Source: Alcaligenes faecalis
GTDB taxonomy: Bacteria; Pseudomonadota; Gammaproteobacteria; Burkholderiales; Burkholderiaceae_B
Direction: 5' to 3'
Length of the DNA stretch: 64,000 nucleotides
Assembly: GCF_002443155.1 (NCBI RefSeq)
Contig: NZ_CP023667.1
Location: forward strand, 2,666,001-2,730,000
Under the pieces are notes generated by a model that did not search any database, had not been told where the DNA came from, and was given only the letters and a program-made list of their open reading frames with translations. Position 1 is the stretch's first letter. The number at the start of each line of letters is the position of its first letter. The position numbers were made by a program, and so were the translations under genes. Shown here piece after piece: positions 1 to 64,000 of the stretch.

Positions 1-1
1 A

Positions 2-1753
2 TCAAGGGCGCTGAGCCGCCCCCACAAAGCCGCCATCGGGCAAGGTCAATACATTGAAAGGAGCGGGTTCAATCACCGCTCCCTTGGCATGAATGCCATC
101 AATAACGTCGCCCATATTGTCCAGAGACAAGCCCGGCGTAAAACCTGTCGCCTTCTCCCAGCCCCCTTCTGCTGTCTGCACAAACACAGCACCCATATTC
201 ATGGGATTGTTGACCGACAGAACAATTGCTTCGTCTCCAGTTTCGCCCGGCAACAAATCCACAAATACCAGCAAGCAACCGGCATGGTCACCCGGCGTTC
301 GAGTCTCGCAAGCCTTGGCCAGATAAGCAATATCCCAGCCTGGATAGGTTTCGATAAAAGACTGACGCAAAGGATGATCAGCCGGAGAGCTGGGCAAGGA
401 GCTCAAGAGCATCTGCCGCGCTTTGTCCTCACCTATGTTCCAGACTTCCAGCTCCTGATCCGGCACAGCTTCTTCAGACCCTTCCTCGGACCTGCCAAGC
501 AACAGGTTTTTCTCGACCACATAGTCCATGGCCCTCTGCCCTGGCAGCCCCCAATACATTCTCATTTCCGTATCCGGGAAGTCATCCGCGCTTAAGGTAC
601 CGGCCTCCAGCCGAGCCACTTGCGAAGCCGCCGAAATCGCTTCGGGAGAGCCAATGCGCAGCAGCCAGATAATGGCCAGCACAATCAGAACCAACGCCAT
701 CCCCACATTGGAGCGACGTACTCGCGCCATCCAGTTTTGAGGGTGGCAGGAAGCCCAGAAGTAGCTCAAACCATAGCCCGCCGCCACCAGCGCTGCCGTC
801 GTTACCAGAACACGAATTGGGGTCCAACCATATTGAGCAACTCGCTCCCCTATCGCCCACAAGGCAACGCCTGCCAGCACGGGCATGACAAAGCCCAGCA
901 AACGGGCCGAAGCGCGCAACAACGGTGTGGCGCTGGCATTCGTGTCCTCGTCCGCAACAACAGAAGACACCAGAGTCGAGGCCCCCAGAACGGCCGCCAC
1001 ACACAAGGCGGCCAGTGGCAGACCTTCACCCGTGCGCCAGGGCAAGGCCACGATGAACACCACCATCACCACCAGCAAAACCGGGGTCAGCAAACGCAGC
1101 AGCTTCAGCAAGAGAATCGGAGACAGATAGCCGCCATCCGAGTCCGAAGCAAGCGCCAGACCTGCTCCTACCAAAGCACCTGACACCACAGCCGCAACCG
1201 TAGGCTCCAGCAGCACATCCCCCAAAAGGGGAATGCCGACAAAGCTGAGCAGCATATGGCACGCCATCAGCACGCCCCAAGCCAGGCCGCAGAAGAACAA
1301 GGCCACCGCCCAGGAACACACCATGGACCAGCTAAGCTCGAACAAGCGACGGTAATCAGCCCAGTCCCGTGGGTGCTCTACCAGAATGGCAAGAAACGGC
1401 AGAGTAACGGTCGCCAGCAGCCCCATTGCCACCCACATCTGCGGGGCTCGCCAAAAAAGGGCGACCTCTGCATATCCCCCTTGCGCCTGCAAGATCAGCG
1501 CTGCACTAGCCACCCCCAAACCCAGGGACACCAGCAAGGCCTTGCGCACAGAAATGTGCATCAGCAAGGTGAAAGAGGCCACACCAAAGATTCCCACCGC
1601 CAACAGCAAAGACACCCAGATATGCTCACGCGGCGCGGGCGCCATCATCAGATTGCTGAAGGCCACCCATTCAAGCAGGCCCAGCACTGCACCGGCCAGA
1701 CATAAAGTCAGCGTCCGCCGGTTTTGTAAGGAAGAAAGTGAGATCGCGGTCAT
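2..1753 (-). CDS. DUF4153-type integral membrane protein
   Basis: A 583-residue polytopic inner-membrane protein. The first ~370 residues are a series of hydrophobic segments (roughly ten to twelve), including Leu/Val-rich helices near residues 14-35, 45-65 and 215-240. The last ~200 residues are soluble, with an acidic stretch after residue 400. The layout and composition fit the DUF4153 family, whose function is unknown to me. The ATG start follows a weak ribosome site; the stop lies at the very edge of the window, so the gene is complete but its downstream context is not visible. It is transcribed away from the RES toxin module and has no operon partner here. The family call is from overall resemblance; no catalytic motif is visible. 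Confidence 0.7.
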   Translation of the reverse strand: MTAISLSSLQNRRTLTLCLAGAVLGLLEWVAFSNLMMAPAPREHIWVSLLLAVGIFGVASFTLLMHISVRKALLVSLGLGVASAALILQAQGGYAEVALFWRAPQMWVAMGLLATVTLPFLAILVEHPRDWADYRRLFELSWSMVCSWAVALFFCGLAWGVLMACHMLLSFVGIPLLGDVLLEPTVAAVVSGALVGAGLALASDSDGGYLSPILLLKLLRLLTPVLLVVMVVFIVALPWRTGEGLPLAALCVAAVLGASTLVSSVVADEDTNASATPLLRASARLLGFVMPVLAGVALWAIGERVAQYGWTPIRVLVTTAALVAAGYGLSYFWASCHPQNWMARVRRSNVGMALVLIVLAIIWLLRIGSPEAISAASQVARLEAGTLSADDFPDTEMRMYWGLPGQRAMDYVVEKNLLLGRSEEGSEEAVPDQELEVWNIGEDKARQMLLSSLPSSPADHPLRQSFIETYPGWDIAYLAKACETRTPGDHAGCLLVFVDLLPGETGDEAIVLSVNNPMNMGAVFVQTAEGGWEKATGFTPGLSLDNMGDVIDGIHAKGAVIEPAPFNVLTLPDGGFVGAAQRP

Positions 1754-1946
1754 GGAGAGTAAAAAGCAATCGATTCAACAATGACAGCAGATGGAAGAAC
1801 ACCATTGCTGACGGCGTCAGGACATAGGGTGATAAGCCATGTCATGCCCTGCGAAGCCCGGCTAGTTTAGTACGCTGAAGGGCCCACTCTCTGTCCCGGA
1901 CAGAACTGCTCTTGTAAGCAGACGTTAGGTCTGAAATATGGGCGGC

Positions 1947-2651
1947 TTACCCGCGACCTGGAACGATCAGCACCCCGATCCGTTCAGCCAGATCCAGCAC
2001 GGCATCGTAGCTGGCCGGGTCTTCGCTCAAGCTGTGGGATGGGCCTTGAGGCTTCAAGGCGCTTTTGGCAATGCGGTCCCCAAAGAGCATCACGGCCCGT
2101 GCCGAATCATCCTGCCGGGACACCCAGCACAAGCCTTGGGCCTGCGGACATTGCCGATAAATCGCAGCAGCCCACAAACGGGTTGCCGGATACTGATCTT
2201 TTTCGGTGTCGATCAGTTGCTTGCGTGTCACACCCAGTTTCCTTAGCGGGACACTGGCCAGATCGACAAGAACCAAAGGCGCATTCAGCAGCACGGTGGA
2301 ATGCACCTGCCCCAGCAGCTTTTTCTTGTCATAACTTTTAAAGCTAGCGGCGTGCGGAACGTCATGAAAGACGGTTTCCATCATGGCACAATCGCGGCTG
2401 GTGCCGCCGTACAAGGTGGGAATGGCCCTGCCCTTCTCATCCTGAATTGGACTGAAACGCGCATTGCCCTGCGTACCTGGGTTGAACTGGGTCGCCAAAT
2501 ATTTATCTTGATGAACGCGATGCAATAACTGCCCTTTGGGCCACTCCATCAAGGTCAAACGCAGCTCACCACCTGGAGCGGAGATTGCCGATCCCCCCTC
2601 CTGTGGAATGTGCTTTTTATCAGCGGCCGCGGGCGACGCTGGCTTAGCCAT
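1947..2651 (-). CDS. RES-domain toxin (predicted NAD+-degrading)
   Basis: A 234-residue protein with a RES domain. RES toxins arrest growth by degrading NAD+, by phosphorolysis in the characterised cases. Conserved polar positions fall where the family expects them: Arg45, Arg65 in an 'ARFSP' block, Tyr81 in 'LYGG', and Glu92 in 'METVFH'. The ATG at 2651 is chosen because its first 8 bases overlap the end of the upstream gene (ATGGCTAA), a typical coupled antitoxin-toxin arrangement. A TTG at 2687 would add 12 residues and has a purine-rich site only 3 bases away. The first ~30 residues are low-complexity and not part of the fold. The partner is the upstream gene, whose C-terminus resembles an MbcA/ParS toxin-binding domain. 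The RES family call is fairly secure; activity is inferred. Confidence 0.75.
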   Translation of the reverse strand: MAKPASPAAADKKHIPQEGGSAISAPGGELRLTLMEWPKGQLLHRVHQDKYLATQFNPGTQGNARFSPIQDEKGRAIPTLYGGTSRDCAMMETVFHDVPHAASFKSYDKKKLLGQVHSTVLLNAPLVLVDLASVPLRKLGVTRKQLIDTEKDQYPATRLWAAAIYRQCPQAQGLCWVSRQDDSARAVMLFGDRIAKSALKPQGPSHSLSEDPASYDAVLDLAERIGVLIVPGRG

Positions 2652-3318
2652 GAACCACGGCTTGTACTTCGTCTTGAGCAGCGGCAATGACCTTTTCCGG
2701 TGCAGACATCAACAAGTCCTGCGGCCGCTTACCACCCAAAAAGCTGTTGCTGGACATGAACCAGTAGGCCATGCCCCAGCTATCTTTATGCCCGGCCAGA
2801 ATCTCCAGAACCTGAGCCAATGGTTTGGCAGGACGGAAGCTGGTAGCCGGGTCCAGGCCATAGCCAGGAAAGTAATCCGCGCCACCATGATTGATGGCAA
2901 AAATCTGCCCCTGCTTCTTCCACTTATTAGGCTGGGCGCTAGGGTTACGGGTGCTTAAGCCCGCCAGTTGCGCCACATCAGCAGCACTAAGCCAATCCCC
3001 GCTTTCCAGCACCGCAGTGCGGGCCTGAACCAGCATGGCGGCTTCTTTCAGCAGACGGGGCGATGGTGGCGTGCGGGGCACCAGCACTTCAGCCAGACGC
3101 TCCAGCGACTCCTTGTCCTGCCGCTCCTGCAAGACCTCGAACATGGACGAGGCCACATTGGTGAAATTCTCGGCCAAAGCCTTGAAAGCGGCAGGCTTGA
3201 TGTGATCGAAAGCCAGCACCAGCACCTGCTCGGCCTGCGAACGGCCCAAGCGAGCCTTAACCTCTTTGGGCGTACCCACCAAGGTCGAGACACTGGGACT
3301 ACTTACCAGGACGCTCAT
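2644..3318 (-). CDS. Antitoxin of the RES module (MbcA/ParS/Xre-like C-terminus)
   Basis: A 224-residue protein, predicted to neutralise the RES toxin encoded immediately downstream and to repress its own operon. The C-terminal ~50 residues carry a W-x-S-N-x-F-L-GGKRP-x-DLL pattern ending in a short helix, which matches the toxin-binding domain of MbcA/ParS/Xre antitoxins. Residues ~108-145 look like a helix-turn-helix (WLSAADVAQLAGLS, then a K/Q-rich stretch). The N-terminal ~100 residues are helical and not recognised. At 224 residues it is longer than the usual 110-150 of Xre antitoxins. The start has a good AAGGAG site 8 bases upstream, and the stop overlaps the toxin start. Confidence is good for the pairing, moderate for the domain names. 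Confidence 0.65.
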   Translation of the reverse strand: MSVLVSSPSVSTLVGTPKEVKARLGRSQAEQVLVLAFDHIKPAAFKALAENFTNVASSMFEVLQERQDKESLERLAEVLVPRTPPSPRLLKEAAMLVQARTAVLESGDWLSAADVAQLAGLSTRNPSAQPNKWKKQGQIFAINHGGADYFPGYGLDPATSFRPAKPLAQVLEILAGHKDSWGMAYWFMSSNSFLGGKRPQDLLMSAPEKVIAAAQDEVQAVVHG

Positions 3319-3570
3319 GGATATACTCCTTGAAGGTTATTTATGATGATTAATAATACCATAACCCTGATAACCTAAAAAATCACGACTAGTACAATCA
3401 GCCCATCCCAAAGTACGACCTGCTCGTTCGTTCTGACACTCATCAAGCAGACACAGCACCGTTATCCTGCCGCCTACCAAAGCGGAAACCGAAGTGTCAT
3501 AGCTCACAGCTACTCCCCCTAACTTCCACTCCCTCTCTCTATTAACGTCGCTACCACCATTTCGCAGGCA
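3319..3570. other. Intergenic region, promoter of the RES module
   Basis: About 250 bases without a convincing gene between the antitoxin start and the terminator of the alcohol dehydrogenase operon. The part next to the antitoxin is AT-rich and should hold its promoter; no clear operator was identified. An 86-codon open frame here has no ribosome site and an implausible composition. Confidence 0.4.
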
Positions 3571-3613
3571 AAAAAAAGGCCTGAGCCGGCACAGCACCAG
3601 ACTCAGGCAAAAA
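3571..3613 (-). terminator. Rho-independent terminator of the aldehyde DH-liv-alcohol DH operon
   Basis: On the minus strand a 7-bp stem GCCTGAG/CTCAGGC (3579-3585 with 3602-3608) is followed directly by a run of seven T (complement of 3571-3577). It lies about 25 bases after the stop of the iron alcohol dehydrogenase, the last gene of the operon. Confidence 0.75.
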
Positions 3614-3635
3614 GGTTTCCGCTGTTAGCGGTCTA

Positions 3636-4790
3636 TCAGAACGCAGCGCTGTAAATAGCGAAGGCGTCGTCTTCGGTCACGTCGCGGGGGTTGTTGCCCA
3701 GCAGACGGGTTTGTTTCATGGCTTCCTGGGCCATACGGCGCAGGTCGCTTTCCTTGATGCCGACTTCGCGCAGTTGACGCTCGATGCCGGTATCAATGGC
3801 GATCTGTTCCATGAAGTTGATGAAGGCTTCGGTCTTGGAGGTCTCATCACCCTGGATGCCGGGGATCAGCACTTCAGCCAGTTCGGCATACAGCGGAGCG
3901 GCGGCCGGAGCGTTGAAGCGCAGAACGTGTGGCAGCACCAGCGAGTTCGACAAGCCATGTGGCACGTGGAAAATACCACCGATCGGGTAAGCCAAGGCGT
4001 GTACAGCACCCACGGGGGCGTTCGCAAAGGCCTGGCCAGCCAAGGTCGCACCCAGCAGGATGTCCTGACGTGCGGCGGCATCCTTGCCGTTACGACAAAC
4101 GTGCACCAGCTTGCCACCAATCAGACGCAAGGCTTGTTTGGCCAGGTTGTCCGAGAGCGGGTTTTTCAGGATGCGGCTGGTGTAGGCTTCGATGGCGTGC
4201 ACCATGGCATCAATACCGGTCGCCGCCGTAATACGGGGAGGCAGGCCCAATGTCAGTTCCGAGTCCAGAATGGCCAGGTCTGCGTACAGCTCGGGAGCCA
4301 CCACGCCGGATTTGGTGGTTTCGCCGGTGGTCACGATGGAAATAGGCGTCACTTCCGAGCCTGTTCCCGCCGTGGTCGGGATCTGCACCAAGGGCAGGCG
4401 CGAGCCGCGCACATTATCAATGCCGTACATCTCTTGCAGGGGCTGGTCGGATGCCAGCAGGACGGCCAACAATTTGGCCACGTCCATGGACGAACCGCCA
4501 CCCAGGCCGACGACGATTTCCGTCTTGGCCTGACGAGCGCGCTCAGTTGCCTGCAAAACGATGTGCTCTGGAGGATCGGCAATAACATCGTCAATCACTT
4601 GCACGGTCCAGCCGTTGGCTTTCAGATCGGCCAGGGCAGGATCCAGCAAGCCGCTTTCGTGCAGGAATCGGTCGGTCACCAGACAAACGCGCTCTTGCGA
4701 GTAACGCTTGCGCAGGATCTGACCGAGCCGGGCAGCGGCTCCGCTTTCAACATAAATAGCGGGGGTGGTTCTGAACTCGAATGCCGACAT
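3636..4790 (-). CDS. Iron-containing (type III) alcohol dehydrogenase
   Basis: A 384-residue cytoplasmic NAD(P)-dependent alcohol dehydrogenase of the iron family, the usual length. The nucleotide-binding motif GGGSSMD is at residues 97-103. The metal ligands expected from FucO-type enzymes are all present: Asp194, His198 (in MVHAIEAYTS), His264 and His278 (in HALAYPIGGIFHVPHG). It is the last gene of an operon with an aldehyde dehydrogenase and a Liv-type importer, so it probably oxidises an imported alcohol or hydroxy acid to the aldehyde that the dehydrogenase finishes. 4-Hydroxybutyrate (via succinate semialdehyde) is a reasonable guess, because 4-hydroxybutyrate dehydrogenases belong to this family, but the substrate cannot be read from the sequence. 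The start lies 11 bases after livF. Confidence 0.9.
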   Translation of the reverse strand: MSAFEFRTTPAIYVESGAAARLGQILRKRYSQERVCLVTDRFLHESGLLDPALADLKANGWTVQVIDDVIADPPEHIVLQATERARQAKTEIVVGLGGGSSMDVAKLLAVLLASDQPLQEMYGIDNVRGSRLPLVQIPTTAGTGSEVTPISIVTTGETTKSGVVAPELYADLAILDSELTLGLPPRITAATGIDAMVHAIEAYTSRILKNPLSDNLAKQALRLIGGKLVHVCRNGKDAAARQDILLGATLAGQAFANAPVGAVHALAYPIGGIFHVPHGLSNSLVLPHVLRFNAPAAAPLYAELAEVLIPGIQGDETSKTEAFINFMEQIAIDTGIERQLREVGIKESDLRRMAQEAMKQTRLLGNNPRDVTEDDAFAIYSAAF

Positions 4791-4801
4791 GGGCTTGCTC
4801 C

Positions 4802-5464
4802 TTATGGTATGGCGGGCTGCGGTACTTCGATACGGCCGCGGTCCATCCGGTAGGTGTAATCAATCACATTGCCCGCGTGCTGCAAGTCAGCACCGGACAA
4901 CAAGGCACTGAAGCCCTCTTTGCTCAACTCGCCCACCACTTCTGCAATACGCTTGGACAGCGCAGGAGCGACACCTTCAAAAGGCTCGTCCAGCAAAAGC
5001 AGCTTGTCGGCAGTCATCAAGGCACGGCCAATCGCGACCAGCTTCTGCTGACCACCCGACAGTTGCAGGGCGCGGCGTGGGCCGAATACTTTCAATTCAG
5101 GGATGATGCGCCAGACACGTTCCAGACGCTCTTCAATATCCTGGGATTTCAGGGCCCAGGCGGGTAGGCGGATGTTCTCTTCCACGCTCAGCTCGGGGAT
5201 CAGTTTGCGATCCTCGGGGGCAAAACCCATACCCAGGCTGGTGCGACGGTACGCAGGCATCTTGGCCAGTTCCTGACCATCAAACATGACCGAGCCATTG
5301 TCCACGGCCAGCAAGCCCATCACGGTACGCATCAGCGTGGTTTTACCCGCGCCATTACGACCGGCCAGACCCACGATCTGGCCTTGGCGCACTTGCAGGT
5401 TTACCTGGCGCAGGATGCTGGTGGGGCCAATACGTACATCCAGATTTTTGACATCAAGCAGCAT
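4802..5464 (-). CDS. livF: Branched-chain amino acid-type ABC transporter ATPase (LivF)
   Basis: A 220-residue ATPase of the HAAT (Liv) family. Walker A GRNGAGKTT, signature LSGGQQ and Walker B LLLLDEP are all intact, and the ~220-residue length lacking the C-terminal extension of LivG marks it as LivF. The start at 5464 (ATGCTGCTTGATG) overlaps the end of livG by 11 bases. The open frame extends 56 codons further upstream inside livG, but that extension is out-of-frame coding sequence and is rejected. It energises the inner-membrane importer together with LivG. In Burkholderiales such importers often carry organic acids or amides rather than amino acids, and the flanking dehydrogenases suggest that here. 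Confidence 0.9.
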   Translation of the reverse strand: MLLDVKNLDVRIGPTSILRQVNLQVRQGQIVGLAGRNGAGKTTLMRTVMGLLAVDNGSVMFDGQELAKMPAYRRTSLGMGFAPEDRKLIPELSVEENIRLPAWALKSQDIEERLERVWRIIPELKVFGPRRALQLSGGQQKLVAIGRALMTADKLLLLDEPFEGVAPALSKRIAEVVGELSKEGFSALLSGADLQHAGNVIDYTYRMDRGRIEVPQPAIP

Positions 5465-6203
5465 TCTCGGCCTCCTGTTTATTGCGTCCCACCGGCTCGC
5501 CGATGATGTATTCACGGACCTGCTCATGGGCCAGCACTTCGTCTGGCGTGCCGTTGGCCAAAATGGTGCCGTCGTAGAAAGCCAGCACACGATCGCTGTA
5601 GCGACGCACGATTTCCATATCGTGCTCCACAAACAGAACCGTCACGCCCGCATCACGGACCACTTTCATGACACGGTCCATCACTTCAAATTTCTCGTCA
5701 CTGGCCACGCCACTGGTGGGCTCGTCCAGCAACAGCACTTTAGGCTGGGCCACCATGGCCAGCGCAATGTCCAGCAGCTTGCGAATCCCTTCGGGCAAGG
5801 TGCCTGCCTGGGACTGGGCGAAGGCGCTCAGGCCGAAACGCTCCAGAATCGCACTGGCTTCGGACAAGGGCTGCTTGGCCACGCCCAAGGCAATTTCCAC
5901 GTTTTCCAGGGCGTTCAGCGAGGTAAACAGCTGCGGAATCTGGAAAGAACGGGCGATACCCATACGGGTCACTTCCCGTGGTGGCAAACCCGTGATCTCG
6001 CGACCGGCAAAAAAGATATTGCCGGAGTCCGGCTTCATGTAGCCGGTCAACATGTTCACGAAAGTGGTTTTACCTGCGCCATTGGTACCGATCAGGCCCG
6101 TAATGGTTTGCGCATGGATATCAACGGTCATATCGCGTGCAGCGTGGACAGCGCCAAACTGCTTGCACAAACCTTTAGCGGAAATCAAGGGAGACTGACT
6201 CAT
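5454..6203 (-). CDS. livG: Branched-chain amino acid-type ABC transporter ATPase (LivG)
   Basis: A 249-residue HAAT-family ATPase. Walker A GTNGAGKTT lies near residue 40, the signature region reads LPEGIRKLLDIALA, and Walker B is VLLLDEPTSG. The LivG-specific C-terminal tail ends in 'EHEQVREYIIGEPVGRN'-like sequence. The signature has PEGIRK where LSGGQ is usual, a degenerate form that is common in LivG proteins. The gene overlaps livM by 4 bases (ATGA) and livF by 11, so the ABC genes are translationally coupled. It acts on the cytoplasmic face of the importer. Confidence 0.9.
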   Translation of the reverse strand: MSQSPLISAKGLCKQFGAVHAARDMTVDIHAQTITGLIGTNGAGKTTFVNMLTGYMKPDSGNIFFAGREITGLPPREVTRMGIARSFQIPQLFTSLNALENVEIALGVAKQPLSEASAILERFGLSAFAQSQAGTLPEGIRKLLDIALAMVAQPKVLLLDEPTSGVASDEKFEVMDRVMKVVRDAGVTVLFVEHDMEIVRRYSDRVLAFYDGTILANGTPDEVLAHEQVREYIIGEPVGRNKQEAENAA

Positions 6204-7186
6204 GAGCGGGCCCCTGTCGGTGAAGAGGAATCGTTGGAGGTAGCAGCCGCATTGCGACGGTTCAGAATACTGATCAGGCCACCGGGCAAGAACACAATCA
6301 GGGCCAACATGCTGACACCCATGACAATCTGCCAGGTGTTAGGGGCATATTGGTAGGCCAGTGTGCGGATCAGTTCCAGGCTCAAGGCACCCAGGAAAGG
6401 CGCGTAAGCATTGCGGGTACCGCCCAGCACAGCAATAAAGATGAACTCGCCCGAGGTGGTCCAGAACGCCAGTTCAGGGTCCACGTGACCGATGCTCAGC
6501 GAGGACAGGGCACCGCCCAGACCGGCCAGAGCCGCAGCCAGCACGTAGCTCAGATGAATATTGCGATAAGCCGAAGCACCCAGGTATTCAACGCGGATTT
6601 CATTGTCCTTGATTGCTGGTCCCAGACGACCAGCACGGCTGCGCAGAAAGCCTTGCATGGCCCACAGCACAAAACCCACCAGCACCACGGTCAGGACAAA
6701 CACGCCGGGACGCGACAGGGTTTCAGCAAAGGCCCCCCACATGAAGGAAGGCGCGTGCACGTTAAAGCCGTCACTGCCGCCCAGGCTGGGGTTACGCACC
6801 AGCAGGCCGTACATGATCATGGACAGAGCCAGGCTGAGCATGGCAAAGAAAATATCGCGGTAGCGAGCCAACAGGAAACCCAGCACCCAGGCCAGCAGCG
6901 CCGCGCACGCAGCGGCAAATGGCAGCAGGATGAGGGTTTCACGCCAGTCCAGGTAGTTCATGGCCATACCGACACCATAGGCGCCGATGCAGTAGTACAG
7001 ACCCTGGCCAAAGGAAGCCAGGCCCGAGCGCAGCAGGAGCACCACGCCCAGGGCAACCAGGCCCTTGGCCAATGCCACCGTGATCAGGAACTGCCAGGAT
7101 GGCAAGCCAAAGCCCACAATCAGGGCGGCCACCGTAATGACCAGGGCAATCATGCCCTGCTTAAGCGTAATGTTGGTCTTGTTCAT
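6200..7186 (-). CDS. livM: Branched-chain amino acid-type ABC transporter permease (LivM)
   Basis: A 328-residue inner-membrane permease with about nine to ten hydrophobic segments. It has the LivM hallmark SGLASFGQGLYYCIGAY near residues 54-70 and the coupling-helix region with AIKDNEIRVEYLG near residue 195. It pairs with LivH to form the translocation pore. It overlaps livH upstream (4 bases) and livG downstream (4 bases). The last ~20 residues are Ser/Asn-rich and probably disordered. Confidence 0.9.
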   Translation of the reverse strand: MNKTNITLKQGMIALVITVAALIVGFGLPSWQFLITVALAKGLVALGVVLLLRSGLASFGQGLYYCIGAYGVGMAMNYLDWRETLILLPFAAACAALLAWVLGFLLARYRDIFFAMLSLALSMIMYGLLVRNPSLGGSDGFNVHAPSFMWGAFAETLSRPGVFVLTVVLVGFVLWAMQGFLRSRAGRLGPAIKDNEIRVEYLGASAYRNIHLSYVLAAALAGLGGALSSLSIGHVDPELAFWTTSGEFIFIAVLGGTRNAYAPFLGALSLELIRTLAYQYAPNTWQIVMGVSMLALIVFLPGGLISILNRRNAAATSNDSSSPTGARS

Positions 7187-8079
7187 ATCTTTCGGGCCTC
7201 GGCAGCAGCAAACAATCCTTTAGGACGGACGGCCAACACCAGTGCCATTACCGCGTAGATGGAGAAAAGTTCGATTTCGGGCCAGTAATGCACGGCAAAG
7301 GAGCGCACCAGGCCAACGATCACGGCACCGAGAGCGGCACCGGGCAAGGAACCCAGACCACCGATCACGACCACGGCGAAGGCCATCACAATGACCTCGA
7401 CACCCATGCCGGGAGCAACAGAAATCGTAGGAGCGGTCAGCGCACCACCCAGGGCGGCCAGCGTGGCGCCTGCAATAAAGGTCAGCAGGAAGTAGCGTTG
7501 CACGTTAATGCCCATGGCCTGGCTGACTTCGCGGTCATGAATCACGGCCAGCAGGATGCGGCCCTGACGCGAATACTTCAGGAACAAGGTCAGGAACAGG
7601 CCAGCCAGAATGGCAGCAACAACAATCACAAAGCTGTAGGTGGGGTAGAACAGGTCGCCGAATTCGACGTTACCCAACAGACCGTAAGGTTCGGCGATCA
7701 CATAAGGATCCACGCCCCAGACCAGCTTGACGGTATCTTCCAGAATCAGGAAGACCGCATAGGTAATCAGCAAAGAGACAACAGGTTCTTCCTGGTAGAA
7801 GAAGCGCAGCAAGCCATATTCAATGACAAGCCCCAGGACCAGACCGGCAATAACCGCGGCCAGGATCAGCATCAGATAGCTGCCATAAGGGCTTTGATCG
7901 GTAGAGAGCCACTGCGTCACCATGGTGACGGCGGTATAGGCGCCAATGGTATAGAGGCTGCCGTGGGCCATGTTCAGGATCTTCATCACACCATAGATCA
8001 GCGTGAGTCCGACCGCGACCAGAAACAGCCAGGCGGCGTACATGATGCCATCTATTAGGGCAGCAGAAAGAAGAGACAT
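7183..8079 (-). CDS. livH: Branched-chain amino acid-type ABC transporter permease (LivH)
   Basis: A 298-residue inner-membrane permease of the LivH family with about eight hydrophobic segments, the LivH signature GVMKILNMAHGSLYTIGAY near residues 32-50, and the coupling region LLAVIHDREVSQAMGI. The ATG at 8079 is preferred because it starts directly at the conserved N-terminus (MSLLSAALIDGIMYAAW). A GTG at 8118 would add 13 residues that look non-conserved. About 170 bases with hairpins separate it from livK, which may lower its expression relative to the binding protein. Confidence 0.88.
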   Translation of the reverse strand: MSLLSAALIDGIMYAAWLFLVAVGLTLIYGVMKILNMAHGSLYTIGAYTAVTMVTQWLSTDQSPYGSYLMLILAAVIAGLVLGLVIEYGLLRFFYQEEPVVSLLITYAVFLILEDTVKLVWGVDPYVIAEPYGLLGNVEFGDLFYPTYSFVIVVAAILAGLFLTLFLKYSRQGRILLAVIHDREVSQAMGINVQRYFLLTFIAGATLAALGGALTAPTISVAPGMGVEVIVMAFAVVVIGGLGSLPGAALGAVIVGLVRSFAVHYWPEIELFSIYAVMALVLAVRPKGLFAAAEARKI

Positions 8080-8101
8080 AGTCGGTTTCTGTGGAAATGG
8101 A

Positions 8102-8252
8102 ATAAAAAATGCCACCACGCCTTCGGCGCGCTTCCCCTTATGGGAGAAGCTTTTACCTGGGAGTGGCCTAGCGGTAAAAACCGGACATGCAAAACAAGAT
8201 CTTGCATGCCCGGATTTTCAGGGCAGCGTCCCTTGCGGGACGCTTGCTCAAC
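8102..8252 (-). promoter_or_regulatory. livK-livH spacer with hairpins (expression step-down)
   Basis: Just after the livK stop the minus-strand transcript can form a strong hairpin AGCGTCCC-GCAA-GGGACGCT (8225-8244) and a second GCCC/GGGC stem. Close to livH a CGCC/GGCG stem (8118-8128) is followed by an A/T-rich run (8101-8110). Such hairpins between a binding-protein gene and its permease genes commonly stabilise the upstream mRNA and attenuate read-through. This is inference from sequence only. Confidence 0.45.
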
Positions 8253-9551
8253 TTAGTGCTTCAAACCGCCCTTGATCCAGTCGATGGACTTCACGCCTTC
8301 GGGAGGAGTGACTTCTTCGGGTTTGAAGTGACGCAAGTCGGTGTAGCTGATCACGCCTTTATCGTTTTTCACCACGCCCAAGGTCGTACCTTGAACAGCC
8401 TGGTGACCTTTACCCAGGGACATGGTCACGTCACCCGATGGGCTCTCGAAAGTCAGGTGCTCAAAGGCGCTGATCACTTGTTCGGTGGAAGGCGCTTTGC
8501 CTTCGTTGGCAGCCTGGGCTTTTTCGTAAGCGGCTTTCAGACCCAGCAGGGTTTGCGTCATCTTGTAGGATGGGTAGCTAGGATCGGCATTGAATTGCTC
8601 GCGGTAGCTGGCACGCAACCAACGGTTCAATTCATTGTCAGGAGCGAAAGCAGCGTGTGGGCCGCGAGCACCGATGATGGTGCCGGTAGGAATCTGGTTG
8701 TTGGCACGGTGTGTCGCGGTTTCACCAGCGGTCAGCACGGTCAGGGTGTTGCGGAACAGACCACGTGGCAGAGCCTGCACCACGAAGCCTTCCAGATCGC
8801 CACCCCAGAAGCTGGAGTGAATCACTTCAGGACGGGCGGCCATCAAGGACGAGATTTCAGCGTTGTACTGACCGGCGCCCAGTTTAGGCATTTGCGAAGT
8901 CTTGGCTTCTACACCGGGTTTGAGGGCTTGCAGCGTGCCTTCAAAGTCGTGCCAGGCGTCCTGGCCCCAGGCGTAGTTCTGGTTGATACCAGCGTAGCTT
9001 TTCAGCTCGGGGTTGCGCTCCAGCACAAAGCGGGCAGCCGCCACGTTGTCCATGGTGGCGTGGGCCACAGGACGGAACACGTATTTGTAGCTGGCATCTT
9101 CAAACAGGCGCGGTGTGCCGCAGTCGAAAATCAGCGTCAGTTTTTTCAGCTCTTCAGCAACGGGGGCGACGGCCAGGCAATCGCCCGAGGAGATGTAGCC
9201 AACCACGATGTCCACGTTCTGTTGCTGAACCAGGTTGCGGTATTCGCTAACCTGTTTGGCCGTGCCGCCGTTCTCGTCGATAAAGACCAGTTCAATCGGT
9301 GCGCCACCCAGACCCTTGGTGTTGTAAGGGGCAGGTACTTTACCTTCATTCAATTGGGCAGCCGTCAGTTCAGCGGCGTTCTTGGCAGGCACGCCAAACG
9401 GACCGGAAGCAGCGCCGGACAAGAAAGTCACCACACCAATCTTGATGGGTTTGACATCATCAGCGGTGGCAGTCGTGCTAGCCATGATGCCAGCGGTGGC
9501 CAGTGTCAGGGCCAAAGTCAATTTTCGTGGGGTTGCAGACAGGATAGACAT
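8253..9551 (-). CDS. livK: ABC transporter substrate-binding protein (LivK type)
   Basis: A 432-residue periplasmic binding protein (type I fold, HAAT family). A cleavable signal peptide spans residues 1-30 (basic SATPRK, then LTLALTLATAGIMASTTATA before DDVKPIKIGVV). The start at 9551 has a strong AAAGGAG site; upstream in-frame codons lack one. The family's N-terminal KIGVVTFLSGAASGPFG is present, followed by the ENGGTAKQV region. It delivers the ligand to LivHMGF. The ligand is unknown; the flanking dehydrogenases point to a small organic acid, alcohol or amide rather than leucine. At 432 residues it is longer than leucine-binding proteins (~370), as is usual for the Burkholderiales organic-acid branch. 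Confidence 0.88.
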   Translation of the reverse strand: MSILSATPRKLTLALTLATAGIMASTTATADDVKPIKIGVVTFLSGAASGPFGVPAKNAAELTAAQLNEGKVPAPYNTKGLGGAPIELVFIDENGGTAKQVSEYRNLVQQQNVDIVVGYISSGDCLAVAPVAEELKKLTLIFDCGTPRLFEDASYKYVFRPVAHATMDNVAAARFVLERNPELKSYAGINQNYAWGQDAWHDFEGTLQALKPGVEAKTSQMPKLGAGQYNAEISSLMAARPEVIHSSFWGGDLEGFVVQALPRGLFRNTLTVLTAGETATHRANNQIPTGTIIGARGPHAAFAPDNELNRWLRASYREQFNADPSYPSYKMTQTLLGLKAAYEKAQAANEGKAPSTEQVISAFEHLTFESPSGDVTMSLGKGHQAVQGTTLGVVKNDKGVISYTDLRHFKPEEVTPPEGVKSIDWIKGGLKH

Positions 9552-9651
9552 AGCGTCTCCTTTATTTAGCTTATTGTGGGGTTCTGCTGATGGGGCGCTC
9601 TCTCTATAAGAGCGGCCCCCTTCGCTGCGCTGGGCGCGGGCATGTATCAAC

Positions 9652-11127
9652 TTACAGCTGCTGGCACATGTATTTGATTTCCAGGTATTCATCGATTCCG
9701 TAACGGGAGCCTTCGCGACCCAGACCGGATTGCTTGACGCCACCAAACGGAGCCACTTCGTTGGAAATCAAACCGGTATTGACGCCGACCATGCCGTATT
9801 CCAGCGCTTCGCCCATGCGCCAGGCACGTGCGTTGTCGCGGGTGAACAGGTAGGCAGCAAGACCATATTCGGTGTCATTGGCCATCGCGATCGCTTCGGC
9901 TTCATCCTTGAAGCGGAACAAAGGCGCCACAGGGCCAAACAATTCTTCACGAGCCACGCGCATGGCCGGTGTTGCATCACCCAACACGGTGGGTGAGAAG
10001 TACGTACCGCCCAGAGGATGAGGCTGGCCACCTTGCAGAACGCTGGCACCGTGCTCGACGGCATCATCAATCAATTCGCGTAGACGGTTGACGGCTTTTT
10101 GTTCGATCAGCGGACCTTGTTCCACGCCCTCTTCCATGCCGTTGCCCACTTTCAGGGCCGCAACACGTTCGCTTAATGCCTTGGCAAAGCGATCGTAAAT
10201 ACCGTCTTGCACCAGGAAGCGGTTGGCACACACGCAAGTCTGGCCGCTGTTGCGGTACTTGGAGGCCATGGCGCCTTCAATGGCGGCATCCAGGTCAGCA
10301 TCGTCAAACACGATGAACGGTGCGTTGCCACCCAGTTCCAGGGACAGGCGCTTGATGGTGGGAGCACATTGCGCCATCAGCAAACGACCCACTTCGGTCG
10401 AGCCGGTAAAGGACAGCTTGCGCACAATGGGGCTTTCCGTCAGGGCAGCACCCACCACACGAGATTGACCGGTCACCAGCTGGAACACGCCAGCGGGGAT
10501 ACCGACGCGCTCGGCCAGTACGGCCAGCGCGACAGCGGTCAGGGGAGTCAGGTCGGCAGGACGAACAATAATGCTGCAACCGGCGGCCAGAGCAGGAGCC
10601 ACCTTGCGGGTAATCATGGCCGCAGGGAAGTTCCAGGGAGTGATGGCCGCACACACACCAACGGGCTGCTTGACCACCACAATGCGTTTATCCGCCTGGG
10701 GGTGTCCGACCACGTCGCCATATACGCGCTTGGCTTCTTCGCTGAACCATTCCACAAAGGAAGCGGCGTACAGCACTTCACCACGCGCCTCGGCCCAGGG
10801 CTTGCCCTGCTCCATGGTCATGATGGTGGCCAGATCGTCTGCGTTGGCAACCAAGGCATCGAACCAGGCGCGCAACAACTTGGCACGCTCGTGCCCACTG
10901 CGAGCCTTCCATTCGCGCTGAGCCACTTCAGCATCGCTGATGACCGCTTCAATTTCTTTCGTGGCCAGGCTGGCGACATTGGCCAGGCACTCGCCCGTAG
11001 CAGGATTAAGAACGGCAAATGTATTGCCATCACCTGCGCTGACCCAACCCTGAGCGGTCCAGGACTGATCTTTTGCCAGGCTGGGATCCTTCAGTTTGCT
11101 AATCAATGATGCCGCGATATTGTTCAT
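9652..11127 (-). CDS. gabD: NAD(P)+-dependent succinate-semialdehyde dehydrogenase-like aldehyde dehydrogenase
   Basis: A 491-residue aldehyde dehydrogenase. The active site is complete: Asn166 (PWNFP), Glu264 (LELGGNAP) and Cys298 in GQTCVC. A second Cys lies two residues on, as in bacterial GabD enzymes, and the MTMEQGKPWAEARGEV block is typical of succinate-semialdehyde dehydrogenases. An oddity is Arg189 in 'VRPADLTP', where the family has Lys contacting the cofactor phosphate/ribose. It is the first gene of the operon with livKHMGF and the iron alcohol dehydrogenase, divergent from an IclR regulator. That context suggests oxidation of the aldehyde made from the imported substrate. Exact substrate specificity is inferred. 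Confidence 0.82.
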   Translation of the reverse strand: MNNIAASLISKLKDPSLAKDQSWTAQGWVSAGDGNTFAVLNPATGECLANVASLATKEIEAVISDAEVAQREWKARSGHERAKLLRAWFDALVANADDLATIMTMEQGKPWAEARGEVLYAASFVEWFSEEAKRVYGDVVGHPQADKRIVVVKQPVGVCAAITPWNFPAAMITRKVAPALAAGCSIIVRPADLTPLTAVALAVLAERVGIPAGVFQLVTGQSRVVGAALTESPIVRKLSFTGSTEVGRLLMAQCAPTIKRLSLELGGNAPFIVFDDADLDAAIEGAMASKYRNSGQTCVCANRFLVQDGIYDRFAKALSERVAALKVGNGMEEGVEQGPLIEQKAVNRLRELIDDAVEHGASVLQGGQPHPLGGTYFSPTVLGDATPAMRVAREELFGPVAPLFRFKDEAEAIAMANDTEYGLAAYLFTRDNARAWRMGEALEYGMVGVNTGLISNEVAPFGGVKQSGLGREGSRYGIDEYLEIKYMCQQL

Positions 11128-11428
11128 TATGCTGAACCTGTTTCTCTTATAGTGAACTTGATAGAATTATAGGAGCCGAAAAAACGCGACGTCAACGAAT
11201 CGGCTTACGGGTTTACCCGTAGAAGATCAGTCGCCGTATTTTTTGTTTTGGGGTGTTTGAGGGCACAATGGAACGCTGGCATCAAAGCGGCAAATCTGGC
11301 CTAATTCAGGACCTGTGCGTCTGGTCCGGTCGGCTCGCCCGAGTGATGCGTCAAGCGGTACTGACGGACCCTTACCCCTGTTTCCAGAGTTCAGCCCCCC
11401 GGGGCTTATGGACTTCCTGTGTGTTGTT
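11128..11428. other. Divergent promoter region, aldehyde DH operon / IclR gene
   Basis: About 300 bases between the divergent genes. It should hold both promoters and the operator described at 11206-11221. The half nearer the regulator is GC-rich; no further gene is supported. Confidence 0.5.
11206..11221. promoter_or_regulatory. Candidate IclR-type operator
   Basis: Inverted repeat TACGGGT-TT-ACCCGTA (7-bp arms, 2-base spacer) in the divergent region. Its size and position suit an IclR-family dimer site, but this is inferred from symmetry and position alone. Confidence 0.45.
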
Positions 11429-12217
11429 ATGGAGTTAGTCGTAGTGGAAGAGAAGAAACTGGTTCCGGCTGTAGTACGTGCAGTCACCGTACTGGACGAA
11501 TTGGCGGCCTCACCGGAGCCCCTGTCATTTACGGACCTGGTCAAACGCCTGGGCATGCCCAAAAGCTCCCTCTATGGTCTGTGCACCACCTTGCTGGATC
11601 TGCACCTGATTCGTAAGCTGGAAAATGGCAGTTTCACCCTGGGCACACACGTGATGGGTTGGGCCAATGCCTTCCTGTCCCAACTGGACCTGACACAAGA
11701 GTTCTTTGCGGCCTGGGACGATATGCGCGTCCTGCCTGAAGAGACCATTACCCTGTCCATTCTGGATGGTGAGGATGTGGTCTACATAGCCTGCCGCAAC
11801 GGAACGCGCCCACTGGGTTTCACGTTTCGCGCCGGGATGCGTTTGCCAGCGGTCTATACGGCAACGGGCAAGGCCATGCTCAGCACCTTGCCGGGATCGG
11901 AGCTGGAGCAGGCCTTGAACCATCCCTGGCCCGAGCCGCTCACCGTGCATGGTCCACGCAACAAGGATGAGTTGATGATGGAGCTGAACGATGTGCAGCG
12001 CCTGGGGTACTCCGTGGATGCCTGTGGCGTGCGCGACGGCATGCACTGCTTTGGAGCCGCCGTGTTTGATTCCAATAACCGCGCCGCCGTGGCCGGGGTG
12101 GCCGTCAGTTTGCTGACCCAGGAAGCGGATGAAGCAGCTCAGCGCCGTGCCGGTGAGGCCATGCGCAAGCTGGCTAATCGCCTCTCGGAGCGTTTGGGTG
12201 CATCACGTAAGGCCTGA
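11429..12217 (+). CDS. IclR-family transcriptional regulator
   Basis: About 262 residues from the start chosen. The N-terminal winged helix-turn-helix covers ~residues 10-70 (AVTVLDELAAS...SFTDLVKRLGMPKSSLYGLCTTL). The C-terminal IclR effector domain follows, with the FRAGMRLPAVYTATGKAMLSTLP core and the late RLGYSVDACGVRDGMHCFGAAVFD motif. Several in-frame starts are possible (11408 ATG, 11429 ATG, and further upstream); none has a strong ribosome site, and 11429 gives the family's typical length. It is divergent from the aldehyde dehydrogenase-liv-alcohol dehydrogenase operon and is the obvious regulator of it. The effector is unknown, presumably the imported substrate or its product. Confidence 0.85.
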   Translation: MELVVVEEKKLVPAVVRAVTVLDELAASPEPLSFTDLVKRLGMPKSSLYGLCTTLLDLHLIRKLENGSFTLGTHVMGWANAFLSQLDLTQEFFAAWDDMRVLPEETITLSILDGEDVVYIACRNGTRPLGFTFRAGMRLPAVYTATGKAMLSTLPGSELEQALNHPWPEPLTVHGPRNKDELMMELNDVQRLGYSVDACGVRDGMHCFGAAVFDSNNRAAVAGVAVSLLTQEADEAAQRRAGEAMRKLANRLSERLGASRKA

Positions 12218-12262
12218 TACCGGTAAACTGTCGCTAAATCCTTTATTTTGCAGTCCTTTTTG

Positions 12263-13663
12263 ATGTCACCCATCGTGCCCCATACCTCTTTCAGTACCCT
12301 TCCCCTTCTGCCCGCCTTGCTTGAAACCCTGGATAGCCTGGGTTTTGAAAAAATGACGGCCATTCAGGAACAGAGCCTGCCCTTGATTCTGCAAGGCCGC
12401 GACCTGATTGCCCAAGCCAAGACTGGCAGCGGCAAAACTGCCGCGTTTGGCCTGGGTCTGTTGCAAACCCTCAACCCCAGCAAACTGACACCGCAAGCCC
12501 TGGTGATCTGTCCCACGCGCGAGCTGGCTGACCAGGTCACCACCGAGCTGCGTCGTCTGGCCCGCCAGATTCCTAACGTGCGCATGCTGACGCTGTGTGG
12601 TGGCGTGCCCTCGCGCCCACAAACAGAAGCCTTGCGCAATGGCGCTCACGTGGTGGTGGGAACTCCGGGCCGAATTCAGGATCATCTGGAGCGCGGTAAT
12701 CTGGACTTGTCCGCCCTGAAAACCCTGGTGCTGGACGAGGCCGACCGCATGGTGGATATGGGCTTTCACGACGACATCGTGGCCATTGCCTCGCACTGCC
12801 CACCCCGTCGTCAAACTCTGCTGTTTTCGGCCACCTACCCGGAAAACATCCGCAAGCTCAGCGCCCGCTTTCTGAAAAACCCCGCAGAAGTCAAAGTGGA
12901 AGCGCTGCACGATGCCAGCCAGATCGAACAGATTTTTTACGAAGTTCACCCCGAGCAGCGCTTGTCTGCCGTGGTAACACTGCTGGAGCACTTCCGCCCC
13001 ACCTCTACCCTGATTTTCTGCAACACCAAAATGCGTTGTCAGGAAGTAGTGGAAGAACTGCAATCCGAAGGCATCCAGGCTCTGGCATTGACCGGCGATC
13101 TGGAGCAGCGGGATCGCGACGAAATTCTGGTGCAGTTTTCCAATCAAAGCTGCGCCGTACTGGTGGCGACTGATGTGGCCTCTCGTGGTCTGGATATCCA
13201 GAACCTGGGTGCGGTCATCAACGTGGACGTCACCAAGGACAGCGAAGTGCATATCCACCGCGTAGGCCGTGTTGGCCGTGGTGATCAGAAAGGCCTGGCC
13301 TTGAATCTGGTCTCGCGCAACGAGCTGCGCTGGGTCAAGCTAATTGAAGACTTTCAGGGCCGTGAAGTGAAATGGGGCAACTTGAAAGGCTTGCGCTCTC
13401 AATCCAAAGAGCCGCTGCGCGCCCCCATGATGACGCTGGAAATTCAGGGCGGCAAAAAAGACAAGCTGCGCCCCGGCGACCTGCTCGGTGCCCTGACCCG
13501 CGATGTAGGCCTGAAAGGCGACCAGGTAGGCAAGATTGCGATTACCGACGCCCGTTCCTACGTAGCCCTGGACCGCCGGATTGCGCGTCAATACTTTGAC
13601 CGCATCGCCAACGCCAATATCAAGGGCCGTCGCTTCCGTATGCGTTTTGTGGAAGATAAGTAA
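12263..13663 (+). CDS. dbpA: ATP-dependent RNA helicase DbpA
   Basis: A 466-residue DEAD-box RNA helicase with motifs in order: Q motif region (FEKMTAIQEQSLP), AKTGSGKT, PTRELA, GTPGR, DEAD (VLDEADRM), SAT (LFSATYP), ATDVASRGLD and HRVGRVGRG. A C-terminal DbpA RNA-binding domain (DUF-type RRM) covers residues ~395-466, ending RFRMRFVEDK. DbpA is activated by hairpin 92 of 23S rRNA and acts in late 50S assembly. The ATG at 12263 is preferred; a TTG at 12248 would add five residues. It stands alone between the IclR gene and a toxin-antitoxin pair, with codon use like its neighbours. Confidence 0.92.
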   Translation: MSPIVPHTSFSTLPLLPALLETLDSLGFEKMTAIQEQSLPLILQGRDLIAQAKTGSGKTAAFGLGLLQTLNPSKLTPQALVICPTRELADQVTTELRRLARQIPNVRMLTLCGGVPSRPQTEALRNGAHVVVGTPGRIQDHLERGNLDLSALKTLVLDEADRMVDMGFHDDIVAIASHCPPRRQTLLFSATYPENIRKLSARFLKNPAEVKVEALHDASQIEQIFYEVHPEQRLSAVVTLLEHFRPTSTLIFCNTKMRCQEVVEELQSEGIQALALTGDLEQRDRDEILVQFSNQSCAVLVATDVASRGLDIQNLGAVINVDVTKDSEVHIHRVGRVGRGDQKGLALNLVSRNELRWVKLIEDFQGREVKWGNLKGLRSQSKEPLRAPMMTLEIQGGKKDKLRPGDLLGALTRDVGLKGDQVGKIAITDARSYVALDRRIARQYFDRIANANIKGRRFRMRFVEDK

Positions 13664-13712
13664 ATACCAAGCAGTATTTGACTGACTGTATCCTGTTTTA
13701 TACGATCAGTCC

Positions 13713-14003
13713 ATGAAGACTATCCACACCATCGATACCTTCGATCACTGGTTTGGCGGTCTGCGCGACAAGCAGGCCGCTAGACGGATTCAGGTTCGTA
13801 TTGACCGAGCTGAAGATGGCAACTTTGGAGACTGCGAGCCTGTCGGCGAAGGAGTCCCCGAAATGCGTATTCACTACGGACCTGGCTACCGTGTGTACTT
13901 TGTACAACGTGAACTGGAGATCGTGATCTTATTGGCGGATGGCAATAAATCTACCCAGAATAAAGATATTAAAACTGCGCTGGAAATCGCGCGGCAACTA
14001 TAA
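13713..14003 (+). CDS. RelE/HigB-superfamily toxin (addiction-module killer)
   Basis: A 96-residue protein of the family annotated as 'addiction module killer protein', a RelE/ParE-fold ribosome-dependent or related toxin. Typical blocks are visible: TIDTFDHWFGGLRDKQAARRIQVRIDRAEDGNFGD, GVPEMRIHYGPGYRVYF and VILLADGNKSTQNKDIKTA. The toxin precedes the antitoxin, as in higBA-type modules, with a 12-base gap. Length is normal and no residue appears lost, so the toxin is probably functional. Confidence 0.88.
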   Translation: MKTIHTIDTFDHWFGGLRDKQAARRIQVRIDRAEDGNFGDCEPVGEGVPEMRIHYGPGYRVYFVQRELEIVILLADGNKSTQNKDIKTALEIARQL

Positions 14004-14015
14004 GGGGCGATCATC

Positions 14016-14321
14016 ATGGGAACCATCAAATTACGCAAATGGGATAGTGCCGAATACCTCCAAACAGAGGAAGACATGGTGCTCTACCTGGAAGCCTGCA
14101 TGGAAGAAGCGGGCGACGATGCCGCTTTCATTGCAAAAGCATTAGGAAATATTGCTCGCGCTAAAGGCATGAGCCAACTGGCCAAAGAAACAGGCTTGGG
14201 ACGTGAAAGCCTGTACAAAGCCCTGTCTGGCGAAGGCAATCCAAGCTTTGGCACCATTCTGAAAGTCATGCACGCTTTGGGAATCAAACTGCAACCGCAG
14301 CTTGCTCCCCACAACTCCTAA
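14016..14321 (+). CDS. HigA-like antitoxin (addiction-module antidote)
   Basis: A 101-residue Xre-type antidote protein. The N-terminal region (MGTIKLRKWDSAEYLQTEED) is typical of the family. The helix-turn-helix lies at ~residues 50-85 (MSQLAKETGLGRESLYKALSGEGNPSFGTILKVMHALGI). It is expected to bind the upstream toxin and repress the pair. It begins 12 bases after the toxin stop, with a GGGGCGATC ribosome region. Confidence 0.9.
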   Translation: MGTIKLRKWDSAEYLQTEEDMVLYLEACMEEAGDDAAFIAKALGNIARAKGMSQLAKETGLGRESLYKALSGEGNPSFGTILKVMHALGIKLQPQLAPHNS

Positions 14322-14332
14322 CCCCACACGCC

Positions 14333-14359
14333 TGTACCAGCCCAAACATAGCTGGTACA
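14333..14359. terminator. Hairpin between convergent antitoxin and hcaR genes
   Basis: Perfect inverted repeat TGTACCAGC/GCTGGTACA (9-bp arms, 9-base loop) just after the antitoxin stop; a second repeat AACAAGA/TCTTGTT is at 14392-14408. There is no long T run, so termination efficiency is uncertain, but the position between convergent genes fits. Confidence 0.45.
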
Positions 14360-14412
14360 AGCGTCATTTCTCCGTCCGCCCTTCAGGTTCAAACAAGAAA
14401 CTCTTGTTCTTC

Positions 14413-15366
14413 CTACATACAGGCTATTTTGCTGGGCGCCTGTTTCAAATGACTGGCCGCTGAAGGTCCCGAACCATGCCAGCGTGCCAGCTCACGTATG
14501 CGTTCTATCAGGCTGGCAGCGGCTTCACTCATGCTGCCGGTCTCTCTTGGGTAGGCCATCAACAATTCGCAGCGCGGGCCACCGCCGATCAAGGGCCGCG
14601 ACACCACATTCTTGGGCATGAAGTATTCCGCATAAGTCGGCAGCAAGGTGTAGCCCAAACCGGCCGCCACCAGATTAATGCTCATCAAGGGGTTGGCCGA
14701 GTTATAGGTGTGCTCGGGCACTACCTTGTGGTGGGCCAGATAGCGAGCCAGCACATCGTGCATGGAACGGCCGTACGAGCGGTCCACTGCAATCATGGGC
14801 AGGCGGTTCAAGCGCGCGGGCGGGATCAGGCTATACGCTTCCAGGCGATGGCCTTTAGGCAGATAAACCCGCAAGGGCTCATCCAGCACCACCTCGCTAC
14901 AAACATTGGTCGCCCGCACCGGACCGCGCATAAAACCCAGATCCAGTTCCCCTCGAGCCATGGCCCCTTCCTGCTCGTTGGACGTCAGACTGCGCAGCAC
15001 CACATCCACCTGCGGAAAAGCAGCACGGAAAGCAGGCAAGACTGCCGGAAAAATACGGACTTCTGCCGCTGGCACAAAACCTATTGTCAGCACTTCCCTG
15101 GCTTGCGACGCCGCCTTGCCGGCACGTATCACCGCCTCGTCCACTTTTTGCAGAATCTCGCGGGCATCATCCAGGAAAACAGCCCCGGCTTCCGTCAGCT
15201 CGACTTTGCGACGAGTTCGGTTCAGCAAGGGATAGCCAATCTCTTCCTCCAGATTACGGATCTGCTCGCTCAGGGAGGGTTGAGAGGTGTAAAGCCGCTC
15301 GGCAGCACGGGTGAAATTCAACTCTTCCGCGACTGCAACGAAGTAACGCAAGTGTCGCAATTCCAA
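14413..15366 (-). CDS. hcaR: LysR-family regulator, HcaR-like
   Basis: A 317-residue LysR-type regulator. The winged helix-turn-helix is at residues 1-60 (MELRHLRYFVAVAEELNFTRAAERLYTSQPSLSEQIRNLEEEIG), followed by a substrate-binding domain from ~residue 90. It is divergent from hcaEFCBD-mhp, the same arrangement as HcaR in E. coli, where phenylpropionate or cinnamate is the co-inducer. It is ~20 residues longer than E. coli HcaR, through a C-terminal tail. No MhpR-type IclR regulator is found next to the mhp genes, so this protein may control the whole 10-kb unit. The symbol is given by context and similarity. Confidence 0.8.
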   Translation of the reverse strand: MELRHLRYFVAVAEELNFTRAAERLYTSQPSLSEQIRNLEEEIGYPLLNRTRRKVELTEAGAVFLDDAREILQKVDEAVIRAGKAASQAREVLTIGFVPAAEVRIFPAVLPAFRAAFPQVDVVLRSLTSNEQEGAMARGELDLGFMRGPVRATNVCSEVVLDEPLRVYLPKGHRLEAYSLIPPARLNRLPMIAVDRSYGRSMHDVLARYLAHHKVVPEHTYNSANPLMSINLVAAGLGYTLLPTYAEYFMPKNVVSRPLIGGGPRCELLMAYPRETGSMSEAAASLIERIRELARWHGSGPSAASHLKQAPSKIACM

Positions 15367-15752
15367 GTTTGTCTCCTGTCAAATTAGTCGCCCTCTGTCC
15401 GGCTCGGACCCGAACAGCATCTGGCTGGGCCTGCGGTATCTCACCTGAAAAGGCCGTTCTTGTAAGCACTATTGTCGCTGCTACCAAGACTTCAAAAGCA
15501 GCTGCGATTCTCATTGCTGCAGCGCAGCAATTGAAGCTCTCGTAAACCCTAGGTCTCTGTAAAGCCGCATCAATCCTTGGCTTCAGACTTAAGCCCTATC
15601 CATACCAGGGTTTTAAAGCGGACTTATCGGGTTTGCCGATCACCCGATCTAAAGCAAGTATTGGTCGGATTCATTTCAAGCTTCTACATTTTGCCGTTGG
15701 CGACAAAAACCTGTTTTGCAAAAGCACGCATTGCAATAGCGAGGAGCAAGCG
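15367..15752. other. Divergent promoter region hcaR / hcaE
   Basis: About 386 bases with no supported gene. It should carry the hcaR promoter, the main promoter of the catabolic operon and the candidate operator at 15626-15648. The hcaE ribosome site GAGGAG (15741-15746) ends the region. Confidence 0.5.
15626..15648. promoter_or_regulatory. Candidate HcaR operator
   Basis: Interrupted dyad ATCGGGT-N9-ACCCGAT about 105 bases upstream of the hcaE start. LysR regulators usually bind interrupted dyads in this position. Inferred from symmetry only. Confidence 0.45.
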
Positions 15753-17111
15753 ATGGGAATCAACCCTGAAAAAATCGAAGCCTTGGTCGATGCACGTAAT
15801 GGACGCGTTACCCCTTCCATTTACACCGACCCGGATATTTATGAGCTGGAGCTGGAACGCATCTTTGGCCGCACCTGGCTGTTTTTGTGTCACACCAGCC
15901 AGATTCCCAAAGCGGGAGACTTCTTCAATACCTATATGGGCGAAGACCCGATTATCGTGGTCCGTCAAAAAGACGGCTCGATCAAGGCCTTCCTGAACCA
16001 ATGCCGACACCGTTCAATGCGCGTGTCCTACGCCGACTCGGGCAATACCAAAGCCTTTACCTGTCCCTACCACGGCTGGAGTTATGGCACCAACGGCGAT
16101 CTGGTGGATGTACCGCTGGAACCGCGCGCCTATCCGCAAGGCTTGTGCAAGGAAAAGTGGGGTCTGCAGGAAGTGACCCGCGTCAAAGTATACAAAGGCC
16201 TGGTCTTTGGCAATTGGGACGCCACCGCTCCTGATCTGGAAGAGTACATGGGCGACATTGCCTGGTACCTGGACGGTGTGCTGGACCGGCGCGAAGGCGG
16301 CACCGAAATCATCGGTGGTGTTCAGAAATGGACCATTGAATGCAACTGGAAATTCCCCGCCGAGCAGTTCGCGTCTGACCAATACCACGCCCTGTTCTCG
16401 CACGCGTCTGCCGTGCAAGTGCTGGGCCAGAAGCCCGGTGACGAGGACAAGGCACTGGGCGCCGGTCAAACCGCACGCCCGGTCTGGGAAACCGCCAAGG
16501 ACGCTGTTCAATATGGCCAACGCGGCCATGGCAGTGGCTTCTTCTTTACCGAGCAGCCCGATGCCAACGTGTGGGTAGATGGCGAAGTTTCGCAGTACTT
16601 TCGCGACACCTATGCCGAAGCCCACGAGCGCCTGGGCGAAGTGCGTGCCCTGCGTCTGGCCGGCCACAACAATATGTTCCCCACACTGAGCTGGCTGAAC
16701 GGCACGGCGACGCTGCGCGTCTGGCATCCACGTGGCCCGAACCAGGTGGAAGTCTGGGCATTTTGTATTGCCGATGCCGCCGCTCCCGACGATGTGAAGG
16801 CCGCCTTTGAACGCAGCGCCACCCGCGCCTTCGGCCCCGCCGGTTTCCTGGAGCAGGACGACTCCGAGAACTGGGCTGAAATTCAGAAAATCCTGCGTGG
16901 CAAACGCGCCCGTGGCACTCAGTTGTGCATGGAAATGGGCTTGGGTAATGAAGGTCTGCGCAGCGACGGCGTACCGGGCGTGACCAACTACATTTTCTCC
17001 GAAACAGCCGCTCGCGGTCTGTACAAGTACTGGGCCGACCTGATGGTTTCCGAGACCTGGGATGAAGTGTTGGAGCGCAGCCGCGTCTACGAAGAGGAGC
17101 TGGTGAAATGA
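15753..17111 (+). CDS. hcaE: 3-Phenylpropionate/cinnamate dioxygenase, large (alpha) subunit
   Basis: A 452-residue Rieske non-heme iron oxygenase alpha subunit (E. coli HcaE is 453). Rieske ligands are C84-x-H86 (CRHRSM) and C104-x2-H107 (CPYHGW). The mononuclear iron site shows His212 and His217 in the D-Q-Y-H-x4-H block plus an Asp near 369-370 (QDDSENW). With the beta subunit, ferredoxin and reductase it makes the cis-dihydrodiol of phenylpropionate or cinnamate. The ATG at 15753 is chosen for its GAGGAG site; an upstream in-frame extension of 40 codons is not conserved. It overlaps hcaF by 4 bases. The exact aromatic substrate rests on the mhp genes downstream. Confidence 0.88.
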
Positions 17112-17656
17112 GCGCCGTCATTGAAGAACCAACCCAAACAGCCATCGTCGATATGCAGCTGCATCATGAAATTGCCGACTTCCTGTACATGGAAGCCGAA
17201 CTGCTGGACGACTGGCAATTTCGCGATTGGCTGGATCTGCTGTCCGAGGACATCCACTACCACATGCGCAGCACCAGCAATGCGCAAACTCGTGATCGCC
17301 GCCGCAGCGTACAACCGCCGACCACCTGGATTTTCAACGACAACAAGTTCCAGCTGGAACGCCGCGTTGCTCGTCTGGAAACCGGCATGGCCTGGGCGGA
17401 GGAACCACCTTCGCGCACCCGCCACTTTGTCAGCAACCTGCGTATCCGCCCCTCCGCCGACGGCCAGGGTTACGAGATACGCAGCAACTACATCCTGTAC
17501 CGCGCCCAGAAAGAAAAGGACGAGACCTGGTACGCCGGCAAGCGCCTGGATTATGTACGCCGCGCAGACAACCGCTTTGGTTGGGAACTGTATGAACGCG
17601 AGATCGTTCTGGATCAAGTCGTCATTACATCCCACAACCTGAGCGTTCTGTTCTGA
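17108..17656 (+). CDS. hcaF: 3-Phenylpropionate/cinnamate dioxygenase, small (beta) subunit
   Basis: A 182-residue beta subunit of ring-hydroxylating dioxygenases (SnoaL/NTF2-like fold). The typical pattern is clear: [36 protein letters not shown], then a central [25 protein letters not shown] block. It is structural and assembles with HcaE into an alpha3-beta3 hexamer. The start overlaps the hcaE stop (ATGA), indicating coupled translation and equal stoichiometry. Confidence 0.9.
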
Positions 17657-17672
17657 CCCTGCTCACTTTCCG

Positions 17673-18005
17673 ATGTTGATTGATATGACACGCATTACCG
17701 CATGTGAAACCGGTGCCCTGGCCGATGGCGAGGCACTGAAGATAGACACTCCCGACCGCCAGATTGCCCTGTTCAATATTGATGGCACCTTCTATGCGAC
17801 TGACGACCGTTGCACTCATGGCAACGCGTCCATGTCCGAAGGCTATATCGAGGACGACGGCACCGTGGAGTGCCCGCTGCACGCTGCCCGTTTCTGTCTG
17901 AAAACGGGCGCTGCCCTGTGCCAGCCCGCGACCGAGGCGCTACGCACCTATCCGGTGATCATCAGCGAAGGCATGGTCTATATCGATCTGGAGGCCCAGG
18001 CATGA
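17673..18005 (+). CDS. hcaC: Rieske-type ferredoxin of the hca dioxygenase
   Basis: A 110-residue Rieske ferredoxin (E. coli HcaC is 106). The cluster ligands are C47-x-H49 (CTHG) and C67-x2-H70 (CPLH). It passes electrons from HcaD to HcaE. The ATG at 17673 is given; an in-frame ATG at 17685 would start four residues later and is equally plausible, since neither has a strong ribosome site. It overlaps hcaB by 4 bases. Confidence 0.9.
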
Positions 18006-18817
18006 ATGGCTGGCTGCAAAACGAAGTCGCCTTGATCACTGGCGGCGGTTCAGGCCTGGGTCTGGCATTGGTAGAGCGCTTTTTAAAGGAAGGCGCATCC
18101 GTGGCCGTGCTGGAGCGCTCGGCAGAAAAATGTGCCGATCTGGAACAGAAGTTCGACGGCCAGGTGCTGGCCATCCAGGGTGATGTGTGCAGCGCAGCCG
18201 ACAACCAGAACGCCGTGAAGGCCACGGTGGCCCGCTTTGGCAAGCTGGACTGCTTTATTGGCAATGCTGCGGTCTGGGACCATGGTGCAAGGCTGATCAA
18301 TACCAGCATGGAACAGTTGGACAAAGGCTTTGACGAGCTGTTTGCCATCAACGTCAAAGGCTATCTGCTCGGTGCCAAGGCCGCCGCCGCCGAACTGGTC
18401 AAATCCTGCGGCAGCATGATTTTCACCTTGAGCAATTCGGCCTTTTACGCCGAAGGCGGTGGCCCGCTTTATACCGCCAGCAAACATGCCGCGGTCGGTC
18501 TGATTCGCGAACTGGCTTTTGAGCTGGCGCCTAAAGTCCGTGTCAACGGCGTGGGGCCTTGCGGCATGAAAACCGATTTGCGAGGCCCGCAAGCCTTGGG
18601 GCAGCAAGATACGCGCATCATGGATTCGCGTTCACCAGATGCCATCAAAGCGATCCTGCCCCTGCAATTCTTTCCCGAACCTGAAGAATTTACCGGCCCC
18701 TTTGTGCTGCTGGCCTCGCGCCAGAACAACCAGACTCTGACCGGCGTCATGATCAATGCCGACGCGGGGCTGGGAATACGCGGCATACGCAATGTGGCCG
18801 GTGGACTGGAGCTGTGA
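18002..18817 (+). CDS. hcaB: 2,3-Dihydroxy-2,3-dihydrophenylpropionate dehydrogenase
   Basis: A 271-residue SDR enzyme (E. coli HcaB is 270). The NAD-binding motif TGGGSGLG begins near residue 13, the NNA-type motif is replaced by 'GNAAVWD', and the catalytic YTASK is near residue 156. It rearomatises the cis-dihydrodiol to the 2,3-dihydroxyphenyl compound. The start ATG overlaps the hcaC stop (ATGA). A longer frame opens upstream inside hcaC and is not used. Confidence 0.88.
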
Positions 18818-20106
18818 TGCAGACACCTCATATTGTGATTATTGGTGGGGGACAGGCCGGTGCCACGGCTGCCGCTGAACTGCGCCGCCGTGACTTTGCC
18901 GGACAGATCACCCTGGTCGGTGAGGAACCCCACCTGCCTTACGAACGCCCGCCCCTGTCCAAAGACGCCTTGCTGGACCCGGACAATGTGCAGCTGACCC
19001 TGCATCCGGCCAGCTTTTACAGCGAGCAGAACATCAGCCTGAAATTGGGTATCCGTGCCGAAGCGATTGACGCTCAACAAGGCTGCGTCACGCTGTCCAA
19101 CGGCGAAACCCTGCGCTACGACAGCCTCTTGCTGGCAACGGGCGCACAAGCGCGACGCTTGCCCGAACTGGACGCGCTGGGTGCGGTATCGCATGTTCTG
19201 CGTACTCTGGACGATGCCAACCGCATCCGTGCCCAGCTCAAGCCTGGCAGTCATGTGCTGGTGGTCGGTGCCGGTGTCATCGGCCTGGAACTAGCATCCA
19301 GCCTGGTCGCTTTGGGTGCCACGGTGGAACTGATCGATCCGGCCAGCCGCATCATGTCGCGCAACGCGCCGGAAGTCCTCAGCCAGTATCTGCAAACCGT
19401 GCATGAAGCTCGCGGCGTGTGCTTTCACCTGGGCACACAGGTCAGCAAGGCCCGCCTGGACGAAGAACAGAAAGTGGCGCTGACACTGAACAATGGCCAG
19501 CAACTGCAAGGTGATCTGCTGATTTACGGTGTCGGTGTGACCATTGATACCCGTTTGGCCGATAGCGCCGGACTGCACACCGAACAGGGTGCGATTGTGA
19601 TTGATGAGCACGGCCGCAGTTCCCAGCCTGCCATTTATGCCGCCGGTGATACCACCGTGCAAATTGGTCTGGATGGCCGCTGGCAACGACAGGAGACCTG
19701 GGAGAACGCCAACCGTCAGGCCTGCATGGCTGTTTGCCGCATGCTGAATCAGGAACCTGTCCAAGCCTGCCCGGCCTGGTTCTGGACAGACCAATGCGAT
19801 CTGAACATTCAATTCGCCGGAGACATGGCCGCTGCCCATTGGATCTTGCGCGGCAAGCTGGACACGCCTCCCTTTGTCCTGATTGGTCTGGACCCTGAAG
19901 GGGCCATTTGCGGTGCCATCACCGTCAATCAGGGCCGCGATATGCGCCCGCTTAAAGAGCTGATTGAACACCGGGCCGTCCTGCCGCTGGAAGTATGGAA
20001 CGACACCGCCCAGAACCTGCGCAATCTGGCCAAACAAGTCGCGCAGACAACAAACAGCCAAACCGCTGCCTTGGCTGGCGAAGCAGCGGTACCCGCACAC
20101 CCATAA
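18817..20106 (+). CDS. hcaD: Ferredoxin-NAD+ reductase of the hca dioxygenase
   Basis: A 429-residue FAD-dependent reductase. The N-terminal FAD motif is IVIIGGGQAGATAA, the PYERPPLSK block is typical of oxygenase reductases, a second dinucleotide fold is VLVVGAGVIGLELA near residue 150, and the FAD-binding IYAAGD lies near residue 275. It reduces the HcaC ferredoxin with NADH. It begins on the last base of the hcaB stop (TGATG); a GTG one codon earlier is possible. Confidence 0.9.
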   Translation: MQTPHIVIIGGGQAGATAAAELRRRDFAGQITLVGEEPHLPYERPPLSKDALLDPDNVQLTLHPASFYSEQNISLKLGIRAEAIDAQQGCVTLSNGETLRYDSLLLATGAQARRLPELDALGAVSHVLRTLDDANRIRAQLKPGSHVLVVGAGVIGLELASSLVALGATVELIDPASRIMSRNAPEVLSQYLQTVHEARGVCFHLGTQVSKARLDEEQKVALTLNNGQQLQGDLLIYGVGVTIDTRLADSAGLHTEQGAIVIDEHGRSSQPAIYAAGDTTVQIGLDGRWQRQETWENANRQACMAVCRMLNQEPVQACPAWFWTDQCDLNIQFAGDMAAAHWILRGKLDTPPFVLIGLDPEGAICGAITVNQGRDMRPLKELIEHRAVLPLEVWNDTAQNLRNLAKQVAQTTNSQTAALAGEAAVPAHP

Positions 20107-20125
20107 TCAGAATCAGGAGACTGAC

Positions 20126-21073
20126 ATGCTGGCACACCTGGAGTGTCTTTCACACACGCCTTTGCTGGGGCATCACGATCCGGCACAAAACGTACTGGAC
20201 GAGGTCTTTGCAGTACAGAAAGCCGCCCGCGAACGCATTGCGGCATTCAAACCTGACCTGATCGTGCTGTTCACCCCCGATCACTTCAACGGTTTTTTCT
20301 ACAACGTCATGCCCAGCTTTTGCATCGGCACGGGCGCACATGCCATTGGTGATTTTGACAGCCTGGCCGGACGCCTGGACGTGCCTTTCGAGCTGGCCAC
20401 ACAATGCGCCACCCATGTAATCAATAGCGGCGTGGACGTGGCCATTTCACACGATATGCAGCTGGATCATGGTGCCGCCTACCCGCTGGAGCACCTGGTG
20501 GGCAGTCTGGACCAGTATCCGGTCATTCCGGTTTTCATCAACTCGGTTGCCGCGCCCTTGCCAACCTTCAAGCGCGCCCGTTTGCTGGGCGAGGCCATCG
20601 GCCAATGGGCCCGCTCCACTGGCAAGCGCGTGCTGTGGATCGGTTCGGGCGGCTTGTCGCATCAACCTCCCGTCCCCGTCTACGCCGAAGCCCCCGATGC
20701 CGTACGACGCTCGCTGGACGGCGAAGGCTACACGCTGTCGCCCGAAGCCCGTGCCGCCCGCACACAACGCACGATCGATGCTGGCAGAGCCTTCACCCAG
20801 GACCCTTCTGTTCTGCATCCGCTCAACCCCGAATGGGACCAGAACTTTCTGGATCTGCTGCAAACGCAGGGCTATGCCCAGCTCGATGAGGTCGCCAACG
20901 ACGACGTGTCCGCCCTGGCAGGCCGAAGCGCCCACGAAGTCAAAACCTGGGTAGCCGCCTTTGCCGGGCTGTCAGCCTATGGCCCGTACGAAGCAGGCCA
21001 TCGCTACTACCGCGAAATTCCCGAGTGGATTGCCGGTTTTGGTGGCTTGTCTGCCCATCCCAGCAAGAACTGA
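20126..21073 (+). CDS. mhpB: 2,3-Dihydroxyphenylpropionate/2,3-dihydroxycinnamate 1,2-dioxygenase
   Basis: A 315-residue class III (LigB-type) extradiol dioxygenase (E. coli MhpB is 314). It opens the catechol ring in the meta position. Characteristic blocks are [59 protein letters not shown] and [13 protein letters not shown], which carry the histidine and acidic iron ligands and catalytic histidines of the family. The ATG at 20126 has an AGGAGA site 7 bases upstream. It is the first mhp gene after hcaD, 19 bases on. Confidence 0.93.
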
Positions 21074-21105
21074 AATCCACCACAACAAAACATCAGGAGA
21101 TTGTC

Positions 21106-21960
21106 ATGAGTCTGAATGAATCTGATTACAGCCGTTTCGCGACCGTGGTCGAGGAAGGCAAGGAACTGCGCATCCACTACAACGATCTGGGTCAGGGCGA
21201 ACAGACGGTTGTCATGCTGCACGGCTCGGGCCCCGGTGCCACCGGCTGGGCCAACTTCAATCGCAATATTGAACCGCTGACCCAGGCCGGTTACCGCGTC
21301 CTGCTGATCGACTGTCCTGGCTGGGGCAAGAGCGATTCCATCGTCAACGGCGGTTCACGCTCCGACCTGAACGCCCGTGTGGTGAAAAGCATTATTGACC
21401 AACTGGGCATAGACAAAATCCACATGCTGGGCAATTCCATGGGCGGCCATAGCTCGGTTGCCTTTGCCCTGACCTGGCCCGAGCGCGTGGCCAAGCTGGT
21501 CCTGATGGGTGGCGGCACAGGTGGCATGAGCCTGTTTACCCCTATGCCCAGCGAAGGCATCAAGCTGCTGAACGGTCTGTACCGCGAACCCACGCTGGAA
21601 AACCTGAAGCGCTTTAACAATGTGTTCGTATTCGACGCCAGCGTGCTGACCGAAGAGCTGCTGCAAGCCCGTCTGAACAATATGCTCAGCCGCAAGGACC
21701 ACCTGGAAAACTTCCTGAAGTCCCTGGAAGCCAATCCCCGCCAGTTCCCCGATTTCAGCCCACGTCTGCCCGGCATTACCGCCCCTACCCTGATCATCTG
21801 GGGCCGTCAGGACCGGGTTGTGCCTTTCGATACCGGCCTGCGTCTGCTGGCTGGCATTCCCAACTCCGAGCTGCATGTCTACAACCAGTGCGGTCACTGG
21901 GCGCAGTGGGAACATGCCGAGAAATTCAACCAGCTGGTTCTGGACTTCCTGGAGCGTTGA
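21106..21960 (+). CDS. mhpC: 2-Hydroxy-6-oxonona-2,4-diene-1,9-dioate hydrolase
   Basis: A 284-residue alpha/beta-hydrolase that cleaves the ring-opened product to 2-hydroxypenta-2,4-dienoate plus succinate (or fumarate from the cinnamate branch). The oxyanion region is [12 protein letters not shown], the nucleophile elbow GNSMGG, the acid residue is in WGRQDRVVP, and the catalytic His in QCGHWAQWE. Start at 21106 with an AGGAGA site. It lies one base before mhpD. Confidence 0.93.
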
Positions 21961-21961
21961 G

Positions 21962-22759
21962 ATGAACAAGGCATCCAGCGATCTGCTCGATACCCTGGCC
22001 AGCCGTCTGCGCCAGGCCGAGAGCAGCAATCAGGCCATAGACCCGATTCGCAGCCTGATTGGTGAAGACAATGCCGAGGCGGCCTACACCATCCAGCGCA
22101 TCAATATTGCCCGTGGGCTTGCCCAAGGCCGTCGCCTGACAGGCCGCAAGATTGGCCTGACCAACCCAAAGGTCCAGCAGCAACTGGGCGTGTCGCAACC
22201 CGACTTTGGCGCGCTGTTTGCCGACATGGCCTATGGCGATGGCGAAACCGTCCCTGTCGAGCGTGTCCTGCAACCCAAGATTGAAGCCGAAATTGCCCTG
22301 GTACTGGAGCGCGACCTGCCCCATGCCGACACCAGCTTTGGCGATGTCGCCGCAGCAGTGGGCTGGGTCATGCCCTCTTTGGAGATCGTGGGCAGCCGCA
22401 TTGCCAACTGGGATATCCGCTTTGTGGATACCGTGGCCGACAACGCCTCCAGCGGCCTGTACGTGCTGGGCGGCCCTGCTCGTCGCCTGGACGGCCTGGA
22501 CCTGCGCAATGCCCGCATGAGCCTGCATCGCAATGGGGAACTGGCCTCCAGTGGCAGCGGTGCCGAATGCCTGGGCCACCCCTTTAATGCCGCCGCCTGG
22601 CTGGCCCGCACCATGGCCAAACTGGGCGAACCGCTACGGGCCGGCGATCTGATTCTGACCGGTGCACTAGGCCCGATGGCACCCGTTGCTCCCGGTGATC
22701 ACTGTGAAGCCGTGATCGAAGGCATAGGCTCGGTATCCGTCACCTTCAGCGCAGGCTAA
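21962..22759 (+). CDS. mhpD: 2-Keto-4-pentenoate hydratase
   Basis: A 265-residue hydratase (E. coli MhpD is 269) that adds water to 2-hydroxypentadienoate to give 4-hydroxy-2-oxovalerate. The family blocks [23 protein letters not shown] and the metal-binding [15 protein letters not shown] are present, with a C-terminal [19 protein letters not shown]. The start at 21962 directly follows the mhpC stop. The frame continues upstream within mhpC but is not coding there. Confidence 0.92.
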
Positions 22760-22784
22760 GTCCTCTTTGTACGGAGTAACACAC

Positions 22785-23732
22785 ATGACAAACCCCAACG
22801 GCATTGCCGTCGCCATCATAGGCTCGGGCAATATCGGCACCGACCTGATGATCAAGGTGATGCGCCAAAGCAAACACCTGAAAATGGGCGCAATGGTCGG
22901 CATCGACCCGGCCTCTGATGGTCTGGCCCGTGCGGCCCGCCTGGGCGTGCCCACCACCCACGAAGGACTGGATGGGCTGTTGAAGCTGCCCAACTTCAAG
23001 GACATTCGCATTGTGTTTGATGCGACCAGCGCCGGTGCCCACGCCCGTCACAATGCCGTCCTGCAAGAGCATGGCATCCAGGTCATTGACCTGACTCCTG
23101 CGGCTATCGGCCCCTACACCATCCCGGTCGTGAACCTGGACGACAATCTGGACGCGCCCAACATCAATATGGTCACCTGCGGTGGGCAGGCCACCGTCCC
23201 TATCATTGCGGCGGTCTCGCAGGTCACTCCCGTGCACTATGCCGAGATCATTGCCTCGATCTCGTCCAAATCCGCCGGTCCGGGCACCCGCGCCAATATT
23301 GACGAGTTTACTGAGACCACCAGCAAAGCCATGCAGGTCGTAGGCGGTGCCACCGTGGGCAAGGCCATCATTGTGCTCAACCCGGCCGAGCCGCCTTTGC
23401 TGATGCGCGATACCGTCTACACCCTCAGCGATCCGGGCCAGGAAGCGGAAATCGAGCAGTCCATCCAGCGCATGGCCGACAAGGTTCAGGCCTACGTGCC
23501 CGGCTATCGCCTCAAGCAAAAAGTGCAGTTCGATGTGATCCCCAAGGACAAGCCCATCAATGTGCCCGGTCTGGGATGGCGCTCCGGCCTGAAAACTTCG
23601 GTGTTCATCGAGGTGGAAGGCGCCGCACACTATCTGCCTGCCTATGCTGGCAACCTGGACATCATGACCAGTGCCGCGCTGGCCTGCGCCGAGCGTCTGG
23701 CCCAAACCCGCCTGCTGACGCAAACCGCATGA
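22785..23732 (+). CDS. mhpF: Acetaldehyde dehydrogenase (acylating)
   Basis: A 315-residue enzyme (E. coli MhpF is 316) that converts acetaldehyde, CoA and NAD+ to acetyl-CoA. The Rossmann motif is [12 protein letters not shown], and the catalytic Cys lies in [13 protein letters not shown]. It normally forms a channelling complex with MhpE, encoded next. The ATG at 22785 follows an ACGGAG site; a TTG at 22767 is in frame but lies before that site. Its stop overlaps a possible mhpE start. Confidence 0.93.
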
Positions 23733-23749
23733 CACGCAAGGACATCACA

Positions 23750-24784
23750 ATGGCACACGATCCCAACAAGAAGCTCTTTATTTCCGACGTGACCCTGCGC
23801 GACGGCAGCCACGCGGTACGTCATCAATACAGCCTGCAAAACGCCATGGATATTGCCCGTGCCCTGGATCAGGCCAAGGTCGATTCCATCGAGGTGGCCC
23901 ACGGCGACGGGCTGTGTGGCTCCAGCTTCAACTACGGTTTTGGCGCACACACCGATCTTGAATGGATTGAGGCCGTGGCCTCGGTCATTACCCATGCCAG
24001 GATTGCCACCTTGCTGCTGCCAGGCATTGGCACCATCCACGATCTGAAAGCCGCTTATGACGCCGGTGCCCGCATTGTGCGGGTGGCCACGCACTGTACC
24101 GAGGCCGACGTCAGCAAGCAGTACATCGAATATGCCCGCAATCTGGGCATGGATACGGTGGGCTTTCTGATGATGAGCCACATGACCACGCCTCAACATT
24201 TGGCTGAACAAGCCAAGCTGATGGAAAGCTACGGGGCGACCTGCTGCTATGTGGTCGACTCGGGCGGGGCCTTGAACATGAATGATGTGCGCGACCGTTT
24301 CCGCGCCTTCAAGGATGTGCTCAAGCCCGAAACCGAAACCGGCATTCACGCCCACCACAACCTATCCCTGGGTGTAGCCAACAGCATTGTGGCCGTGGAA
24401 GAAGGCTGCGACCGCATCGATGCCAGCCTGTCGGGCATGGGTGCTGGAGCCGGCAATGCTCCGCTGGAAGTGTTTATTGCTGCCGCCGCACGCATGGGCT
24501 GGAACCATGGCACGGATCTGTACACCCTGATGGATGCAGCGGACGATATTGTGCGCCCCTTGCAGGATCGCCCGGTGCGCGTAGACCGCGAAACCCTGGC
24601 CCTGGGCTATGCAGGCGTCTACAGCAGCTTCTTGCGTCACAGCGAAGTGGCCGCCCAGAAATACGGTCTGAAAACCGTGGACATTCTGGTCGAACTGGGC
24701 AAACGCCGCATGGTGGGCGGCCAGGAAGACATGATCGTGGACGTGGCTCTGGACTTGCTGCAACGACAAGCCGCGACGGCCTGA
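23750..24784 (+). CDS. mhpE: 4-Hydroxy-2-oxovalerate aldolase
   Basis: A 344-residue DRE-TIM metalloaldolase that splits 4-hydroxy-2-oxovalerate into pyruvate and acetaldehyde. It aligns almost throughout with what I recall of E. coli Mhp[59 protein letters not shown] with the metal histidines, and [13 protein letters not shown]. The start at 23750 has AAGGA 10 bases upstream and gives the family's N-terminus; an in-frame ATG at 23729 overlaps the mhpF stop (ATGA) and is an alternative. It is the last enzyme gene of the pathway. Confidence 0.92.
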
Positions 24785-24815
24785 TTCCAAAAATTCAAAA
24801 AAAGCTCTACCCCGA

Positions 24816-24842
24816 CTCACCGCCGCTTTAGCGCGCGGTGAG
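24816..24842. other. Hairpin between mhpE and mhpT
   Basis: Inverted repeat CTCACCGC/GCGGTGAG (8-bp arms, 11-base loop), 31 bases after mhpE and not followed by a T run. A second GC-rich dyad around GCGCCCTGAATTCGGGGC follows (24852-24870). They may slow or partly terminate transcription into the transporter gene or protect the upstream mRNA 3' end. Confidence 0.4.
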
Positions 24843-24923
24843 CGGATTTCTGCGCCCTGAATTCGGGGCGGGCAGGTCGCAGAAGCAATAAAAAACGTCC
24901 CGGTCAACCGAGGAGACATTGCA

Positions 24924-26168
24924 ATGACACAAACCCACGGCCGCAGACACGCGGTCATTACCGTGGCGATCTGCTTTCTGATCGCTGTTATCGAAGGCAT
25001 GGACATTCAGGCCGCCGGCATTGCCGTTAAAGGCGTGGCGGCGGAGTTTGGACTGGATAAAACCTATCAGGGCTATTTTCTAAGTGCAGGCATTCTGGGC
25101 CTGCTGCCCGGTTCACTGATGGGCGGGCGCTGGGCCGATAAATACGGTCGCAAGGCCGTACTGATTGCCTCGGTCGCCATCTTTGCCCTGTTTACCTTGT
25201 TCACCGCCTGGGTCAACAGCCTGGCCATTCTGTTGATGGTGCGCTTTCTGGCTGGTGCTGGGCTGGGCGCAGCCATGCCCAACCTGATCACTCTAGCCGC
25301 CGAGTCGGTCAAGCCAGAACATCGGGCACGCGCCGTTGGGATGATGTATGCGGGCATGCCTGTGGGTGCAGCCATCCTGTCACTGGTGGCCGCCTCCAAC
25401 TTTGGCGAGAACTGGAAAAACATCTTCTACCTGGGCGGCTTGCTGCCCCTGCTCGTCATTCCTGTCATGGTGTGGTTCTTGCCCGAATCACGCGAGTTTC
25501 TGCAGGCACGCCAGAGCCGGACCATCGTCCAGGGACGCTTCCAGGATCTGTTCAGAAATGGTTTGGCCACCCGTACCCTGCTCTTGTGGGTCAGCTACTT
25601 CTTCACGCTGATGGTGGTGTATCTGATGCTGAGCTGGTTGCCGTCCCTGTTCCAGGAACTGGGCTTTAGCCGCAAGCAAGGCAGCACTGCGCAATTCTGG
25701 TTCATGGTCAGCGCAACCGTGGGCACCGTCTTGCTGGGCTATCTGACAGACCGCTGGAAGAAGGCCCTGGTCATTGCGCTGATGTACGGCGGTATTCTGG
25801 CTGGCTTGTTAAGCCTGAACGGCGCGGCGGGCCTGGAGCAGATGTATTGGGCCGCAGCCCTGACGGGTGCATTTGTGATCGGTTGCCAGGGTGTGTTGTA
25901 TGCCTTTGGCGGTATTGTTTACCCCACGGCCGTACGCGCCACTGGCGTTGGCACAGCCGCAGCCGTTGGCCGCATTGGCGCGACTCTGGGCCCAACCATT
26001 GCAGGTATGTTGCTCAGCCAGGGATACGGGGCCGCGGGCGTCATCAGTTCGGCTATTCCCTGCATCGTTGTTTCGGCCTTGTGCATGCTGCTGGTGGTGC
26101 GTCAGATCCATCAAGGACAAATACAATCATCAGACCGCCCAGGCTTGCCAGTTGCGACGAAGGCCTGA
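24924..26168 (+). CDS. mhpT: Aromatic acid MFS transporter, MhpT-like
   Basis: A 414-residue, 12-segment major facilitator of the aromatic acid:H+ symporter group (E. coli MhpT is 403). Visible marks are the N-terminal EGMDIQAAGIA in helix 1, the loop 2-3 motif GGRWADKYGRK, and the second-half repeat GYLTDRWKK. It follows the pathway genes after a 139-base spacer with hairpins, and probably imports phenylpropionate, cinnamate or their hydroxylated derivatives. The start has a GAGGAG site 9 bases upstream. Confidence 0.88.
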   Translation: MTQTHGRRHAVITVAICFLIAVIEGMDIQAAGIAVKGVAAEFGLDKTYQGYFLSAGILGLLPGSLMGGRWADKYGRKAVLIASVAIFALFTLFTAWVNSLAILLMVRFLAGAGLGAAMPNLITLAAESVKPEHRARAVGMMYAGMPVGAAILSLVAASNFGENWKNIFYLGGLLPLLVIPVMVWFLPESREFLQARQSRTIVQGRFQDLFRNGLATRTLLLWVSYFFTLMVVYLMLSWLPSLFQELGFSRKQGSTAQFWFMVSATVGTVLLGYLTDRWKKALVIALMYGGILAGLLSLNGAAGLEQMYWAAALTGAFVIGCQGVLYAFGGIVYPTAVRATGVGTAAAVGRIGATLGPTIAGMLLSQGYGAAGVISSAIPCIVVSALCMLLVVRQIHQGQIQSSDRPGLPVATKA

Positions 26169-26260
26169 ACGCAAGCCATTGTGCGGATCGGCCTTCCAGT
26201 CCGCTCACACACGATGCCCCTTGCCCTGCTTGCTCACTAATACGCCAAGAGCAAGTGCAT

Positions 26261-26294
26261 AAGCACAGACGCGCCTCTCGGCGCGTCTGTGCTT
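26261..26294 (+). terminator. Perfect 15-bp inverted repeat downstream of mhpT
   Basis: AAGCACAGACGCGCC/GGCGCGTCTGTGCTT with a 4-base loop (TCTC), about 90 bases after the mhpT stop. It is the likely end of the hca-mhp transcript, although only a short T-rich tail follows. Confidence 0.6.
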
Positions 26295-26408
26295 GTCTGT
26301 TGTCATCTGCTGTTTTCAGCAAGCCCAACCCTGCGTATCTCATCCATTACGCTAGAAATCCTCAATGAGAATGAAAACAAGAATAAAGAATGACGGGATA
26401 CAATGGCC

Positions 26409-26435
26409 GGCTGCTATTTCGCAGCCGATTTTTTA
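26409..26435 (+). terminator. Terminator-like hairpin before the 26500 gene
   Basis: Stem GGCTGC/GCAGCC (26409-26414 with 26421-26426) followed by GATTTTTTA. It lies 65 bases upstream of the next gene, so it either ends a short upstream transcript or acts as a leader attenuator. No gene is supported between it and mhpT. Confidence 0.5.
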
Positions 26436-26499
26436 TGGTCAGGCATGACGCTGCAGCGGAAAACAATAAAATGCCTGGCCCTGTACGGAAACACGGACG

Positions 26500-27117
26500 A
26501 TGGACACAGTACTACTTCTTCTGGCCGCCGCCATTGCCTTGCACTTTGTGCGAGCACGATATCAGCGCGGGCGCATTATCTTGCTGGGTCGCCACTTGAG
26601 CAGCTTCCAGCTGGAACGCCATATGGAAACGCTGACAGAAGGCTATACCCGCGCGATTGGCGAGCAGGACCCTTCACGCCAACTGCAGGTGCTGAAGATG
26701 TTTGCCCAGACCGAAAACGCAGTCGCCACGCAGATTCAATCCCTGGCCGATCTGCTGCAAAAGGAACCGGCTGAAAGCACCCGAGTGGGCATGCTGCCCT
26801 TCTGTGTGCCCTACGCAGAACGTATCATCCCGTCAATGACACGGGATTTCCGCCAGCTCTTGCAAATTCATGCCGGCGGGCTACGCCATATGGTGGACAA
26901 CCCGCAGCAACTGGACCCCAAGAGCCGGGCCTTTCATCTGTCCGCAGAGCTGTACCTGTTTCAACACAGCTGCCATTGGTTCTGCAAGTCCCGCACGGTG
27001 GCGGATACTCGTTTACTGGCGCGCCATAAAGTGACACATCAAAAGGTACTGGAATCCGTTTCTGCCCAGACCCGCAATGCCTATTTGCGCTGGCAGGAAA
27101 GTCCAGCCAACCAGTAA
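26500..27117 (+). CDS. Hypothetical membrane-anchored protein
   Basis: A 205-residue protein I do not recognise. Residues 2-16 (DTVLLLLAAAIALHF) form one hydrophobic segment, with positive residues just after (RARYQRGR), so it is probably an inner-membrane protein with its body in the cytoplasm. The body is helical and charged; residues ~40-95 could form a coiled coil or helical bundle. Cys and His cluster near residues 155-162 (FQHSCHWFCKS). It is monocistronic, with a strong terminator immediately after the stop and an upstream terminator-like hairpin. A real gene is likely from its length, composition and defined transcript ends. Confidence 0.6.
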   Translation: MDTVLLLLAAAIALHFVRARYQRGRIILLGRHLSSFQLERHMETLTEGYTRAIGEQDPSRQLQVLKMFAQTENAVATQIQSLADLLQKEPAESTRVGMLPFCVPYAERIIPSMTRDFRQLLQIHAGGLRHMVDNPQQLDPKSRAFHLSAELYLFQHSCHWFCKSRTVADTRLLARHKVTHQKVLESVSAQTRNAYLRWQESPANQ

Positions 27118-27146
27118 AAAAGGGAGCCAGACTGGCTCCTTTTTTA
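27118..27146 (+). terminator. Rho-independent terminator
   Basis: Stem GGAGCCA/TGGCTCC (3-base loop) followed by TTTTTT at 27140-27145, directly after the hypothetical gene's stop. Confidence 0.88.
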
Positions 27147-27531
27147 TTCCCTGGAATCAGGGGTACAGGATGACAAAAGTGGCAGCGGCCTCCAAAGTTC
27201 CTGGCCTGATGTCTGCCTCGATTTTATTAGGAAGACGTACGTACTGGGCGGTGAAGCCGGTAAACGATGTTTCAAATCGTAAGATTCCGGGCGCCGTGCA
27301 GGTCTAGGAATAATCCGAAAAACCTGCTGGCAAACCATCCATGCAGGGTAAACATGGAGGCTCGGTCCGCGGCCAAAGGCCCGCCAAGCCTGTGTGCACT
27401 GCCGTCATCCCAAGCGCTGGAAAACCCTAGTATTTTTCAGAAGGCATATTTTGTAGATTAATTAGGCAGACAACTTTGTCTGCCAAAACAGATGCATGCG
27501 CTGCCAAAGTTGCCAGCGACATGCAGGCAAT
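27147..27531 (+). promoter_or_regulatory. Structured noncoding leader upstream of the amidase pair
   Basis: About 385 bases without a gene. Several predicted stems are visible: AGGCT...AGCCT around a GGCC/GGCC core (27359-27391), a perfect GGCAGACA/TGTCTGCC hairpin (27464-27483), and a larger stem-loop with GCATGCGCTG/CAGCG-ACATGC arms (27493-27524). An 8-base segment at 27471-27478 (CAACTTTG) is exactly complementary to 27505-27512 in the second hairpin, so the two could exchange pairing. A strong terminator follows at 27532. This suits a cis-regulatory leader (riboswitch or attenuator) or a small RNA. I do not recognise a known class. Confidence 0.4.
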
Positions 27532-27570
27532 AAAGCCTCACTCCCTGTCACCAGGGGTGGGGCTTTTTTT
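27532..27570 (+). terminator. Terminator in the amidase leader
   Basis: Long stem AAAGCCTCACTCCCTG with CAGGGGTGGGGCTTT (loop TCAC) followed by a run of seven T. It ends 52 bases before the start of the 60-residue protein gene, a position typical of a leader terminator controlled by upstream RNA structure. Confidence 0.75.
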
Positions 27571-27622
27571 GTGCGCGCGATTTATGCATGCCTGTTTTAT
27601 GACCACCACAAGGAGAAGACAA

Positions 27623-27805
27623 ATGACGGTAAGTGTGAAAGACGCCTTGGCGGCGAAAGGGATACATCCCAGCCCCGAGCACCTGGAGAACCTGGAAGTC
27701 AAATGGCGCGAAATCCAGGCCATGAAAGGCAATCTGGAAGGCATCGCCATTGACGATGCCGACGTAGCAATCAAACACCTGGCCGGAGGCGACCACCATG
27801 AATAA
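27623..27805 (+). CDS. Small GatC/AtzG-like partner of the amidase
   Basis: A 60-residue, charged, helical protein with an excellent AAGGAG ribosome site. Its last 8 bases overlap the start of an amidase gene (ATGAATAA). Small proteins in this position usually act as GatC-like or AtzG-like chaperone subunits that wrap around an amidase-signature enzyme. The body, with 'LEVKWREIQAMKGNLEGIAIDDADVA', has the helix then L-x-x-I-x-I-D-x-x-D-V pattern of such subunits. The functional link is inferred from position, coupling and this weak pattern. It may form a heteromer with the amidase. Confidence 0.6.
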   Translation: MTVSVKDALAAKGIHPSPEHLENLEVKWREIQAMKGNLEGIAIDDADVAIKHLAGGDHHE

Positions 27806-29210
27806 AGACCTGCTTGAACTGAGCGTCATCGATCTGGCCGACAAGCTGCGCAGCAAAGCCGTCTCCCCCGTTGAAGTGACCGACAACCTGCTGAGCTACA
27901 TCGAGCAATCCAACAAGCAAACCAACGCCTACATTTCTGTTACCGCTGAGCAGGCCCGCAAAAGCGCCAAACAAGCGGAACAGGACATCATGGCCGGAAA
28001 GTACAAAGGCGTTTTCCACGGTGTTCCGCTGGCCCTGAAAGACAATATTTACTTTGCGAACGAGGTCACCACCATGGCCTCCAAAATCCACAAGGACTTT
28101 GTCTCCAAAGATGACGCCACCGTGGCTACCAAGCTGCGCGATGCCGGGGTGATCTTCACCGGCAAGCTGAACATGCACGAATACGCCTGGGGTATCGACA
28201 ACAACAACCCACACTTTGGCGCCGTCCATAATCCCTGGAATGCCGACCGCGTCCCCGGTGGCTCCAGCGGTGGATCGGGTGCAGCGGTGGCCTCCCACAG
28301 CTCCTACAACACCCTGGGCACCGACACGGCCGGTTCCATCCGTATCCCATCGGCCGCATGCGGCATCGTCGGCCTGAAACCCACCCATGGCCGCGTCAGC
28401 AAATTCGGCGTCTACCCCCTGGCCTGGACCCTGGACCACGTAGGCCCCATGTCCAAGACCGTCGCTGACGCCGCCGCCATGCTGGAAGTGATCGCCGGCT
28501 TTGATGGCCGCGACCCCACATGCGCCAACGTTCCCGTCGGTTCCTACCTGAGCGCACTGAATGACAACGTTAAAGGACTGCGCATCGGCATCATCGAAGA
28601 CTACTTCTTCAAGAACGTGGACGCCGGAATCGAAAAAGTAATCCGCGACCGCCTGGCCGACCTGGAAAAACAGGGCGCCAAAATCATCCCGCTGAAAGTC
28701 CCCGCCCTGCGCTACTCCGAATGGGCCGAGCTGGCCGTCAGCTTGACCGAAGCTGCCACCATCCACCACCAGGACCTGATCAAACGCCCCGACGACTTCG
28801 GCGGCGACATCCGCTTCCTGTTTGAGCTGGGAGAACTGTTCAGCGGCATCGACTACCTGCAAGCCCAGCAAGTACGCCGTGCACTGAAACAGCAATTTAC
28901 CGCCACCTTCAACGACGTAGACGTCATCATCGCCCCCACCCTGCCTTGCCAGGTACCCAATATCGGCACCGATACCGTCAACATCAACGGCAAAACCCTG
29001 GACTTCATCGACGAAGGCATCCGCTTTACCGGCCCCAGCAACCTGACCGGCCTGCCCGCCGTCACCGTGCCAGCCGGCATCTCCGAAGGCATGCCCGTAG
29101 GCCTGCAAATCATCGGCCCCGCATTTGAAGAAGCTCGCATTCTGAACGTAGCCTACGCCGTGGAAAACATGAAACCACTGGCAGGACACCACCCCGTCCT
29201 GAAACCGTAA
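27798..29210 (+). CDS. Amidase-signature hydrolase
   Basis: A 470-residue enzyme of the amidase-signature family. The catalytic Lys81 is in GVPLALKDNIY, the Gly/Ser-rich GGSSGGSG block at 154-161 carries the cis-Ser, and the nucleophile Ser180 is in GTDTAGSIRIPSAACG. The C-terminal substrate region has VIIAPTLPCQVP and FTGPSNLTGLPAVTVPAG. It hydrolyses an amide in the cytoplasm. Together with a small GatC/AtzG-like partner it resembles AtzE-type hydrolases of ureido compounds, but GatA-like or general amidase roles are possible. The substrate is unknown. It has no signal peptide, and a strong terminator follows. Confidence 0.85.
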   Translation: MNKDLLELSVIDLADKLRSKAVSPVEVTDNLLSYIEQSNKQTNAYISVTAEQARKSAKQAEQDIMAGKYKGVFHGVPLALKDNIYFANEVTTMASKIHKDFVSKDDATVATKLRDAGVIFTGKLNMHEYAWGIDNNNPHFGAVHNPWNADRVPGGSSGGSGAAVASHSSYNTLGTDTAGSIRIPSAACGIVGLKPTHGRVSKFGVYPLAWTLDHVGPMSKTVADAAAMLEVIAGFDGRDPTCANVPVGSYLSALNDNVKGLRIGIIEDYFFKNVDAGIEKVIRDRLADLEKQGAKIIPLKVPALRYSEWAELAVSLTEAATIHHQDLIKRPDDFGGDIRFLFELGELFSGIDYLQAQQVRRALKQQFTATFNDVDVIIAPTLPCQVPNIGTDTVNINGKTLDFIDEGIRFTGPSNLTGLPAVTVPAGISEGMPVGLQIIGPAFEEARILNVAYAVENMKPLAGHHPVLKP

Positions 29211-29233
29211 GCTAAACCAAGCCCCACAGGAAC

Positions 29234-29272
29234 AAGCCCCTGTCTGCTGTTAGCGGACAGGGGCTTTCTTTA
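29234..29272 (+). terminator. Rho-independent terminator of the amidase operon
   Basis: Stem AAGCCCCTGTC/GACAGGGGCTT (29234-29244 with 29256-29266) followed by TCTTT, 23 bases after the amidase stop. Confidence 0.85.
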
Positions 29273-29518
29273 GAAAAGCGGAGAAAAGAAGCAATCTCTA
29301 CAGCTCGGACCCCGCTACCGAAAACAACAAAAATACAGCTCTGATCTATCGTCATCTTTCAGCATCCCACGCTGAACGCCAAACACGTCAGGCGACTCCT
29401 TGCCTGCTCAGTCACTTAAGTGGACTCAGACAGTTTGACCCCACACGAACTGGCCCGATACCCCACATCCGACCAAACCAAGCAAAGACAAAGACCAACA
29501 CAAGCAATCCCCAACCAG

Positions 29519-29552
29519 GCCAAAGCCAAAGCCAAAGCCAAAGCCAAAGCCA
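29519..29552. repeat. Tandem hexamer repeat (GCCAAA)5 plus partial copy
   Basis: Five exact copies of GCCAAA and a final GCCA in a noncoding, A/C-rich stretch. It is probably prone to slippage; no function is evident. Confidence 0.85.
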
Positions 29553-29594
29553 TCAAAATCGTAAACACAGAGGGACTCTATGTTCTTTCAATAA

Positions 29595-29825
29595 GCCATT
29601 CGGGTTCGCCCCAGGGCTGAGCGGCGAGTCAGAGTTCTTGCCGCGGGCGATTGCGGGATACGGGGTGCAAGCGCCCTTCTGTTCGCGCCCGACGCTTGTG
29701 ATGTGTCCGGGGGACACATCACCGGGCAAGTGAAGGGCGCGCCCGTATCCTGCAATTGCCAAGGGGACCGACGCGCAGCGTCGGCAAGGACTCAGCCGCT
29801 CAGCCCTGGGGCGAACCTGAATGGC
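29595..29825. repeat. 231-bp compound palindrome (MITE/REP-like or structured RNA)
   Basis: Nested inverted arms extend from the ends to the centre. Outer arms 29595-29630 with 29789-29825 match except for one bulge and one G-U pair. Then 29646-29664 pairs with 29742-29760 (19 pairs, two of them G-U if read as RNA), 29671-29679 with 29732-29740 (9/9), and 29698-29708 with 29712-29722 (GTGATGTGTCC, 11/11, 3-base loop). A side hairpin CCGACGC-GCA-GCGTCGG is at 29768-29784. The element fills the gap between convergent genes and contains no plausible protein. Confidence 0.8.
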
Positions 29826-29929
29826 GTCTTTCAGAACGAGCCCCCTGCTACCCGCCCGAGGCGTATCAGACAAGAAAGCAATCTAAACCGAGCAAAGCAA
29901 AACGAAGCCAAGTCAATCAGCGCAACCTT

Positions 29930-31267
29930 TTACACCCACCCCAAACAAGGCATCACCTCCTGAGTCAAATGCGCCACATTCAAGCGCATCCTGTCCTTGA
30001 AATCCTTGTCTACCGCAAACGACGATCCCGGCATCAGCAAGATCCCCTGCTGCTCCAGCCTCTCTATATAAGCCGTCAAATCCGGCATATCCGGATGCCC
30101 GACCCACAAGAACATCCCGCCCTGCGCCGGCACATCAAATACCCAACCGTATTCCATCAGCGCTTTCTGCGCAATTTGCTGATGCGTCATCAATTGCCGC
30201 TGAATCGCCTGCGTATGTTTCGCATACGTGCCATCCGCCAGAATCGTATTGACGAAACGCTCGCAAAATCCCGGCACAGCCACACTGGTCAAGAGCTTTA
30301 GCCGAATCAAGGGCTCCAGCAACTGCAACCCGCAGGCGATATAGCCAATCCGCAAGGAGGCCGACAAGGACTTGGAAAAACTGCCTATATAAACCACATG
30401 CTCCAAATCCCCCAGCCCCGCAAACGTCTGCCGCACGCCAGGGAAAAAGTCCCCGTACACATCATCCTCAACAATCAGGAAATCGTGCTCCACCGCCAGC
30501 TTGACCACGGCAAAGGCCACCTTGGGACTCAAACCCGCCCCGGTCGGATTATGAAAGGTGCTATTGCAGAAAAAAGCCCGCACCTTGTGCCTGCCCAAGA
30601 TCTGCGCCAAAGCCCCTACATCCGGCCCATCCGCCAGACGCGGCACCCCGATCGGCACGCCACCACACAAGCGAATCAACTTGATCAAATTGCCATTACA
30701 GGGTTCATCCACCAAAACATGGTCGCCCGGAACAATCACAGTCCGCGCAATCAGATCCAGCGCTTGAGTCGCCCCCAGAGTCGTCACAATCTGCTGAGGA
30801 GAGACCTCGATCAAGGTCGATTGCCGCAGCAACATGGACAGTTGCTTGCGCAAAGGCAGATAGCCCTGAATATCGCCATACTCCACCAGACCACTGCGCC
30901 CCGAACGCGCCGTCTTGCGTATGGCCTTGGCCAAGGCATCCGTGTCCCGCCAAGGAACAGGCAACCAACCGCAGCCCAACTTGCACTGCTCGGGCTTGGC
31001 CTGCAAGATTTTGAGCAAGGGGTCCGTCGTCACCTCGGACGGGGACAAGGGCAAATGCTCCCCCAAACCCGACCAGCGCGCCACAAAATAACCGCGACCT
31101 TGCAAAGCCTCCAGCATCCCCTCGCCAACCAGACGGGTGTAAGCACTAACCACGGTGTGATGGCTCAAGTTCTCTGTCGCCATCATCTTGCGAATGGAAG
31201 GCAGTTGCTGCCCCACCGCCCATTCAGCCTGAAGAATGGCTTTCTTCAGACGTTCGTAAAAATCCAT
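29930..31267 (-). CDS. MocR/PdxR-type regulator (GntR helix-turn-helix fused to aminotransferase fold)
   Basis: A 445-residue MocR-like regulator. The GntR winged helix covers residues 1-65 (LPSIRKMMATENLSHHTVVSAYTRLVGEGMLEALQGRGYFV). The fold-type-I aminotransferase domain follows, with the PLP-binding Lys299 in YIGSFSKSLSASLRIGYI and the Asp of EDDVYGDF near 268. It is not a transaminase in the usual sense; the domain senses PLP-linked ligands. It is divergent from an MFS transporter across a ~200-base region holding a perfect dyad, so it probably controls that transporter. It is a different branch from DnfR in this window and lacks the long N-terminal lead. Confidence 0.88.
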   Translation of the reverse strand: MDFYERLKKAILQAEWAVGQQLPSIRKMMATENLSHHTVVSAYTRLVGEGMLEALQGRGYFVARWSGLGEHLPLSPSEVTTDPLLKILQAKPEQCKLGCGWLPVPWRDTDALAKAIRKTARSGRSGLVEYGDIQGYLPLRKQLSMLLRQSTLIEVSPQQIVTTLGATQALDLIARTVIVPGDHVLVDEPCNGNLIKLIRLCGGVPIGVPRLADGPDVGALAQILGRHKVRAFFCNSTFHNPTGAGLSPKVAFAVVKLAVEHDFLIVEDDVYGDFFPGVRQTFAGLGDLEHVVYIGSFSKSLSASLRIGYIACGLQLLEPLIRLKLLTSVAVPGFCERFVNTILADGTYAKHTQAIQRQLMTHQQIAQKALMEYGWVFDVPAQGGMFLWVGHPDMPDLTAYIERLEQQGILLMPGSSFAVDKDFKDRMRLNVAHLTQEVMPCLGWV

Positions 31268-31284
31268 GCTGCCCGCCTCCAGTC

Positions 31285-31310
31285 ACTGTTAGAAAAAATT
31301 AACTAACAGT
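31285..31310. promoter_or_regulatory. Candidate MocR operator
   Basis: Perfect dyad ACTGTTAG-N10-CTAACAGT, 18 bases upstream of the MocR gene start and within the divergent promoter region. A further GACTGTT half-site lies downstream near 31329. Inferred from symmetry and place. Confidence 0.5.
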
Positions 31311-31469
31311 TTTCAGGATAGTACACCGACTGTTCGAGACAAGGGCGTCGTGACACTCCAAAATCGTCCCGACTGCTTTTCATTTGCTGTGTTTGCATTG
31401 CCCTGCTCTCAACAACAAGGCTTGTATTCGCGCAACCTTCCACCCCAAGCTTCATCACCGTGTAGCACC

Positions 31470-32666
31470 ATGACAGCCACCCGCCTGCCGTTTCGAACCT
31501 ACCTTTATTTCCTGGCCCAATCCATCAACCTGACCACCGCCGTCATGTCCGTCACCATGGCGGCCCTGGTCGGTGGCAGTCTGGCTCCCGAACCGTGGCT
31601 ATCCACCGTGCCCTACGGTTTTCAGTTCCTGTTTGTGATGCTGTTCACACTGCCGGCCTCCAGGCTGATGGCCGCCATAGGCCGGAAAAAATCCTTTTTG
31701 CTGGCCAGCCTGCCCTTGGCCGCCTCGGGTGTGGTCGGTTACTGGGCAATCGAACTGAAACAGTTTTCCTGGCTGGTGGCATCGCATGCCTTGCTGGGCA
31801 TTTACATTGCCTTTGCCAACTTCAACCGCTTTGCCGCTACCGACGGACTTGGCAGCACGCTCAAACCGCGTGCTATCTCCCTGGTGGTAGCCGGAGGGGT
31901 AATTGCCGCCGTAACAGGCCCCTTGCTGATACGGAGTTTGAAAACCAGCAGTTTCGGGCCCGAGTTCGCCGCCTGCTACGCCGCCTTCGCTTTGCTGGCT
32001 GTGATCTCCTTCATCCTGAATCTGTGCATCAAGGAAGTGCGGCCAGCTCGGCCTGCGGCGCGCCAGAAAACCAATCGTGGCCAGACCTTGGGCCTGGTGC
32101 TGCATAACAAGACGCTGGCTATTGCCATCTGCATCGCCGCGATTGGCTACGGCATCATGAACTTGCTGATGATTCAGGCGTCCATGCACATGTCCCATCT
32201 TCATGTGCATTTTTCAGACATCAGCACCGCGATTCAATGGCATGTGCTGGCCATGTTCGCCCCTTCTTTCTTTACCGGCATTCTGATCCAGAAATTTGGC
32301 CTGAAAACCATTGCCATCACCGGCATCCTGCTTTTGCTCGTGAGCAGCCTGGTCAATATTGTTGGTCACAGCTACACGATGCTCACCCTTTCGCTATTGA
32401 TTCTGGGCTTAGGCTGGAACTTCACTTATGTGGGTGGCAGCGCCTTGCTGACGGAATCCCTCGAAGGCAAACCGCAATTTTTGGAGGTACAGGGCTTGAA
32501 TGATCTGGGTGTATCCATCTGCGCCACACTGGGGGCGTTCGCACCGGCCTTTCTGTTCAGCTTTGCAGGCTGGAGTGGTACCAATATTCTGTCCGCTATT
32601 ATCTGCCTGGCACTGTTGATCATGGCCGTGCTGTATATCCAGCCCCAGAAAGTTAATGAAGCCTAG
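31470..32666 (+). CDS. MFS transporter
   Basis: A 398-residue, ~12-segment major facilitator. The loop 2-3 motif is degenerate (ASRLMAAIGRKKS). Long hydrophobic helices alternate through the protein, with a basic mid loop near residue 195 (KEVRPARPAARQKTNRG). The ATG at 31470 is preferred; a GTG at 31350 would add 40 residues without conserved character. It is divergent from the MocR regulator, so its substrate may be an amine or amino compound, either imported or exported. The specific substrate cannot be told. Confidence 0.8.
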   Translation: MTATRLPFRTYLYFLAQSINLTTAVMSVTMAALVGGSLAPEPWLSTVPYGFQFLFVMLFTLPASRLMAAIGRKKSFLLASLPLAASGVVGYWAIELKQFSWLVASHALLGIYIAFANFNRFAATDGLGSTLKPRAISLVVAGGVIAAVTGPLLIRSLKTSSFGPEFAACYAAFALLAVISFILNLCIKEVRPARPAARQKTNRGQTLGLVLHNKTLAIAICIAAIGYGIMNLLMIQASMHMSHLHVHFSDISTAIQWHVLAMFAPSFFTGILIQKFGLKTIAITGILLLLVSSLVNIVGHSYTMLTLSLLILGLGWNFTYVGGSALLTESLEGKPQFLEVQGLNDLGVSICATLGAFAPAFLFSFAGWSGTNILSAIICLALLIMAVLYIQPQKVNEA

Positions 32667-32817
32667 AGCTGGACTCGTACGATCAAAACCATTGGCGTGA
32701 AATAAGAAGATGCCGGTATTCGCATAAAAATCGAGCACAGGCATCAGAACTTCTTTAAGCACAAACCTGCGGGGGTGGCTTCAACCATCAAATCAACAAA
32801 GCCACCTCCACGATCGC

Positions 32818-33570
32818 TTACCTGGCGGTATAGCCCCCATCGGCTACCAGGCACGCACCTGTCATGAAGCTGGCCCCTTCCGAGAGCAGAAAGGCGATGG
32901 TATGAGCAATCTCGTCAGAATGCCCCAGGCGACCAATTGGATGCTGAGTCACCAGATCGGCACGTGCTGCCTCGTCATAATCAGACAGGATGGGCGTATC
33001 CACATAGCCGGGGTGAATCGTATTGATGCGTAGGCCCTTGGAGGAATACTCCAGCGCCGCCGCACGACTCAATCCCACCACCCCATGTTTGGCCGCGTTG
33101 TAACCGGGCAAGCGCGCATTGGAGACCAGCCCCATGATGGACGACATATTCACAACCGCCCCACCACCGGCCGCCAAAATTGCCGGAATCTGATAGCGCA
33201 AACCGTAAGCCACACCATTCAGATTGGTATCGATCAGACTGTGCCAATCGTCCAGATCCAGCTCGCCAACGGGCTTGGAACCACCCAGAATGCCTGCATT
33301 ATTCACCGCAAAATGCAGGGCACCGAAGTTCTCGATGGCGCAATCAACCAGTTCCTTCACCTGATCTGGCTTAGTCACGTCCGTTACTTTCGCAACGGCC
33401 TTGCCACCGGCTTTTTCAATATCCTTGACCACCTCGTCCAGCGCACTTCGATTTCGACCCGATACCACCACAGACAAGCCATTCGCAGCCAGCAAGCGGG
33501 CTGTTGCAGCACCAATACCCGAGGTAGCGCCGGTAACCAGCGCAGAGTGACCAGAGAATGAATACTTCAT
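32818..33570 (-). CDS. SDR-family oxidoreductase, copy 1 (predicted NADP-preferring)
   Basis: A 250-residue classical SDR. The cofactor motif is TGATSGIG at residues 13-20, NNAG at 90-93, Ser143/144, and the catalytic Tyr157-x3-Lys161 (YNAAK). After beta-2 it reads VVVSGRNR (Gly38-Arg39-Asn40-Arg41), a basic pattern that usually favours NADP(H). It is a tandem paralogue of the next gene, with most residues identical. It ends the long minus-strand pha-region series. A terminator lies just upstream of its ribosome site, so it may have its own promoter or be expressed at a lower level. The substrate is unknown, possibly a hydroxyacyl or keto compound given the PHA neighbours. Confidence 0.85.
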   Translation of the reverse strand: MKYSFSGHSALVTGATSGIGAATARLLAANGLSVVVSGRNRSALDEVVKDIEKAGGKAVAKVTDVTKPDQVKELVDCAIENFGALHFAVNNAGILGGSKPVGELDLDDWHSLIDTNLNGVAYGLRYQIPAILAAGGGAVVNMSSIMGLVSNARLPGYNAAKHGVVGLSRAAALEYSSKGLRINTIHPGYVDTPILSDYDEAARADLVTQHPIGRLGHSDEIAHTIAFLLSEGASFMTGACLVADGGYTAR

Positions 33571-33583
33571 CGTGGAACCCCTT

Positions 33584-33613
33584 AAAAAAATAGGCCCCGC
33601 TCAAAGTGGGGGC
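33584..33613 (-). terminator. Terminator between the two tandem SDR genes
   Basis: On the minus strand the stem GGCCCC...GGGGCC (about 33592-33613) is followed by TATTTTTTT (complement of 33584-33592). It lies after the copy-2 stop and directly before the ribosome site of copy 1. Confidence 0.7.
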
Positions 33614-33682
33614 CCGGATTTTCGCTGGCTAGTCTTGAATGAAAATACTGATTTTGTTCTTGCAGCGATGTAATCCCCCAAC

Positions 33683-34435
33683 TTAACGAGAGGTGTAACC
33701 CCCATCGGCCACCATGCAGGCGCCCGTCATGAAGCTGGCGCCCTCCGAGAGCAGGAAGGCAATAGCGTGGGCAATTTCATCGGCATGGCCCAAACGCCCA
33801 ATCGGGTGTTGGGCTACCAACGCTGCACGGGCAGCATCATCAAAGCCCGACAGAATCGGGGTATCCACATAACCGGGATGGATGGTGTTGATGCGTATGC
33901 CTTTAGCGGAATATTCCAGCGCAGCAGAACGGCTCAGGCCAATCACCCCGTGTTTGGCGGCGTTGTAGCCAGGCAAAGTGGGGTTGGCCACCAGGCCCAT
34001 GATGGACGACATATTGACGATAGCGCCCCCGCCTGCGGCCAGAATGGCGGGAATCTGATAACGAAGGCCATAAGCCACACCGTTCAGGTTGATGTCGATC
34101 AGACGACGCCAGCCGTCCAGATCCATCTCGCCTGCCGGGCCGGAATCCCCGCCCACACCCGCGTTATTGACGGCAAAGTGCAAGGCACCGAAATGCTCGA
34201 TGGCGCAATCGACAGCGGCTTTCAACTGATCGGGCTGAGTAACATCAGCCACGTTCGCCACGGCCTTGCCACCGGCCTGCTCAATTTCCTTGACCACGGC
34301 TTGAACTGCGTCGGCCTGTACGTCCGACACAACAACCGACAGGCCATTGGCCGCCAGCAGGCGAGCCGTTGCGGCACCGATACCCGAGGCAGCGCCCGTT
34401 ACCAAAACAGAGTGGCCGGAAAATGAATACTTCAT
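33683..34435 (-). CDS. SDR-family oxidoreductase, copy 2 (predicted NAD-preferring)
   Basis: A 250-residue SDR with TGAASGIG at 13-20 and YNAAK at 157-161, nearly collinear with the downstream copy and sharing its first nine residues and most of the C-terminal half. After beta-2 it reads VVVSDVQAD, with Asp38 where copy 1 has Gly38-Arg39; an acidic residue here usually selects NAD(H). It lies 37 bases downstream of the DUF3141 gene, probably in the same transcript. The substrate is unknown. Confidence 0.86.
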   Translation of the reverse strand: MKYSFSGHSVLVTGAASGIGAATARLLAANGLSVVVSDVQADAVQAVVKEIEQAGGKAVANVADVTQPDQLKAAVDCAIEHFGALHFAVNNAGVGGDSGPAGEMDLDGWRRLIDINLNGVAYGLRYQIPAILAAGGGAIVNMSSIMGLVANPTLPGYNAAKHGVIGLSRSAALEYSAKGIRINTIHPGYVDTPILSGFDDAARAALVAQHPIGRLGHADEIAHAIAFLLSEGASFMTGACMVADGGYTSR

Positions 34436-34472
34436 GCTGAAAACTCCTTCAAAAATTCACTGAAGCCAAGTC

Positions 34473-37175
34473 TCAAGACTTGCGCTGACGAGTCCTGGAA
34501 GCGGCGCCTGTGCTGGCAGGCTTGGTGGGAGCCTTGCCCTGCCCGGATGCTGGTGACGAACTCATTGCAGACTTGGCCTGGGGTTTGGCCGCCTCTACTT
34601 TTGCAGCGGCACCGACCTTGGTATCACCCACGGAACGAGCAGCAGGCTTGTCAGTTACAGGCTTTTCAGCTGTGGGCTTGGCTGCCGCTTGAGCTGCAAT
34701 ACCTGCCGTGGTTTGGGCAAGCGGTTTAGTCGCTGGCTTGGCGGCTGGTTTCACTGGCGCTGTTGCAGCTGTTTTAGCGCTCGTGCCTGTTGACGATGTA
34801 CCCGTCGATTTCGCAGCCGTTTTCTTTACCGGCTGGGCCGTCGTTGGCTTTACTGAAGCAGGAGCGGTCGACTTACTAGCCACTGCTGGCGTCGTTTTAA
34901 CAGCGGCTTTCGTTGCAACCTTGCTTGCTGTTTTAGCAACGGGCTGGGTGTCTGCACTGCTCGACTTCCCGCCCTGCTCCTGCTGTTTGGCGGCCGCCTC
35001 GAACAAGCCCAACACTTCTTCCGACGCCTTGACCACGGCCTCGGGAGCCGCATCCTGCTCATCAATGGCGCTGATCAGTTTCTTGATCAGGGACGCCACC
35101 AGACGGATTTCCTCTGGCGTATGTTTGCTCAACAAGTGCGGAATCGCTTCCACAGCTTTATGACCATGATGCGCCAGCACCAAGGCCTGCTCGCGAATCG
35201 CAGCGCGCATTTTTTCAATATCAAACTTGCCAGCATCGTACTGCTCGCGCAAGCGCATGGCGGCATGGTGATAACGCTCGTCCACGCTGTTGCGCTGCTT
35301 GGCAATATGGAACAAACCGCGCAGTGCTGCCTCCAGCAAACCGCCTTCGTTCAACAAACCGTCCAGTCTGTGCATTTGCTGACGCACAAAAGCCAGATGC
35401 TCGGGGGAGCTGCCAGGATGCGGGCGTGCCGGCGCAGAATCCCCCGGAGCGTGGCCCGCCAGCGCCATCAGCAAGGGCGAGCCGTATACCGTGTCGAACC
35501 AGATCTGGTAGATGCTGTCGCGACGGTCACGGTAATTATTCAAGGCCCGTTCCATGGCCTGGGAGAAATTCTCCTGCGCTTCCAGGAACAGATTATCTTC
35601 GTCCACAGTCTGGCGCTGCTGCGCGATATTCTCGGCCCATTGGTGAATCGTGGCGGCCCAGGGGTGGGCGCTGGTCCAGGACTCGTAAGACAAGCGCATG
35701 GGATGCAATGCTTCCAGCAGCGCGGCGGTATAAGGCGTAGACAAAGCTTTTACCCAAGGCTGCAAGGTGCTCTTGTAAAAAGCCAGATTGATCTCCGACA
35801 GACGAGCAGCGGCAGCAAAGCGGCGATCAGACTCGGGATCAGGCTGCACAATCTCCGTAATTTCAGCCAGGCTGCTTTGACGCACCGACATCAAATACGG
35901 GTCATTCAGCAAGGTGTCGTCATCAGGTGTTTCTTCAACCGTGGCCCGATAAATGCCAGCAGGCAGCAGATCAATTTGATCAATGGTGCTGGCAAACTTA
36001 CGGTGCTCTTTGCTGCCCACACTGCCGGACACAAAAATACCCAAGTGCCCGATACGATCATGGGTTGTGAACACAATGGTCTGGTCGTGACTGCGTACAT
36101 CATCGTCGTCCAGATACAGATCGGTGATCCAGCCCAAAGCCTGTGCAGGCGGCGTGATGTTGTCGCCAAAGGAGCTGAACACCACAATAGGCGAGCGGAT
36201 ATTGCGCAGGTCGATGCGGATACCGTCCGAGGTCATCAACTGAGCCGTAGACAACTTGTTGCCGATAAACAGATTGTCCACGATGTACTGCATTTCTACA
36301 TCGTTCAGGAATACATAACCACCCCAGTACTTCTCGAAGCCGATATAGCGTTCGGCCTCGGTGTCCGCCTTGGCATACACGTTGTACTGCTTGGTCCACA
36401 AGGTATTGGCCGGGTCCAGATTCTCGAAATTCTTGACCAGCCACGCGCCGTCAAAACGGCCATTGCCCAGGTCGCTGGTCATGGCAGTCAACCAGCTGCC
36501 GCCCAGCAAACCACCGGCATAACGCATGGGGTTGCGACCAGCCCAGTAAGACACAGGTGCACCAGCCAGAATCAGCGGGCCAAACAGCTCCGGCCAGACG
36601 GCGGCGGCCATCATGACCTGCCAGCCCGCCTGACAATTGCCAATCACCACCGGCTTGCCCTGACTTTCCGGATGCAGCTCTGCCGCTTTGCTGACAAAGG
36701 CAGCATGGGCACGCATCACATCCTCGACGGTCTGGCCGGGGACGGGGTCCGGTAGAAAGCCAACAAAGTAACAAGGGTGCCCGGCTTGCAGCGCAGCACC
36801 GATTTCACTGTCGGACTTGAAGCCACCGATCCCCGGTCCGTGCCCTGCCCTGGGGTCTACCACCAGGAAAGGACGTTTGCCGGGATCGGTAGGCTGATCT
36901 TCCGGTGCCAGAATGCGCACCATCAGATAGTTAACGGGTCGGGGAAGACTCAGACCCGACATGACCAGTTCAGCCGGAAAGTTCAGCACATTCGGCACCT
37001 CAACTTTGCGTTGGGCCTGGTACTGATCCCCGACCTGACGCTCGATATCGGCATACAGAATGGCGCGCTGCCAGGCGTCCACCAGGTACGAGGAGACGGT
37101 CTGACCCAGGTTCCAGGGATTCATCATCCAAGGGGACCAAGCCGTGCTGTCGTCACGAGACTTATCTGTCATCAT
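34473..37175 (-). CDS. DUF3141 protein: PHA-synthase-like alpha/beta-hydrolase with Lys/Ala/Pro-rich tail
   Basis: A 900-residue protein of the DUF3141 family. Residues ~80-400 form an alpha/beta-hydrolase core. The nucleophile elbow is GNCQAG with Cys181, where most hydrolases have Ser. Asp338 (FGDNITP) and His377 (HDRIGHLG) complete a Cys-Asp-His triad like that of PHA synthases. Residues ~400-720 are helical. The last ~180 residues are a low-complexity Lys/Ala/Pro/Thr tail resembling histone H1-like or PHA-granule nucleoid linkers. It starts 25 bases after the phaA stop and is probably cotranscribed with it. A role in PHA chain synthesis, transfer or granule-DNA attachment is inferred. Confidence 0.75.
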   Translation of the reverse strand: MMTDKSRDDSTAWSPWMMNPWNLGQTVSSYLVDAWQRAILYADIERQVGDQYQAQRKVEVPNVLNFPAELVMSGLSLPRPVNYLMVRILAPEDQPTDPGKRPFLVVDPRAGHGPGIGGFKSDSEIGAALQAGHPCYFVGFLPDPVPGQTVEDVMRAHAAFVSKAAELHPESQGKPVVIGNCQAGWQVMMAAAVWPELFGPLILAGAPVSYWAGRNPMRYAGGLLGGSWLTAMTSDLGNGRFDGAWLVKNFENLDPANTLWTKQYNVYAKADTEAERYIGFEKYWGGYVFLNDVEMQYIVDNLFIGNKLSTAQLMTSDGIRIDLRNIRSPIVVFSSFGDNITPPAQALGWITDLYLDDDDVRSHDQTIVFTTHDRIGHLGIFVSGSVGSKEHRKFASTIDQIDLLPAGIYRATVEETPDDDTLLNDPYLMSVRQSSLAEITEIVQPDPESDRRFAAAARLSEINLAFYKSTLQPWVKALSTPYTAALLEALHPMRLSYESWTSAHPWAATIHQWAENIAQQRQTVDEDNLFLEAQENFSQAMERALNNYRDRRDSIYQIWFDTVYGSPLLMALAGHAPGDSAPARPHPGSSPEHLAFVRQQMHRLDGLLNEGGLLEAALRGLFHIAKQRNSVDERYHHAAMRLREQYDAGKFDIEKMRAAIREQALVLAHHGHKAVEAIPHLLSKHTPEEIRLVASLIKKLISAIDEQDAAPEAVVKASEEVLGLFEAAAKQQEQGGKSSSADTQPVAKTASKVATKAAVKTTPAVASKSTAPASVKPTTAQPVKKTAAKSTGTSSTGTSAKTAATAPVKPAAKPATKPLAQTTAGIAAQAAAKPTAEKPVTDKPAARSVGDTKVGAAAKVEAAKPQAKSAMSSSPASGQGKAPTKPASTGAASRTRQRKS

Positions 37176-37200
37176 CTTCTCCCTTCAATCAGCTATCTGT

Positions 37201-38385
37201 TCAAGCGGCCTCAATAGCAATCGCTACGCCTTGACCACCGCCAATGCACAAAGTGGCCAGACCTTTCTGGGTTCCACGGCGACGCATTTCATGAACCAGC
37301 GTCACCAGCACGCGCGCCCCGGAAGCACCAATAGGATGACCCAAAGCAATGGCACCGCCATTGACGTTGACCTTGTTCATATCCCACTGCAAGTCTTTGG
37401 CTACCGCCAGAGACTGGGCGGCAAAGGCTTCATTGGCTTCGATCAGGTCCAGTTGATCCAGTTCCCAACCTACCTTCTTCAAGACCTTGCGGCTGGCCGA
37501 GACAGGACCAATACCCATGATGGCCGGGTCTACGCCCGTGCTCGCCCAGCCACGAATCCAGGCCAGAACGGGCAGGCCCAGTTCCTTGGCTTTTTCTGCA
37601 CTGGCCAGCAATAGCACGGCAGCGCCATCGTTAATGGTAGATGCATTGCCCGCTGTAACCGTGCCCTCTTTCTTGAAGGCAGGACGCAGCTTGGCCAAGG
37701 ATTCCAGGGTGGTTTGTGCACGTGGCTGCTCGTCGGCCTCGACACGGACTGGGTCGCCCTTGCGCTGGGGCACGTCGATCGGGGTGATCTCGTCCTTGAA
37801 GCGCCCTGCTTCCATGGCCGCGACCGCTTTACGCTGGGACTCCACCGCAAACGCATCCTGCTGTTCACGGGTGATGCCGTAACGCTCGGCCAGGTTTTCT
37901 GCCGTGATACCCATGTGGTAGTTATGGAAAGCGTCGGTCAGGCCGTCACGCAGCAAGGTGTCGTCCATCATGGCGTGGCCCAGACCCAGGCCGGTACGTG
38001 CCTTGTGCACGACAAAGGGAGCCAGACTCATGCTTTCCTGACCACCGGCCAGCACCAGATCGGCATCGCCCAATGCGATAGCCTGCGCCGCCAGATGCAC
38101 GGCTTTCAAACCCGAGCCGCACAGCTTGTTCAGGGACATGGAGGGAACTTCATAAGGCAGGCCGGCGTTCACGGCGGCCTGACGGGCCGGGTTCTGACCA
38201 GCGCCGGCGGTCAGAATCTGGCCCAAAATAACTTCATCAATCTGTTCGGCTGCAACGCCCGTACTCTGGAGCACGGCACGAATCAGTTGTGCGCTCAAAT
38301 CGTGGGCGGGCACCGTAGACAGCCCTCCTTGAAAACGGCCGATGGGACTACGAGTCGCAGCAACAATGGCGATATCTTTGTGCAT
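37201..38385 (-). CDS. phaA: Acetyl-CoA C-acetyltransferase (beta-ketothiolase)
   Basis: A 394-residue thiolase. The acyl-accepting Cys89 is in [16 protein letters not shown], the His near 347 in [14 protein letters not shown], and the second Cys in LCIGGGQG near the C-terminus. It condenses two acetyl-CoA to acetoacetyl-CoA for PHB. The ATG at 38385 is chosen because AAAGGA lies six bases upstream; the longer open frame runs into the phaB-phaA spacer. It is in the order phaP-phaB-phaA. Confidence 0.92.
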
Positions 38386-38455
38386 ATCCATTCCTTTCAT
38401 AAGTCGCAGGCCCGACAAGCGGGCCCATACAGGCAGCAGCCGAACCGGGTCGGGC

Positions 38456-39211
38456 TTAATACATATGCTGGCCGCCATTCATGGCGACATTACTACCTGT
38501 CATAAATCCAGCTGCTTCGCTGGCGATAAAAGTCACCAGAGCGGCAATTTCCTCGGGCTTGCCCAAACGGCCAACAGGAATGCCCGCGATAATGCTGTTA
38601 CGCACATCTTCAGGCACGGCCATGACCATTTTCGTGGCCAGATAACCGGGGGAAATCGTGTTTACCGTCACGCCCTTGCGCGCCACTTCCTGAGCCAGCG
38701 CCTTGGTAAAGCCGTGCATCCCTGCCTTGGCGGCCGAGTAATTGGTTTGGCCGAACTGGCCCTTGCTGCCATTGATGGACGAGATGTTGATGATCCGGCC
38801 CCAGGTACGCTCCAGCATGCCGTCGATAAAGGGCTTGGTCACGTTGAACACCGAGTCCAGATTGACGCGCAGCACATCGTCCCACTTGTCTTTGCTGAGC
38901 TTGCGGAACGTACCGTCGCGCGTGATACCGGCGTTATTGATCAGGATGTCGACCTGCAGGCCATCCTTCTCGATGGCTTGCGCCATTTGCTGGCACGACT
39001 CGAAATCGGCCACGTCAACGTGATAGCCCTGGAACACGTAACCTGCATCGGCCTGCTCTTTTAGCCAGACCTGGGCATCGGCCTCACTGCGCGAGTGAGT
39101 CACCAGGACTTCGTGGCCCGCATCATGCAGGGCACGGGCAATCTCTTGACCCAGACCGCCCATCCCACCTGTCACCAACGCCGTGCGTTTAACCGTAGAC
39201 ATACTGCTCAT
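38456..39211 (-). CDS. phaB: Acetoacetyl-CoA reductase
   Basis: A 251-residue NADPH-type SDR that reduces acetoacetyl-CoA to (R)-3-hydroxybutyryl-CoA, the PHB monomer. Visible marks are [45 protein letters not shown], the catalytic NYSAAKAG, and the C-terminal [15 protein letters not shown] typical of PhaB. The start overlaps the phasin stop (ATGA) and has an AAAGGGAGC site. Confidence 0.94.
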
Positions 39212-39654
39212 GCTCCCTTTTTAGTGTCAGAGGCGCTGGCAGCATTTGCCCAAGGTGCGCCCCACTGCTTGAAAATATCCATCATAGGCACGGCTGCACT
39301 GGTGTCACTGACGACCGCCATCACCGACTTTTGCCAGGCTTCCAGCGCTTGCTGCAAACCGGAGGTGAACTCGGTCTGGTTCTGAATCGCCAATTGATTG
39401 ATGGTCTGGCTGTCGTTGACCCCATACTGGAACAAGCGCCAGAACGTGTCGGCGGGCAAGGTGGCCAAGGATTGCCAGTTGCCGGTTTGCAGCAAGCCCT
39501 CGATTTCAGCCGTGGTCTGCTCCATGCTGCGCAAATTGCTTTTCTGTACGGATTCCAGCCAGCGATGACCACCTTCCTGCAGCAGGCGGGTGATACGCAA
39601 TTGCAACTCGACATTGGCCTTGTACAGATCCAGGGGAAGTGTTTCCATGCTCAT
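39208..39654 (-). CDS. phaP: Phasin (PHA-granule-associated protein)
   Basis: A 148-residue helical protein of the phasin family. Phasins coat PHA granules and control their size and number. Amphipathic helices run through the sequence (LYKANVELQLRITRLLQEGGHRWLESVQK, and NQTEFTSGLQQALEAWQKSVMAV). An AAGGAG site precedes the ATG. Encoded just before and overlapping phaB, it is slightly shorter than the common ~180-190 residues. Confidence 0.85.
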   Translation of the reverse strand: MSMETLPLDLYKANVELQLRITRLLQEGGHRWLESVQKSNLRSMEQTTAEIEGLLQTGNWQSLATLPADTFWRLFQYGVNDSQTINQLAIQNQTEFTSGLQQALEAWQKSVMAVVSDTSAAVPMMDIFKQWGAPWANAASASDTKKGA

Positions 39655-39702
39655 CGAAATCTCCTTAAAGGAAAAAAGTGCCCCCTGACGGGGCCCAGTC
39701 CA

Positions 39703-40827
39703 TCAAGCCATCTGAGAGATGGTGTTACGAAAACGCCGCAGTGACAGAAGGAACAACGCTGTCCCGATCACCAGCAGGGCTAAAAAGGGTTGCCATACGG
39801 TTTCAATCCCTGCGCCACGGAACAAAATGGCCTGACCCAAGGACACAAAGTGCGTGGTGGGAGCCAGCTGCATCAGGTTCTGAACAATTTCAGGCATGCT
39901 TTCGCGGGGGGTGCGTCCACCCGAGAGCAAGTTCATGGGCAGCAAGGTCAGCATCAGAAGCAAACCGAATTGCGGCATGCTGCGCGACAAGGTGGCCAGA
40001 TAAATCCCCATGGAAGTCATGGCAAACAAGCACAACACCGCGCCGCACAAGAACAGCAGGATGGAGCCTTCAATCGGTACGCCCAACAGGCCCCGCACCA
40101 CAAAGTTCAGCGAAGCCGCCGTCGCCACCAGCACGACCAGCCCCATGGCCGTTACCTTGGACGCCATGATCTCGCCTGGCGTGACAGGCATCACCAGCAA
40201 GTGTTCGATCGTGCCATGCTCGCGCTCCCGAATCAGGGCGGCGCCGGTCAGGATGATGGACAGCATCGCCACCGAGTTGATGACCTCGGCAATACTGCCA
40301 AACCAGGCTTTTTCCAGCGTGGGGTTAAAGCGCACGCGCAAGGCCAGATCCACCGGCAAGGTGTCCACACTGCGGTAACGCCGCACGAACTCGTTGACCT
40401 CGCCCATGACCACCTGCTGGATGTAGTTATTGCCGGTAAAGGCCTGACTCATGCGGGTGGCATCAATGTTCAACTGCACTTCGGGACTACGTCCAGCCAG
40501 CACATCACGCTGGAAACCAGGCGGAATGTTCAGCACAAACGTAAACTCTCCGGTATCCATGCCCGAGTCCATTTCTCCGTACTCGATCATGCGCGGATGA
40601 ATGAATTCCGGCGGATAAAAGGCCGAGCTGATCCGGGCCGACAAGGGGCTTTGGTCCTGATCCACAATCGCAATGGGCGCATTGTTCAGGGTTTCGGGCT
40701 GAGCCGTTGCCGAGGTGTAGATCGAGACCGAAAACACATACACGATGAGCAGCAGCATCATGGGGTCGCGGGCCAGACTCCATAGTTCCTTGCGCCCCAA
40801 CAACAGTACATTCTTGAGTTTTCTCAT
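39703..40827 (-). CDS. yhhJ: ABC-2 type transporter permease (YhhJ-like)
   Basis: A 374-residue inner-membrane permease of the ABC-2 type. One hydrophobic segment is near residues 22-40, a large extracytoplasmic domain spans ~40-170, and five or six segments follow from ~180. The conserved REREHGTIEHLLVMPVTPGEI is typical of drug/lipid exporters, with LLSGGRTPRESMPEIVQ in the last third. It works with the RbbA-like protein, the HlyD adaptor and the NodT outer-membrane factor. It starts one base after the RbbA-like gene ends. Confidence 0.88.
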   Translation of the reverse strand: MRKLKNVLLLGRKELWSLARDPMMLLLIVYVFSVSIYTSATAQPETLNNAPIAIVDQDQSPLSARISSAFYPPEFIHPRMIEYGEMDSGMDTGEFTFVLNIPPGFQRDVLAGRSPEVQLNIDATRMSQAFTGNNYIQQVVMGEVNEFVRRYRSVDTLPVDLALRVRFNPTLEKAWFGSIAEVINSVAMLSIILTGAALIREREHGTIEHLLVMPVTPGEIMASKVTAMGLVVLVATAASLNFVVRGLLGVPIEGSILLFLCGAVLCLFAMTSMGIYLATLSRSMPQFGLLLMLTLLPMNLLSGGRTPRESMPEIVQNLMQLAPTTHFVSLGQAILFRGAGIETVWQPFLALLVIGTALFLLSLRRFRNTISQMA

Positions 40828-40828
40828 C

Positions 40829-43570
40829 TCACTTCTCCTGCTTTTTCAGCAGCATGACTGCCGCGCCCAGGACCACCGGAATCGCCAACAACAAAGCGAA
40901 CAAGGCACCATGCAAGTCCGAGAAAGCCAAGGCCTTGTTGAACACACCGCGGCTGATGTTGAACATATGCGTGGCCGGGTAGATCTCGCCCGCCCAGCGG
41001 CTGATTCCTTCCATGGAGGACACCGGGTTCAACAAACCAGACAGTTGTGTGGCAGGCAGCATGGTGCCGATCATGGCAAAGAACATGGCAGCGATCTGAC
41101 TCTTGGTGACGGTAGACGCAACCAGGCCCATGCCGGTTGAAATCACACAGAACATCAAGGTGGCCAGGCTAAGGGTCAGGAAGCTACCCTTGATCGGAAC
41201 ATCAAAAACCGTGATCGCCAGCAAACACATGCATAGAAAGTTGATCATCGCCAGGCCAATGTAGGGAATCTGCTTGCCCAGCAAGAACTCCACACGCGTC
41301 ACCGGCGTGACGTACAGATTGATGATGGAACCCAGTTCTTTCTCGCGCACCACCGATAGCGCCGTCAGCATGGCCGGCAGCATCAGCAAGAGCACCGGAA
41401 TCACGGCGGGAACCATGGCCGGCAAGCTCTTGACGTCCGGGTTGTAGCGGTAACGGTCCTGGATACTGGCCGGTACCACCAGGGCCCCCGCCCCCAAGCG
41501 TTCCTTGGCCTGTGTCACCAGCCATTGCTGGTGCATGGCTTTCACATAACCCTGGATAGTCTCGGCACGGGTAGGCATGGAGCCATCTACCCAGGCGGCA
41601 ATTTCAGGATTGCTGCCACGTAGAACATCGCGCCCGAAACCGGGGGGAATCTCAATGGCCAGCGCGATCTTGCCGCGCCGCATCCTGTTATCCAGATCCT
41701 GATAGTCCGTCAACGGAGGCTGCTCCAGAAAATAGCGTGAACCGGACAGGTTCAAGGCGTAGTTCTGGCTGATGCTGGTTTGGTCACGGTCCAGCACGGC
41801 GTAGCGCAAATCCTCTACGTCCAGCGTAATACCAAAGCCCATCACGAACAGCAGAATCAAGGAGCCGGCCAAGGCCAAGGTGGCACGCACCGGATCGCGG
41901 CGCAGTTCCAGCGCTTCGCGCCAGGTGTAGCTCAACAAACGTTGCAGGCTAAAGCGATCGCGCTTGTCGCTATGCTCCTGCCCTTGGGCTGCGACGACTT
42001 GTTCTGTAGCGGGCTCCACTTCAGGTTCCGGACCACTGGCTTCCAGCAAATAGCCGATAAAGGCTTCTTCCAGATTCGCGGCACCCCGCTTTTTCACCAG
42101 ATTGGCAGGCGTGTCGCTATCGAGCACCTTGCCGGCGTGCATCATGGACATGCGGTCACAACGCTCCGCCTCGTTCATGAAGTGGGTGGAAATGAAAATC
42201 GTGACCTTGTCGCGGCGGGACAGCTCGATCAGCAAACGCCAGAAGTTATCGCGCGCCACCGGGTCCACCCCGGAGGTCGGCTCGTCCAGAATCAGCAGCT
42301 CTGGCTTGTGCACCATGGCCACGGCCAAGGACAAACGCTGACGCATGCCCAGAGGAATGGCATCGGGCAGGCGGTCCAGAATCTGGCCCAGTTCAAAGCG
42401 TTCCACCATTTCAGCTACCCGGCCCTCCACCTCGTCCTCGGGGACGTGGAACAACTGGGCGTGCAGCACCAGGTTTTGTCGAACCGTCAGCTCGCTGTAC
42501 AGGGAGAAAGCCTGCGACATATAGCCCACGCGACGGCGGGTATCAATATCTTTGGGATTCACCTCGTGGCCGAACAGCCAGGCCTGACCCTCGGATGCGG
42601 GCAGCAAGCCGGTCAGCATCTTCATGGTGGTGGACTTGCCGCAACCATTTGATCCCAGAAAGCCAAAAATCTCGCCACGACGAATACGGAAGGACACATT
42701 GTCCACGGCGGTAAAGTCGCCAAAACGAATCGTCAGCCCTTCGGCTTCAATGGCGATATCGTCTGCATCCACATCCAGCGGAGGGATTTCTACGGCCTTA
42801 TGGCCTTGGCGCTTGTCCTCAGGCAAAAGGCGGATAAAAGCCTGCTCCAGACTCTTGCTCTCCGTGCGTTCCAGCAACTCGTTAGGCGAACCCGTTGCCA
42901 GAATCTTGCCGTCATCCATGGCGACCAACCAATCAAAGCGTTGGGCTTCGTCCATATAGGCGGTGGCCACGATCACGCTCATGCTGGGGCGTTCGATACG
43001 AATGCGCTCGATCAAGTCCCAGAACTGCTTACGGGCCAAGGGGTCTACGCCTGTCGTCGGTTCATCCAGCAGCAAAAAATCCGGATCGTGAATCAATGCG
43101 CAGCACAGACCCAGCTTTTGCTTCATACCGCCTGATAACTTGCCTGCGGGCCGTGTCAGAAAAGGATGCAGACCCGTGCTACGCGTCAGATCGTCAATTC
43201 GACGACGGCGCTCGGCAGCATCATGCCCGAACAGACGGCCAAAAAACTGCAGGTTTTCTTCCACCGACAAGGTGGGGTACAAGTTCTTGCCCAAGCCTTG
43301 AGGCATGTAGGCAATGCGCGGACAAATCTGGTCGCGATGGCTTTTTTCCGCCATATCGCCACCCAGCACTTCAATACGGCCTTCCTGAATCACGCGGGCA
43401 CCGGCCAGCAGGGACAGCAAGCTGGACTTGCCCACGCCGTCAGGACCAATCAGTCCGACCATGCAAGCGGCAGGAACATCCAGGCTTAAACGATCCAGTG
43501 CGAGCGTGTCGCCATAACGCTGACTCAGCTCAACAACGCGAGCAACGGCCGCCGCTTGCTGCTTGGGCAT
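40829..43570 (-). CDS. rbbA: RbbA-like ABC transporter: two ATPase domains fused to an ABC-2 permease
   Basis: A 913-residue fusion. The first ATPase (residues ~8-235) has Walker [17 protein letters not shown] and [11 protein letters not shown]. The second (~270-500) has GSNGCGKST, a signature reading [16 protein letters not shown], and [11 protein letters not shown]. The permease domain (~545-913) has a large periplasmic insert and the [21 protein letters not shown] motif. The layout is that of RbbA/YhiH proteins. Despite the 'ribosome-associated' name, its operon with HlyD, NodT and YhhJ proteins indicates a tripartite exporter. The second ATPase signature is non-canonical. The substrate is unknown. 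Confidence 0.88.
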
Positions 43571-43573
43571 GGT

Positions 43574-44653
43574 TTACTCCGTCAAGGTAGAAGTCAGCGA
43601 CTCAGGCCAGCTGGCATTGGGGTCCAGCTTGACCCAGGCCACGCCGGGCAAGCCGGTCTTGACTTGCTCCAGGTGCTTTTTCAGCAGCTCGGGGGCGATC
43701 TGAGCCTTGACGCGAAACATCAGCTTTTGACGCTCCGAAGCCGTTTCCACACTCTTGGGGGTGAACTGGGCGGAGCTGGCCACAAAAGACACAGTTGCTG
43801 GAACCGGCATATCAGGAATGGCATCCAGAACCAGTCGCACCTCCGTACCCAAGGCCACCTTGCCGGCCACTTCGCTAGGCAGGAAGAAGGTCATGTATAC
43901 ATCGGACAGGTCCAGCACATTCAGCACACGGCCACCGGCACCCAGCACTTCACCGGGTTGGGCAACACGGAATTGCACACGGCCATCGCGGGGGCTGACC
44001 AGCTCACTGTCGCGCAAGTCGGCTTCGATACGAGCCACAGCCGCCTTGGCGGCTTCCACGGCAGACTGGGCACCAATCAACTGAGCCTTGGCAGCATTAA
44101 TGGCGGCTTCTGCGGCATTGGCCTGAGCCTTGGTAGCGGCAACGGCAGCCTGAGCACCCCGCACACGGGCACGGTCATCATCCAGTTCCTGAGCCGAAGC
44201 CGCACCTTCTTTGGACAAGGTAGTAGAACGGGCCAGACGACGTTGAGCCGCATCCAGTTCCGACTCACGCTGACCAATCAAGGCTTTGGCAGCGATGGCA
44301 TCGCTTTCGCGCAAGGCCACTTGAGCCTGAGAAGCCGCCACATTGTTTTCAGCCTGACGCAAACCGGCCACCGCTTCATCACGAGCCGCTTCAAGGCTGT
44401 CCTGCTGCATGATGGCCAGCACTTCGCCTTCTTTCACAAAGTCACCCTCGTGAGCGGCAATGCTCTGGATACGTCCGGCAAATTTGGTGGAGATATCAAT
44501 CTCGGTCGCCTCGATACGGCCATTGCCGCTGACAAAGCCATCGCCAGGGCCGGTGTTGGACATTTTCTGCCATGCCCACCAGCCCAGGCCCAGAACCCCG
44601 GCAACGATTAGGACAGGAACAAGATTTTTTTTCAAAGAAGATTGTTTGCTCAT
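43574..44653 (-). CDS. HlyD-family periplasmic adaptor
   Basis: A 359-residue membrane-fusion protein. An N-terminal membrane anchor spans residues 10-28 (NLVPVLIVAGVLGLGWWAW), a first lipoyl half lies near 50-85, a long Ala-rich alpha-hairpin coiled coil runs from ~85 to 210, then the second lipoyl half (LVSPRDGRVQFRVAQPGEVLGAGGRV) and a beta-barrel domain follow. It bridges the RbbA/YhhJ inner-membrane complex and the NodT-type outer-membrane channel. It overlaps the NodT gene by 4 bases and precedes the ATPase gene by 3. Confidence 0.9.
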   Translation of the reverse strand: MSKQSSLKKNLVPVLIVAGVLGLGWWAWQKMSNTGPGDGFVSGNGRIEATEIDISTKFAGRIQSIAAHEGDFVKEGEVLAIMQQDSLEAARDEAVAGLRQAENNVAASQAQVALRESDAIAAKALIGQRESELDAAQRRLARSTTLSKEGAASAQELDDDRARVRGAQAAVAATKAQANAAEAAINAAKAQLIGAQSAVEAAKAAVARIEADLRDSELVSPRDGRVQFRVAQPGEVLGAGGRVLNVLDLSDVYMTFFLPSEVAGKVALGTEVRLVLDAIPDMPVPATVSFVASSAQFTPKSVETASERQKLMFRVKAQIAPELLKKHLEQVKTGLPGVAWVKLDPNASWPESLTSTLTE

Positions 44654-46155
44654 AGCTGGCTCGAGGATGGATCCGAATTAGAGGAGGTATGGGTGTTGGT
44701 CAGGGGCTCGGCGGGGTCCAGCCCACCGCCCAGGGCGCTGTACATGGCAATCTGGCTGGCCAGGAGCGCACGGCGCGTTTGCACCACTTGCTGCTCCACA
44801 TCCAGCAAGTCACGCTGCGCATCCAGCACTTCCAGATAGGCAGCCGAACCGTTGTCGTAACGCATCTGCGCCAGCCGGGCGCGCTCGGTCTGGGCGCCAC
44901 GGGCCACCAGTTGAACTTCCAGCTGCTGGCTTAACCAATGGCGAGTCGACAAGGCATCCGACACTTCACGGAAGGCCGTTTGAATGGCTTTCTCGTACTC
45001 CGCGATACGCATGTCACGACGCACGTAAGAGACATCCAGATTGGCGCTGCGACGGCCACCATCAAAGATAGGCAGGGAAATCGTAGGAGCGAACATCCAG
45101 GCTTTGCTGCCGGAGTCAAACAGACCATCCAGCTCGGCGCTGGCGGTACCAAAATTGCCGGTCAAGGCAATGCGGGGGAAGAAGGCGGCACGGGCTGCAC
45201 CGATGTTGGCGTTGGCAGCACGCAGCTTGTGTTCAGCCGCAATAATGTCAGGACGCCAGACCATCAAATCCGACGGCAAGCCGGGCGCCAGCTCGGCCAG
45301 CATGATGTTTTCATTCAAAGGCGCGCCTGTTGGGGACACACCCGGATCGGCGCCCAGCAGCTGTTGTAGAGCATGCAGTTGCACCGCACGTTGCTGTTCC
45401 AGCTGGGCCAGCATGGACTGGGCCTGCGTCAGCAAGGTTTGCACTTGCGTCACATCCAGCTTGGACGTTGCGCCTACTTCATAGCGACGGGAGAAAATGC
45501 GGTAGGACTCCTGGCGAGTCTCTACGCTTTTGCGGGCAATCCGCACACGCTCGTCCAGCTCGCGCACCACAATATAGTTATTGGCCACTTGCGAGACCAA
45601 AGCCACATGCACGGCTTGTCGGCCTGCCTCGGTAGCCAGCCAACCTTGCAAGGCGGCATCTTCCAGGCTACGTACACGGCCCCACAAATCCAGCTCCCAA
45701 CTGGTCAGGCCGACCTGGGCACGGTAATCGCCACCCGTCACGGCCTGGCCGCTGGGGTTCATATCACCGGGCACACGCGAACGTGCAGTCTGACCATTCA
45801 AAGTGAACTCAGGAAAGCGTTCGCTGCGCTGCAAATTCAACATGGCACGGGCTTCGTCCACCCGTAACACCGCCACCCGCATATCGCGGTTATTTTCCAG
45901 CGCAGTCTCAATGAGCTTGCTCAGAACCGGATCTTTAAAGTATTCACGCCAGCCCAGATCACGCGCTCGCACCGCATTGGCCTGACCCGCGGACAGGTCC
46001 GGGTAGGCTTGTGGAACGGGGGAAGCGGGCTGTTCGTAATCGGGTGCCATCGAGGCACAACCCGCCAGGGCAAGCAGCAAGGCAGCCAGCGCGAAATGAG
46101 GGCGACGCGCAGCGCTTCGGTGCTTGATACTCAAATCGTAGGTCTGTGGGGCCAT
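44650..46155 (-). CDS. NodT-family outer-membrane efflux lipoprotein
   Basis: A 501-residue TolC-like outer-membrane factor. The signal peptide ends with the lipobox LAGC (Cys33), so it should be lipid-modified. Two tandem OEP repeats follow, each with long coiled-coil helices; PDLSAGQANAVRARDLGWREYFKDP opens the mature domain. It forms the outer-membrane exit of the exporter. It is the first gene of the NodT-HlyD-RbbA-YhhJ operon, about 140 bases after phaC on the same strand. Confidence 0.9.
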   Translation of the reverse strand: MAPQTYDLSIKHRSAARRPHFALAALLLALAGCASMAPDYEQPASPVPQAYPDLSAGQANAVRARDLGWREYFKDPVLSKLIETALENNRDMRVAVLRVDEARAMLNLQRSERFPEFTLNGQTARSRVPGDMNPSGQAVTGGDYRAQVGLTSWELDLWGRVRSLEDAALQGWLATEAGRQAVHVALVSQVANNYIVVRELDERVRIARKSVETRQESYRIFSRRYEVGATSKLDVTQVQTLLTQAQSMLAQLEQQRAVQLHALQQLLGADPGVSPTGAPLNENIMLAELAPGLPSDLMVWRPDIIAAEHKLRAANANIGAARAAFFPRIALTGNFGTASAELDGLFDSGSKAWMFAPTISLPIFDGGRRSANLDVSYVRRDMRIAEYEKAIQTAFREVSDALSTRHWLSQQLEVQLVARGAQTERARLAQMRYDNGSAAYLEVLDAQRDLLDVEQQVVQTRRALLASQIAMYSALGGGLDPAEPLTNTHTSSNSDPSSSQL

Positions 46156-46208
46156 TGGAAAAATGCCTAATGAGAAAAAGGAGAACTGCCGTCAAGGCAA
46201 AACAGCAC

Positions 46209-46243
46209 GTCAGCGACAGGCTTTGCGCCTGTTGCCGACATAA
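46209..46243 (-). terminator. Possible hairpin terminator after phaC
   Basis: On the minus strand AACAGGC-GCAAA-GCCTGT forms a stem extended by imperfect GTCG/CTGAC pairing, followed about 10 bases later by GCTGTTTT. It lies between phaC and the export operon and may limit read-through. The T run is weak. Confidence 0.4.
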
Positions 46244-46291
46244 AACAGAGTGGCAAGCCCACTGCTTGGCGGGCCTGTACAAGCTGACTGC

Positions 46292-48046
46292 TTATTTCAC
46301 TAATACGTATTGACCGGGTGCCGGGCAAACGGGGGCGTAGCCCTGTTTGGCCGCACCCATTTGCGGTGGTTTGACCTCCGCACCCGAGCGCGCTTTCAAC
46401 CACTCAGTCCACGCGGGCCACCAGGAACCCTGATGCGAGGCCGCTTGCGCTTGCCAGTCGTCCACCAGAACGGGGGCGGTACCGGCTGCACGGGTATGTA
46501 TCTGGTATTTGCGACGCGGATGACCCGGCGTGCTGACAATGCCGGCGTTATGCCCGCCGGTGGTCAATACAAAGGTGATCTCGGAAGGCACCAGATAATG
46601 CAGCTTGTAAACAGAACGCCAAGGTGCAACGTGATCGGAAACCGTGCCAACGCAAAAAACAGGCAAATTAACCTGCGCCAGAGAAACGATACGGCCTTCA
46701 ACCGGATAACGGTTTTGACTTAAATCATTATTCAAATACATGCGACGCAAATATTGCGAATGCATGGTGGCGGGCATACGCGTAGCATCGGCATTCCATG
46801 CCATCAAATCATTTAAAGGACGACGTTCGCCTAATAAATATTTATTGACCATGGGCGCCCACAATAAATCAGCGGAGCGCAGCATTTGAAAAGCCGCTTC
46901 CATCTGATTGGCGCGCAAGTAACCCTCGTCGGCCATCTGGGCTTCCAGCAAGCTGACCTGGCTTTCGTCAATGAACAGGGACAGATCGCCCGGCTCGGAA
47001 AAGTCGGTTTGAGCCGCAAAGAAAGTCAGGGAAGCAAGCCTGTCGTCACCATCACGTGCCATCGCGGCAGCCGCAATGGCCAGCAAGGTACCGCCCAGGC
47101 AATAGCCGGTCGCGTGGATTTTCTGGCCGGGGACAATGGCGTTGACCGCATCCAGGCTGGCCTTCCAGCCCAGGCGAATGTAGTCGTCCATGCCGAAGGC
47201 ATGGTCTTCGGCTAGCGGGTTTTTCCAGGACAGGCAAAACACCGTATGGCCTTGATCCACCAGGTATTTGATCAGGGAGTTTTGCTCGGACAGATCCAGA
47301 ATGTAGTATTTCATGATCCAGGCCGGCACGATCAGGACAGGCTCGGGATGAACCTGCTTGGTGGCGGGTGTGTACTGAATCAGTTCAACCAGCTCGTTGC
47401 GCAGCACCACCTTGCCCGGCGTGACGGCAACATCTTTACCTACCACGAAATCCTCTGTGCCTACGGGCGGTTCGCCTGCAAACTGGGCCTGCATATCCTG
47501 CTGCCAGTTTTCCAGGCCACGGCTGAAGTTATCCCCTTGTTCTGCAAGGGTTTTATCCCACACCAGAGGGTTGGTCCAGGCGAAGTTGCTGGGGCTGAGC
47601 ATGTTCAGCCATTGCTCGGCACCGAAGGCAATCAGCTTTTGATGATGGGGTTCAACACCGGCCACACCTTCCGTGGCGCTTTGCCACCACTGTTGCTGTG
47701 CCTTATAGGTTTGGCGCAGCAAATTAAAAGGCCAACGATCCCAGGCGGGATCGGAAAAACGACGGTCGGTATAGGCAGGGGCGGGGGCTTGTTCTGAGCG
47801 TTGCGAGGACAGCTGCGCTGATGCAGCCAGCTCTTCGCTCCATTCGCGAAACAGCTGTTCCCACTGATTTTGGGCCAACTGTCGTAGCTGCTCTTGTTTG
47901 CCGGGACTAAGGGCCAGATGGCGTATCCAGTCCATCCAGGCAAGAAACTGCGATTCGGGGGAGATGGAACTCCAGATACGAGCCCAGGCGGCTCGTGCGG
48001 ATGCGTCTAACTGCTCAGTCTGATCAAGGGACTGCCTGCTAACCAT
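46292..48046 (-). CDS. phaC: Poly(3-hydroxyalkanoate) synthase, class I
   Basis: A 584-residue class I PHA synthase that polymerises (R)-3-hydroxyacyl-CoA at the granule surface. The lipase-like box is GYCLGG with the nucleophile Cys316 (Cys319 in the Cupriavidus enzyme). The general-base residues appear in VSDHVAPW and TGGHNAGI. Residues 40-110 form the typical N-terminal domain, with PAWDRWPFNLLRQTY. The ATG at 48046 has GGAG five bases upstream; a longer frame begins at 48073. It is separated from phaP-phaB-phaA by the four-gene export operon. The long AT-rich upstream region holds its promoter. Confidence 0.94.
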   Translation of the reverse strand: MVSRQSLDQTEQLDASARAAWARIWSSISPESQFLAWMDWIRHLALSPGKQEQLRQLAQNQWEQLFREWSEELAASAQLSSQRSEQAPAPAYTDRRFSDPAWDRWPFNLLRQTYKAQQQWWQSATEGVAGVEPHHQKLIAFGAEQWLNMLSPSNFAWTNPLVWDKTLAEQGDNFSRGLENWQQDMQAQFAGEPPVGTEDFVVGKDVAVTPGKVVLRNELVELIQYTPATKQVHPEPVLIVPAWIMKYYILDLSEQNSLIKYLVDQGHTVFCLSWKNPLAEDHAFGMDDYIRLGWKASLDAVNAIVPGQKIHATGYCLGGTLLAIAAAAMARDGDDRLASLTFFAAQTDFSEPGDLSLFIDESQVSLLEAQMADEGYLRANQMEAAFQMLRSADLLWAPMVNKYLLGERRPLNDLMAWNADATRMPATMHSQYLRRMYLNNDLSQNRYPVEGRIVSLAQVNLPVFCVGTVSDHVAPWRSVYKLHYLVPSEITFVLTTGGHNAGIVSTPGHPRRKYQIHTRAAGTAPVLVDDWQAQAASHQGSWWPAWTEWLKARSGAEVKPPQMGAAKQGYAPVCPAPGQYVLVK

Positions 48047-48517
48047 TGCCACTCCGCAAAAAGTACATATCAAGAAAAAAGCAGATACGACTGCTTAGTC
48101 TTTTTAATAATACACCAGTTTACATCTAAACTTTTTGCATGCAGGCCTTTTAACAAAGAGCGATAAAAAACCTTTGCGGTAGATCAAGTTCATGACAGAT
48201 AAAAAACCGTCCGCCCAAGTTGCATTCGTTGTTATACCGTGCTTGATATGAAATAGGGAAATGAAAAACAGCCAAAAAACAAATAAAGCTTCCTTGAAAA
48301 GGAAAGGCTTTTAAAAAAAAACAAAGATGCTGCAATTCAGTGAAACAAGAGGTAACTCAAACACATAGCAGAACTATTATTTCTCCAGCCATGTGACAAA
48401 ACAAGCACAGCGCCGCGTCAAGCCCTCAAACCGCAGCCAACATGGCTTGCCATCAGCCCCAGACAAGCGGCCTGATATACTGCAAGCCCCATATCTTGCC
48501 CATCCACACAGGATGAC
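48047..48517. other. Divergent intergenic region phaC / TetR gene
   Basis: About 470 bases, AT-rich compared with the genes on both sides and with no supported gene. A TATTAT hexamer on the minus strand near 48104-48109 could be the phaC -10. An AAGGAA/TTCCTT dyad near 48289-48303 is seen. No TetR-type operator was confirmed. Confidence 0.4.
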
Positions 48518-49183
48518 ATGACAGACACGCACCAAAATAAACCTCCAAAAAACGAAAGCACAAACAAGCGACGTTACCTGCCGTCGGCCGAGCGAAAACG
48601 TGAAATTCTGAAAGCCGCTTTTGAAGAATTTTCACACCGGGGTTTTCTGGGTACCTCGCTGGAACGCATCGCCGCACGCGCCGGTATCTCCAAGTCCGGA
48701 ATTTACGCGCACTACAGCAGCAAAGATGAAGTGTTCGAGGACATGCTCCACAGCACACTGCTACCACCCGATGGCAATACCTTTGAGCTGTCCGATACTT
48801 CCGAGGCAGACACTCTGTCCTGTATCGTGGATGAGTACCTGCACCAGTTGTATGAACGCCTGTCCAACCCGGACGTGCAAGCCATGTTCAGGCTCTTGAT
48901 GACAGAAAGCGGCCGCGTGCCGGATCTGGCCCATTATTGGGGCAAACAACTCCTGAGCCAGAACTACACGGCCAATCAGGCGTTTTTCGATCTGGGCATA
49001 CAGCGAGGTCTCATCCGCCCCGACGTCAGCTCGTCCGACTACATCCTGGCCGCCTCCCCTTCCCTGATGTGGTTGATGGTCTTGCTGGTTCTGGGTCCAC
49101 AGAACTCGCCCGTGCCCTTTGAACAAGTGCACCAGTTACACAAACGCTTGCTGATAGAGTGTCTGCAACCTACATCTGCCTGA
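48518..49183 (+). CDS. TetR-family transcriptional regulator
   Basis: A 221-residue TetR regulator. After a basic N-terminal tail, the helix-turn-helix covers ~residues 25-70 (ERKREILKAAFEEFSHRGFLGTSLERIAARAGISKSGIYAHYSSKDEVFEDML), with a helical ligand domain behind it. It is divergent from phaC and the export operon lies just beyond, so it could control either. The TetR family often regulates exporters next door. The ligand is unknown. Confidence 0.85.
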   Translation: MTDTHQNKPPKNESTNKRRYLPSAERKREILKAAFEEFSHRGFLGTSLERIAARAGISKSGIYAHYSSKDEVFEDMLHSTLLPPDGNTFELSDTSEADTLSCIVDEYLHQLYERLSNPDVQAMFRLLMTESGRVPDLAHYWGKQLLSQNYTANQAFFDLGIQRGLIRPDVSSSDYILAASPSLMWLMVLLVLGPQNSPVPFEQVHQLHKRLLIECLQPTSA

Positions 49184-49203
49184 TAAGCACTGTTCATTCA
49201 GAT

Positions 49204-49254
49204 AGAGGCCGCACAAGCTCGTTTACGTTGGCAAGCGAGCTTGTTTGAGCCTCT
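49204..49254 (+). terminator. Long hairpin downstream of the TetR gene
   Basis: Nested arms AGAGGC/GCCTCT (49204-49209 with 49249-49254) and ACAAGCTCG/CGAGCTTGT (49213-49221 with 49236-49244), starting 20 bases after the stop. Probably transcript end or 3'-protective structure; no T run. Confidence 0.45.
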
Positions 49255-49437
49255 ACAAGGCCCCTCCCCCTCTGATGTGCCATAAGCCTCATCAAGGCAG
49301 ACGTATAAGCGCAGTGCTGCGGCGCGCTACACTTGTGCCCGTCAATCATTCCCTCGAACCGCAACTGCCCGTACAATAGTCGGTTGCAGTCCATTTTCAA
49401 TGGGTTCCCTCACCCCATCCACCAAAAAGGTCCAGAC

Positions 49438-50112
49438 ATGACTCTGCCTACCGTGCCGTCTTCACGGCTGTCGTTCTATTTGCGACTTCTGATTGCCTTT
49501 CACATTTTTATTGTGATTGCCAGCAATTACCTGGTTCAACTTCCCATTGAACTGTTCGGCTTCCATAGCACCTGGGGAGCCTTCAGCTTTCCCTTTGTTT
49601 TTCTGGCTACCGACCTGACCGTGCGCTTGATGGGCAAGTCCGAAGCGCGGCGCGTGATTACCCGCGCCATGTTCCCGGCCCTGATCGCCTCTTATGTAGT
49701 CTCAGTACTCTTTAATGAAGGCCAGTTCAATGGCTTGCAGGCACTGGGCGAATTCAACAGTTTTGTATTCCGTATTGCCTTGGCCAGTTTTGCCGCCTAC
49801 GTCCTGGGGCAGTTGCTGGACGTGCAGGTGTTTGATCGTATCCGTCGCGACTACAAGCAATGGTGGATTGCTCCGGCCGCGGCTTCCGTCTTTGGCCAGG
49901 CGCTGGATACGCTGGCCTTTTTCGGCATCGCCTTCTGGCGCAGCAGCAACCCCTTCATGGCCGAGCACTGGGGCGAGATCGCCGTTGTCGATTACGTCAT
50001 CAAACTGGGCGTCAGCCTGCTGCTGTTTGTGCCCATGTACGGCGTGCTGCTCAACTCCCTGATCAGCACCATGAAGCGCCGCGCCCTGAGCACTGCACAG
50101 GCCAAAGCATGA
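49438..50112 (+). CDS. yhhQ: Queuosine precursor transporter (YhhQ/VUT family)
   Basis: A 224-residue inner-membrane protein with about six segments, of the family that imports 7-cyano-7-deazaguanine (preQ0) or preQ1. Typical blocks are [47 protein letters not shown] and [22 protein letters not shown]. The start at 49438 begins at the conserved region. It overlaps queC by 4 bases, which strongly supports the queuosine assignment. No obvious preQ1 riboswitch was recognised upstream. Confidence 0.9.
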
Positions 50113-50840
50113 AACCGCACACTCCCCGCCGCCGGGCACTGGTTTTATTTTCGGGCGGACAGGATTCAGCCACTTGCCTGGCCTGGGCCTTGGACCGCTT
50201 TGCCTTTGTGGAAACCGTGGGCTTTGACTACGGCCAGCGCAACCATTCGGAATTGCAGTGTCGCCAGACGCTCCGAGAAAAACTCTGCCAGCAATTCCCG
50301 CATTGGGCTGAACGCCTGGGGCAAGACCATGTGCTCGATGCCAGCGTCCTGGCTCAGATAGGCGGCAGCGCCATGACCGAGTCCATGACGATCGCCATGC
50401 AAGAGGACGGTCTGCCCAATACCTTTGTGCCGGGTCGAAACCTGCTGTTCTTTACTCTGGCTGGCGCCCTGGCCTACCGTCGGGGACTGGATACGCTGGT
50501 TGGCGGCATGTCTGAAACCGACTATTCCGGCTACCCGGATTGCCGTGACAACACGCTCAAAGCACTGCAAGTGGCATTGAGCCTGGGGATCGAGCGTCCA
50601 CTGACCGTGGAAACCCCACTGATGTGGCTGGATAAAGCAGATACCTGGGAACTGGCCCACCAGTTGGGCTCGGATGCTTTAGTGAAGCTGATCCAGGAAG
50701 ACAGCCATACCTGCTACCAGAACGAGCGGGAAACCCTGCATGACTGGGGATATGGCTGTGGGCAATGCCCTGCTTGTGAACTGCGGGCCCGGGGATATAC
50801 AGACTGGCAAGCGCAAGGCGAGGCAACACGCCACCCATAA
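50109..50840 (+). CDS. queC: 7-Cyano-7-deazaguanine synthase
   Basis: A 243-residue enzyme that makes preQ0 from carboxydeazaguanine, ammonia and ATP. The PP-loop motif SGGQDS is at residues 15-20, and the zinc site is formed by Cys202, Cys217, Cys220 and Cys223 (CYQN...GCGQCPAC). [11 protein letters not shown] and PGRNLLFF are family-typical. The start overlaps yhhQ (ATGA); the frame extends further upstream within yhhQ without meaning. Confidence 0.94.
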
Positions 50841-50889
50841 CGCCTATATTCAATAAGGCAGCCCTGCGTTTCAAGCAGAATGAATACAG

Positions 50890-50922
50890 AAAAGCCCAAA
50901 CGTTAAAACACCTGGGCTTTTT
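50890..50922. terminator. Bidirectional Rho-independent terminator, queC / glyA
   Basis: Stem AAAAGCCCA/TGGGCTTTT (50890-50898 with 50913-50921) with T runs on both strands, between the convergent queC and glyA stops. Confidence 0.88.
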
Positions 50923-50929
50923 CTTTGAA

Positions 50930-52219
50930 TTACAGCTGTGCTGGCTCCGTCTGCACTTGATACACGGGATAGCTTCGACACAAGGTCACGATTTTTTCAC
51001 GGATCTCGTGCTTGATCGTATCCAGGGTGCCAGCCTCATAGGCATCGAGCACATCACACAAGTAATGCGCCAGCTGCTCGCAGTCCGCCACCGTAAAGCC
51101 GCGTGTCGTCACGGCGGGCGTTCCGATACGGATACCCGAGGTCACCATGGGCGAGCGCGGATCGTTGGGCACCGAGTTCTTGTTTACGGTGATGTAGGCA
51201 TCTGCCAAGGCATCACTGGCCTCTTGCCCGGTGTAGGGTTTGGCCGACAAGTTGATCAGCATCATGTGGTTATCGGTCCCGCCTGAGACGATGTTATGGC
51301 CACGCTGCATCAATACCGCCGCCATGGCGCGGGCATTACGGACCACGTTTTGCTGATAGGTACGGAATTCCGGCTGCAGAGCCTCTTTGAAAGCAATGGC
51401 TTTGGCCGCAATCAAGTGCATCAGGGGGCCACCTTGCACGCCAGGGAAAACCGCGGAGTTAAGGCGCTTGTAGAAATCGTCGCTTTGCCCTTTAGCCATG
51501 ATCACGCCACCGCGTGGACCGCGCAGGGTTTTGTGTGTCGTGCTGGTGACCACATGCGCGTATGGCAAGGGGCTGGGGTACTCACCCGCCGCCACCAGGC
51601 CCGCCACGTGGGCCATATCAACCCAGAACCAGGCACCCACTTTGTCGGCTATCTGACGCATGCGCGCCCAATCCTTCACACGCGAATAGGCGGAGAAGCC
51701 ACCAATCAACATTTTGGGCTTGGTCTCGACAGCGATACGTTCCATCTCGTCGTAATCGATCAGCCCGGTTTGGATATCCACCCCGTAAGGAACAATATTG
51801 TAGAGACGCCCGGAAATATTGATGGGGTTGCCGTGTGTCAGGTGCCCGCCCTGAGCGAGGTTCATCCCCATCACCGTATCGCCCGGTTTAAGCAAAGCCA
51901 GGAACACAGCAGTATTGGCCTGCGCTCCGGCGTGAGGCTGCACGTTGGCGTAGTCGCAATCGAACACGGCTTTCAGGCGCTCGATAGCCAGACGTTCGGC
52001 CACGTCCACAAACTCGCAACCGGCGTAGTAACGCTTGTCCGGGTAACCCTCGGCGTATTTGTTGGTAAACACGGAGTTCTGAACCTGCATAACCAAAGGG
52101 CTGGCGTAGTTTTCTGATGCAATCAGTTCTACGTGATCTTCCTGACGGCTTTCTTCGCCCTGAATGGCCTGAGCCAATTCCTTGTCGAATTCAGCCAGGC
52201 TGAGTGTGTTGTCGTACAT
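50930..52219 (-). CDS. glyA: Serine hydroxymethyltransferase (canonical copy)
   Basis: A 429-residue PLP enzyme interconverting serine and glycine with tetrahydrofolate. The PLP Schiff-base Lys230 is in [22 protein letters not shown], the GGHLTHG region, VDMAHVAGL, the folate-region motif [11 protein letters not shown] and the carboxylate-binding Arg in [10 protein letters not shown] are all present. It is 73 bases downstream of serC on the same strand, with a partial hairpin between, so the two may be cotranscribed. It should be read against the second, lysine-less copy at 55018-56313. Confidence 0.94.
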
Positions 52220-52292
52220 CGCTTTTCCTTAAAAAAATTTCTATCCACGTCGCGGCTACCTGCTTGGCCGCGTTGCAAAGCAGGCGCACGCC

Positions 52293-53375
52293 CTAACCGT
52301 GCGTGCGCTTGAACTCACGCATGAACTCTGCCAGCGCCTGTACCGCATCCAAGGTGACGGCGTTGTAGATGCTGGCGCGCAAGCCCCCCGTTGATTGATG
52401 GCCCTTCAAGCCGTGAAAGCCATTCTTTTGCGCTTCTTCGGCAAATAAATTATCTAAATTAGTTTCAGCAATATGAAATGGAACATTATTGATGGATCGA
52501 TAATCAGGTAAAACATTATTGATATAAAAACCATCACTACCATCAATAAGCTCATAGAGCACTTGCGATTTTTTCTTATTTATTTTGTGCAATACTTCTA
52601 TTCCACCAACGCGCTCAATCCATTCCAGCATCAAACCCAGCACATACCAGGAAAAGGTAGATGGCGTATTTAATAGTGATTGTTTTTTTGCCTGAATGGA
52701 AAAATCCAAAGCTTGTGGCGTACTAGCCAAAGGCTTGTCTAAAATAGCGGGATCAAGCAATACCAGCGTGACACCGGCAATTCCCATATTCTTCTGGGCT
52801 GAGGCGTAAACCAAAGCGTGAGACGAGATATCAAGCGGTTTTGACATCAGGCTGGAGCAGGCATCACAGACTAATGGAATAGGCGACTTGGGCGGTTTTG
52901 AAAATTGCAAGCCCTGTGCGGTTTCATTTTCCGTGTAATGCAAATAAGCCGCATCCCGATTAATATTAGATTCATTAATCTCGGGAATACGATCAAATCC
53001 AGTTTCATAAGAGCTGGCTATGATTCTGGCATTCCCATATTGCCTGGCAGCATTAGCTGCTTGTTCCGACCATAAACCCGTATGTATATAGTCCGCTGTG
53101 TTTGTTCGATGAAACAAGTTCATCGGTATTTGAGAAAACTGCAGGTACGAACCCCCTTGCAGGAGCAAGACGTGATAATCCGATGGAACAGCCAGGACAC
53201 GACGCACAGCGGCGTCGGTACGATGGGCAAAATCCATGAAAGGCTGGGAACGATGGCTGATTTCCATCACGGACACCCCTGTGCCCGCAAAATCAAGCAG
53301 CTCATCACGTATTTGCAATAGAACATCCATTGGCAAGGCGCTGGGCCCTGCGCTGAAATTAAAGGGTCGGGACAT
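52293..53375 (-). CDS. serC: Phosphoserine aminotransferase
   Basis: A 360-residue PLP aminotransferase of the SerC family. It starts MSRPFNFSAGPSALP, has the VLLLQGG block, the PLP Lys in SAQKNMGIAG, and the C-terminal HQSTGGLRASIYNAVTLDAVQAL. Its central part (about 52440-53110) is clearly more AT-rich than the flanking genes, with codons such as AAT, ATA and TTA that are rare elsewhere in the window, suggesting a different origin. It is divergent from dnfR, and its promoter carries the DnfR-motif arrangement, so it is probably part of the dnf regulon. It may correspond to one of the two 'transferase' genes (T1) of the published dnf cluster; I cannot verify that label. The ATG at 53375 starts at the conserved N-terminus. 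Confidence 0.9.
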   Translation of the reverse strand: MSRPFNFSAGPSALPMDVLLQIRDELLDFAGTGVSVMEISHRSQPFMDFAHRTDAAVRRVLAVPSDYHVLLLQGGSYLQFSQIPMNLFHRTNTADYIHTGLWSEQAANAARQYGNARIIASSYETGFDRIPEINESNINRDAAYLHYTENETAQGLQFSKPPKSPIPLVCDACSSLMSKPLDISSHALVYASAQKNMGIAGVTLVLLDPAILDKPLASTPQALDFSIQAKKQSLLNTPSTFSWYVLGLMLEWIERVGGIEVLHKINKKKSQVLYELIDGSDGFYINNVLPDYRSINNVPFHIAETNLDNLFAEEAQKNGFHGLKGHQSTGGLRASIYNAVTLDAVQALAEFMREFKRTHG

Positions 53376-53441
53376 ACTTGCTGAGATCCTGTACAAACCT
53401 GAACGCCGGAACAGGCCCCCCTATTTCGGCAATGACAATCA

Positions 53442-53499
53442 AGTCTACGAGCACAATGGTCTGATTAGTCAGACCATTAATATTCTCTGGAGCAGACCG
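53442..53499 (-). promoter_or_regulatory. serC promoter with two DnfR-type sites
   Basis: On the minus strand, CGGTCTGC (53499-53492) and TGGTCTGA (53476-53469) are direct repeats with starts 23 bp apart. A TAGACT -10-like hexamer (53447-53442) starts 29 bp after the second repeat. The second repeat is also half of a perfect dyad AATGGTCTGA-TTAG-TCAGACCATT (53455-53478), whose plus-strand half lies about 37 bases before the dnfR start and may serve autoregulation. Confidence 0.75.
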
Positions 53500-53500
53500 C

Positions 53501-55006
53501 ATGACGCGTTCGTTTGAACTGGACACCTTGAAGATGCGTCTTAACGATGACGAACTTCAATCCCTGGATCTTCACCAGCGCATTCAGCGTGCCTTGCGGG
53601 CATTGATTCTGGATGGCGCCCTGGGTCCCGGGGTCAAGCTGCCTGCCACACGCTCCCTGGCCAAATCTCTGAGCATGGCCCGCGATACGGTTGAAAACGC
53701 CTATGTTCAGCTGCATCGCGACGGCTTTATCGTGCGACGTGAAGGCTCAGGCAGCTATGTTTCTGAATCGGTCGGCACGGAGCTGCGCGGCAGTGCCTAC
53801 CGTCGCATCAAAGCCCAGGATCTGAAACGCAGCGTGATGGAACCCGGCACGGGTTTAAGCCGCCGGGGTCGCGCCGTGTTTGAAAGTGGCGGCATTGCCG
53901 ATCAACAGACCATCAAGGCCTTTGCCACGGGTTTGCCAGAAACCCGCAACTTCCCCACCGATGTGTGGGAGCGCCTGCAACGTCAGGCCATGAAAGACTA
54001 CCGGGCCAACATCCTGCTGCATGGCGACCCGCAAGGCACCGAGTCCCTGCGTAAAGCGATTGCCGTGTACCTGAATCTGGAGCGTGGTGCGAAAGTCTCT
54101 GCCGATCAAATTTTGATTCTGAGCAGCACGCGCCAAGCCCTGTTCCTGTGTGCGCAATTGCTGGTCGATGCTGGCAAACCCATTCTGGTCGAGAACCCCG
54201 GCTACTTCGGCGCCCGCAAAGCCTTTGAAGCGGCCGAGGCCCGTGTGGTACCGATTGGTGTAGACGAACAAGGTTTGCGCACCGATTTGCTCAATGAAGA
54301 TCGCAGCGGCGCAAACTGTATTTATGTAACGCCCTCGCACCAGTATCCCACCGGGGCTACCATGTCCCTGGAGCGTCGTCTGGAACTCATACACTGGGCA
54401 GCAGAAAATGGCCGCTGGATTATGGAAGACGACTACGACAGCGAATTTCATTACGACGGGCTACCCACGGCATGTGTGCAAGGTCTGGATAAATACCAGC
54501 GCACCATCTACCTGGGCACCTTCAGCAAAACCCTGTATCCGGGCCTGCGCATGGGCTATATGGCCTTGCCGCCCGAGCTGGTCAAACCCTTTACCCAAGC
54601 CCGCAGCATCATGGATGGCCATACACCGCAAATCCTGCAACTGACGCTGGCGCGCTTTATGGAAGACGGGCATTACAACTCTCATATTCGCGCCATGCGC
54701 AAACTGTATGCCGGGCGACGAGAAATCATGCTGGAAGCCATCGAGCAGCACTTGCAAGGCATAGTCCGTGCAGCTCGACCTGAAGGTGGTTTGCAGATTC
54801 CCTGCTTTCTGGAGCCGGGCTGGTCAGAAGAACACACGCTGCGCCGCGCTTTGAGTGCGGGCGTTCAACTGCCAGGTTTGAGCCGTCTGTACATTGGTGA
54901 GGAAAAACAACAGGGCTGGTTGCTGGGCTATGCATCCCTGACCGCCTACGAGATCGAATCCGCCATGTTGCGTCTGGCCAACGCACTCCGCCAGGGCAAA
55001 GGCTAG
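53501..55006 (+). CDS. dnfR: MocR-family transcriptional regulator DnfR
   Basis: A 501-residue MocR/GabR-type regulator. The GntR winged helix is at residues ~25-95 (LHQRIQRALRALILDGALGPGVKLPATRSLAKSLSMARDTVENAYVQLHRDGFIVRREGSGSYV). The aminotransferase-fold domain begins ~residue 135, with PLP Lys343 in YLGTFSKTLYPGLRMGY and the Asp pair in MEDDYDSEFHYDGLP. From memory, A. faecalis DnfR is a MocR activator of dnfABC that recognises TGGTCTGT; this gene sits in exactly that context. The start ATG follows the dyad operator, with no strong ribosome site. It is convergent with the second glyA, with stops 11 bases apart. Confidence 0.85.
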   Translation: MTRSFELDTLKMRLNDDELQSLDLHQRIQRALRALILDGALGPGVKLPATRSLAKSLSMARDTVENAYVQLHRDGFIVRREGSGSYVSESVGTELRGSAYRRIKAQDLKRSVMEPGTGLSRRGRAVFESGGIADQQTIKAFATGLPETRNFPTDVWERLQRQAMKDYRANILLHGDPQGTESLRKAIAVYLNLERGAKVSADQILILSSTRQALFLCAQLLVDAGKPILVENPGYFGARKAFEAAEARVVPIGVDEQGLRTDLLNEDRSGANCIYVTPSHQYPTGATMSLERRLELIHWAAENGRWIMEDDYDSEFHYDGLPTACVQGLDKYQRTIYLGTFSKTLYPGLRMGYMALPPELVKPFTQARSIMDGHTPQILQLTLARFMEDGHYNSHIRAMRKLYAGRREIMLEAIEQHLQGIVRAARPEGGLQIPCFLEPGWSEEHTLRRALSAGVQLPGLSRLYIGEEKQQGWLLGYASLTAYEIESAMLRLANALRQGKG

Positions 55007-55017
55007 GTCAGGAAAAA

Positions 55018-56313
55018 TCAGTACATCAAGGGGAATCGCCGGTTCAAGTCGGCAACCCCTTCCAGAATGGCATTCTCGGTGCGGGGATTGCGCGAACCAC
55101 TGCGCACCCCGCCCAGCAAGGCCAGAATCATGTCGCCGATTTCCTTGAAATCGTCCTCGCCCAAACCGCGCGTGGTACAGGCGGCGCTGCCCACACGCAC
55201 CCCCGAGTACGCACCAGTGACCTGCTCATAAGGCACCCGGTGCTTGCTCAAGCTAATGCCTAACTGAGCCAGAACCCGCTCCACCAAAGGCCCGGACAAG
55301 TCCCAAGGGCGCAAATCCACCACACCAAAATGACAGTCTGTACCGCCTGATACCACTGTCAGCCCACCTTCGGCCAAACGACGACACAAGCTGCGCGCAT
55401 TGATGATGACGGACTGGGCATAGGCCTTATAGGACGGACTCATCGCCTCACCCAAGGCCACGGCCTTGGCCGCCAGAATGTTCAGCAAAGGCCCGCCTTG
55501 CAGCCCTGGATACACCGCCTGGCTCAAGCGCTCGGCCAGCTTGGGTTCATTGCTCAGGATGATCCCGCCACGCGGACCGCGCAAGGTGCCATGCGTGGAG
55601 AAAGTCGTAACGTGCGCATGCTTGACGGGCGACTCCATCAGCCCCGCAGCAACCAGTCCCGCACTGTGCGCCAAATCCACCATCAGGTAGGCATTGACCT
55701 CGTTGGCGATATTTCTGAACTCGGCAAAATTCGGGGTCCGTGAATAAGACGATCCTCCGGCAATGATCAGCCGTGGTCGTTCCTTGTGAGCCAGAGCGCG
55801 GACTTCATCCATGTCCACCCATTGCGTCTGACGATCCACCCCATACGAGCAGGTCTGAAACCAGCGTCCGGACACATTGAAATGCGAGCCATGGCTAAGG
55901 TGCCCACCCGCACTTTGGTCCAGCGCCAGAATCGTGTCGCCCGGTGAGAGCAAGGCCAGATACACCGCCAGATTAGCCTGACTGCCCGAGTGCGCCTGCA
56001 CATTGGCATAGGAGGCCCCAAAAACCGCCTTGGCCCGCTCGATGGCCAGCTCTTCAGTTTGATCGGCTTGTTCGCACCCGCCGTAAATCCGTTGCCCAGG
56101 ATAGCCTTGCGCCTGCTTGTTGCTGAGCAAGGAGCCCTGCACGTCCAGAACGGAGCGGCTCAGGTAATTCTCGGAAGCGATCAGCTCAATGGTGTGTTGT
56201 TGGCGACGCCGTTCGGCTTCGATGATGTCCCAAAGATTGCGATCGCTTTGCTGTAGAAATTGCGAACCCACCAGAGGCAGGTGGGGGGTGTCGCCACCGG
56301 CAAGACTCTTCAT
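55018..56313 (-). CDS. Serine hydroxymethyltransferase paralogue lacking the PLP lysine
   Basis: A 431-residue GlyA homologue. Overall it matches SHMT (LIASENYLS, GGHLSHG, VDLAHSAGLVAAG, and Arg of YSGVRVGSA). At the Schiff-base position, however, it reads [12 protein letters not shown], with Gly242 (codon GGC, 55590-55588) instead of Lys. It also lacks the folate-side SVPNDP loop (it reads HRVPYEQVTGAYSG) and has IY where GlyA has the YY pair. It therefore cannot form an internal aldimine in the normal way. It is divergent from dnfA, with its own paired DnfR-type sites, so it belongs to the dnf regulon (perhaps the T2 gene of the published cluster). The ribosome site is AGGA, 8 bases from the ATG. 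Its function is unknown. Confidence 0.85.
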   Translation of the reverse strand: MKSLAGGDTPHLPLVGSQFLQQSDRNLWDIIEAERRRQQHTIELIASENYLSRSVLDVQGSLLSNKQAQGYPGQRIYGGCEQADQTEELAIERAKAVFGASYANVQAHSGSQANLAVYLALLSPGDTILALDQSAGGHLSHGSHFNVSGRWFQTCSYGVDRQTQWVDMDEVRALAHKERPRLIIAGGSSYSRTPNFAEFRNIANEVNAYLMVDLAHSAGLVAAGLMESPVKHAHVTTFSTHGTLRGPRGGIILSNEPKLAERLSQAVYPGLQGGPLLNILAAKAVALGEAMSPSYKAYAQSVIINARSLCRRLAEGGLTVVSGGTDCHFGVVDLRPWDLSGPLVERVLAQLGISLSKHRVPYEQVTGAYSGVRVGSAACTTRGLGEDDFKEIGDMILALLGGVRSGSRNPRTENAILEGVADLNRRFPLMY

Positions 56314-56418
56314 GGGAGTTCCTGTTTAGAAATTGGCTACTGTTGCCACCGTGCAGACTTTTCAAACACAGGCAAAAGTGCAGCCCTGGCATGACGATTC
56401 CAAGGGCGAAAGATAAAC

Positions 56419-56476
56419 ATCCTATTCTGTTTATCGACCTATCAAACAGTCCATTAAAAATAAATCCACCAGACCA
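56419..56476 (-). promoter_or_regulatory. Second-glyA promoter with two DnfR-type sites
   Basis: On the minus strand, TGGTCTGG (56476-56469) and TGGACTGT (56453-56446) have starts 23 bp apart. TAGGAT (56424-56419) starts 29 bp after the second repeat. Each repeat differs from TGGTCTGT at one base. Confidence 0.75.
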
Positions 56477-56607
56477 CTTTTAATTATTGTTATTTGAATA
56501 AACATTCAAAGCATAAAGAATTAAAAATCACCTGAAACCAAGCTATAAAGCCAATCCCGATTATTCTTGTCAACAATTAAAACAAGATTCAAATTTTTAT
56601 TATTAAG

Positions 56608-56665
56608 TGGTCTGTTAAATAGCCGAAAAATGGTCTGTCATTTATTGTCATAGGATCATTAGAAT
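56608..56665 (+). promoter_or_regulatory. dnfA promoter with two perfect DnfR sites
   Basis: TGGTCTGT at 56608-56615 and again at 56631-56638 (starts 23 bp apart), then TAGAAT at 56660-56665, 29 bp after the second copy. There is no good -35 hexamer, which fits a promoter needing the activator. The motif is the DnfR recognition sequence as I recall it from A. faecalis. Confidence 0.85.
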
Positions 56666-56816
56666 GCAGCCAACGAATACTCAAGACCCATACTTCTAAA
56701 CGCTCAAGCAGATTATCACCTTTCTCTATCTGCGCACGATAAAAACATCCTCAGTTTTCCCACGACTACAGGAAACTCCATTGCTTTAACGGCAGTTCAA
56801 CCACGCTGATCCCCAC

Positions 56817-56847
56817 GGTTTGAGAAACCCGGCAACGGGATTTTTTT
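56817..56847 (+). promoter_or_regulatory. Possible attenuator in the dnfA leader
   Basis: A terminator-like stem CCCG-GCAA-CGGG (56828-56839) is followed by A and seven T. An alternative hairpin GGTTT-GAG-AAACC (56817-56829) overlaps its 5' arm, so the two exclude each other. It lies 130 bases upstream of dnfA. The stems are short (4-5 bp), so this is tentative. Confidence 0.45.
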
Positions 56848-56977
56848 GGGCCTTGTCCATAAGAATCGGCAAATCCTTTTAAGCCTGCGAATTTCCATTT
56901 GGAAATAAAGATGGGTGGAATAAAGAAACGACCTGTTCATTTCGAACAGATCGCAATCAACAGCAAGGAAGTTTGAA

Positions 56978-57931
56978 ATGACAATCAAAAGCTACGAAAC
57001 TGATGACGCCGTACGTAATATGCTGCAAAAGCTGTCTGTACTTTGGAAAAACCGGGCTGCCGTGAATCAGGAGCTGCCGGACTACAACAATCTGGCGTTC
57101 GATCCCAACAAGGCTGACTTCAGCGAATGCCTCTTGCCGTTCCGCGAGCATCAGGCCTGGCTGGAAGCACCTGAAGAATTGAAATCGCAGTGCTTGTCCT
57201 ACGCTTGGGGCATTTACAACCTCAAGACCATTTATGTTGAATGCAACGTGGTCACCCCTTCTTGCGAAGACATCATCAAGACCCCGCCCCCAAGCGCCAA
57301 CCGCAATCTGCTGCAAGATGTGATGTCCCAGGCTTTGCTGGACGAGGCCCTGCACACGCGCATGTCGATCATGGCCTGCAACTACATCTACTCCATGCGT
57401 GGTTTGACGCCCCTGGATTTCACCAATTTCAACCTGGTGCAGTGGCGCAATGACATCCTGAGCCAGTGCAGCTCCGAATCCGAGCGTCGCCTGACCCGCT
57501 TTGCCATTGCCTGCGCCTCCGAGACCCTGATTACCGACTATCTGAAGACCATGGCCGAGGACAAGAGCATCCAGACCGTGTGCCATGAAGTCACCCGCAC
57601 TCACGCCATGGACGAGTGGAGCCATTCCAGCGTGTTCAGCTTTGTGGCCTCCGACATCATTCACGGCCTGAGCCAGAAAGAGCGCGAGCACATGCGTGCC
57701 GTGATTTTGCGCACCGTGGAAATGTTCGCCAACAATGAAATGGGTGCCTGGGAAAAGGTCTTCTCCATGGTGAACTTCCCCAACGCTCGCGACATCTTGC
57801 ACGACACCGGCGACTCCAACGAAATTGGTGTGTACACCGGCTCGGTAGAAAGCCTGATCGAGCGCATTGGCTTGAACAGCAAATCCGGCAAGGCCCAGCC
57901 CGAGGCCGAACAGCAGGAGGCGCTGCAATGA
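56978..57931 (+). CDS. dnfA: AurF-type diiron N-oxygenase DnfA
   Basis: A 317-residue helical diiron oxygenase. All seven metal ligands expected from AurF (p-aminobenzoate N-oxygenase) are present with near-identical spacing: Glu88, Glu123 and His126 (DEALH), Glu182 (ASETL), His209, Glu213 and His216 (HAMDEWSH). From memory, DnfA with DnfB forms N2 from hydroxylamine, the key step of Dirammox. It is the first gene of dnfABC plus a pyridoxal kinase, under a DnfR-activated promoter, with AAGGA 9 bases before the ATG. It overlaps dnfB by 4 bases. The C-terminal ~20 residues are a polar Glu/Gln-rich tail. Confidence 0.9.
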   Translation: MTIKSYETDDAVRNMLQKLSVLWKNRAAVNQELPDYNNLAFDPNKADFSECLLPFREHQAWLEAPEELKSQCLSYAWGIYNLKTIYVECNVVTPSCEDIIKTPPPSANRNLLQDVMSQALLDEALHTRMSIMACNYIYSMRGLTPLDFTNFNLVQWRNDILSQCSSESERRLTRFAIACASETLITDYLKTMAEDKSIQTVCHEVTRTHAMDEWSHSSVFSFVASDIIHGLSQKEREHMRAVILRTVEMFANNEMGAWEKVFSMVNFPNARDILHDTGDSNEIGVYTGSVESLIERIGLNSKSGKAQPEAEQQEALQ

Positions 57932-58980
57932 CAGCCATGATTCAGGCGCGCTGCGAGACCGTTCGCCCCGAGGCCGGGAACGTCAAAGTGTTTACCTTGC
58001 GAGTGCAAAGTGGCCACTTTGATTTTCTGAGCGCCTTGCGGGCAGGCAAGCATGTCGCCCTGAGCTACCCCGATACCGGCGGCACCATTCAACAGCGTAT
58101 GTATTCGATCACCCGTGTGGCCGATCCAGACCTGATTGAAATTGCCGTGAAAGGGTCGGGCCGCAATAGCGTCTCCGATCATCTGCATGCCACCTTGCGC
58201 GAGGGCATGAGTGTGCCCCTGCAATATGTGGCGGGTGAGATCTCGGTGGACTCGATTGTGGGTTACCAGCGTATCGCCATGATCGCCGGCGGCATTGGCA
58301 TTACCCTGCCCATTGCCTTGCTGCGTGAATTGGCGGCGCGAGCCCAGGACGGCTTGCCTGTACCACAAGTACATTTGCTGCTCAGTATTGCCCGTATTGC
58401 CGACATTCCTTTCCTGCACGAGCTGCTGCAGCTGGACCTGGGCACCAGCTGGTTCACACTGACGGTGTTTGTCACGCAGGAAAAAATCCGCGAAAGCGCT
58501 CATTTCAAAGTGGGACGCCCCTCTTTTGAGAATATGGAGCAATTGAAAGACCCGCAGGCCGTGGTGATTTGCGGCAGCCATGGGTTTGCCCAGGCCTTGC
58601 GCGAATACACCATTCAGGCGCACCCCATCTCGCACATGTTGATTGAAGCCTTCTCCCCACCGGCCAAAGCGGGTGTGGAAATCCTGCCTGAAGCAGGCAG
58701 TGCCCCCTTGCAAATCAATGTACGCAGCACCGGACAAACGCTCAACCCTGAGCCGGGCAGCAGCCTGCTGGAAATGCTGGAAGCAGGCGATGTGCCTATT
58801 CGCAGCCAATGCCGTTCGGGCATTTGCGGCGCTTGCCGGGTACAGATATCGGAGGGCGAATACCGCTCCGAACCGGACTTTTGCCTGAGTGATCAGGACA
58901 AGGCCCAGGGCCATGCGCTGGCGTGTTGCACCTTCCCCCTGTCGGGTGCCATTAATGTAGACATCGGTACCACGAGCTGA
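57928..58980 (+). CDS. dnfB: FAD/NAD(P) oxidoreductase with C-terminal 2Fe-2S ferredoxin domain, DnfB
   Basis: A 350-residue ferredoxin-NADP reductase-type protein in the phthalate-dioxygenase-reductase order: flavin domain with RMYSIT at 57-62, nucleotide domain with GGIGITLP at 121-128 and VVICGSHGF near 212-220, then a plant-type 2Fe-2S domain with Cys295, Cys300, Cys303 and Cys333 (CRSGICGAC...C). It is the expected electron donor to the diiron oxygenase DnfA, whose stop it overlaps (ATGA). An adjacent Cys334 is a second candidate for the fourth ligand. Confidence 0.9.
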   Translation: MTAMIQARCETVRPEAGNVKVFTLRVQSGHFDFLSALRAGKHVALSYPDTGGTIQQRMYSITRVADPDLIEIAVKGSGRNSVSDHLHATLREGMSVPLQYVAGEISVDSIVGYQRIAMIAGGIGITLPIALLRELAARAQDGLPVPQVHLLLSIARIADIPFLHELLQLDLGTSWFTLTVFVTQEKIRESAHFKVGRPSFENMEQLKDPQAVVICGSHGFAQALREYTIQAHPISHMLIEAFSPPAKAGVEILPEAGSAPLQINVRSTGQTLNPEPGSSLLEMLEAGDVPIRSQCRSGICGACRVQISEGEYRSEPDFCLSDQDKAQGHALACCTFPLSGAINVDIGTTS

Positions 58981-59012
58981 CATCCTTACCATCTGGATTG
59001 AAAGAAACTCTT

Positions 59013-59735
59013 ATGAAGAAAGTCATCGCACTGCGTCATATCCATTTTGAAGACTTGGGCACACTGGAACCTGTTCTGATCGAACAGGGCTACCAAGTTC
59101 AATATATTGACCCTTCCGTCGAGTCACTACGCCATGTGGGTGAACAGGACGCTGACCTGCTGGTTGTATTGGGCGGGCCAATCGGCGCCTACGACGAAAA
59201 GATTTACCCCTTCCTGTCCGATGAGCTGGAACTGATCAACAAGTTCTTGCTGGCAGGAAAACCCCTGCTGGGCATTTGCCTGGGCGCGCAACTGATTGCT
59301 CGTGCTCTGGGAGCCAATGTGTATCCGCTGGGTGTGAAAGAAATCGGTTTCTCTCCCCTGAAACTGAGTGAAGCGGGCAAAGAATCGCCCCTGGCCGCCG
59401 TCAGCGGCATTCCCGTCCTGCACTGGCACGGGGATCAGTTCGACATTCCCGATGGAGCCATTCACCTGGCCAGCACGGACGTAGGCCCCAACCAGGCCTT
59501 CTCCTTTGGAAGCCAGGTATTGGGTCTGCAATTTCACCTGGAGGCCGACACCAGCAAGCTGGAACGCTGGCTGGTTGGTCATGCCAACGAACTGGGACAA
59601 GCGGATATCGACCCGCAGATGCTGCGTCTGGAAGCCATGGCGGTACAAAAACGCCTGCACGCCGCTGCTGCTACGGTCCTGACCAACTGGCTCAGCCAAC
59701 TTAAACAAGCCAGTTCCGCTGATTGTGCTGCATGA
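59013..59735 (+). CDS. dnfC: Class I glutamine amidotransferase DnfC
   Basis: A 240-residue class I (GATase1) protein similar to stand-alone GMP-synthase-like amidotransferases. The triad is Cys89 (GICLGAQ), His175 and Glu177 (LQFHLEAD). It hydrolyses glutamine or acts on a gamma-glutamyl compound. No synthetase partner is encoded here, so ammonia (or a related amine) may be delivered to the DnfA pathway. dnfC is reported, as I recall, to be needed with dnfA and dnfB for ammonia oxidation. The ATG at 59013 is used; a TTG at 58998 is in frame. It overlaps the next gene by 4 bases. Confidence 0.88.
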   Translation: MKKVIALRHIHFEDLGTLEPVLIEQGYQVQYIDPSVESLRHVGEQDADLLVVLGGPIGAYDEKIYPFLSDELELINKFLLAGKPLLGICLGAQLIARALGANVYPLGVKEIGFSPLKLSEAGKESPLAAVSGIPVLHWHGDQFDIPDGAIHLASTDVGPNQAFSFGSQVLGLQFHLEADTSKLERWLVGHANELGQADIDPQMLRLEAMAVQKRLHAAAATVLTNWLSQLKQASSADCAA

Positions 59736-60598
59736 ACACTGCTGTAACGTTTGTTGATCGCGAACGACATCCCTACCATGTGGATGTCGTTTCGATTCAG
59801 TCTCAAGTGGTCTACGGTCGGGTGGGCAACAATGTTGCCGGCCCGACCTTACGTAGGCACGGCTTTAAAGTCGCCGCCGTTCCCACCGTGTTGCTCAGCA
59901 ACAACCCGCAATACCCCACCGTGCACGGCGGTGCCGTCCCCGATGAATGGCTGAAAGGCTTTCTGGATGACCTGGTGCTGCGTGGTGCGCTGGACAAGGT
60001 GCGCGCTGTCCTGATCGGTTATCTGGGCAGCGCCAATCAGGCCGTCATCATTGCGAACTGGCTGAAGGCCTTGTTGCAAGACCATCCGGACACTCTGGTC
60101 ATCGTGGACCCGGTCATAGGCGATCTGGATGTAGGAGTCTACGTAGACCCGGCGCTGATTCCCGCCTATCACGAAACCTTGCTGCCGCTGGCCACGGGCC
60201 TGACTCCCAATAACTACGAGCTGTCCTTGCTGTCCCAACAGCCTTGCGACACCATCCAGGGCAGTTCAAGCGCCGCGCACGCCTTGCTAAATGGCCGTAC
60301 CGAATGGGTCATTGCTACCAGCGCCGCTCCCGACTCCTGGCAGGATGGCCAGATCAAATTATTAATGTCGCGCAAAGAACCCCGCGCCGACACCCTGCTT
60401 AGCCATCCTCGCGTCGATTGTGCCGCCAAAGGCACCGGCGACCTGTTTGCCTCCACCTTGCTGGCCCACCTGATTTTGGGTGCAGACCTGCATTCGGCGG
60501 TGCATACAGCCAGTGCCAGTGTGCTGCTTCAATTGGAGTTGACCCGACAGGCCGGACATCAGGAATTAATTTTGCCGATAGATCCTTTCCGAGCCTGA
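59732..60598 (+). CDS. pdxK: Pyridoxal/pyridoxine kinase (PdxK-like; dnfD position)
   Basis: A 288-residue ribokinase-fold kinase that phosphorylates pyridoxal, pyridoxine or pyridoxamine. It matches PdxK closely: SIQSQVVYGRVGNNVAGPTLRRHG, AVPTVLLSNNPQYPTVHGGAVPDEW, IVDPVIGDLDVGVYV, LTPNNYELSLL, and the anion-hole/catalytic KGTGDLFAS. It is the fourth gene of the dnf operon (start overlapping dnfC), the place of 'dnfD' in the published cluster, a label I cannot check. PLP salvage makes sense beside PLP-dependent SerC, GlyA and MocR proteins and beside hydroxylamine, which destroys PLP. Confidence 0.9.
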   Translation: MNTAVTFVDRERHPYHVDVVSIQSQVVYGRVGNNVAGPTLRRHGFKVAAVPTVLLSNNPQYPTVHGGAVPDEWLKGFLDDLVLRGALDKVRAVLIGYLGSANQAVIIANWLKALLQDHPDTLVIVDPVIGDLDVGVYVDPALIPAYHETLLPLATGLTPNNYELSLLSQQPCDTIQGSSSAAHALLNGRTEWVIATSAAPDSWQDGQIKLLMSRKEPRADTLLSHPRVDCAAKGTGDLFASTLLAHLILGADLHSAVHTASASVLLQLELTRQAGHQELILPIDPFRA

Positions 60599-60683
60599 GC
60601 AAATATTTCTTAATCTAACAAACCTTTCAACAGGCAGTCGTTCTCGTTAAGCTGTGCCCTCTTAGTTACAAACGGAGCATGAC

Positions 60684-62675
60684 ATGGGGCTGCCTTTTAA
60701 AAGCACGCTACATCCACGGGTGTTCTGGGGATCTACCTTTATCGTCCTGGTCTTTTTGCTGATCGGGATTATTTTCCCTAAAGACGCCGCACTTATTTTT
60801 GAGCAGTTACAAAACTGGGTCATCAAAAGTTTCGGCTGGTTCTATATCCTGGCTGTGGCCTTGTTTTTCTTTGCCGTCGTCTATCTGGCATTAAGCCGCT
60901 ACGGCAACTTGAAATTAGGGCCGGACGACTCGGAACCTGACTACCCGTATCTCACCTGGATGGCAATGCTATTTGCCGCCGGTATGGGTATTGGTTTGAT
61001 GTTCTTTGCCGTGGCCGAACCACTGCAACACTTCTCGGCCCCACCCTCGGGTCTGGCCAGCACAGTGGAAGCCGCCCATCAGGCGCAGATCATCACCTTC
61101 TTTCACTGGGGCGTTCATGCCTGGGCCGTCTATGCGGTCGTGGGTTTGTCGCTGGCCTATTTCTGCTTTCGCTACAACCTGCCGTTAACGATTCGCTCGG
61201 GCCTGTATCCCTTATTTGGCAAGCGCATTGAAGGCTGGATTGGCGATAGCGTGGATATTTTCGCCGTTTGCGGCACGCTATTTGGTATTGCCACCTCCAT
61301 GGGTTTGGGTGTGCTTCAAATCAATGCCGGTCTGGAGCATTTATTTGGCTGGCCACAGGAAACCTGGCTGCAAATTGTCCTGATTGTGGTGGTTACCTCA
61401 CTGGCTACCTTATCTGTTGTCAGTGGACTGGATGTTGGCATTCGCCGCCTGTCCGAACTGAATTTGCTGGTTGCCATTGCCTTGATGCTGTTTGTGCTCG
61501 CCGTGGGCCCCACAGCCTTTTTGATGAATGCTTTTGTACAGAATATCGGTGGTTATCTCGATAACTTCTTTGCACGCTCATTTAGTACACAAGCATTCCG
61601 CGGGCAAAGCTGGATGAAAGCCTGGACCTTGTTTTACTGGGCCTGGTGGATCGCATGGTCGCCTTTTGTCGGCATGTTCATCGCCCGCATCTCGCGTGGT
61701 CGCACCGTGCGTGAATTTGTGCTGGGCGTATTGCTGGTGCCCACCGTCTTCACCTTCTTCTGGATGACCGTTTTTGGCAACACCGCCATCTTCCTGGATA
61801 TGGGTGTGGCCGCGGGTCAACTGGCTCAGGACGCTGCCGCCAATGCATCCGTGGCGCTGTTCGAGTTCCTGGAATACCTGCCCTGGTCCAATGTGACCTC
61901 GACGCTGGCCATTATTCTGGTCGCCATTTTCTTTGTGACCTCGGCTGACTCGGGCTCTTTGGTTATCGATACCTTGGCCGCCGGCGGCGTGGAAGACGCT
62001 CCAGTCTGGCAACGCATTTACTGGTGCGCGCTTGAAGGTACCGCCGCCTCGCTGCTCTTGCTGGCCGGTGGTCTGACTGCCTTGCAAACCGTGACGCTAG
62101 TCAGTGCCCTGCCCTTTGCCATCATCATGTTCTTGTTGATTCTGGGGCTGTTCAAAGGCATGAAGGCAGATATGTCACGATTGCGTCGTCAAGGTCCCAT
62201 GTCCGGCCCGGCACCGGGTTCGGAAGTGTCCTGGCGCCGCCGCCTCTCGACCATTCTGCACACGCCCAACCAGCGTGATGCCCGTCGCTTCATGGGTGAG
62301 ACCGTGGTTCCCGCCTTGCAGGCTGTGGCAGACGAGCTGAGTAAACGCAACCTGAATGTCAGCCTGGAAACGGGCGAGCCGGATACGGCGCAACTGACCA
62401 TTCAGGCCGACAACCAGCGCAACTTTGTCTATGGCGTGGAATTGCGTGCACGTCGGGTTGCCAGCTTTACGGCAGCGGCTGCTCGCAACGAGCAGGCTCG
62501 ACCTCAGGAATGGCAAGTGCGCACTGTCTTTGCCGATGGCAGTCGGGGTTATGACCTGATGGGCTTGTCTTCCAGCCAGGTCATCAACGACATCCTGAAC
62601 CACTTCGAGCGCTATCAGTCGCTGGTCACCTCCGAGGCGACAGCCCTGTACGCGCAGTCGCCCGACCCAACCTAA
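60684..62675 (+). CDS. BCCT-family (betaine/choline/carnitine) transporter
   Basis: A 663-residue, 12-segment sodium- or proton-coupled transporter. The BCCT signature is clear: GMGIGLMFFAVAEPLQHF near residues 105-122, and the Trp-rich helix FYWAWWIAWSPFVGMFIARISRGRTVREF near 318-345. After residue ~510 there is a ~150-residue soluble C-terminal domain, as in BetT. It probably imports choline or a betaine. It begins 86 bases after the pyridoxal kinase; shared transcription with the dnf operon is possible but no DnfR site is seen. It overlaps soxR by 4 bases, convergently. Confidence 0.9.
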   Translation: MGLPFKSTLHPRVFWGSTFIVLVFLLIGIIFPKDAALIFEQLQNWVIKSFGWFYILAVALFFFAVVYLALSRYGNLKLGPDDSEPDYPYLTWMAMLFAAGMGIGLMFFAVAEPLQHFSAPPSGLASTVEAAHQAQIITFFHWGVHAWAVYAVVGLSLAYFCFRYNLPLTIRSGLYPLFGKRIEGWIGDSVDIFAVCGTLFGIATSMGLGVLQINAGLEHLFGWPQETWLQIVLIVVVTSLATLSVVSGLDVGIRRLSELNLLVAIALMLFVLAVGPTAFLMNAFVQNIGGYLDNFFARSFSTQAFRGQSWMKAWTLFYWAWWIAWSPFVGMFIARISRGRTVREFVLGVLLVPTVFTFFWMTVFGNTAIFLDMGVAAGQLAQDAAANASVALFEFLEYLPWSNVTSTLAIILVAIFFVTSADSGSLVIDTLAAGGVEDAPVWQRIYWCALEGTAASLLLLAGGLTALQTVTLVSALPFAIIMFLLILGLFKGMKADMSRLRRQGPMSGPAPGSEVSWRRRLSTILHTPNQRDARRFMGETVVPALQAVADELSKRNLNVSLETGEPDTAQLTIQADNQRNFVYGVELRARRVASFTAAAARNEQARPQEWQVRTVFADGSRGYDLMGLSSSQVINDILNHFERYQSLVTSEATALYAQSPDPT

Positions 62676-63148
62676 ACCTCTGATCCGGCCTCCAGCTTTC
62701 TTTCCAGAATCTGGGGGCCGGGCCCTTGCTGGCCCAGGATATCGGCCGGGTTACGCAAGGGACATTCACTCATGGACAAGCACCCACAGCCAATACAGTG
62801 GGTCAGCTCATCACGCAATCGCGTCAATTGCTCAATTCGATCATTCAAACTGGCTTGCCAACGACTGGACATGGCCCGCCATTGTTTGCTGGATGGCTTG
62901 CTGCCCGGTGGCAAACCACGCAAGGCCTCGTGGATTTCTTCCAGAGGAATGCCGGTACGCTGCGCCACTTTGATGATCGCAATGTAGCGTAAAACCACCG
63001 AATCAAAACGACGCTGGTTACCACTGTTGCGGGTGCTGGCAATCAAGCCTTTGGCTTCATAAAAATGCACGGTGGACACGGGTACACCACTGCGTTTGGC
63101 CACTTCCCCCACCGTCAAAGCACGACTGAAATCCACTGTTTTTGCCAT
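62672..63148 (-). CDS. soxR: Redox-sensitive transcriptional activator SoxR
   Basis: A 158-residue MerR-family activator (E. coli SoxR is 154). The N-terminal helix-turn-helix is LTVGEVAKRSGVPVSTVHFYEAKGLI. The 2Fe-2S cluster ligands Cys118, Cys121, Cys123 and Cys129 are in CIGCGCLSMSEC, the same spacing as the E. coli protein. It responds to redox-cycling compounds. The ATG at 63148 starts the conserved region. It is divergent from a small membrane protein and an RND adaptor, with a perfect SoxR box between them. Confidence 0.94.
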   Translation of the reverse strand: MAKTVDFSRALTVGEVAKRSGVPVSTVHFYEAKGLIASTRNSGNQRRFDSVVLRYIAIIKVAQRTGIPLEEIHEALRGLPPGSKPSSKQWRAMSSRWQASLNDRIEQLTRLRDELTHCIGCGCLSMSECPLRNPADILGQQGPGPQILERKLEAGSEV

Positions 63149-63159
63149 CTCGACACCCC

Positions 63160-63190
63160 TTGACCTCAAGTTAACTTGAGGTTTTATAGT
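63160..63190 (+). promoter_or_regulatory. SoxR-activated promoter
   Basis: Perfect 18-bp dyad CCTCAAGTTAACTTGAGG (63164-63181) lies between -35 TTGACC (63160-63165) and -10 TATAGT (63185-63190). The 19-bp spacer is the over-long type that MerR/SoxR activators need. It points to the adaptor genes and overlaps the soxR upstream region. Confidence 0.9.
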
Positions 63191-63250
63191 CCAGGTACCT
63201 AATTAAGGCAAGCCATGTTGGCTGCCTCTTTGTTGTCACAGGAACCTGCC

Positions 63251-63433
63251 ATGCCTCCCCTCATTTGGATTCTGTTTGCCGGACCGCTGTCATGGTTGCG
63301 GCAAGCCTTGCTTGTGTCAGCCACCTACTTCAAACCTGAAGACTGGTCTCAAAGCGATCAGCGATTCGGGTGGACTCTGCCAAACAAGCAGCCCCTTTGG
63401 CCCTCCTCGATAAGCGGAGGACAAGCAGCATGA
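63251..63433 (+). CDS. Small membrane protein in the SoxR-controlled operon
   Basis: A 60-residue protein with an N-terminal hydrophobic segment (PPLIWILFAGPLSWLRQALLV) and a polar, Trp/Pro-containing C-terminal half. An AGGA site lies 8 bases before the ATG, and its stop overlaps the start of the RND adaptor (ATGA), which supports real translation. I do not recognise a family. It could be a small accessory of the efflux pump. Confidence 0.55.
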   Translation: MPPLIWILFAGPLSWLRQALLVSATYFKPEDWSQSDQRFGWTLPNKQPLWPSSISGGQAA

Positions 63434-64000
63434 GTTCGCGTCGTACTTGGATCATGATTCCCGTTTTGGCCGGCGTATTGGCCATAGGCTGGCGTTTGCT
63501 GCCAGCCTCGCAAGAAGCGCAGGCAGGGGGAGGCTATCCTCCTGCCGTTGTCGAACTGGCCAGTGTGGAGTTCCAGACCGCTCCTCGTCTTTTGCATGCG
63601 GTCGGTGCATTGGAAGCCTGGCAGCAAGTGTTGCTGAGCGCAGAGACCAGTGGCCGTATTCGCAAGATTGATTTCACCTCCGGACAGCACGTCAAAGCAG
63701 GCCAGCCATTGGTTTTGCTCAATGACGAACTGGAGCAAGCCAGCGTGCGCCGCGAGCAGGCACAGGTCAAACAGGCCGCCATTCAGCTCACGCGGGTGCG
63801 CAAGCTCAAAGAGCAGCAGGCCGCTACCCAGGAACAGTTGGATCAAGCCCAGGCCGATCACGCCGTCGCCCAGGCTCAGCTGCAATATCAACGTGCTGAA
63901 CTGGCCTTGAAACAGATTGCCGCCCCCTTCTCGGGCCGCATCGGCATCACCAGCCTGCACCAGGGCCACTACTTGCAACCCGGCCAGCCCATTGCCAGCC
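63430..64000 (+). CDS. RND efflux periplasmic adaptor subunit (3'-truncated by window)
   Basis: The first 190 residues of a membrane-fusion protein. An N-terminal hydrophobic segment (TWIMIPVLAGVLAIGWRLLPAS) precedes a lipoyl half (SAETSGRIRKIDFTSGQHVKAGQPLVLLN), then an Ala/Gln-rich alpha-hairpin and the second lipoyl half (IAAPFSGRIGITSLHQGHYLQPGQP). This is the RND (MexH/AcrA) type. An inner-membrane pump gene is expected beyond the window. The SoxR promoter upstream suggests induction by redox-active compounds such as phenazines. Confidence 0.88.
   Translation, partial: MSSRRTWIMIPVLAGVLAIGWRLLPASQEAQAGGGYPPAVVELASVEFQTAPRLLHAVGALEAWQQVLLSAETSGRIRKIDFTSGQHVKAGQPLVLLNDELEQASVRREQAQVKQAAIQLTRVRKLKEQQAATQEQLDQAQADHAVAQAQLQYQRAELALKQIAAPFSGRIGITSLHQGHYLQPGQPIAS

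What the first reader, a model, noticed from the sequence alone, without database searches (positions are those of the whole stretch)
53442..60598. A Dirammox (dnf) locus: direct ammonia oxidation to N2
The order serC / dnfR / glyA-like / dnfA / dnfB / dnfC / pyridoxal kinase, the AurF-type diiron oxygenase with its own flavin-2Fe-2S reductase, a stand-alone glutamine amidotransferase, and exact TGGTCTGT boxes before dnfA all match what I recall of the dnf cluster of Alcaligenes ammonioxydans and A. faecalis, where dnfABC turn ammonia via hydroxylamine into N2. The chemistry is recent, and the roles of the amidotransferase, the two 'transferase' genes and the kinase are not settled to my knowledge.
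Basis: partly seen in the sequence, partly recalled or inferred. Interest (0 to 1): 0.9.

Follow-up and report, generated by a model that had tools for sequence, protein, structure and literature searches.

The report
Hydroxylamine-making cluster with B6-enzyme guard
This is the already published Alcaligenes gene cluster that makes toxic hydroxylamine from ammonia by way of glutamine; its unexplained extra genes look like a set that protects vitamin-B6 enzymes from that poison, and one of them is an enzyme look-alike that has lost its key lysine.

Summary
The window lies in an Alcaligenes genome and holds the published dnfT1RT2ABCD ("Dirammox") cluster. All seven genes, the DnfA diiron residues (7 of 7) and the TGGTCTGT boxes are there. 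So the locus is known. The label "direct ammonia oxidation to N2" is only partly right: in print, DnfABC do not bind ammonia, glutamine synthetase is required, and part of the N2 may form abiotically.

New here is a reading of the accessory genes. Of 34 loci with dnfA, B and C, 28 carry clear vitamin-B6 (PLP) genes, against 1 of 40 control stretches and 0 of 7 DnfA loci without DnfC. The PLP genes differ by lineage (SerC, SHMT, ArgD, ALAS, YggS, pyridoxal kinase) but share the cofactor that hydroxylamine attacks. DnfR scores as a PdxR-type B6 regulator. DnfT2 is an SHMT homologue without the PLP-binding lysine (Gly in Alcaligenes, Ala or Thr in 14 of 15 Pseudomonas, Lys in Delftia), yet under strong purifying selection.

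I read T1, glyA2, T2, D and R as a hydroxylamine/PLP protection-and-sensing module, not a route to hydroxylamine. This is inference from sequence. Counter-evidence: six DnfC-bearing loci lack clear PLP genes, and the DnfC contrast rests on few independent lineages.

The parts
50930..52219 (-). glyA2: extra serine hydroxymethyltransferase, intact catalytic Lys230 (STTHKTL)
   Evidence: Pfam SHMT 1e-166; one of three SHMTs in the genome; next to dnf also in Pseudomonas and Delftia
52293..53375 (-). dnfT1: SerC-type phosphoserine aminotransferase, extra copy, catalytic lysine kept
   Evidence: NCBIfam PRK05355 453 bits, cut-off 253; a 44%-identical copy lies elsewhere; lysine kept in 22 of 22 rows
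53457..53476 (.). palindromic box TGGTCTGATTAGTCAGACCA between T1 and R, probable DnfR site
53501..55006 (+). dnfR: MocR-family regulator (GntR plus aminotransferase domain, PLP lysine kept), PdxR-type by score
   Evidence: NCBIfam PdxR 431.7 bits, cut-off 320; Glu444, the site of the published loss-of-function mutant, present
55018..56313 (-). dnfT2: SHMT-fold protein without the PLP Schiff-base lysine (STHGTL)
   Evidence: aligned to PDB 4j5u; dN/dS 0.033
56470..56476 (-). TGGTCTG box on the T2 side of the T2-A gap
56608..56638 (+). two direct TGGTCTGT boxes 23 bases apart, before dnfA
56978..57931 (+). dnfA: AurF/CmlI-type diiron N-oxygenase; E88 E123 H126 E182 H209 E213 H216 present
   Evidence: Pfam AurF 1.6e-50; residues
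57928..58980 (+). dnfB: NAD(P)H-flavin-2Fe-2S reductase
   Evidence: Pfam Fer2, NAD_binding; 2Fe-2S cysteines
59013..59735 (+). dnfC: class-I glutamine amidotransferase, Cys89, His175, Glu177 kept
59732..60598 (+). dnfD: pyridoxine/pyridoxal/pyridoxamine kinase
   Evidence: NCBIfam PRK08176 356.6 bits, cut-off 342

Best explanation
This is the published dnf cluster of Alcaligenes. It works in two halves. (1) dnfABC makes hydroxylamine. Ammonia is first fixed into glutamine (in print: glnA required). DnfA, fed by DnfB, N-oxidises the amide or an unidentified compound derived from it (proposed in print, not shown). DnfC, an amidotransferase, then releases free hydroxylamine (proposed in print), part of which ends as N2 by DnfA or abiotically (disputed). 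(2) T1, glyA2, T2, D and the regulator R form a vitamin-B6 module (my inference). Hydroxylamine turns PLP into a dead oxime, so the cell induces spare copies of sensitive PLP enzymes (SerC, SHMT; in other lineages also ArgD and ALAS), a PLP kinase and in other lineages a PLP carrier (YggS). R, a PdxR-type PLP-binding regulator, would time this by sensing PLP or its loss. T2 is an SHMT fold that keeps several PLP contacts but lacks the anchoring lysine, so it is probably not an enzyme but a holder or sensor of a PLP adduct (weakest step).
For: Identity: order, diiron residues and genus. Module: of 34 dnfABC loci, 31 hold at least one PLP gene, 28 without the weak PNPOx-like family; 1 of 40 control stretches; 0 of 7 DnfA loci without DnfC. 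Collapsed at 85% DnfA identity: 9 of 12 and 0 of 4. The PLP genes change between lineages, which fits a shared cofactor better than one pathway. SerC and SHMT here are extra copies: two SerC in each of 9 dnf-bearing Alcaligenes, one in the dnf-less G006; three SHMT over the cut-off against two. R passes the PdxR cut-off, as do one Pseudomonas and one Delftia R tested. Boxes sit before T1/R, T2/A and, in Pseudomonas, the BenE-YggS unit. T2: lysine lost, dN/dS 0.033. Literature: a yggS gene is induced with dnfABC (PMC8629993); the dnf aminotransferase and hydroxymethyltransferase genes are induced (PMC11160463); dnf-cluster proteins except DnfR fall in mutants of dnfA, B or C (PMC12575085), as a product-sensing regulator would give, though the deletions themselves may explain it; hydroxylamine forms a PLP oxime and inhibits transaminases (PMC7277093); dnfABC alone lets E. 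coli make hydroxylamine.
Against: Six of 34 dnfABC loci have no clear PLP gene: L027, L028, L036 only a PNPOx-like gene (the one scanned has no NCBIfam match), L096, L099, L100 none. The families were chosen after seeing some of the same loci. The DnfC contrast gives 1 to 3 independent pairs on the tree and cannot reach significance; at 80% clustering it is 5 of 8 against 0 of 2, p 0.44. Two of the seven DnfC-less stretches (L032, L093) are short or end soon after B, and an unlinked DnfC was not sought. The dnf-less G006 keeps mocR-benE-glyA2 and yggS-pdxK-mocR cassettes, so the PLP genes are not tied to dnf alone. In the text I saw, no experiment shows that T1, T2 or D affect hydroxylamine tolerance. 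A PLP pocket without lysine would not itself resist hydroxylamine.
Confidence: 0.6

Rival explanations
1. The T genes are biosynthetic: they build an unidentified organic amine or amide carrier that DnfA oxidises, so hydroxylamine is the by-product of a secondary-metabolite pathway.
For: Proposed in PMC11160463 from co-induction. PMC11440038 infers an unidentified intermediate between glutamine and DnfA.
Against: dnfABC alone suffices in E. coli (reported). The PLP genes differ between lineages and several dnfABC loci have neither SerC nor SHMT in the stretch held (L030, L035, L078, L079, L097, L098). YggS and pyridoxal kinase are not expected to make a carrier. T2 has lost its catalytic lysine in Alcaligenes and in 14 of 15 Pseudomonas T2.
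Confidence: 0.2
2. The neighbourhood is historical: dnfABC landed beside an older MocR-governed vitamin-B6/serine-glycine cassette, and the PLP genes have no functional link to hydroxylamine.
For: G006, without dnfA, has mocR-benE-glyA2 and yggS-pdxK-mocR cassettes.
Against: The association recurs with different PLP genes and arrangements in Alcaligenes, Pseudomonas, Delftia, Xanthobacter, Herbaspirillum and Verminephrobacter, boxes of one kind stand before both halves, and expression is joint in print.
Confidence: 0.2
3. DnfT2 is still an active SHMT or other PLP enzyme that uses a different lysine or a substrate amine.
For: His126, Ser175, Asp200, His203, His228 and Arg363 are kept. Delftia T2, L076 and L084 keep the lysine.
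Against: In Alcaligenes Tyr55, Glu57, Tyr64, Leu121 and Asn347 are changed as well. No migrated lysine was looked for in a structure.
Confidence: 0.15

Closest known systems
dnfT1RT2ABCD (Dirammox) cluster of Alcaligenes ammonioxydans HO-1 and A. faecalis JQ135
   Same: Gene content and order, diiron residues with the same numbering, DnfR Glu444, single copy, genus.
   Different: Nothing in gene content. The HO-1 protein sequences themselves were not in hand for a direct alignment.
AurF / CmlI diiron N-oxygenases
   Same: DnfA matches Pfam AurF and PDB 5hyg (CmlI by recall; listed as uncharacterized protein) and 3chh, AurF.
   Different: 28-30% identity to them in print; works beside an amidotransferase and a PLP-gene neighbourhood.
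Serine hydroxymethyltransferase (GlyA)
   Same: DnfT2 aligns over nearly its whole length with solved SHMTs.
   Different: No Schiff-base lysine; acid-base and folate-site residues (roles recalled) also changed in Alcaligenes.
MocR regulators PdxR and PtsJ
   Same: DnfR passes the PdxR model cut-off; the MocR next to the unlinked Alcaligenes yggS nearly reaches the PtsJ cut-off (554.5 against 573).
   Different: Governs dnf in print; PLP sensing not tested. The rhizopine MocR model scores about as high on DnfR but far below its own cut-off.
Target-duplication self-resistance in antibiotic gene clusters (recalled concept)
   Same: Spare copies of the poison's targets sit beside the genes that make it.
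   Different: Here the target is a cofactor, so several unrelated enzymes are duplicated.

Membership tests
dnf (Dirammox) cluster | Gene order T1-R-T2-A-B-C-D | tested here: met
   order in print
dnf (Dirammox) cluster | DnfA diiron ligands E88 E123 H126 E182 H209 E213 H216 | tested here: met
   7 of 7; published list
dnf (Dirammox) cluster | Single copy, conserved through Alcaligenes | tested here: met
   one match in 9 of 10 genus genomes, G006 none; named 98-99% relatives A. pakistanensis, A. faecalis AU14 and Alcaligenes sp. SORT26
dnf (Dirammox) cluster | High identity to the HO-1 Dnf proteins | not tested
   HO-1 sequences were not retrieved by name
dnf (Dirammox) cluster | Labelled N2 from labelled hydroxylamine or ammonium | not testable with these tools
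   needs an assay
AurF-type diiron N-oxygenase (DnfA) | AurF domain and seven metal ligands | tested here: met
Serine hydroxymethyltransferase (DnfT2) | Schiff-base lysine in the THK motif | tested here: not met
   Gly in the window and in 12 of 12 Alcaligenes-type rows (9 distinct genomes)
PdxR-type MocR (DnfR) | Score over the NCBIfam PdxR cut-off | tested here: met
   431.7 against 320
PdxR-type MocR (DnfR) | Responds to PLP | not testable with these tools
   needs a binding assay
Hydroxylamine self-protection module | PLP genes enriched beside dnfABC | tested here: met
   families chosen after seeing some loci
Hydroxylamine self-protection module | PLP genes follow DnfC across independent lineages | tested here: inconclusive
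   1-3 independent pairs; 9 of 12 against 0 of 4 at 85% clustering (p 0.019), 5 of 8 against 0 of 2 at 80% (p 0.44)
Hydroxylamine self-protection module | Loss of the genes lowers hydroxylamine tolerance | not testable with these tools
   needs mutants

The most novel reading that the evidence does not exclude
dnf-type hydroxylamine production carries its own antidote: a regulon of spare PLP enzymes, B6 salvage and PLP carriers under PLP-sensing MocR regulators. DnfT2 is an SHMT turned into a lysine-free PLP-adduct holder or sensor, the lysine perhaps lost twice. Dirammox would then be mainly a chemical weapon with self-immunity, and relatives such as G006 that keep the cassettes without dnfA may be immune bystanders.
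Probability: 0.4. Interest if true: 0.75.

Novelty: already known. Interest (0 to 1): 0.5.

Why it matters
The cluster is known, but the role of four of its seven genes and the signal for its regulator are not settled in the papers I saw. The comparison gives a testable answer (PLP protection) that competes with the biosynthetic reading in print. It bears on why heterotrophs make hydroxylamine at all (weapon with self-immunity against nitrogen or redox disposal), and it offers a naturally lysine-free SHMT under strong selection as a biochemical puzzle.

Tried and rejected
Box before an obgE-like gene (G000:3116156): a lone palindrome elsewhere in the genome, no B6 or nitrogen gene seen beside it by eye; taken as chance. 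Genome-wide direct repeats TGGTCTGN{4,20}TGGTCTG: no more frequent than the backwards control in this genome (3 against 3), so no wider DnfR regulon is claimed. PNPOx-like PF12900 genes beside C-A-B in L027, L028, L036: the L027 protein has no NCBIfam match at 1e-30, so they are left out of the strict count. A single loss of the T2 lysine was tested against two: two losses fit better, a single one is not rejected (p-AU 0.066). Distribution of DnfA at E 1e-60: 5 of 399 genomes drawn from the order, 18 of 398 from the genus of G793, i.e. Pseudomonas, and only the window's own genome among 369 drawn from the class.

Paper searches with Dirammox, dnfT/R/D, hydroxylamine with PLP, YggS, PdxR, or a lysine-less SHMT: in the listings and passages that I saw, none states the present reading. 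Listings were cut to 10-30 rows, and only open-licence papers are held, so it may be in print elsewhere.

The 40 control stretches (19.9 kb each; test loci 11.2-19.9 kb) were picked by hand at round coordinates in 15 genomes, all of which carry a DnfA homologue.
Full report
Identity. The window lies in a 4.08-Mb single-contig genome. DnfA of the window is 98-99% identical to Alcaligenes pakistanensis, A. faecalis AU14 and Alcaligenes sp. SORT26, and 9 of 10 genomes of the genus (own included) have dnfA, G006 being the exception. Seven genes stand in the published order T1-R-T2-A-B-C-D (order in print, PMC9136411, first of six parts of the text and passages). The seven diiron ligands listed in PMC9478400 (first of five parts) are at the same numbers. 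DnfR Glu444, whose change to Lys silences the cluster in strain 2-29 (PMC9355588, passages), is present. The locus is therefore already known.

What is in print about the chemistry. DnfA alone turned labelled hydroxylamine into N2 in vitro, and none of DnfA, B or C bound ammonia (PMC9478400). glnA is essential and glutamine is an intermediate; DnfA has not been shown to oxidise glutamine itself (PMC11440038, abstract, introduction and first of two parts of the discussion). The same discussion reports another group's view that the hydroxylamine-to-N2 step is abiotic. PMC11160463 (passages) reads the co-induced T genes as suggestive of a biosynthetic pathway. 'Direct ammonia oxidation' is thus not an accurate mechanism.

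The extra PLP genes. In dnf-bearing Alcaligenes, T1 is a second SerC: two copies in each of 9 such genomes, one in G006. T2 and glyA2 bring SHMT copies to three, against two over the cut-off in G006. DnfD scores as a B6-vitamer kinase. Outside Alcaligenes the neighbours change. The 15 Pseudomonas loci of the T1-R-T2 type read glyA2 - argD - yggS - benE - T1 - R - T2 - (MFS) - A - B - C as far as the stretches reach: glyA2 is seen in 10, argD in 12 and yggS in 15. Delftia lacks T1. Xanthobacter has glyA - yggS - pdxK - ALAS beside a MocR and C-A-B. Herbaspirillum and Verminephrobacter have yggS before dnfABC. A further Pseudomonas-genus type (L096-L100) has C-A-B with at most an argD-like gene and a MocR.

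The count. By one BLAST rule, 31 of 34 loci with dnfA, B and C have at least one PLP gene within the 11-20 kb held, 28 of 34 without the doubtful PNPOx-like family, and 31 of 34 have a MocR. Of 40 control stretches one has a PLP gene (a 31%-identical aminotransferase) and one a MocR. Of 7 loci with a DnfA homologue but no DnfC in the stretch, none has either; two of these (L032, L093) are short or end soon after B, and an unlinked DnfC was not sought. Collapsed by DnfA identity, the strict figures with and without DnfC are 13 of 16 and 0 of 5 at 90%, 9 of 12 and 0 of 4 at 85%, 5 of 8 and 0 of 2 at 80%. On the DnfA tree the DnfC contrast rests on 1-3 independent pairs and cannot be significant. 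The families were chosen after seeing some of these loci. Three loci (L096, L099, L100) have DnfC and no PLP gene, and three (L027, L028, L036) only the doubtful one.

DnfT2. The SHMT Schiff-base lysine is Gly in all 12 Alcaligenes-type T2 rows (9 distinct genomes; three are fetched twice), Ala or Thr in the 10 Pseudomonas rows there, and Lys in 3 of 3 Delftia rows. In the wider set, 14 of 15 Pseudomonas T2 lack it; L084 (same genus) and L076 (a Burkholderiales genome) keep it. The 16 SHMT rows that are not T2 all have Lys. Alcaligenes T2 also differs at Tyr55, Glu57, Tyr64, Leu121 and Asn347, but keeps His126, Ser175, Asp200, His203, His228 and Arg363 (three rows; E. coli numbering from a recalled sequence, residue roles recalled). 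Against PDB 4j5u the same lysine faces Gly. T2 is not decaying: median dN/dS is 0.033 over 36 pairs of 9 Alcaligenes sequences, compared with dnfA 0.021, glyA2 0.023, dnfR 0.010, dnfD 0.060 and T1 0.10 (synonymous change is near saturation in many pairs, so these are rough). The T2 clade is firm (100/100); two losses of the lysine fit better than one, but one loss is not rejected (p-AU 0.066).

Regulation. DnfR passes the NCBIfam cut-off of PdxR, the vitamin-B6 MocR (431.7 against 320 bits), and so do one Pseudomonas and one Delftia R (422.2 and 427.1). A TGGTCTG box lies clearly in the T2-A (or T2-MFS) gap of 16 of 20 loci with a full-length DnfR orthologue; in the other 4 it falls inside the stop-to-stop extension of the T2 or MFS frame at about the same place. 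Of five other loci looked at, L014 (DnfR cut by the contig end) has it; L027, L030, L078 and L079, which lack a DnfR orthologue, show none upstream of A that stands out. Boxes also stand before T1/R and, in Pseudomonas, before the BenE-YggS unit. In Alcaligenes a dnf-type yggS sits at an unlinked locus beside a PtsJ-like MocR, without these boxes in its gap. In A. faecalis a yggS-family gene rises with dnfABC under nitrifying conditions (logFC 3.30; PMC8629993, passages with part of Table 1); which of the two yggS copies it is cannot be told. In mutants of dnfA, B or C the dnf-cluster proteins other than DnfR fall (PMC12575085, outline and passages), as expected if the product induces the cluster, though the deletions themselves may explain it. 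That paper reads the role of Dirammox as redox balance.

Mechanism. Hydroxylamine forms an oxime with PLP and inhibits many transaminases (PMC7277093, passages). HO-1 suppresses other bacteria through hydroxylamine (PMC9355588, passages). dnfABC alone gives E. coli hydroxylamine and N2 (PMC9136411). Together with the lineage-varying PLP genes this favours protection and sensing over biosynthesis. Shown here: gene content, enrichment, box positions, loss of the lysine, selection. Inferred: protection, PLP sensing by DnfR, adduct binding by T2. The dnf-less G006 keeps mocR-benE-glyA2 and yggS-pdxK-mocR cassettes: either the module is older than dnf or this strain keeps immunity without the weapon.

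Noticed in passing
L031, L033 (Pectobacterium), L032 (Rouxiella): A 66-67% DnfA homologue with a DnfB-like reductase, an ATP-grasp ligase, an arylamine N-acetyltransferase-like gene, a small hydrolase and an MFS transporter (domains scanned in L031), without DnfC or PLP genes: perhaps a pathway that keeps the N-oxidised product bound.
   Followed up: partly
L093-L095 (genus of G793, Pseudomonas): DnfA homologue (64%) with an uncharacterised ORF of about 260 aa between A and B; in L095 a dihydrodipicolinate-synthase-like gene lies upstream; no DnfC seen.
   Followed up: no
L035 (Verminephrobacter), 7947-8919: dnfA is split over two frames, so it may be broken in this genome or mis-sequenced.
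   Followed up: no
L034 (Proteus columbae), 7944-8606: A shortened DnfA homologue beside an MFS gene.
   Followed up: no
window 60684-62675 and 62672-63169: A BCCT transporter follows dnfD in the 11 Alcaligenes loci; beyond it lies a MerR-type regulator that looks like SoxR (by eye).
   Followed up: no
L045 7236-8600 (G016, same family, other genus): A distant AurF homologue (27%) with an N-terminal extension of roughly 150 residues in the stop-to-stop frame.
   Followed up: no
L167, L184 (G006): An Alcaligenes relative without dnfA keeps mocR-benE-glyA2 and yggS-pdxK-mocR cassettes.
   Followed up: partly
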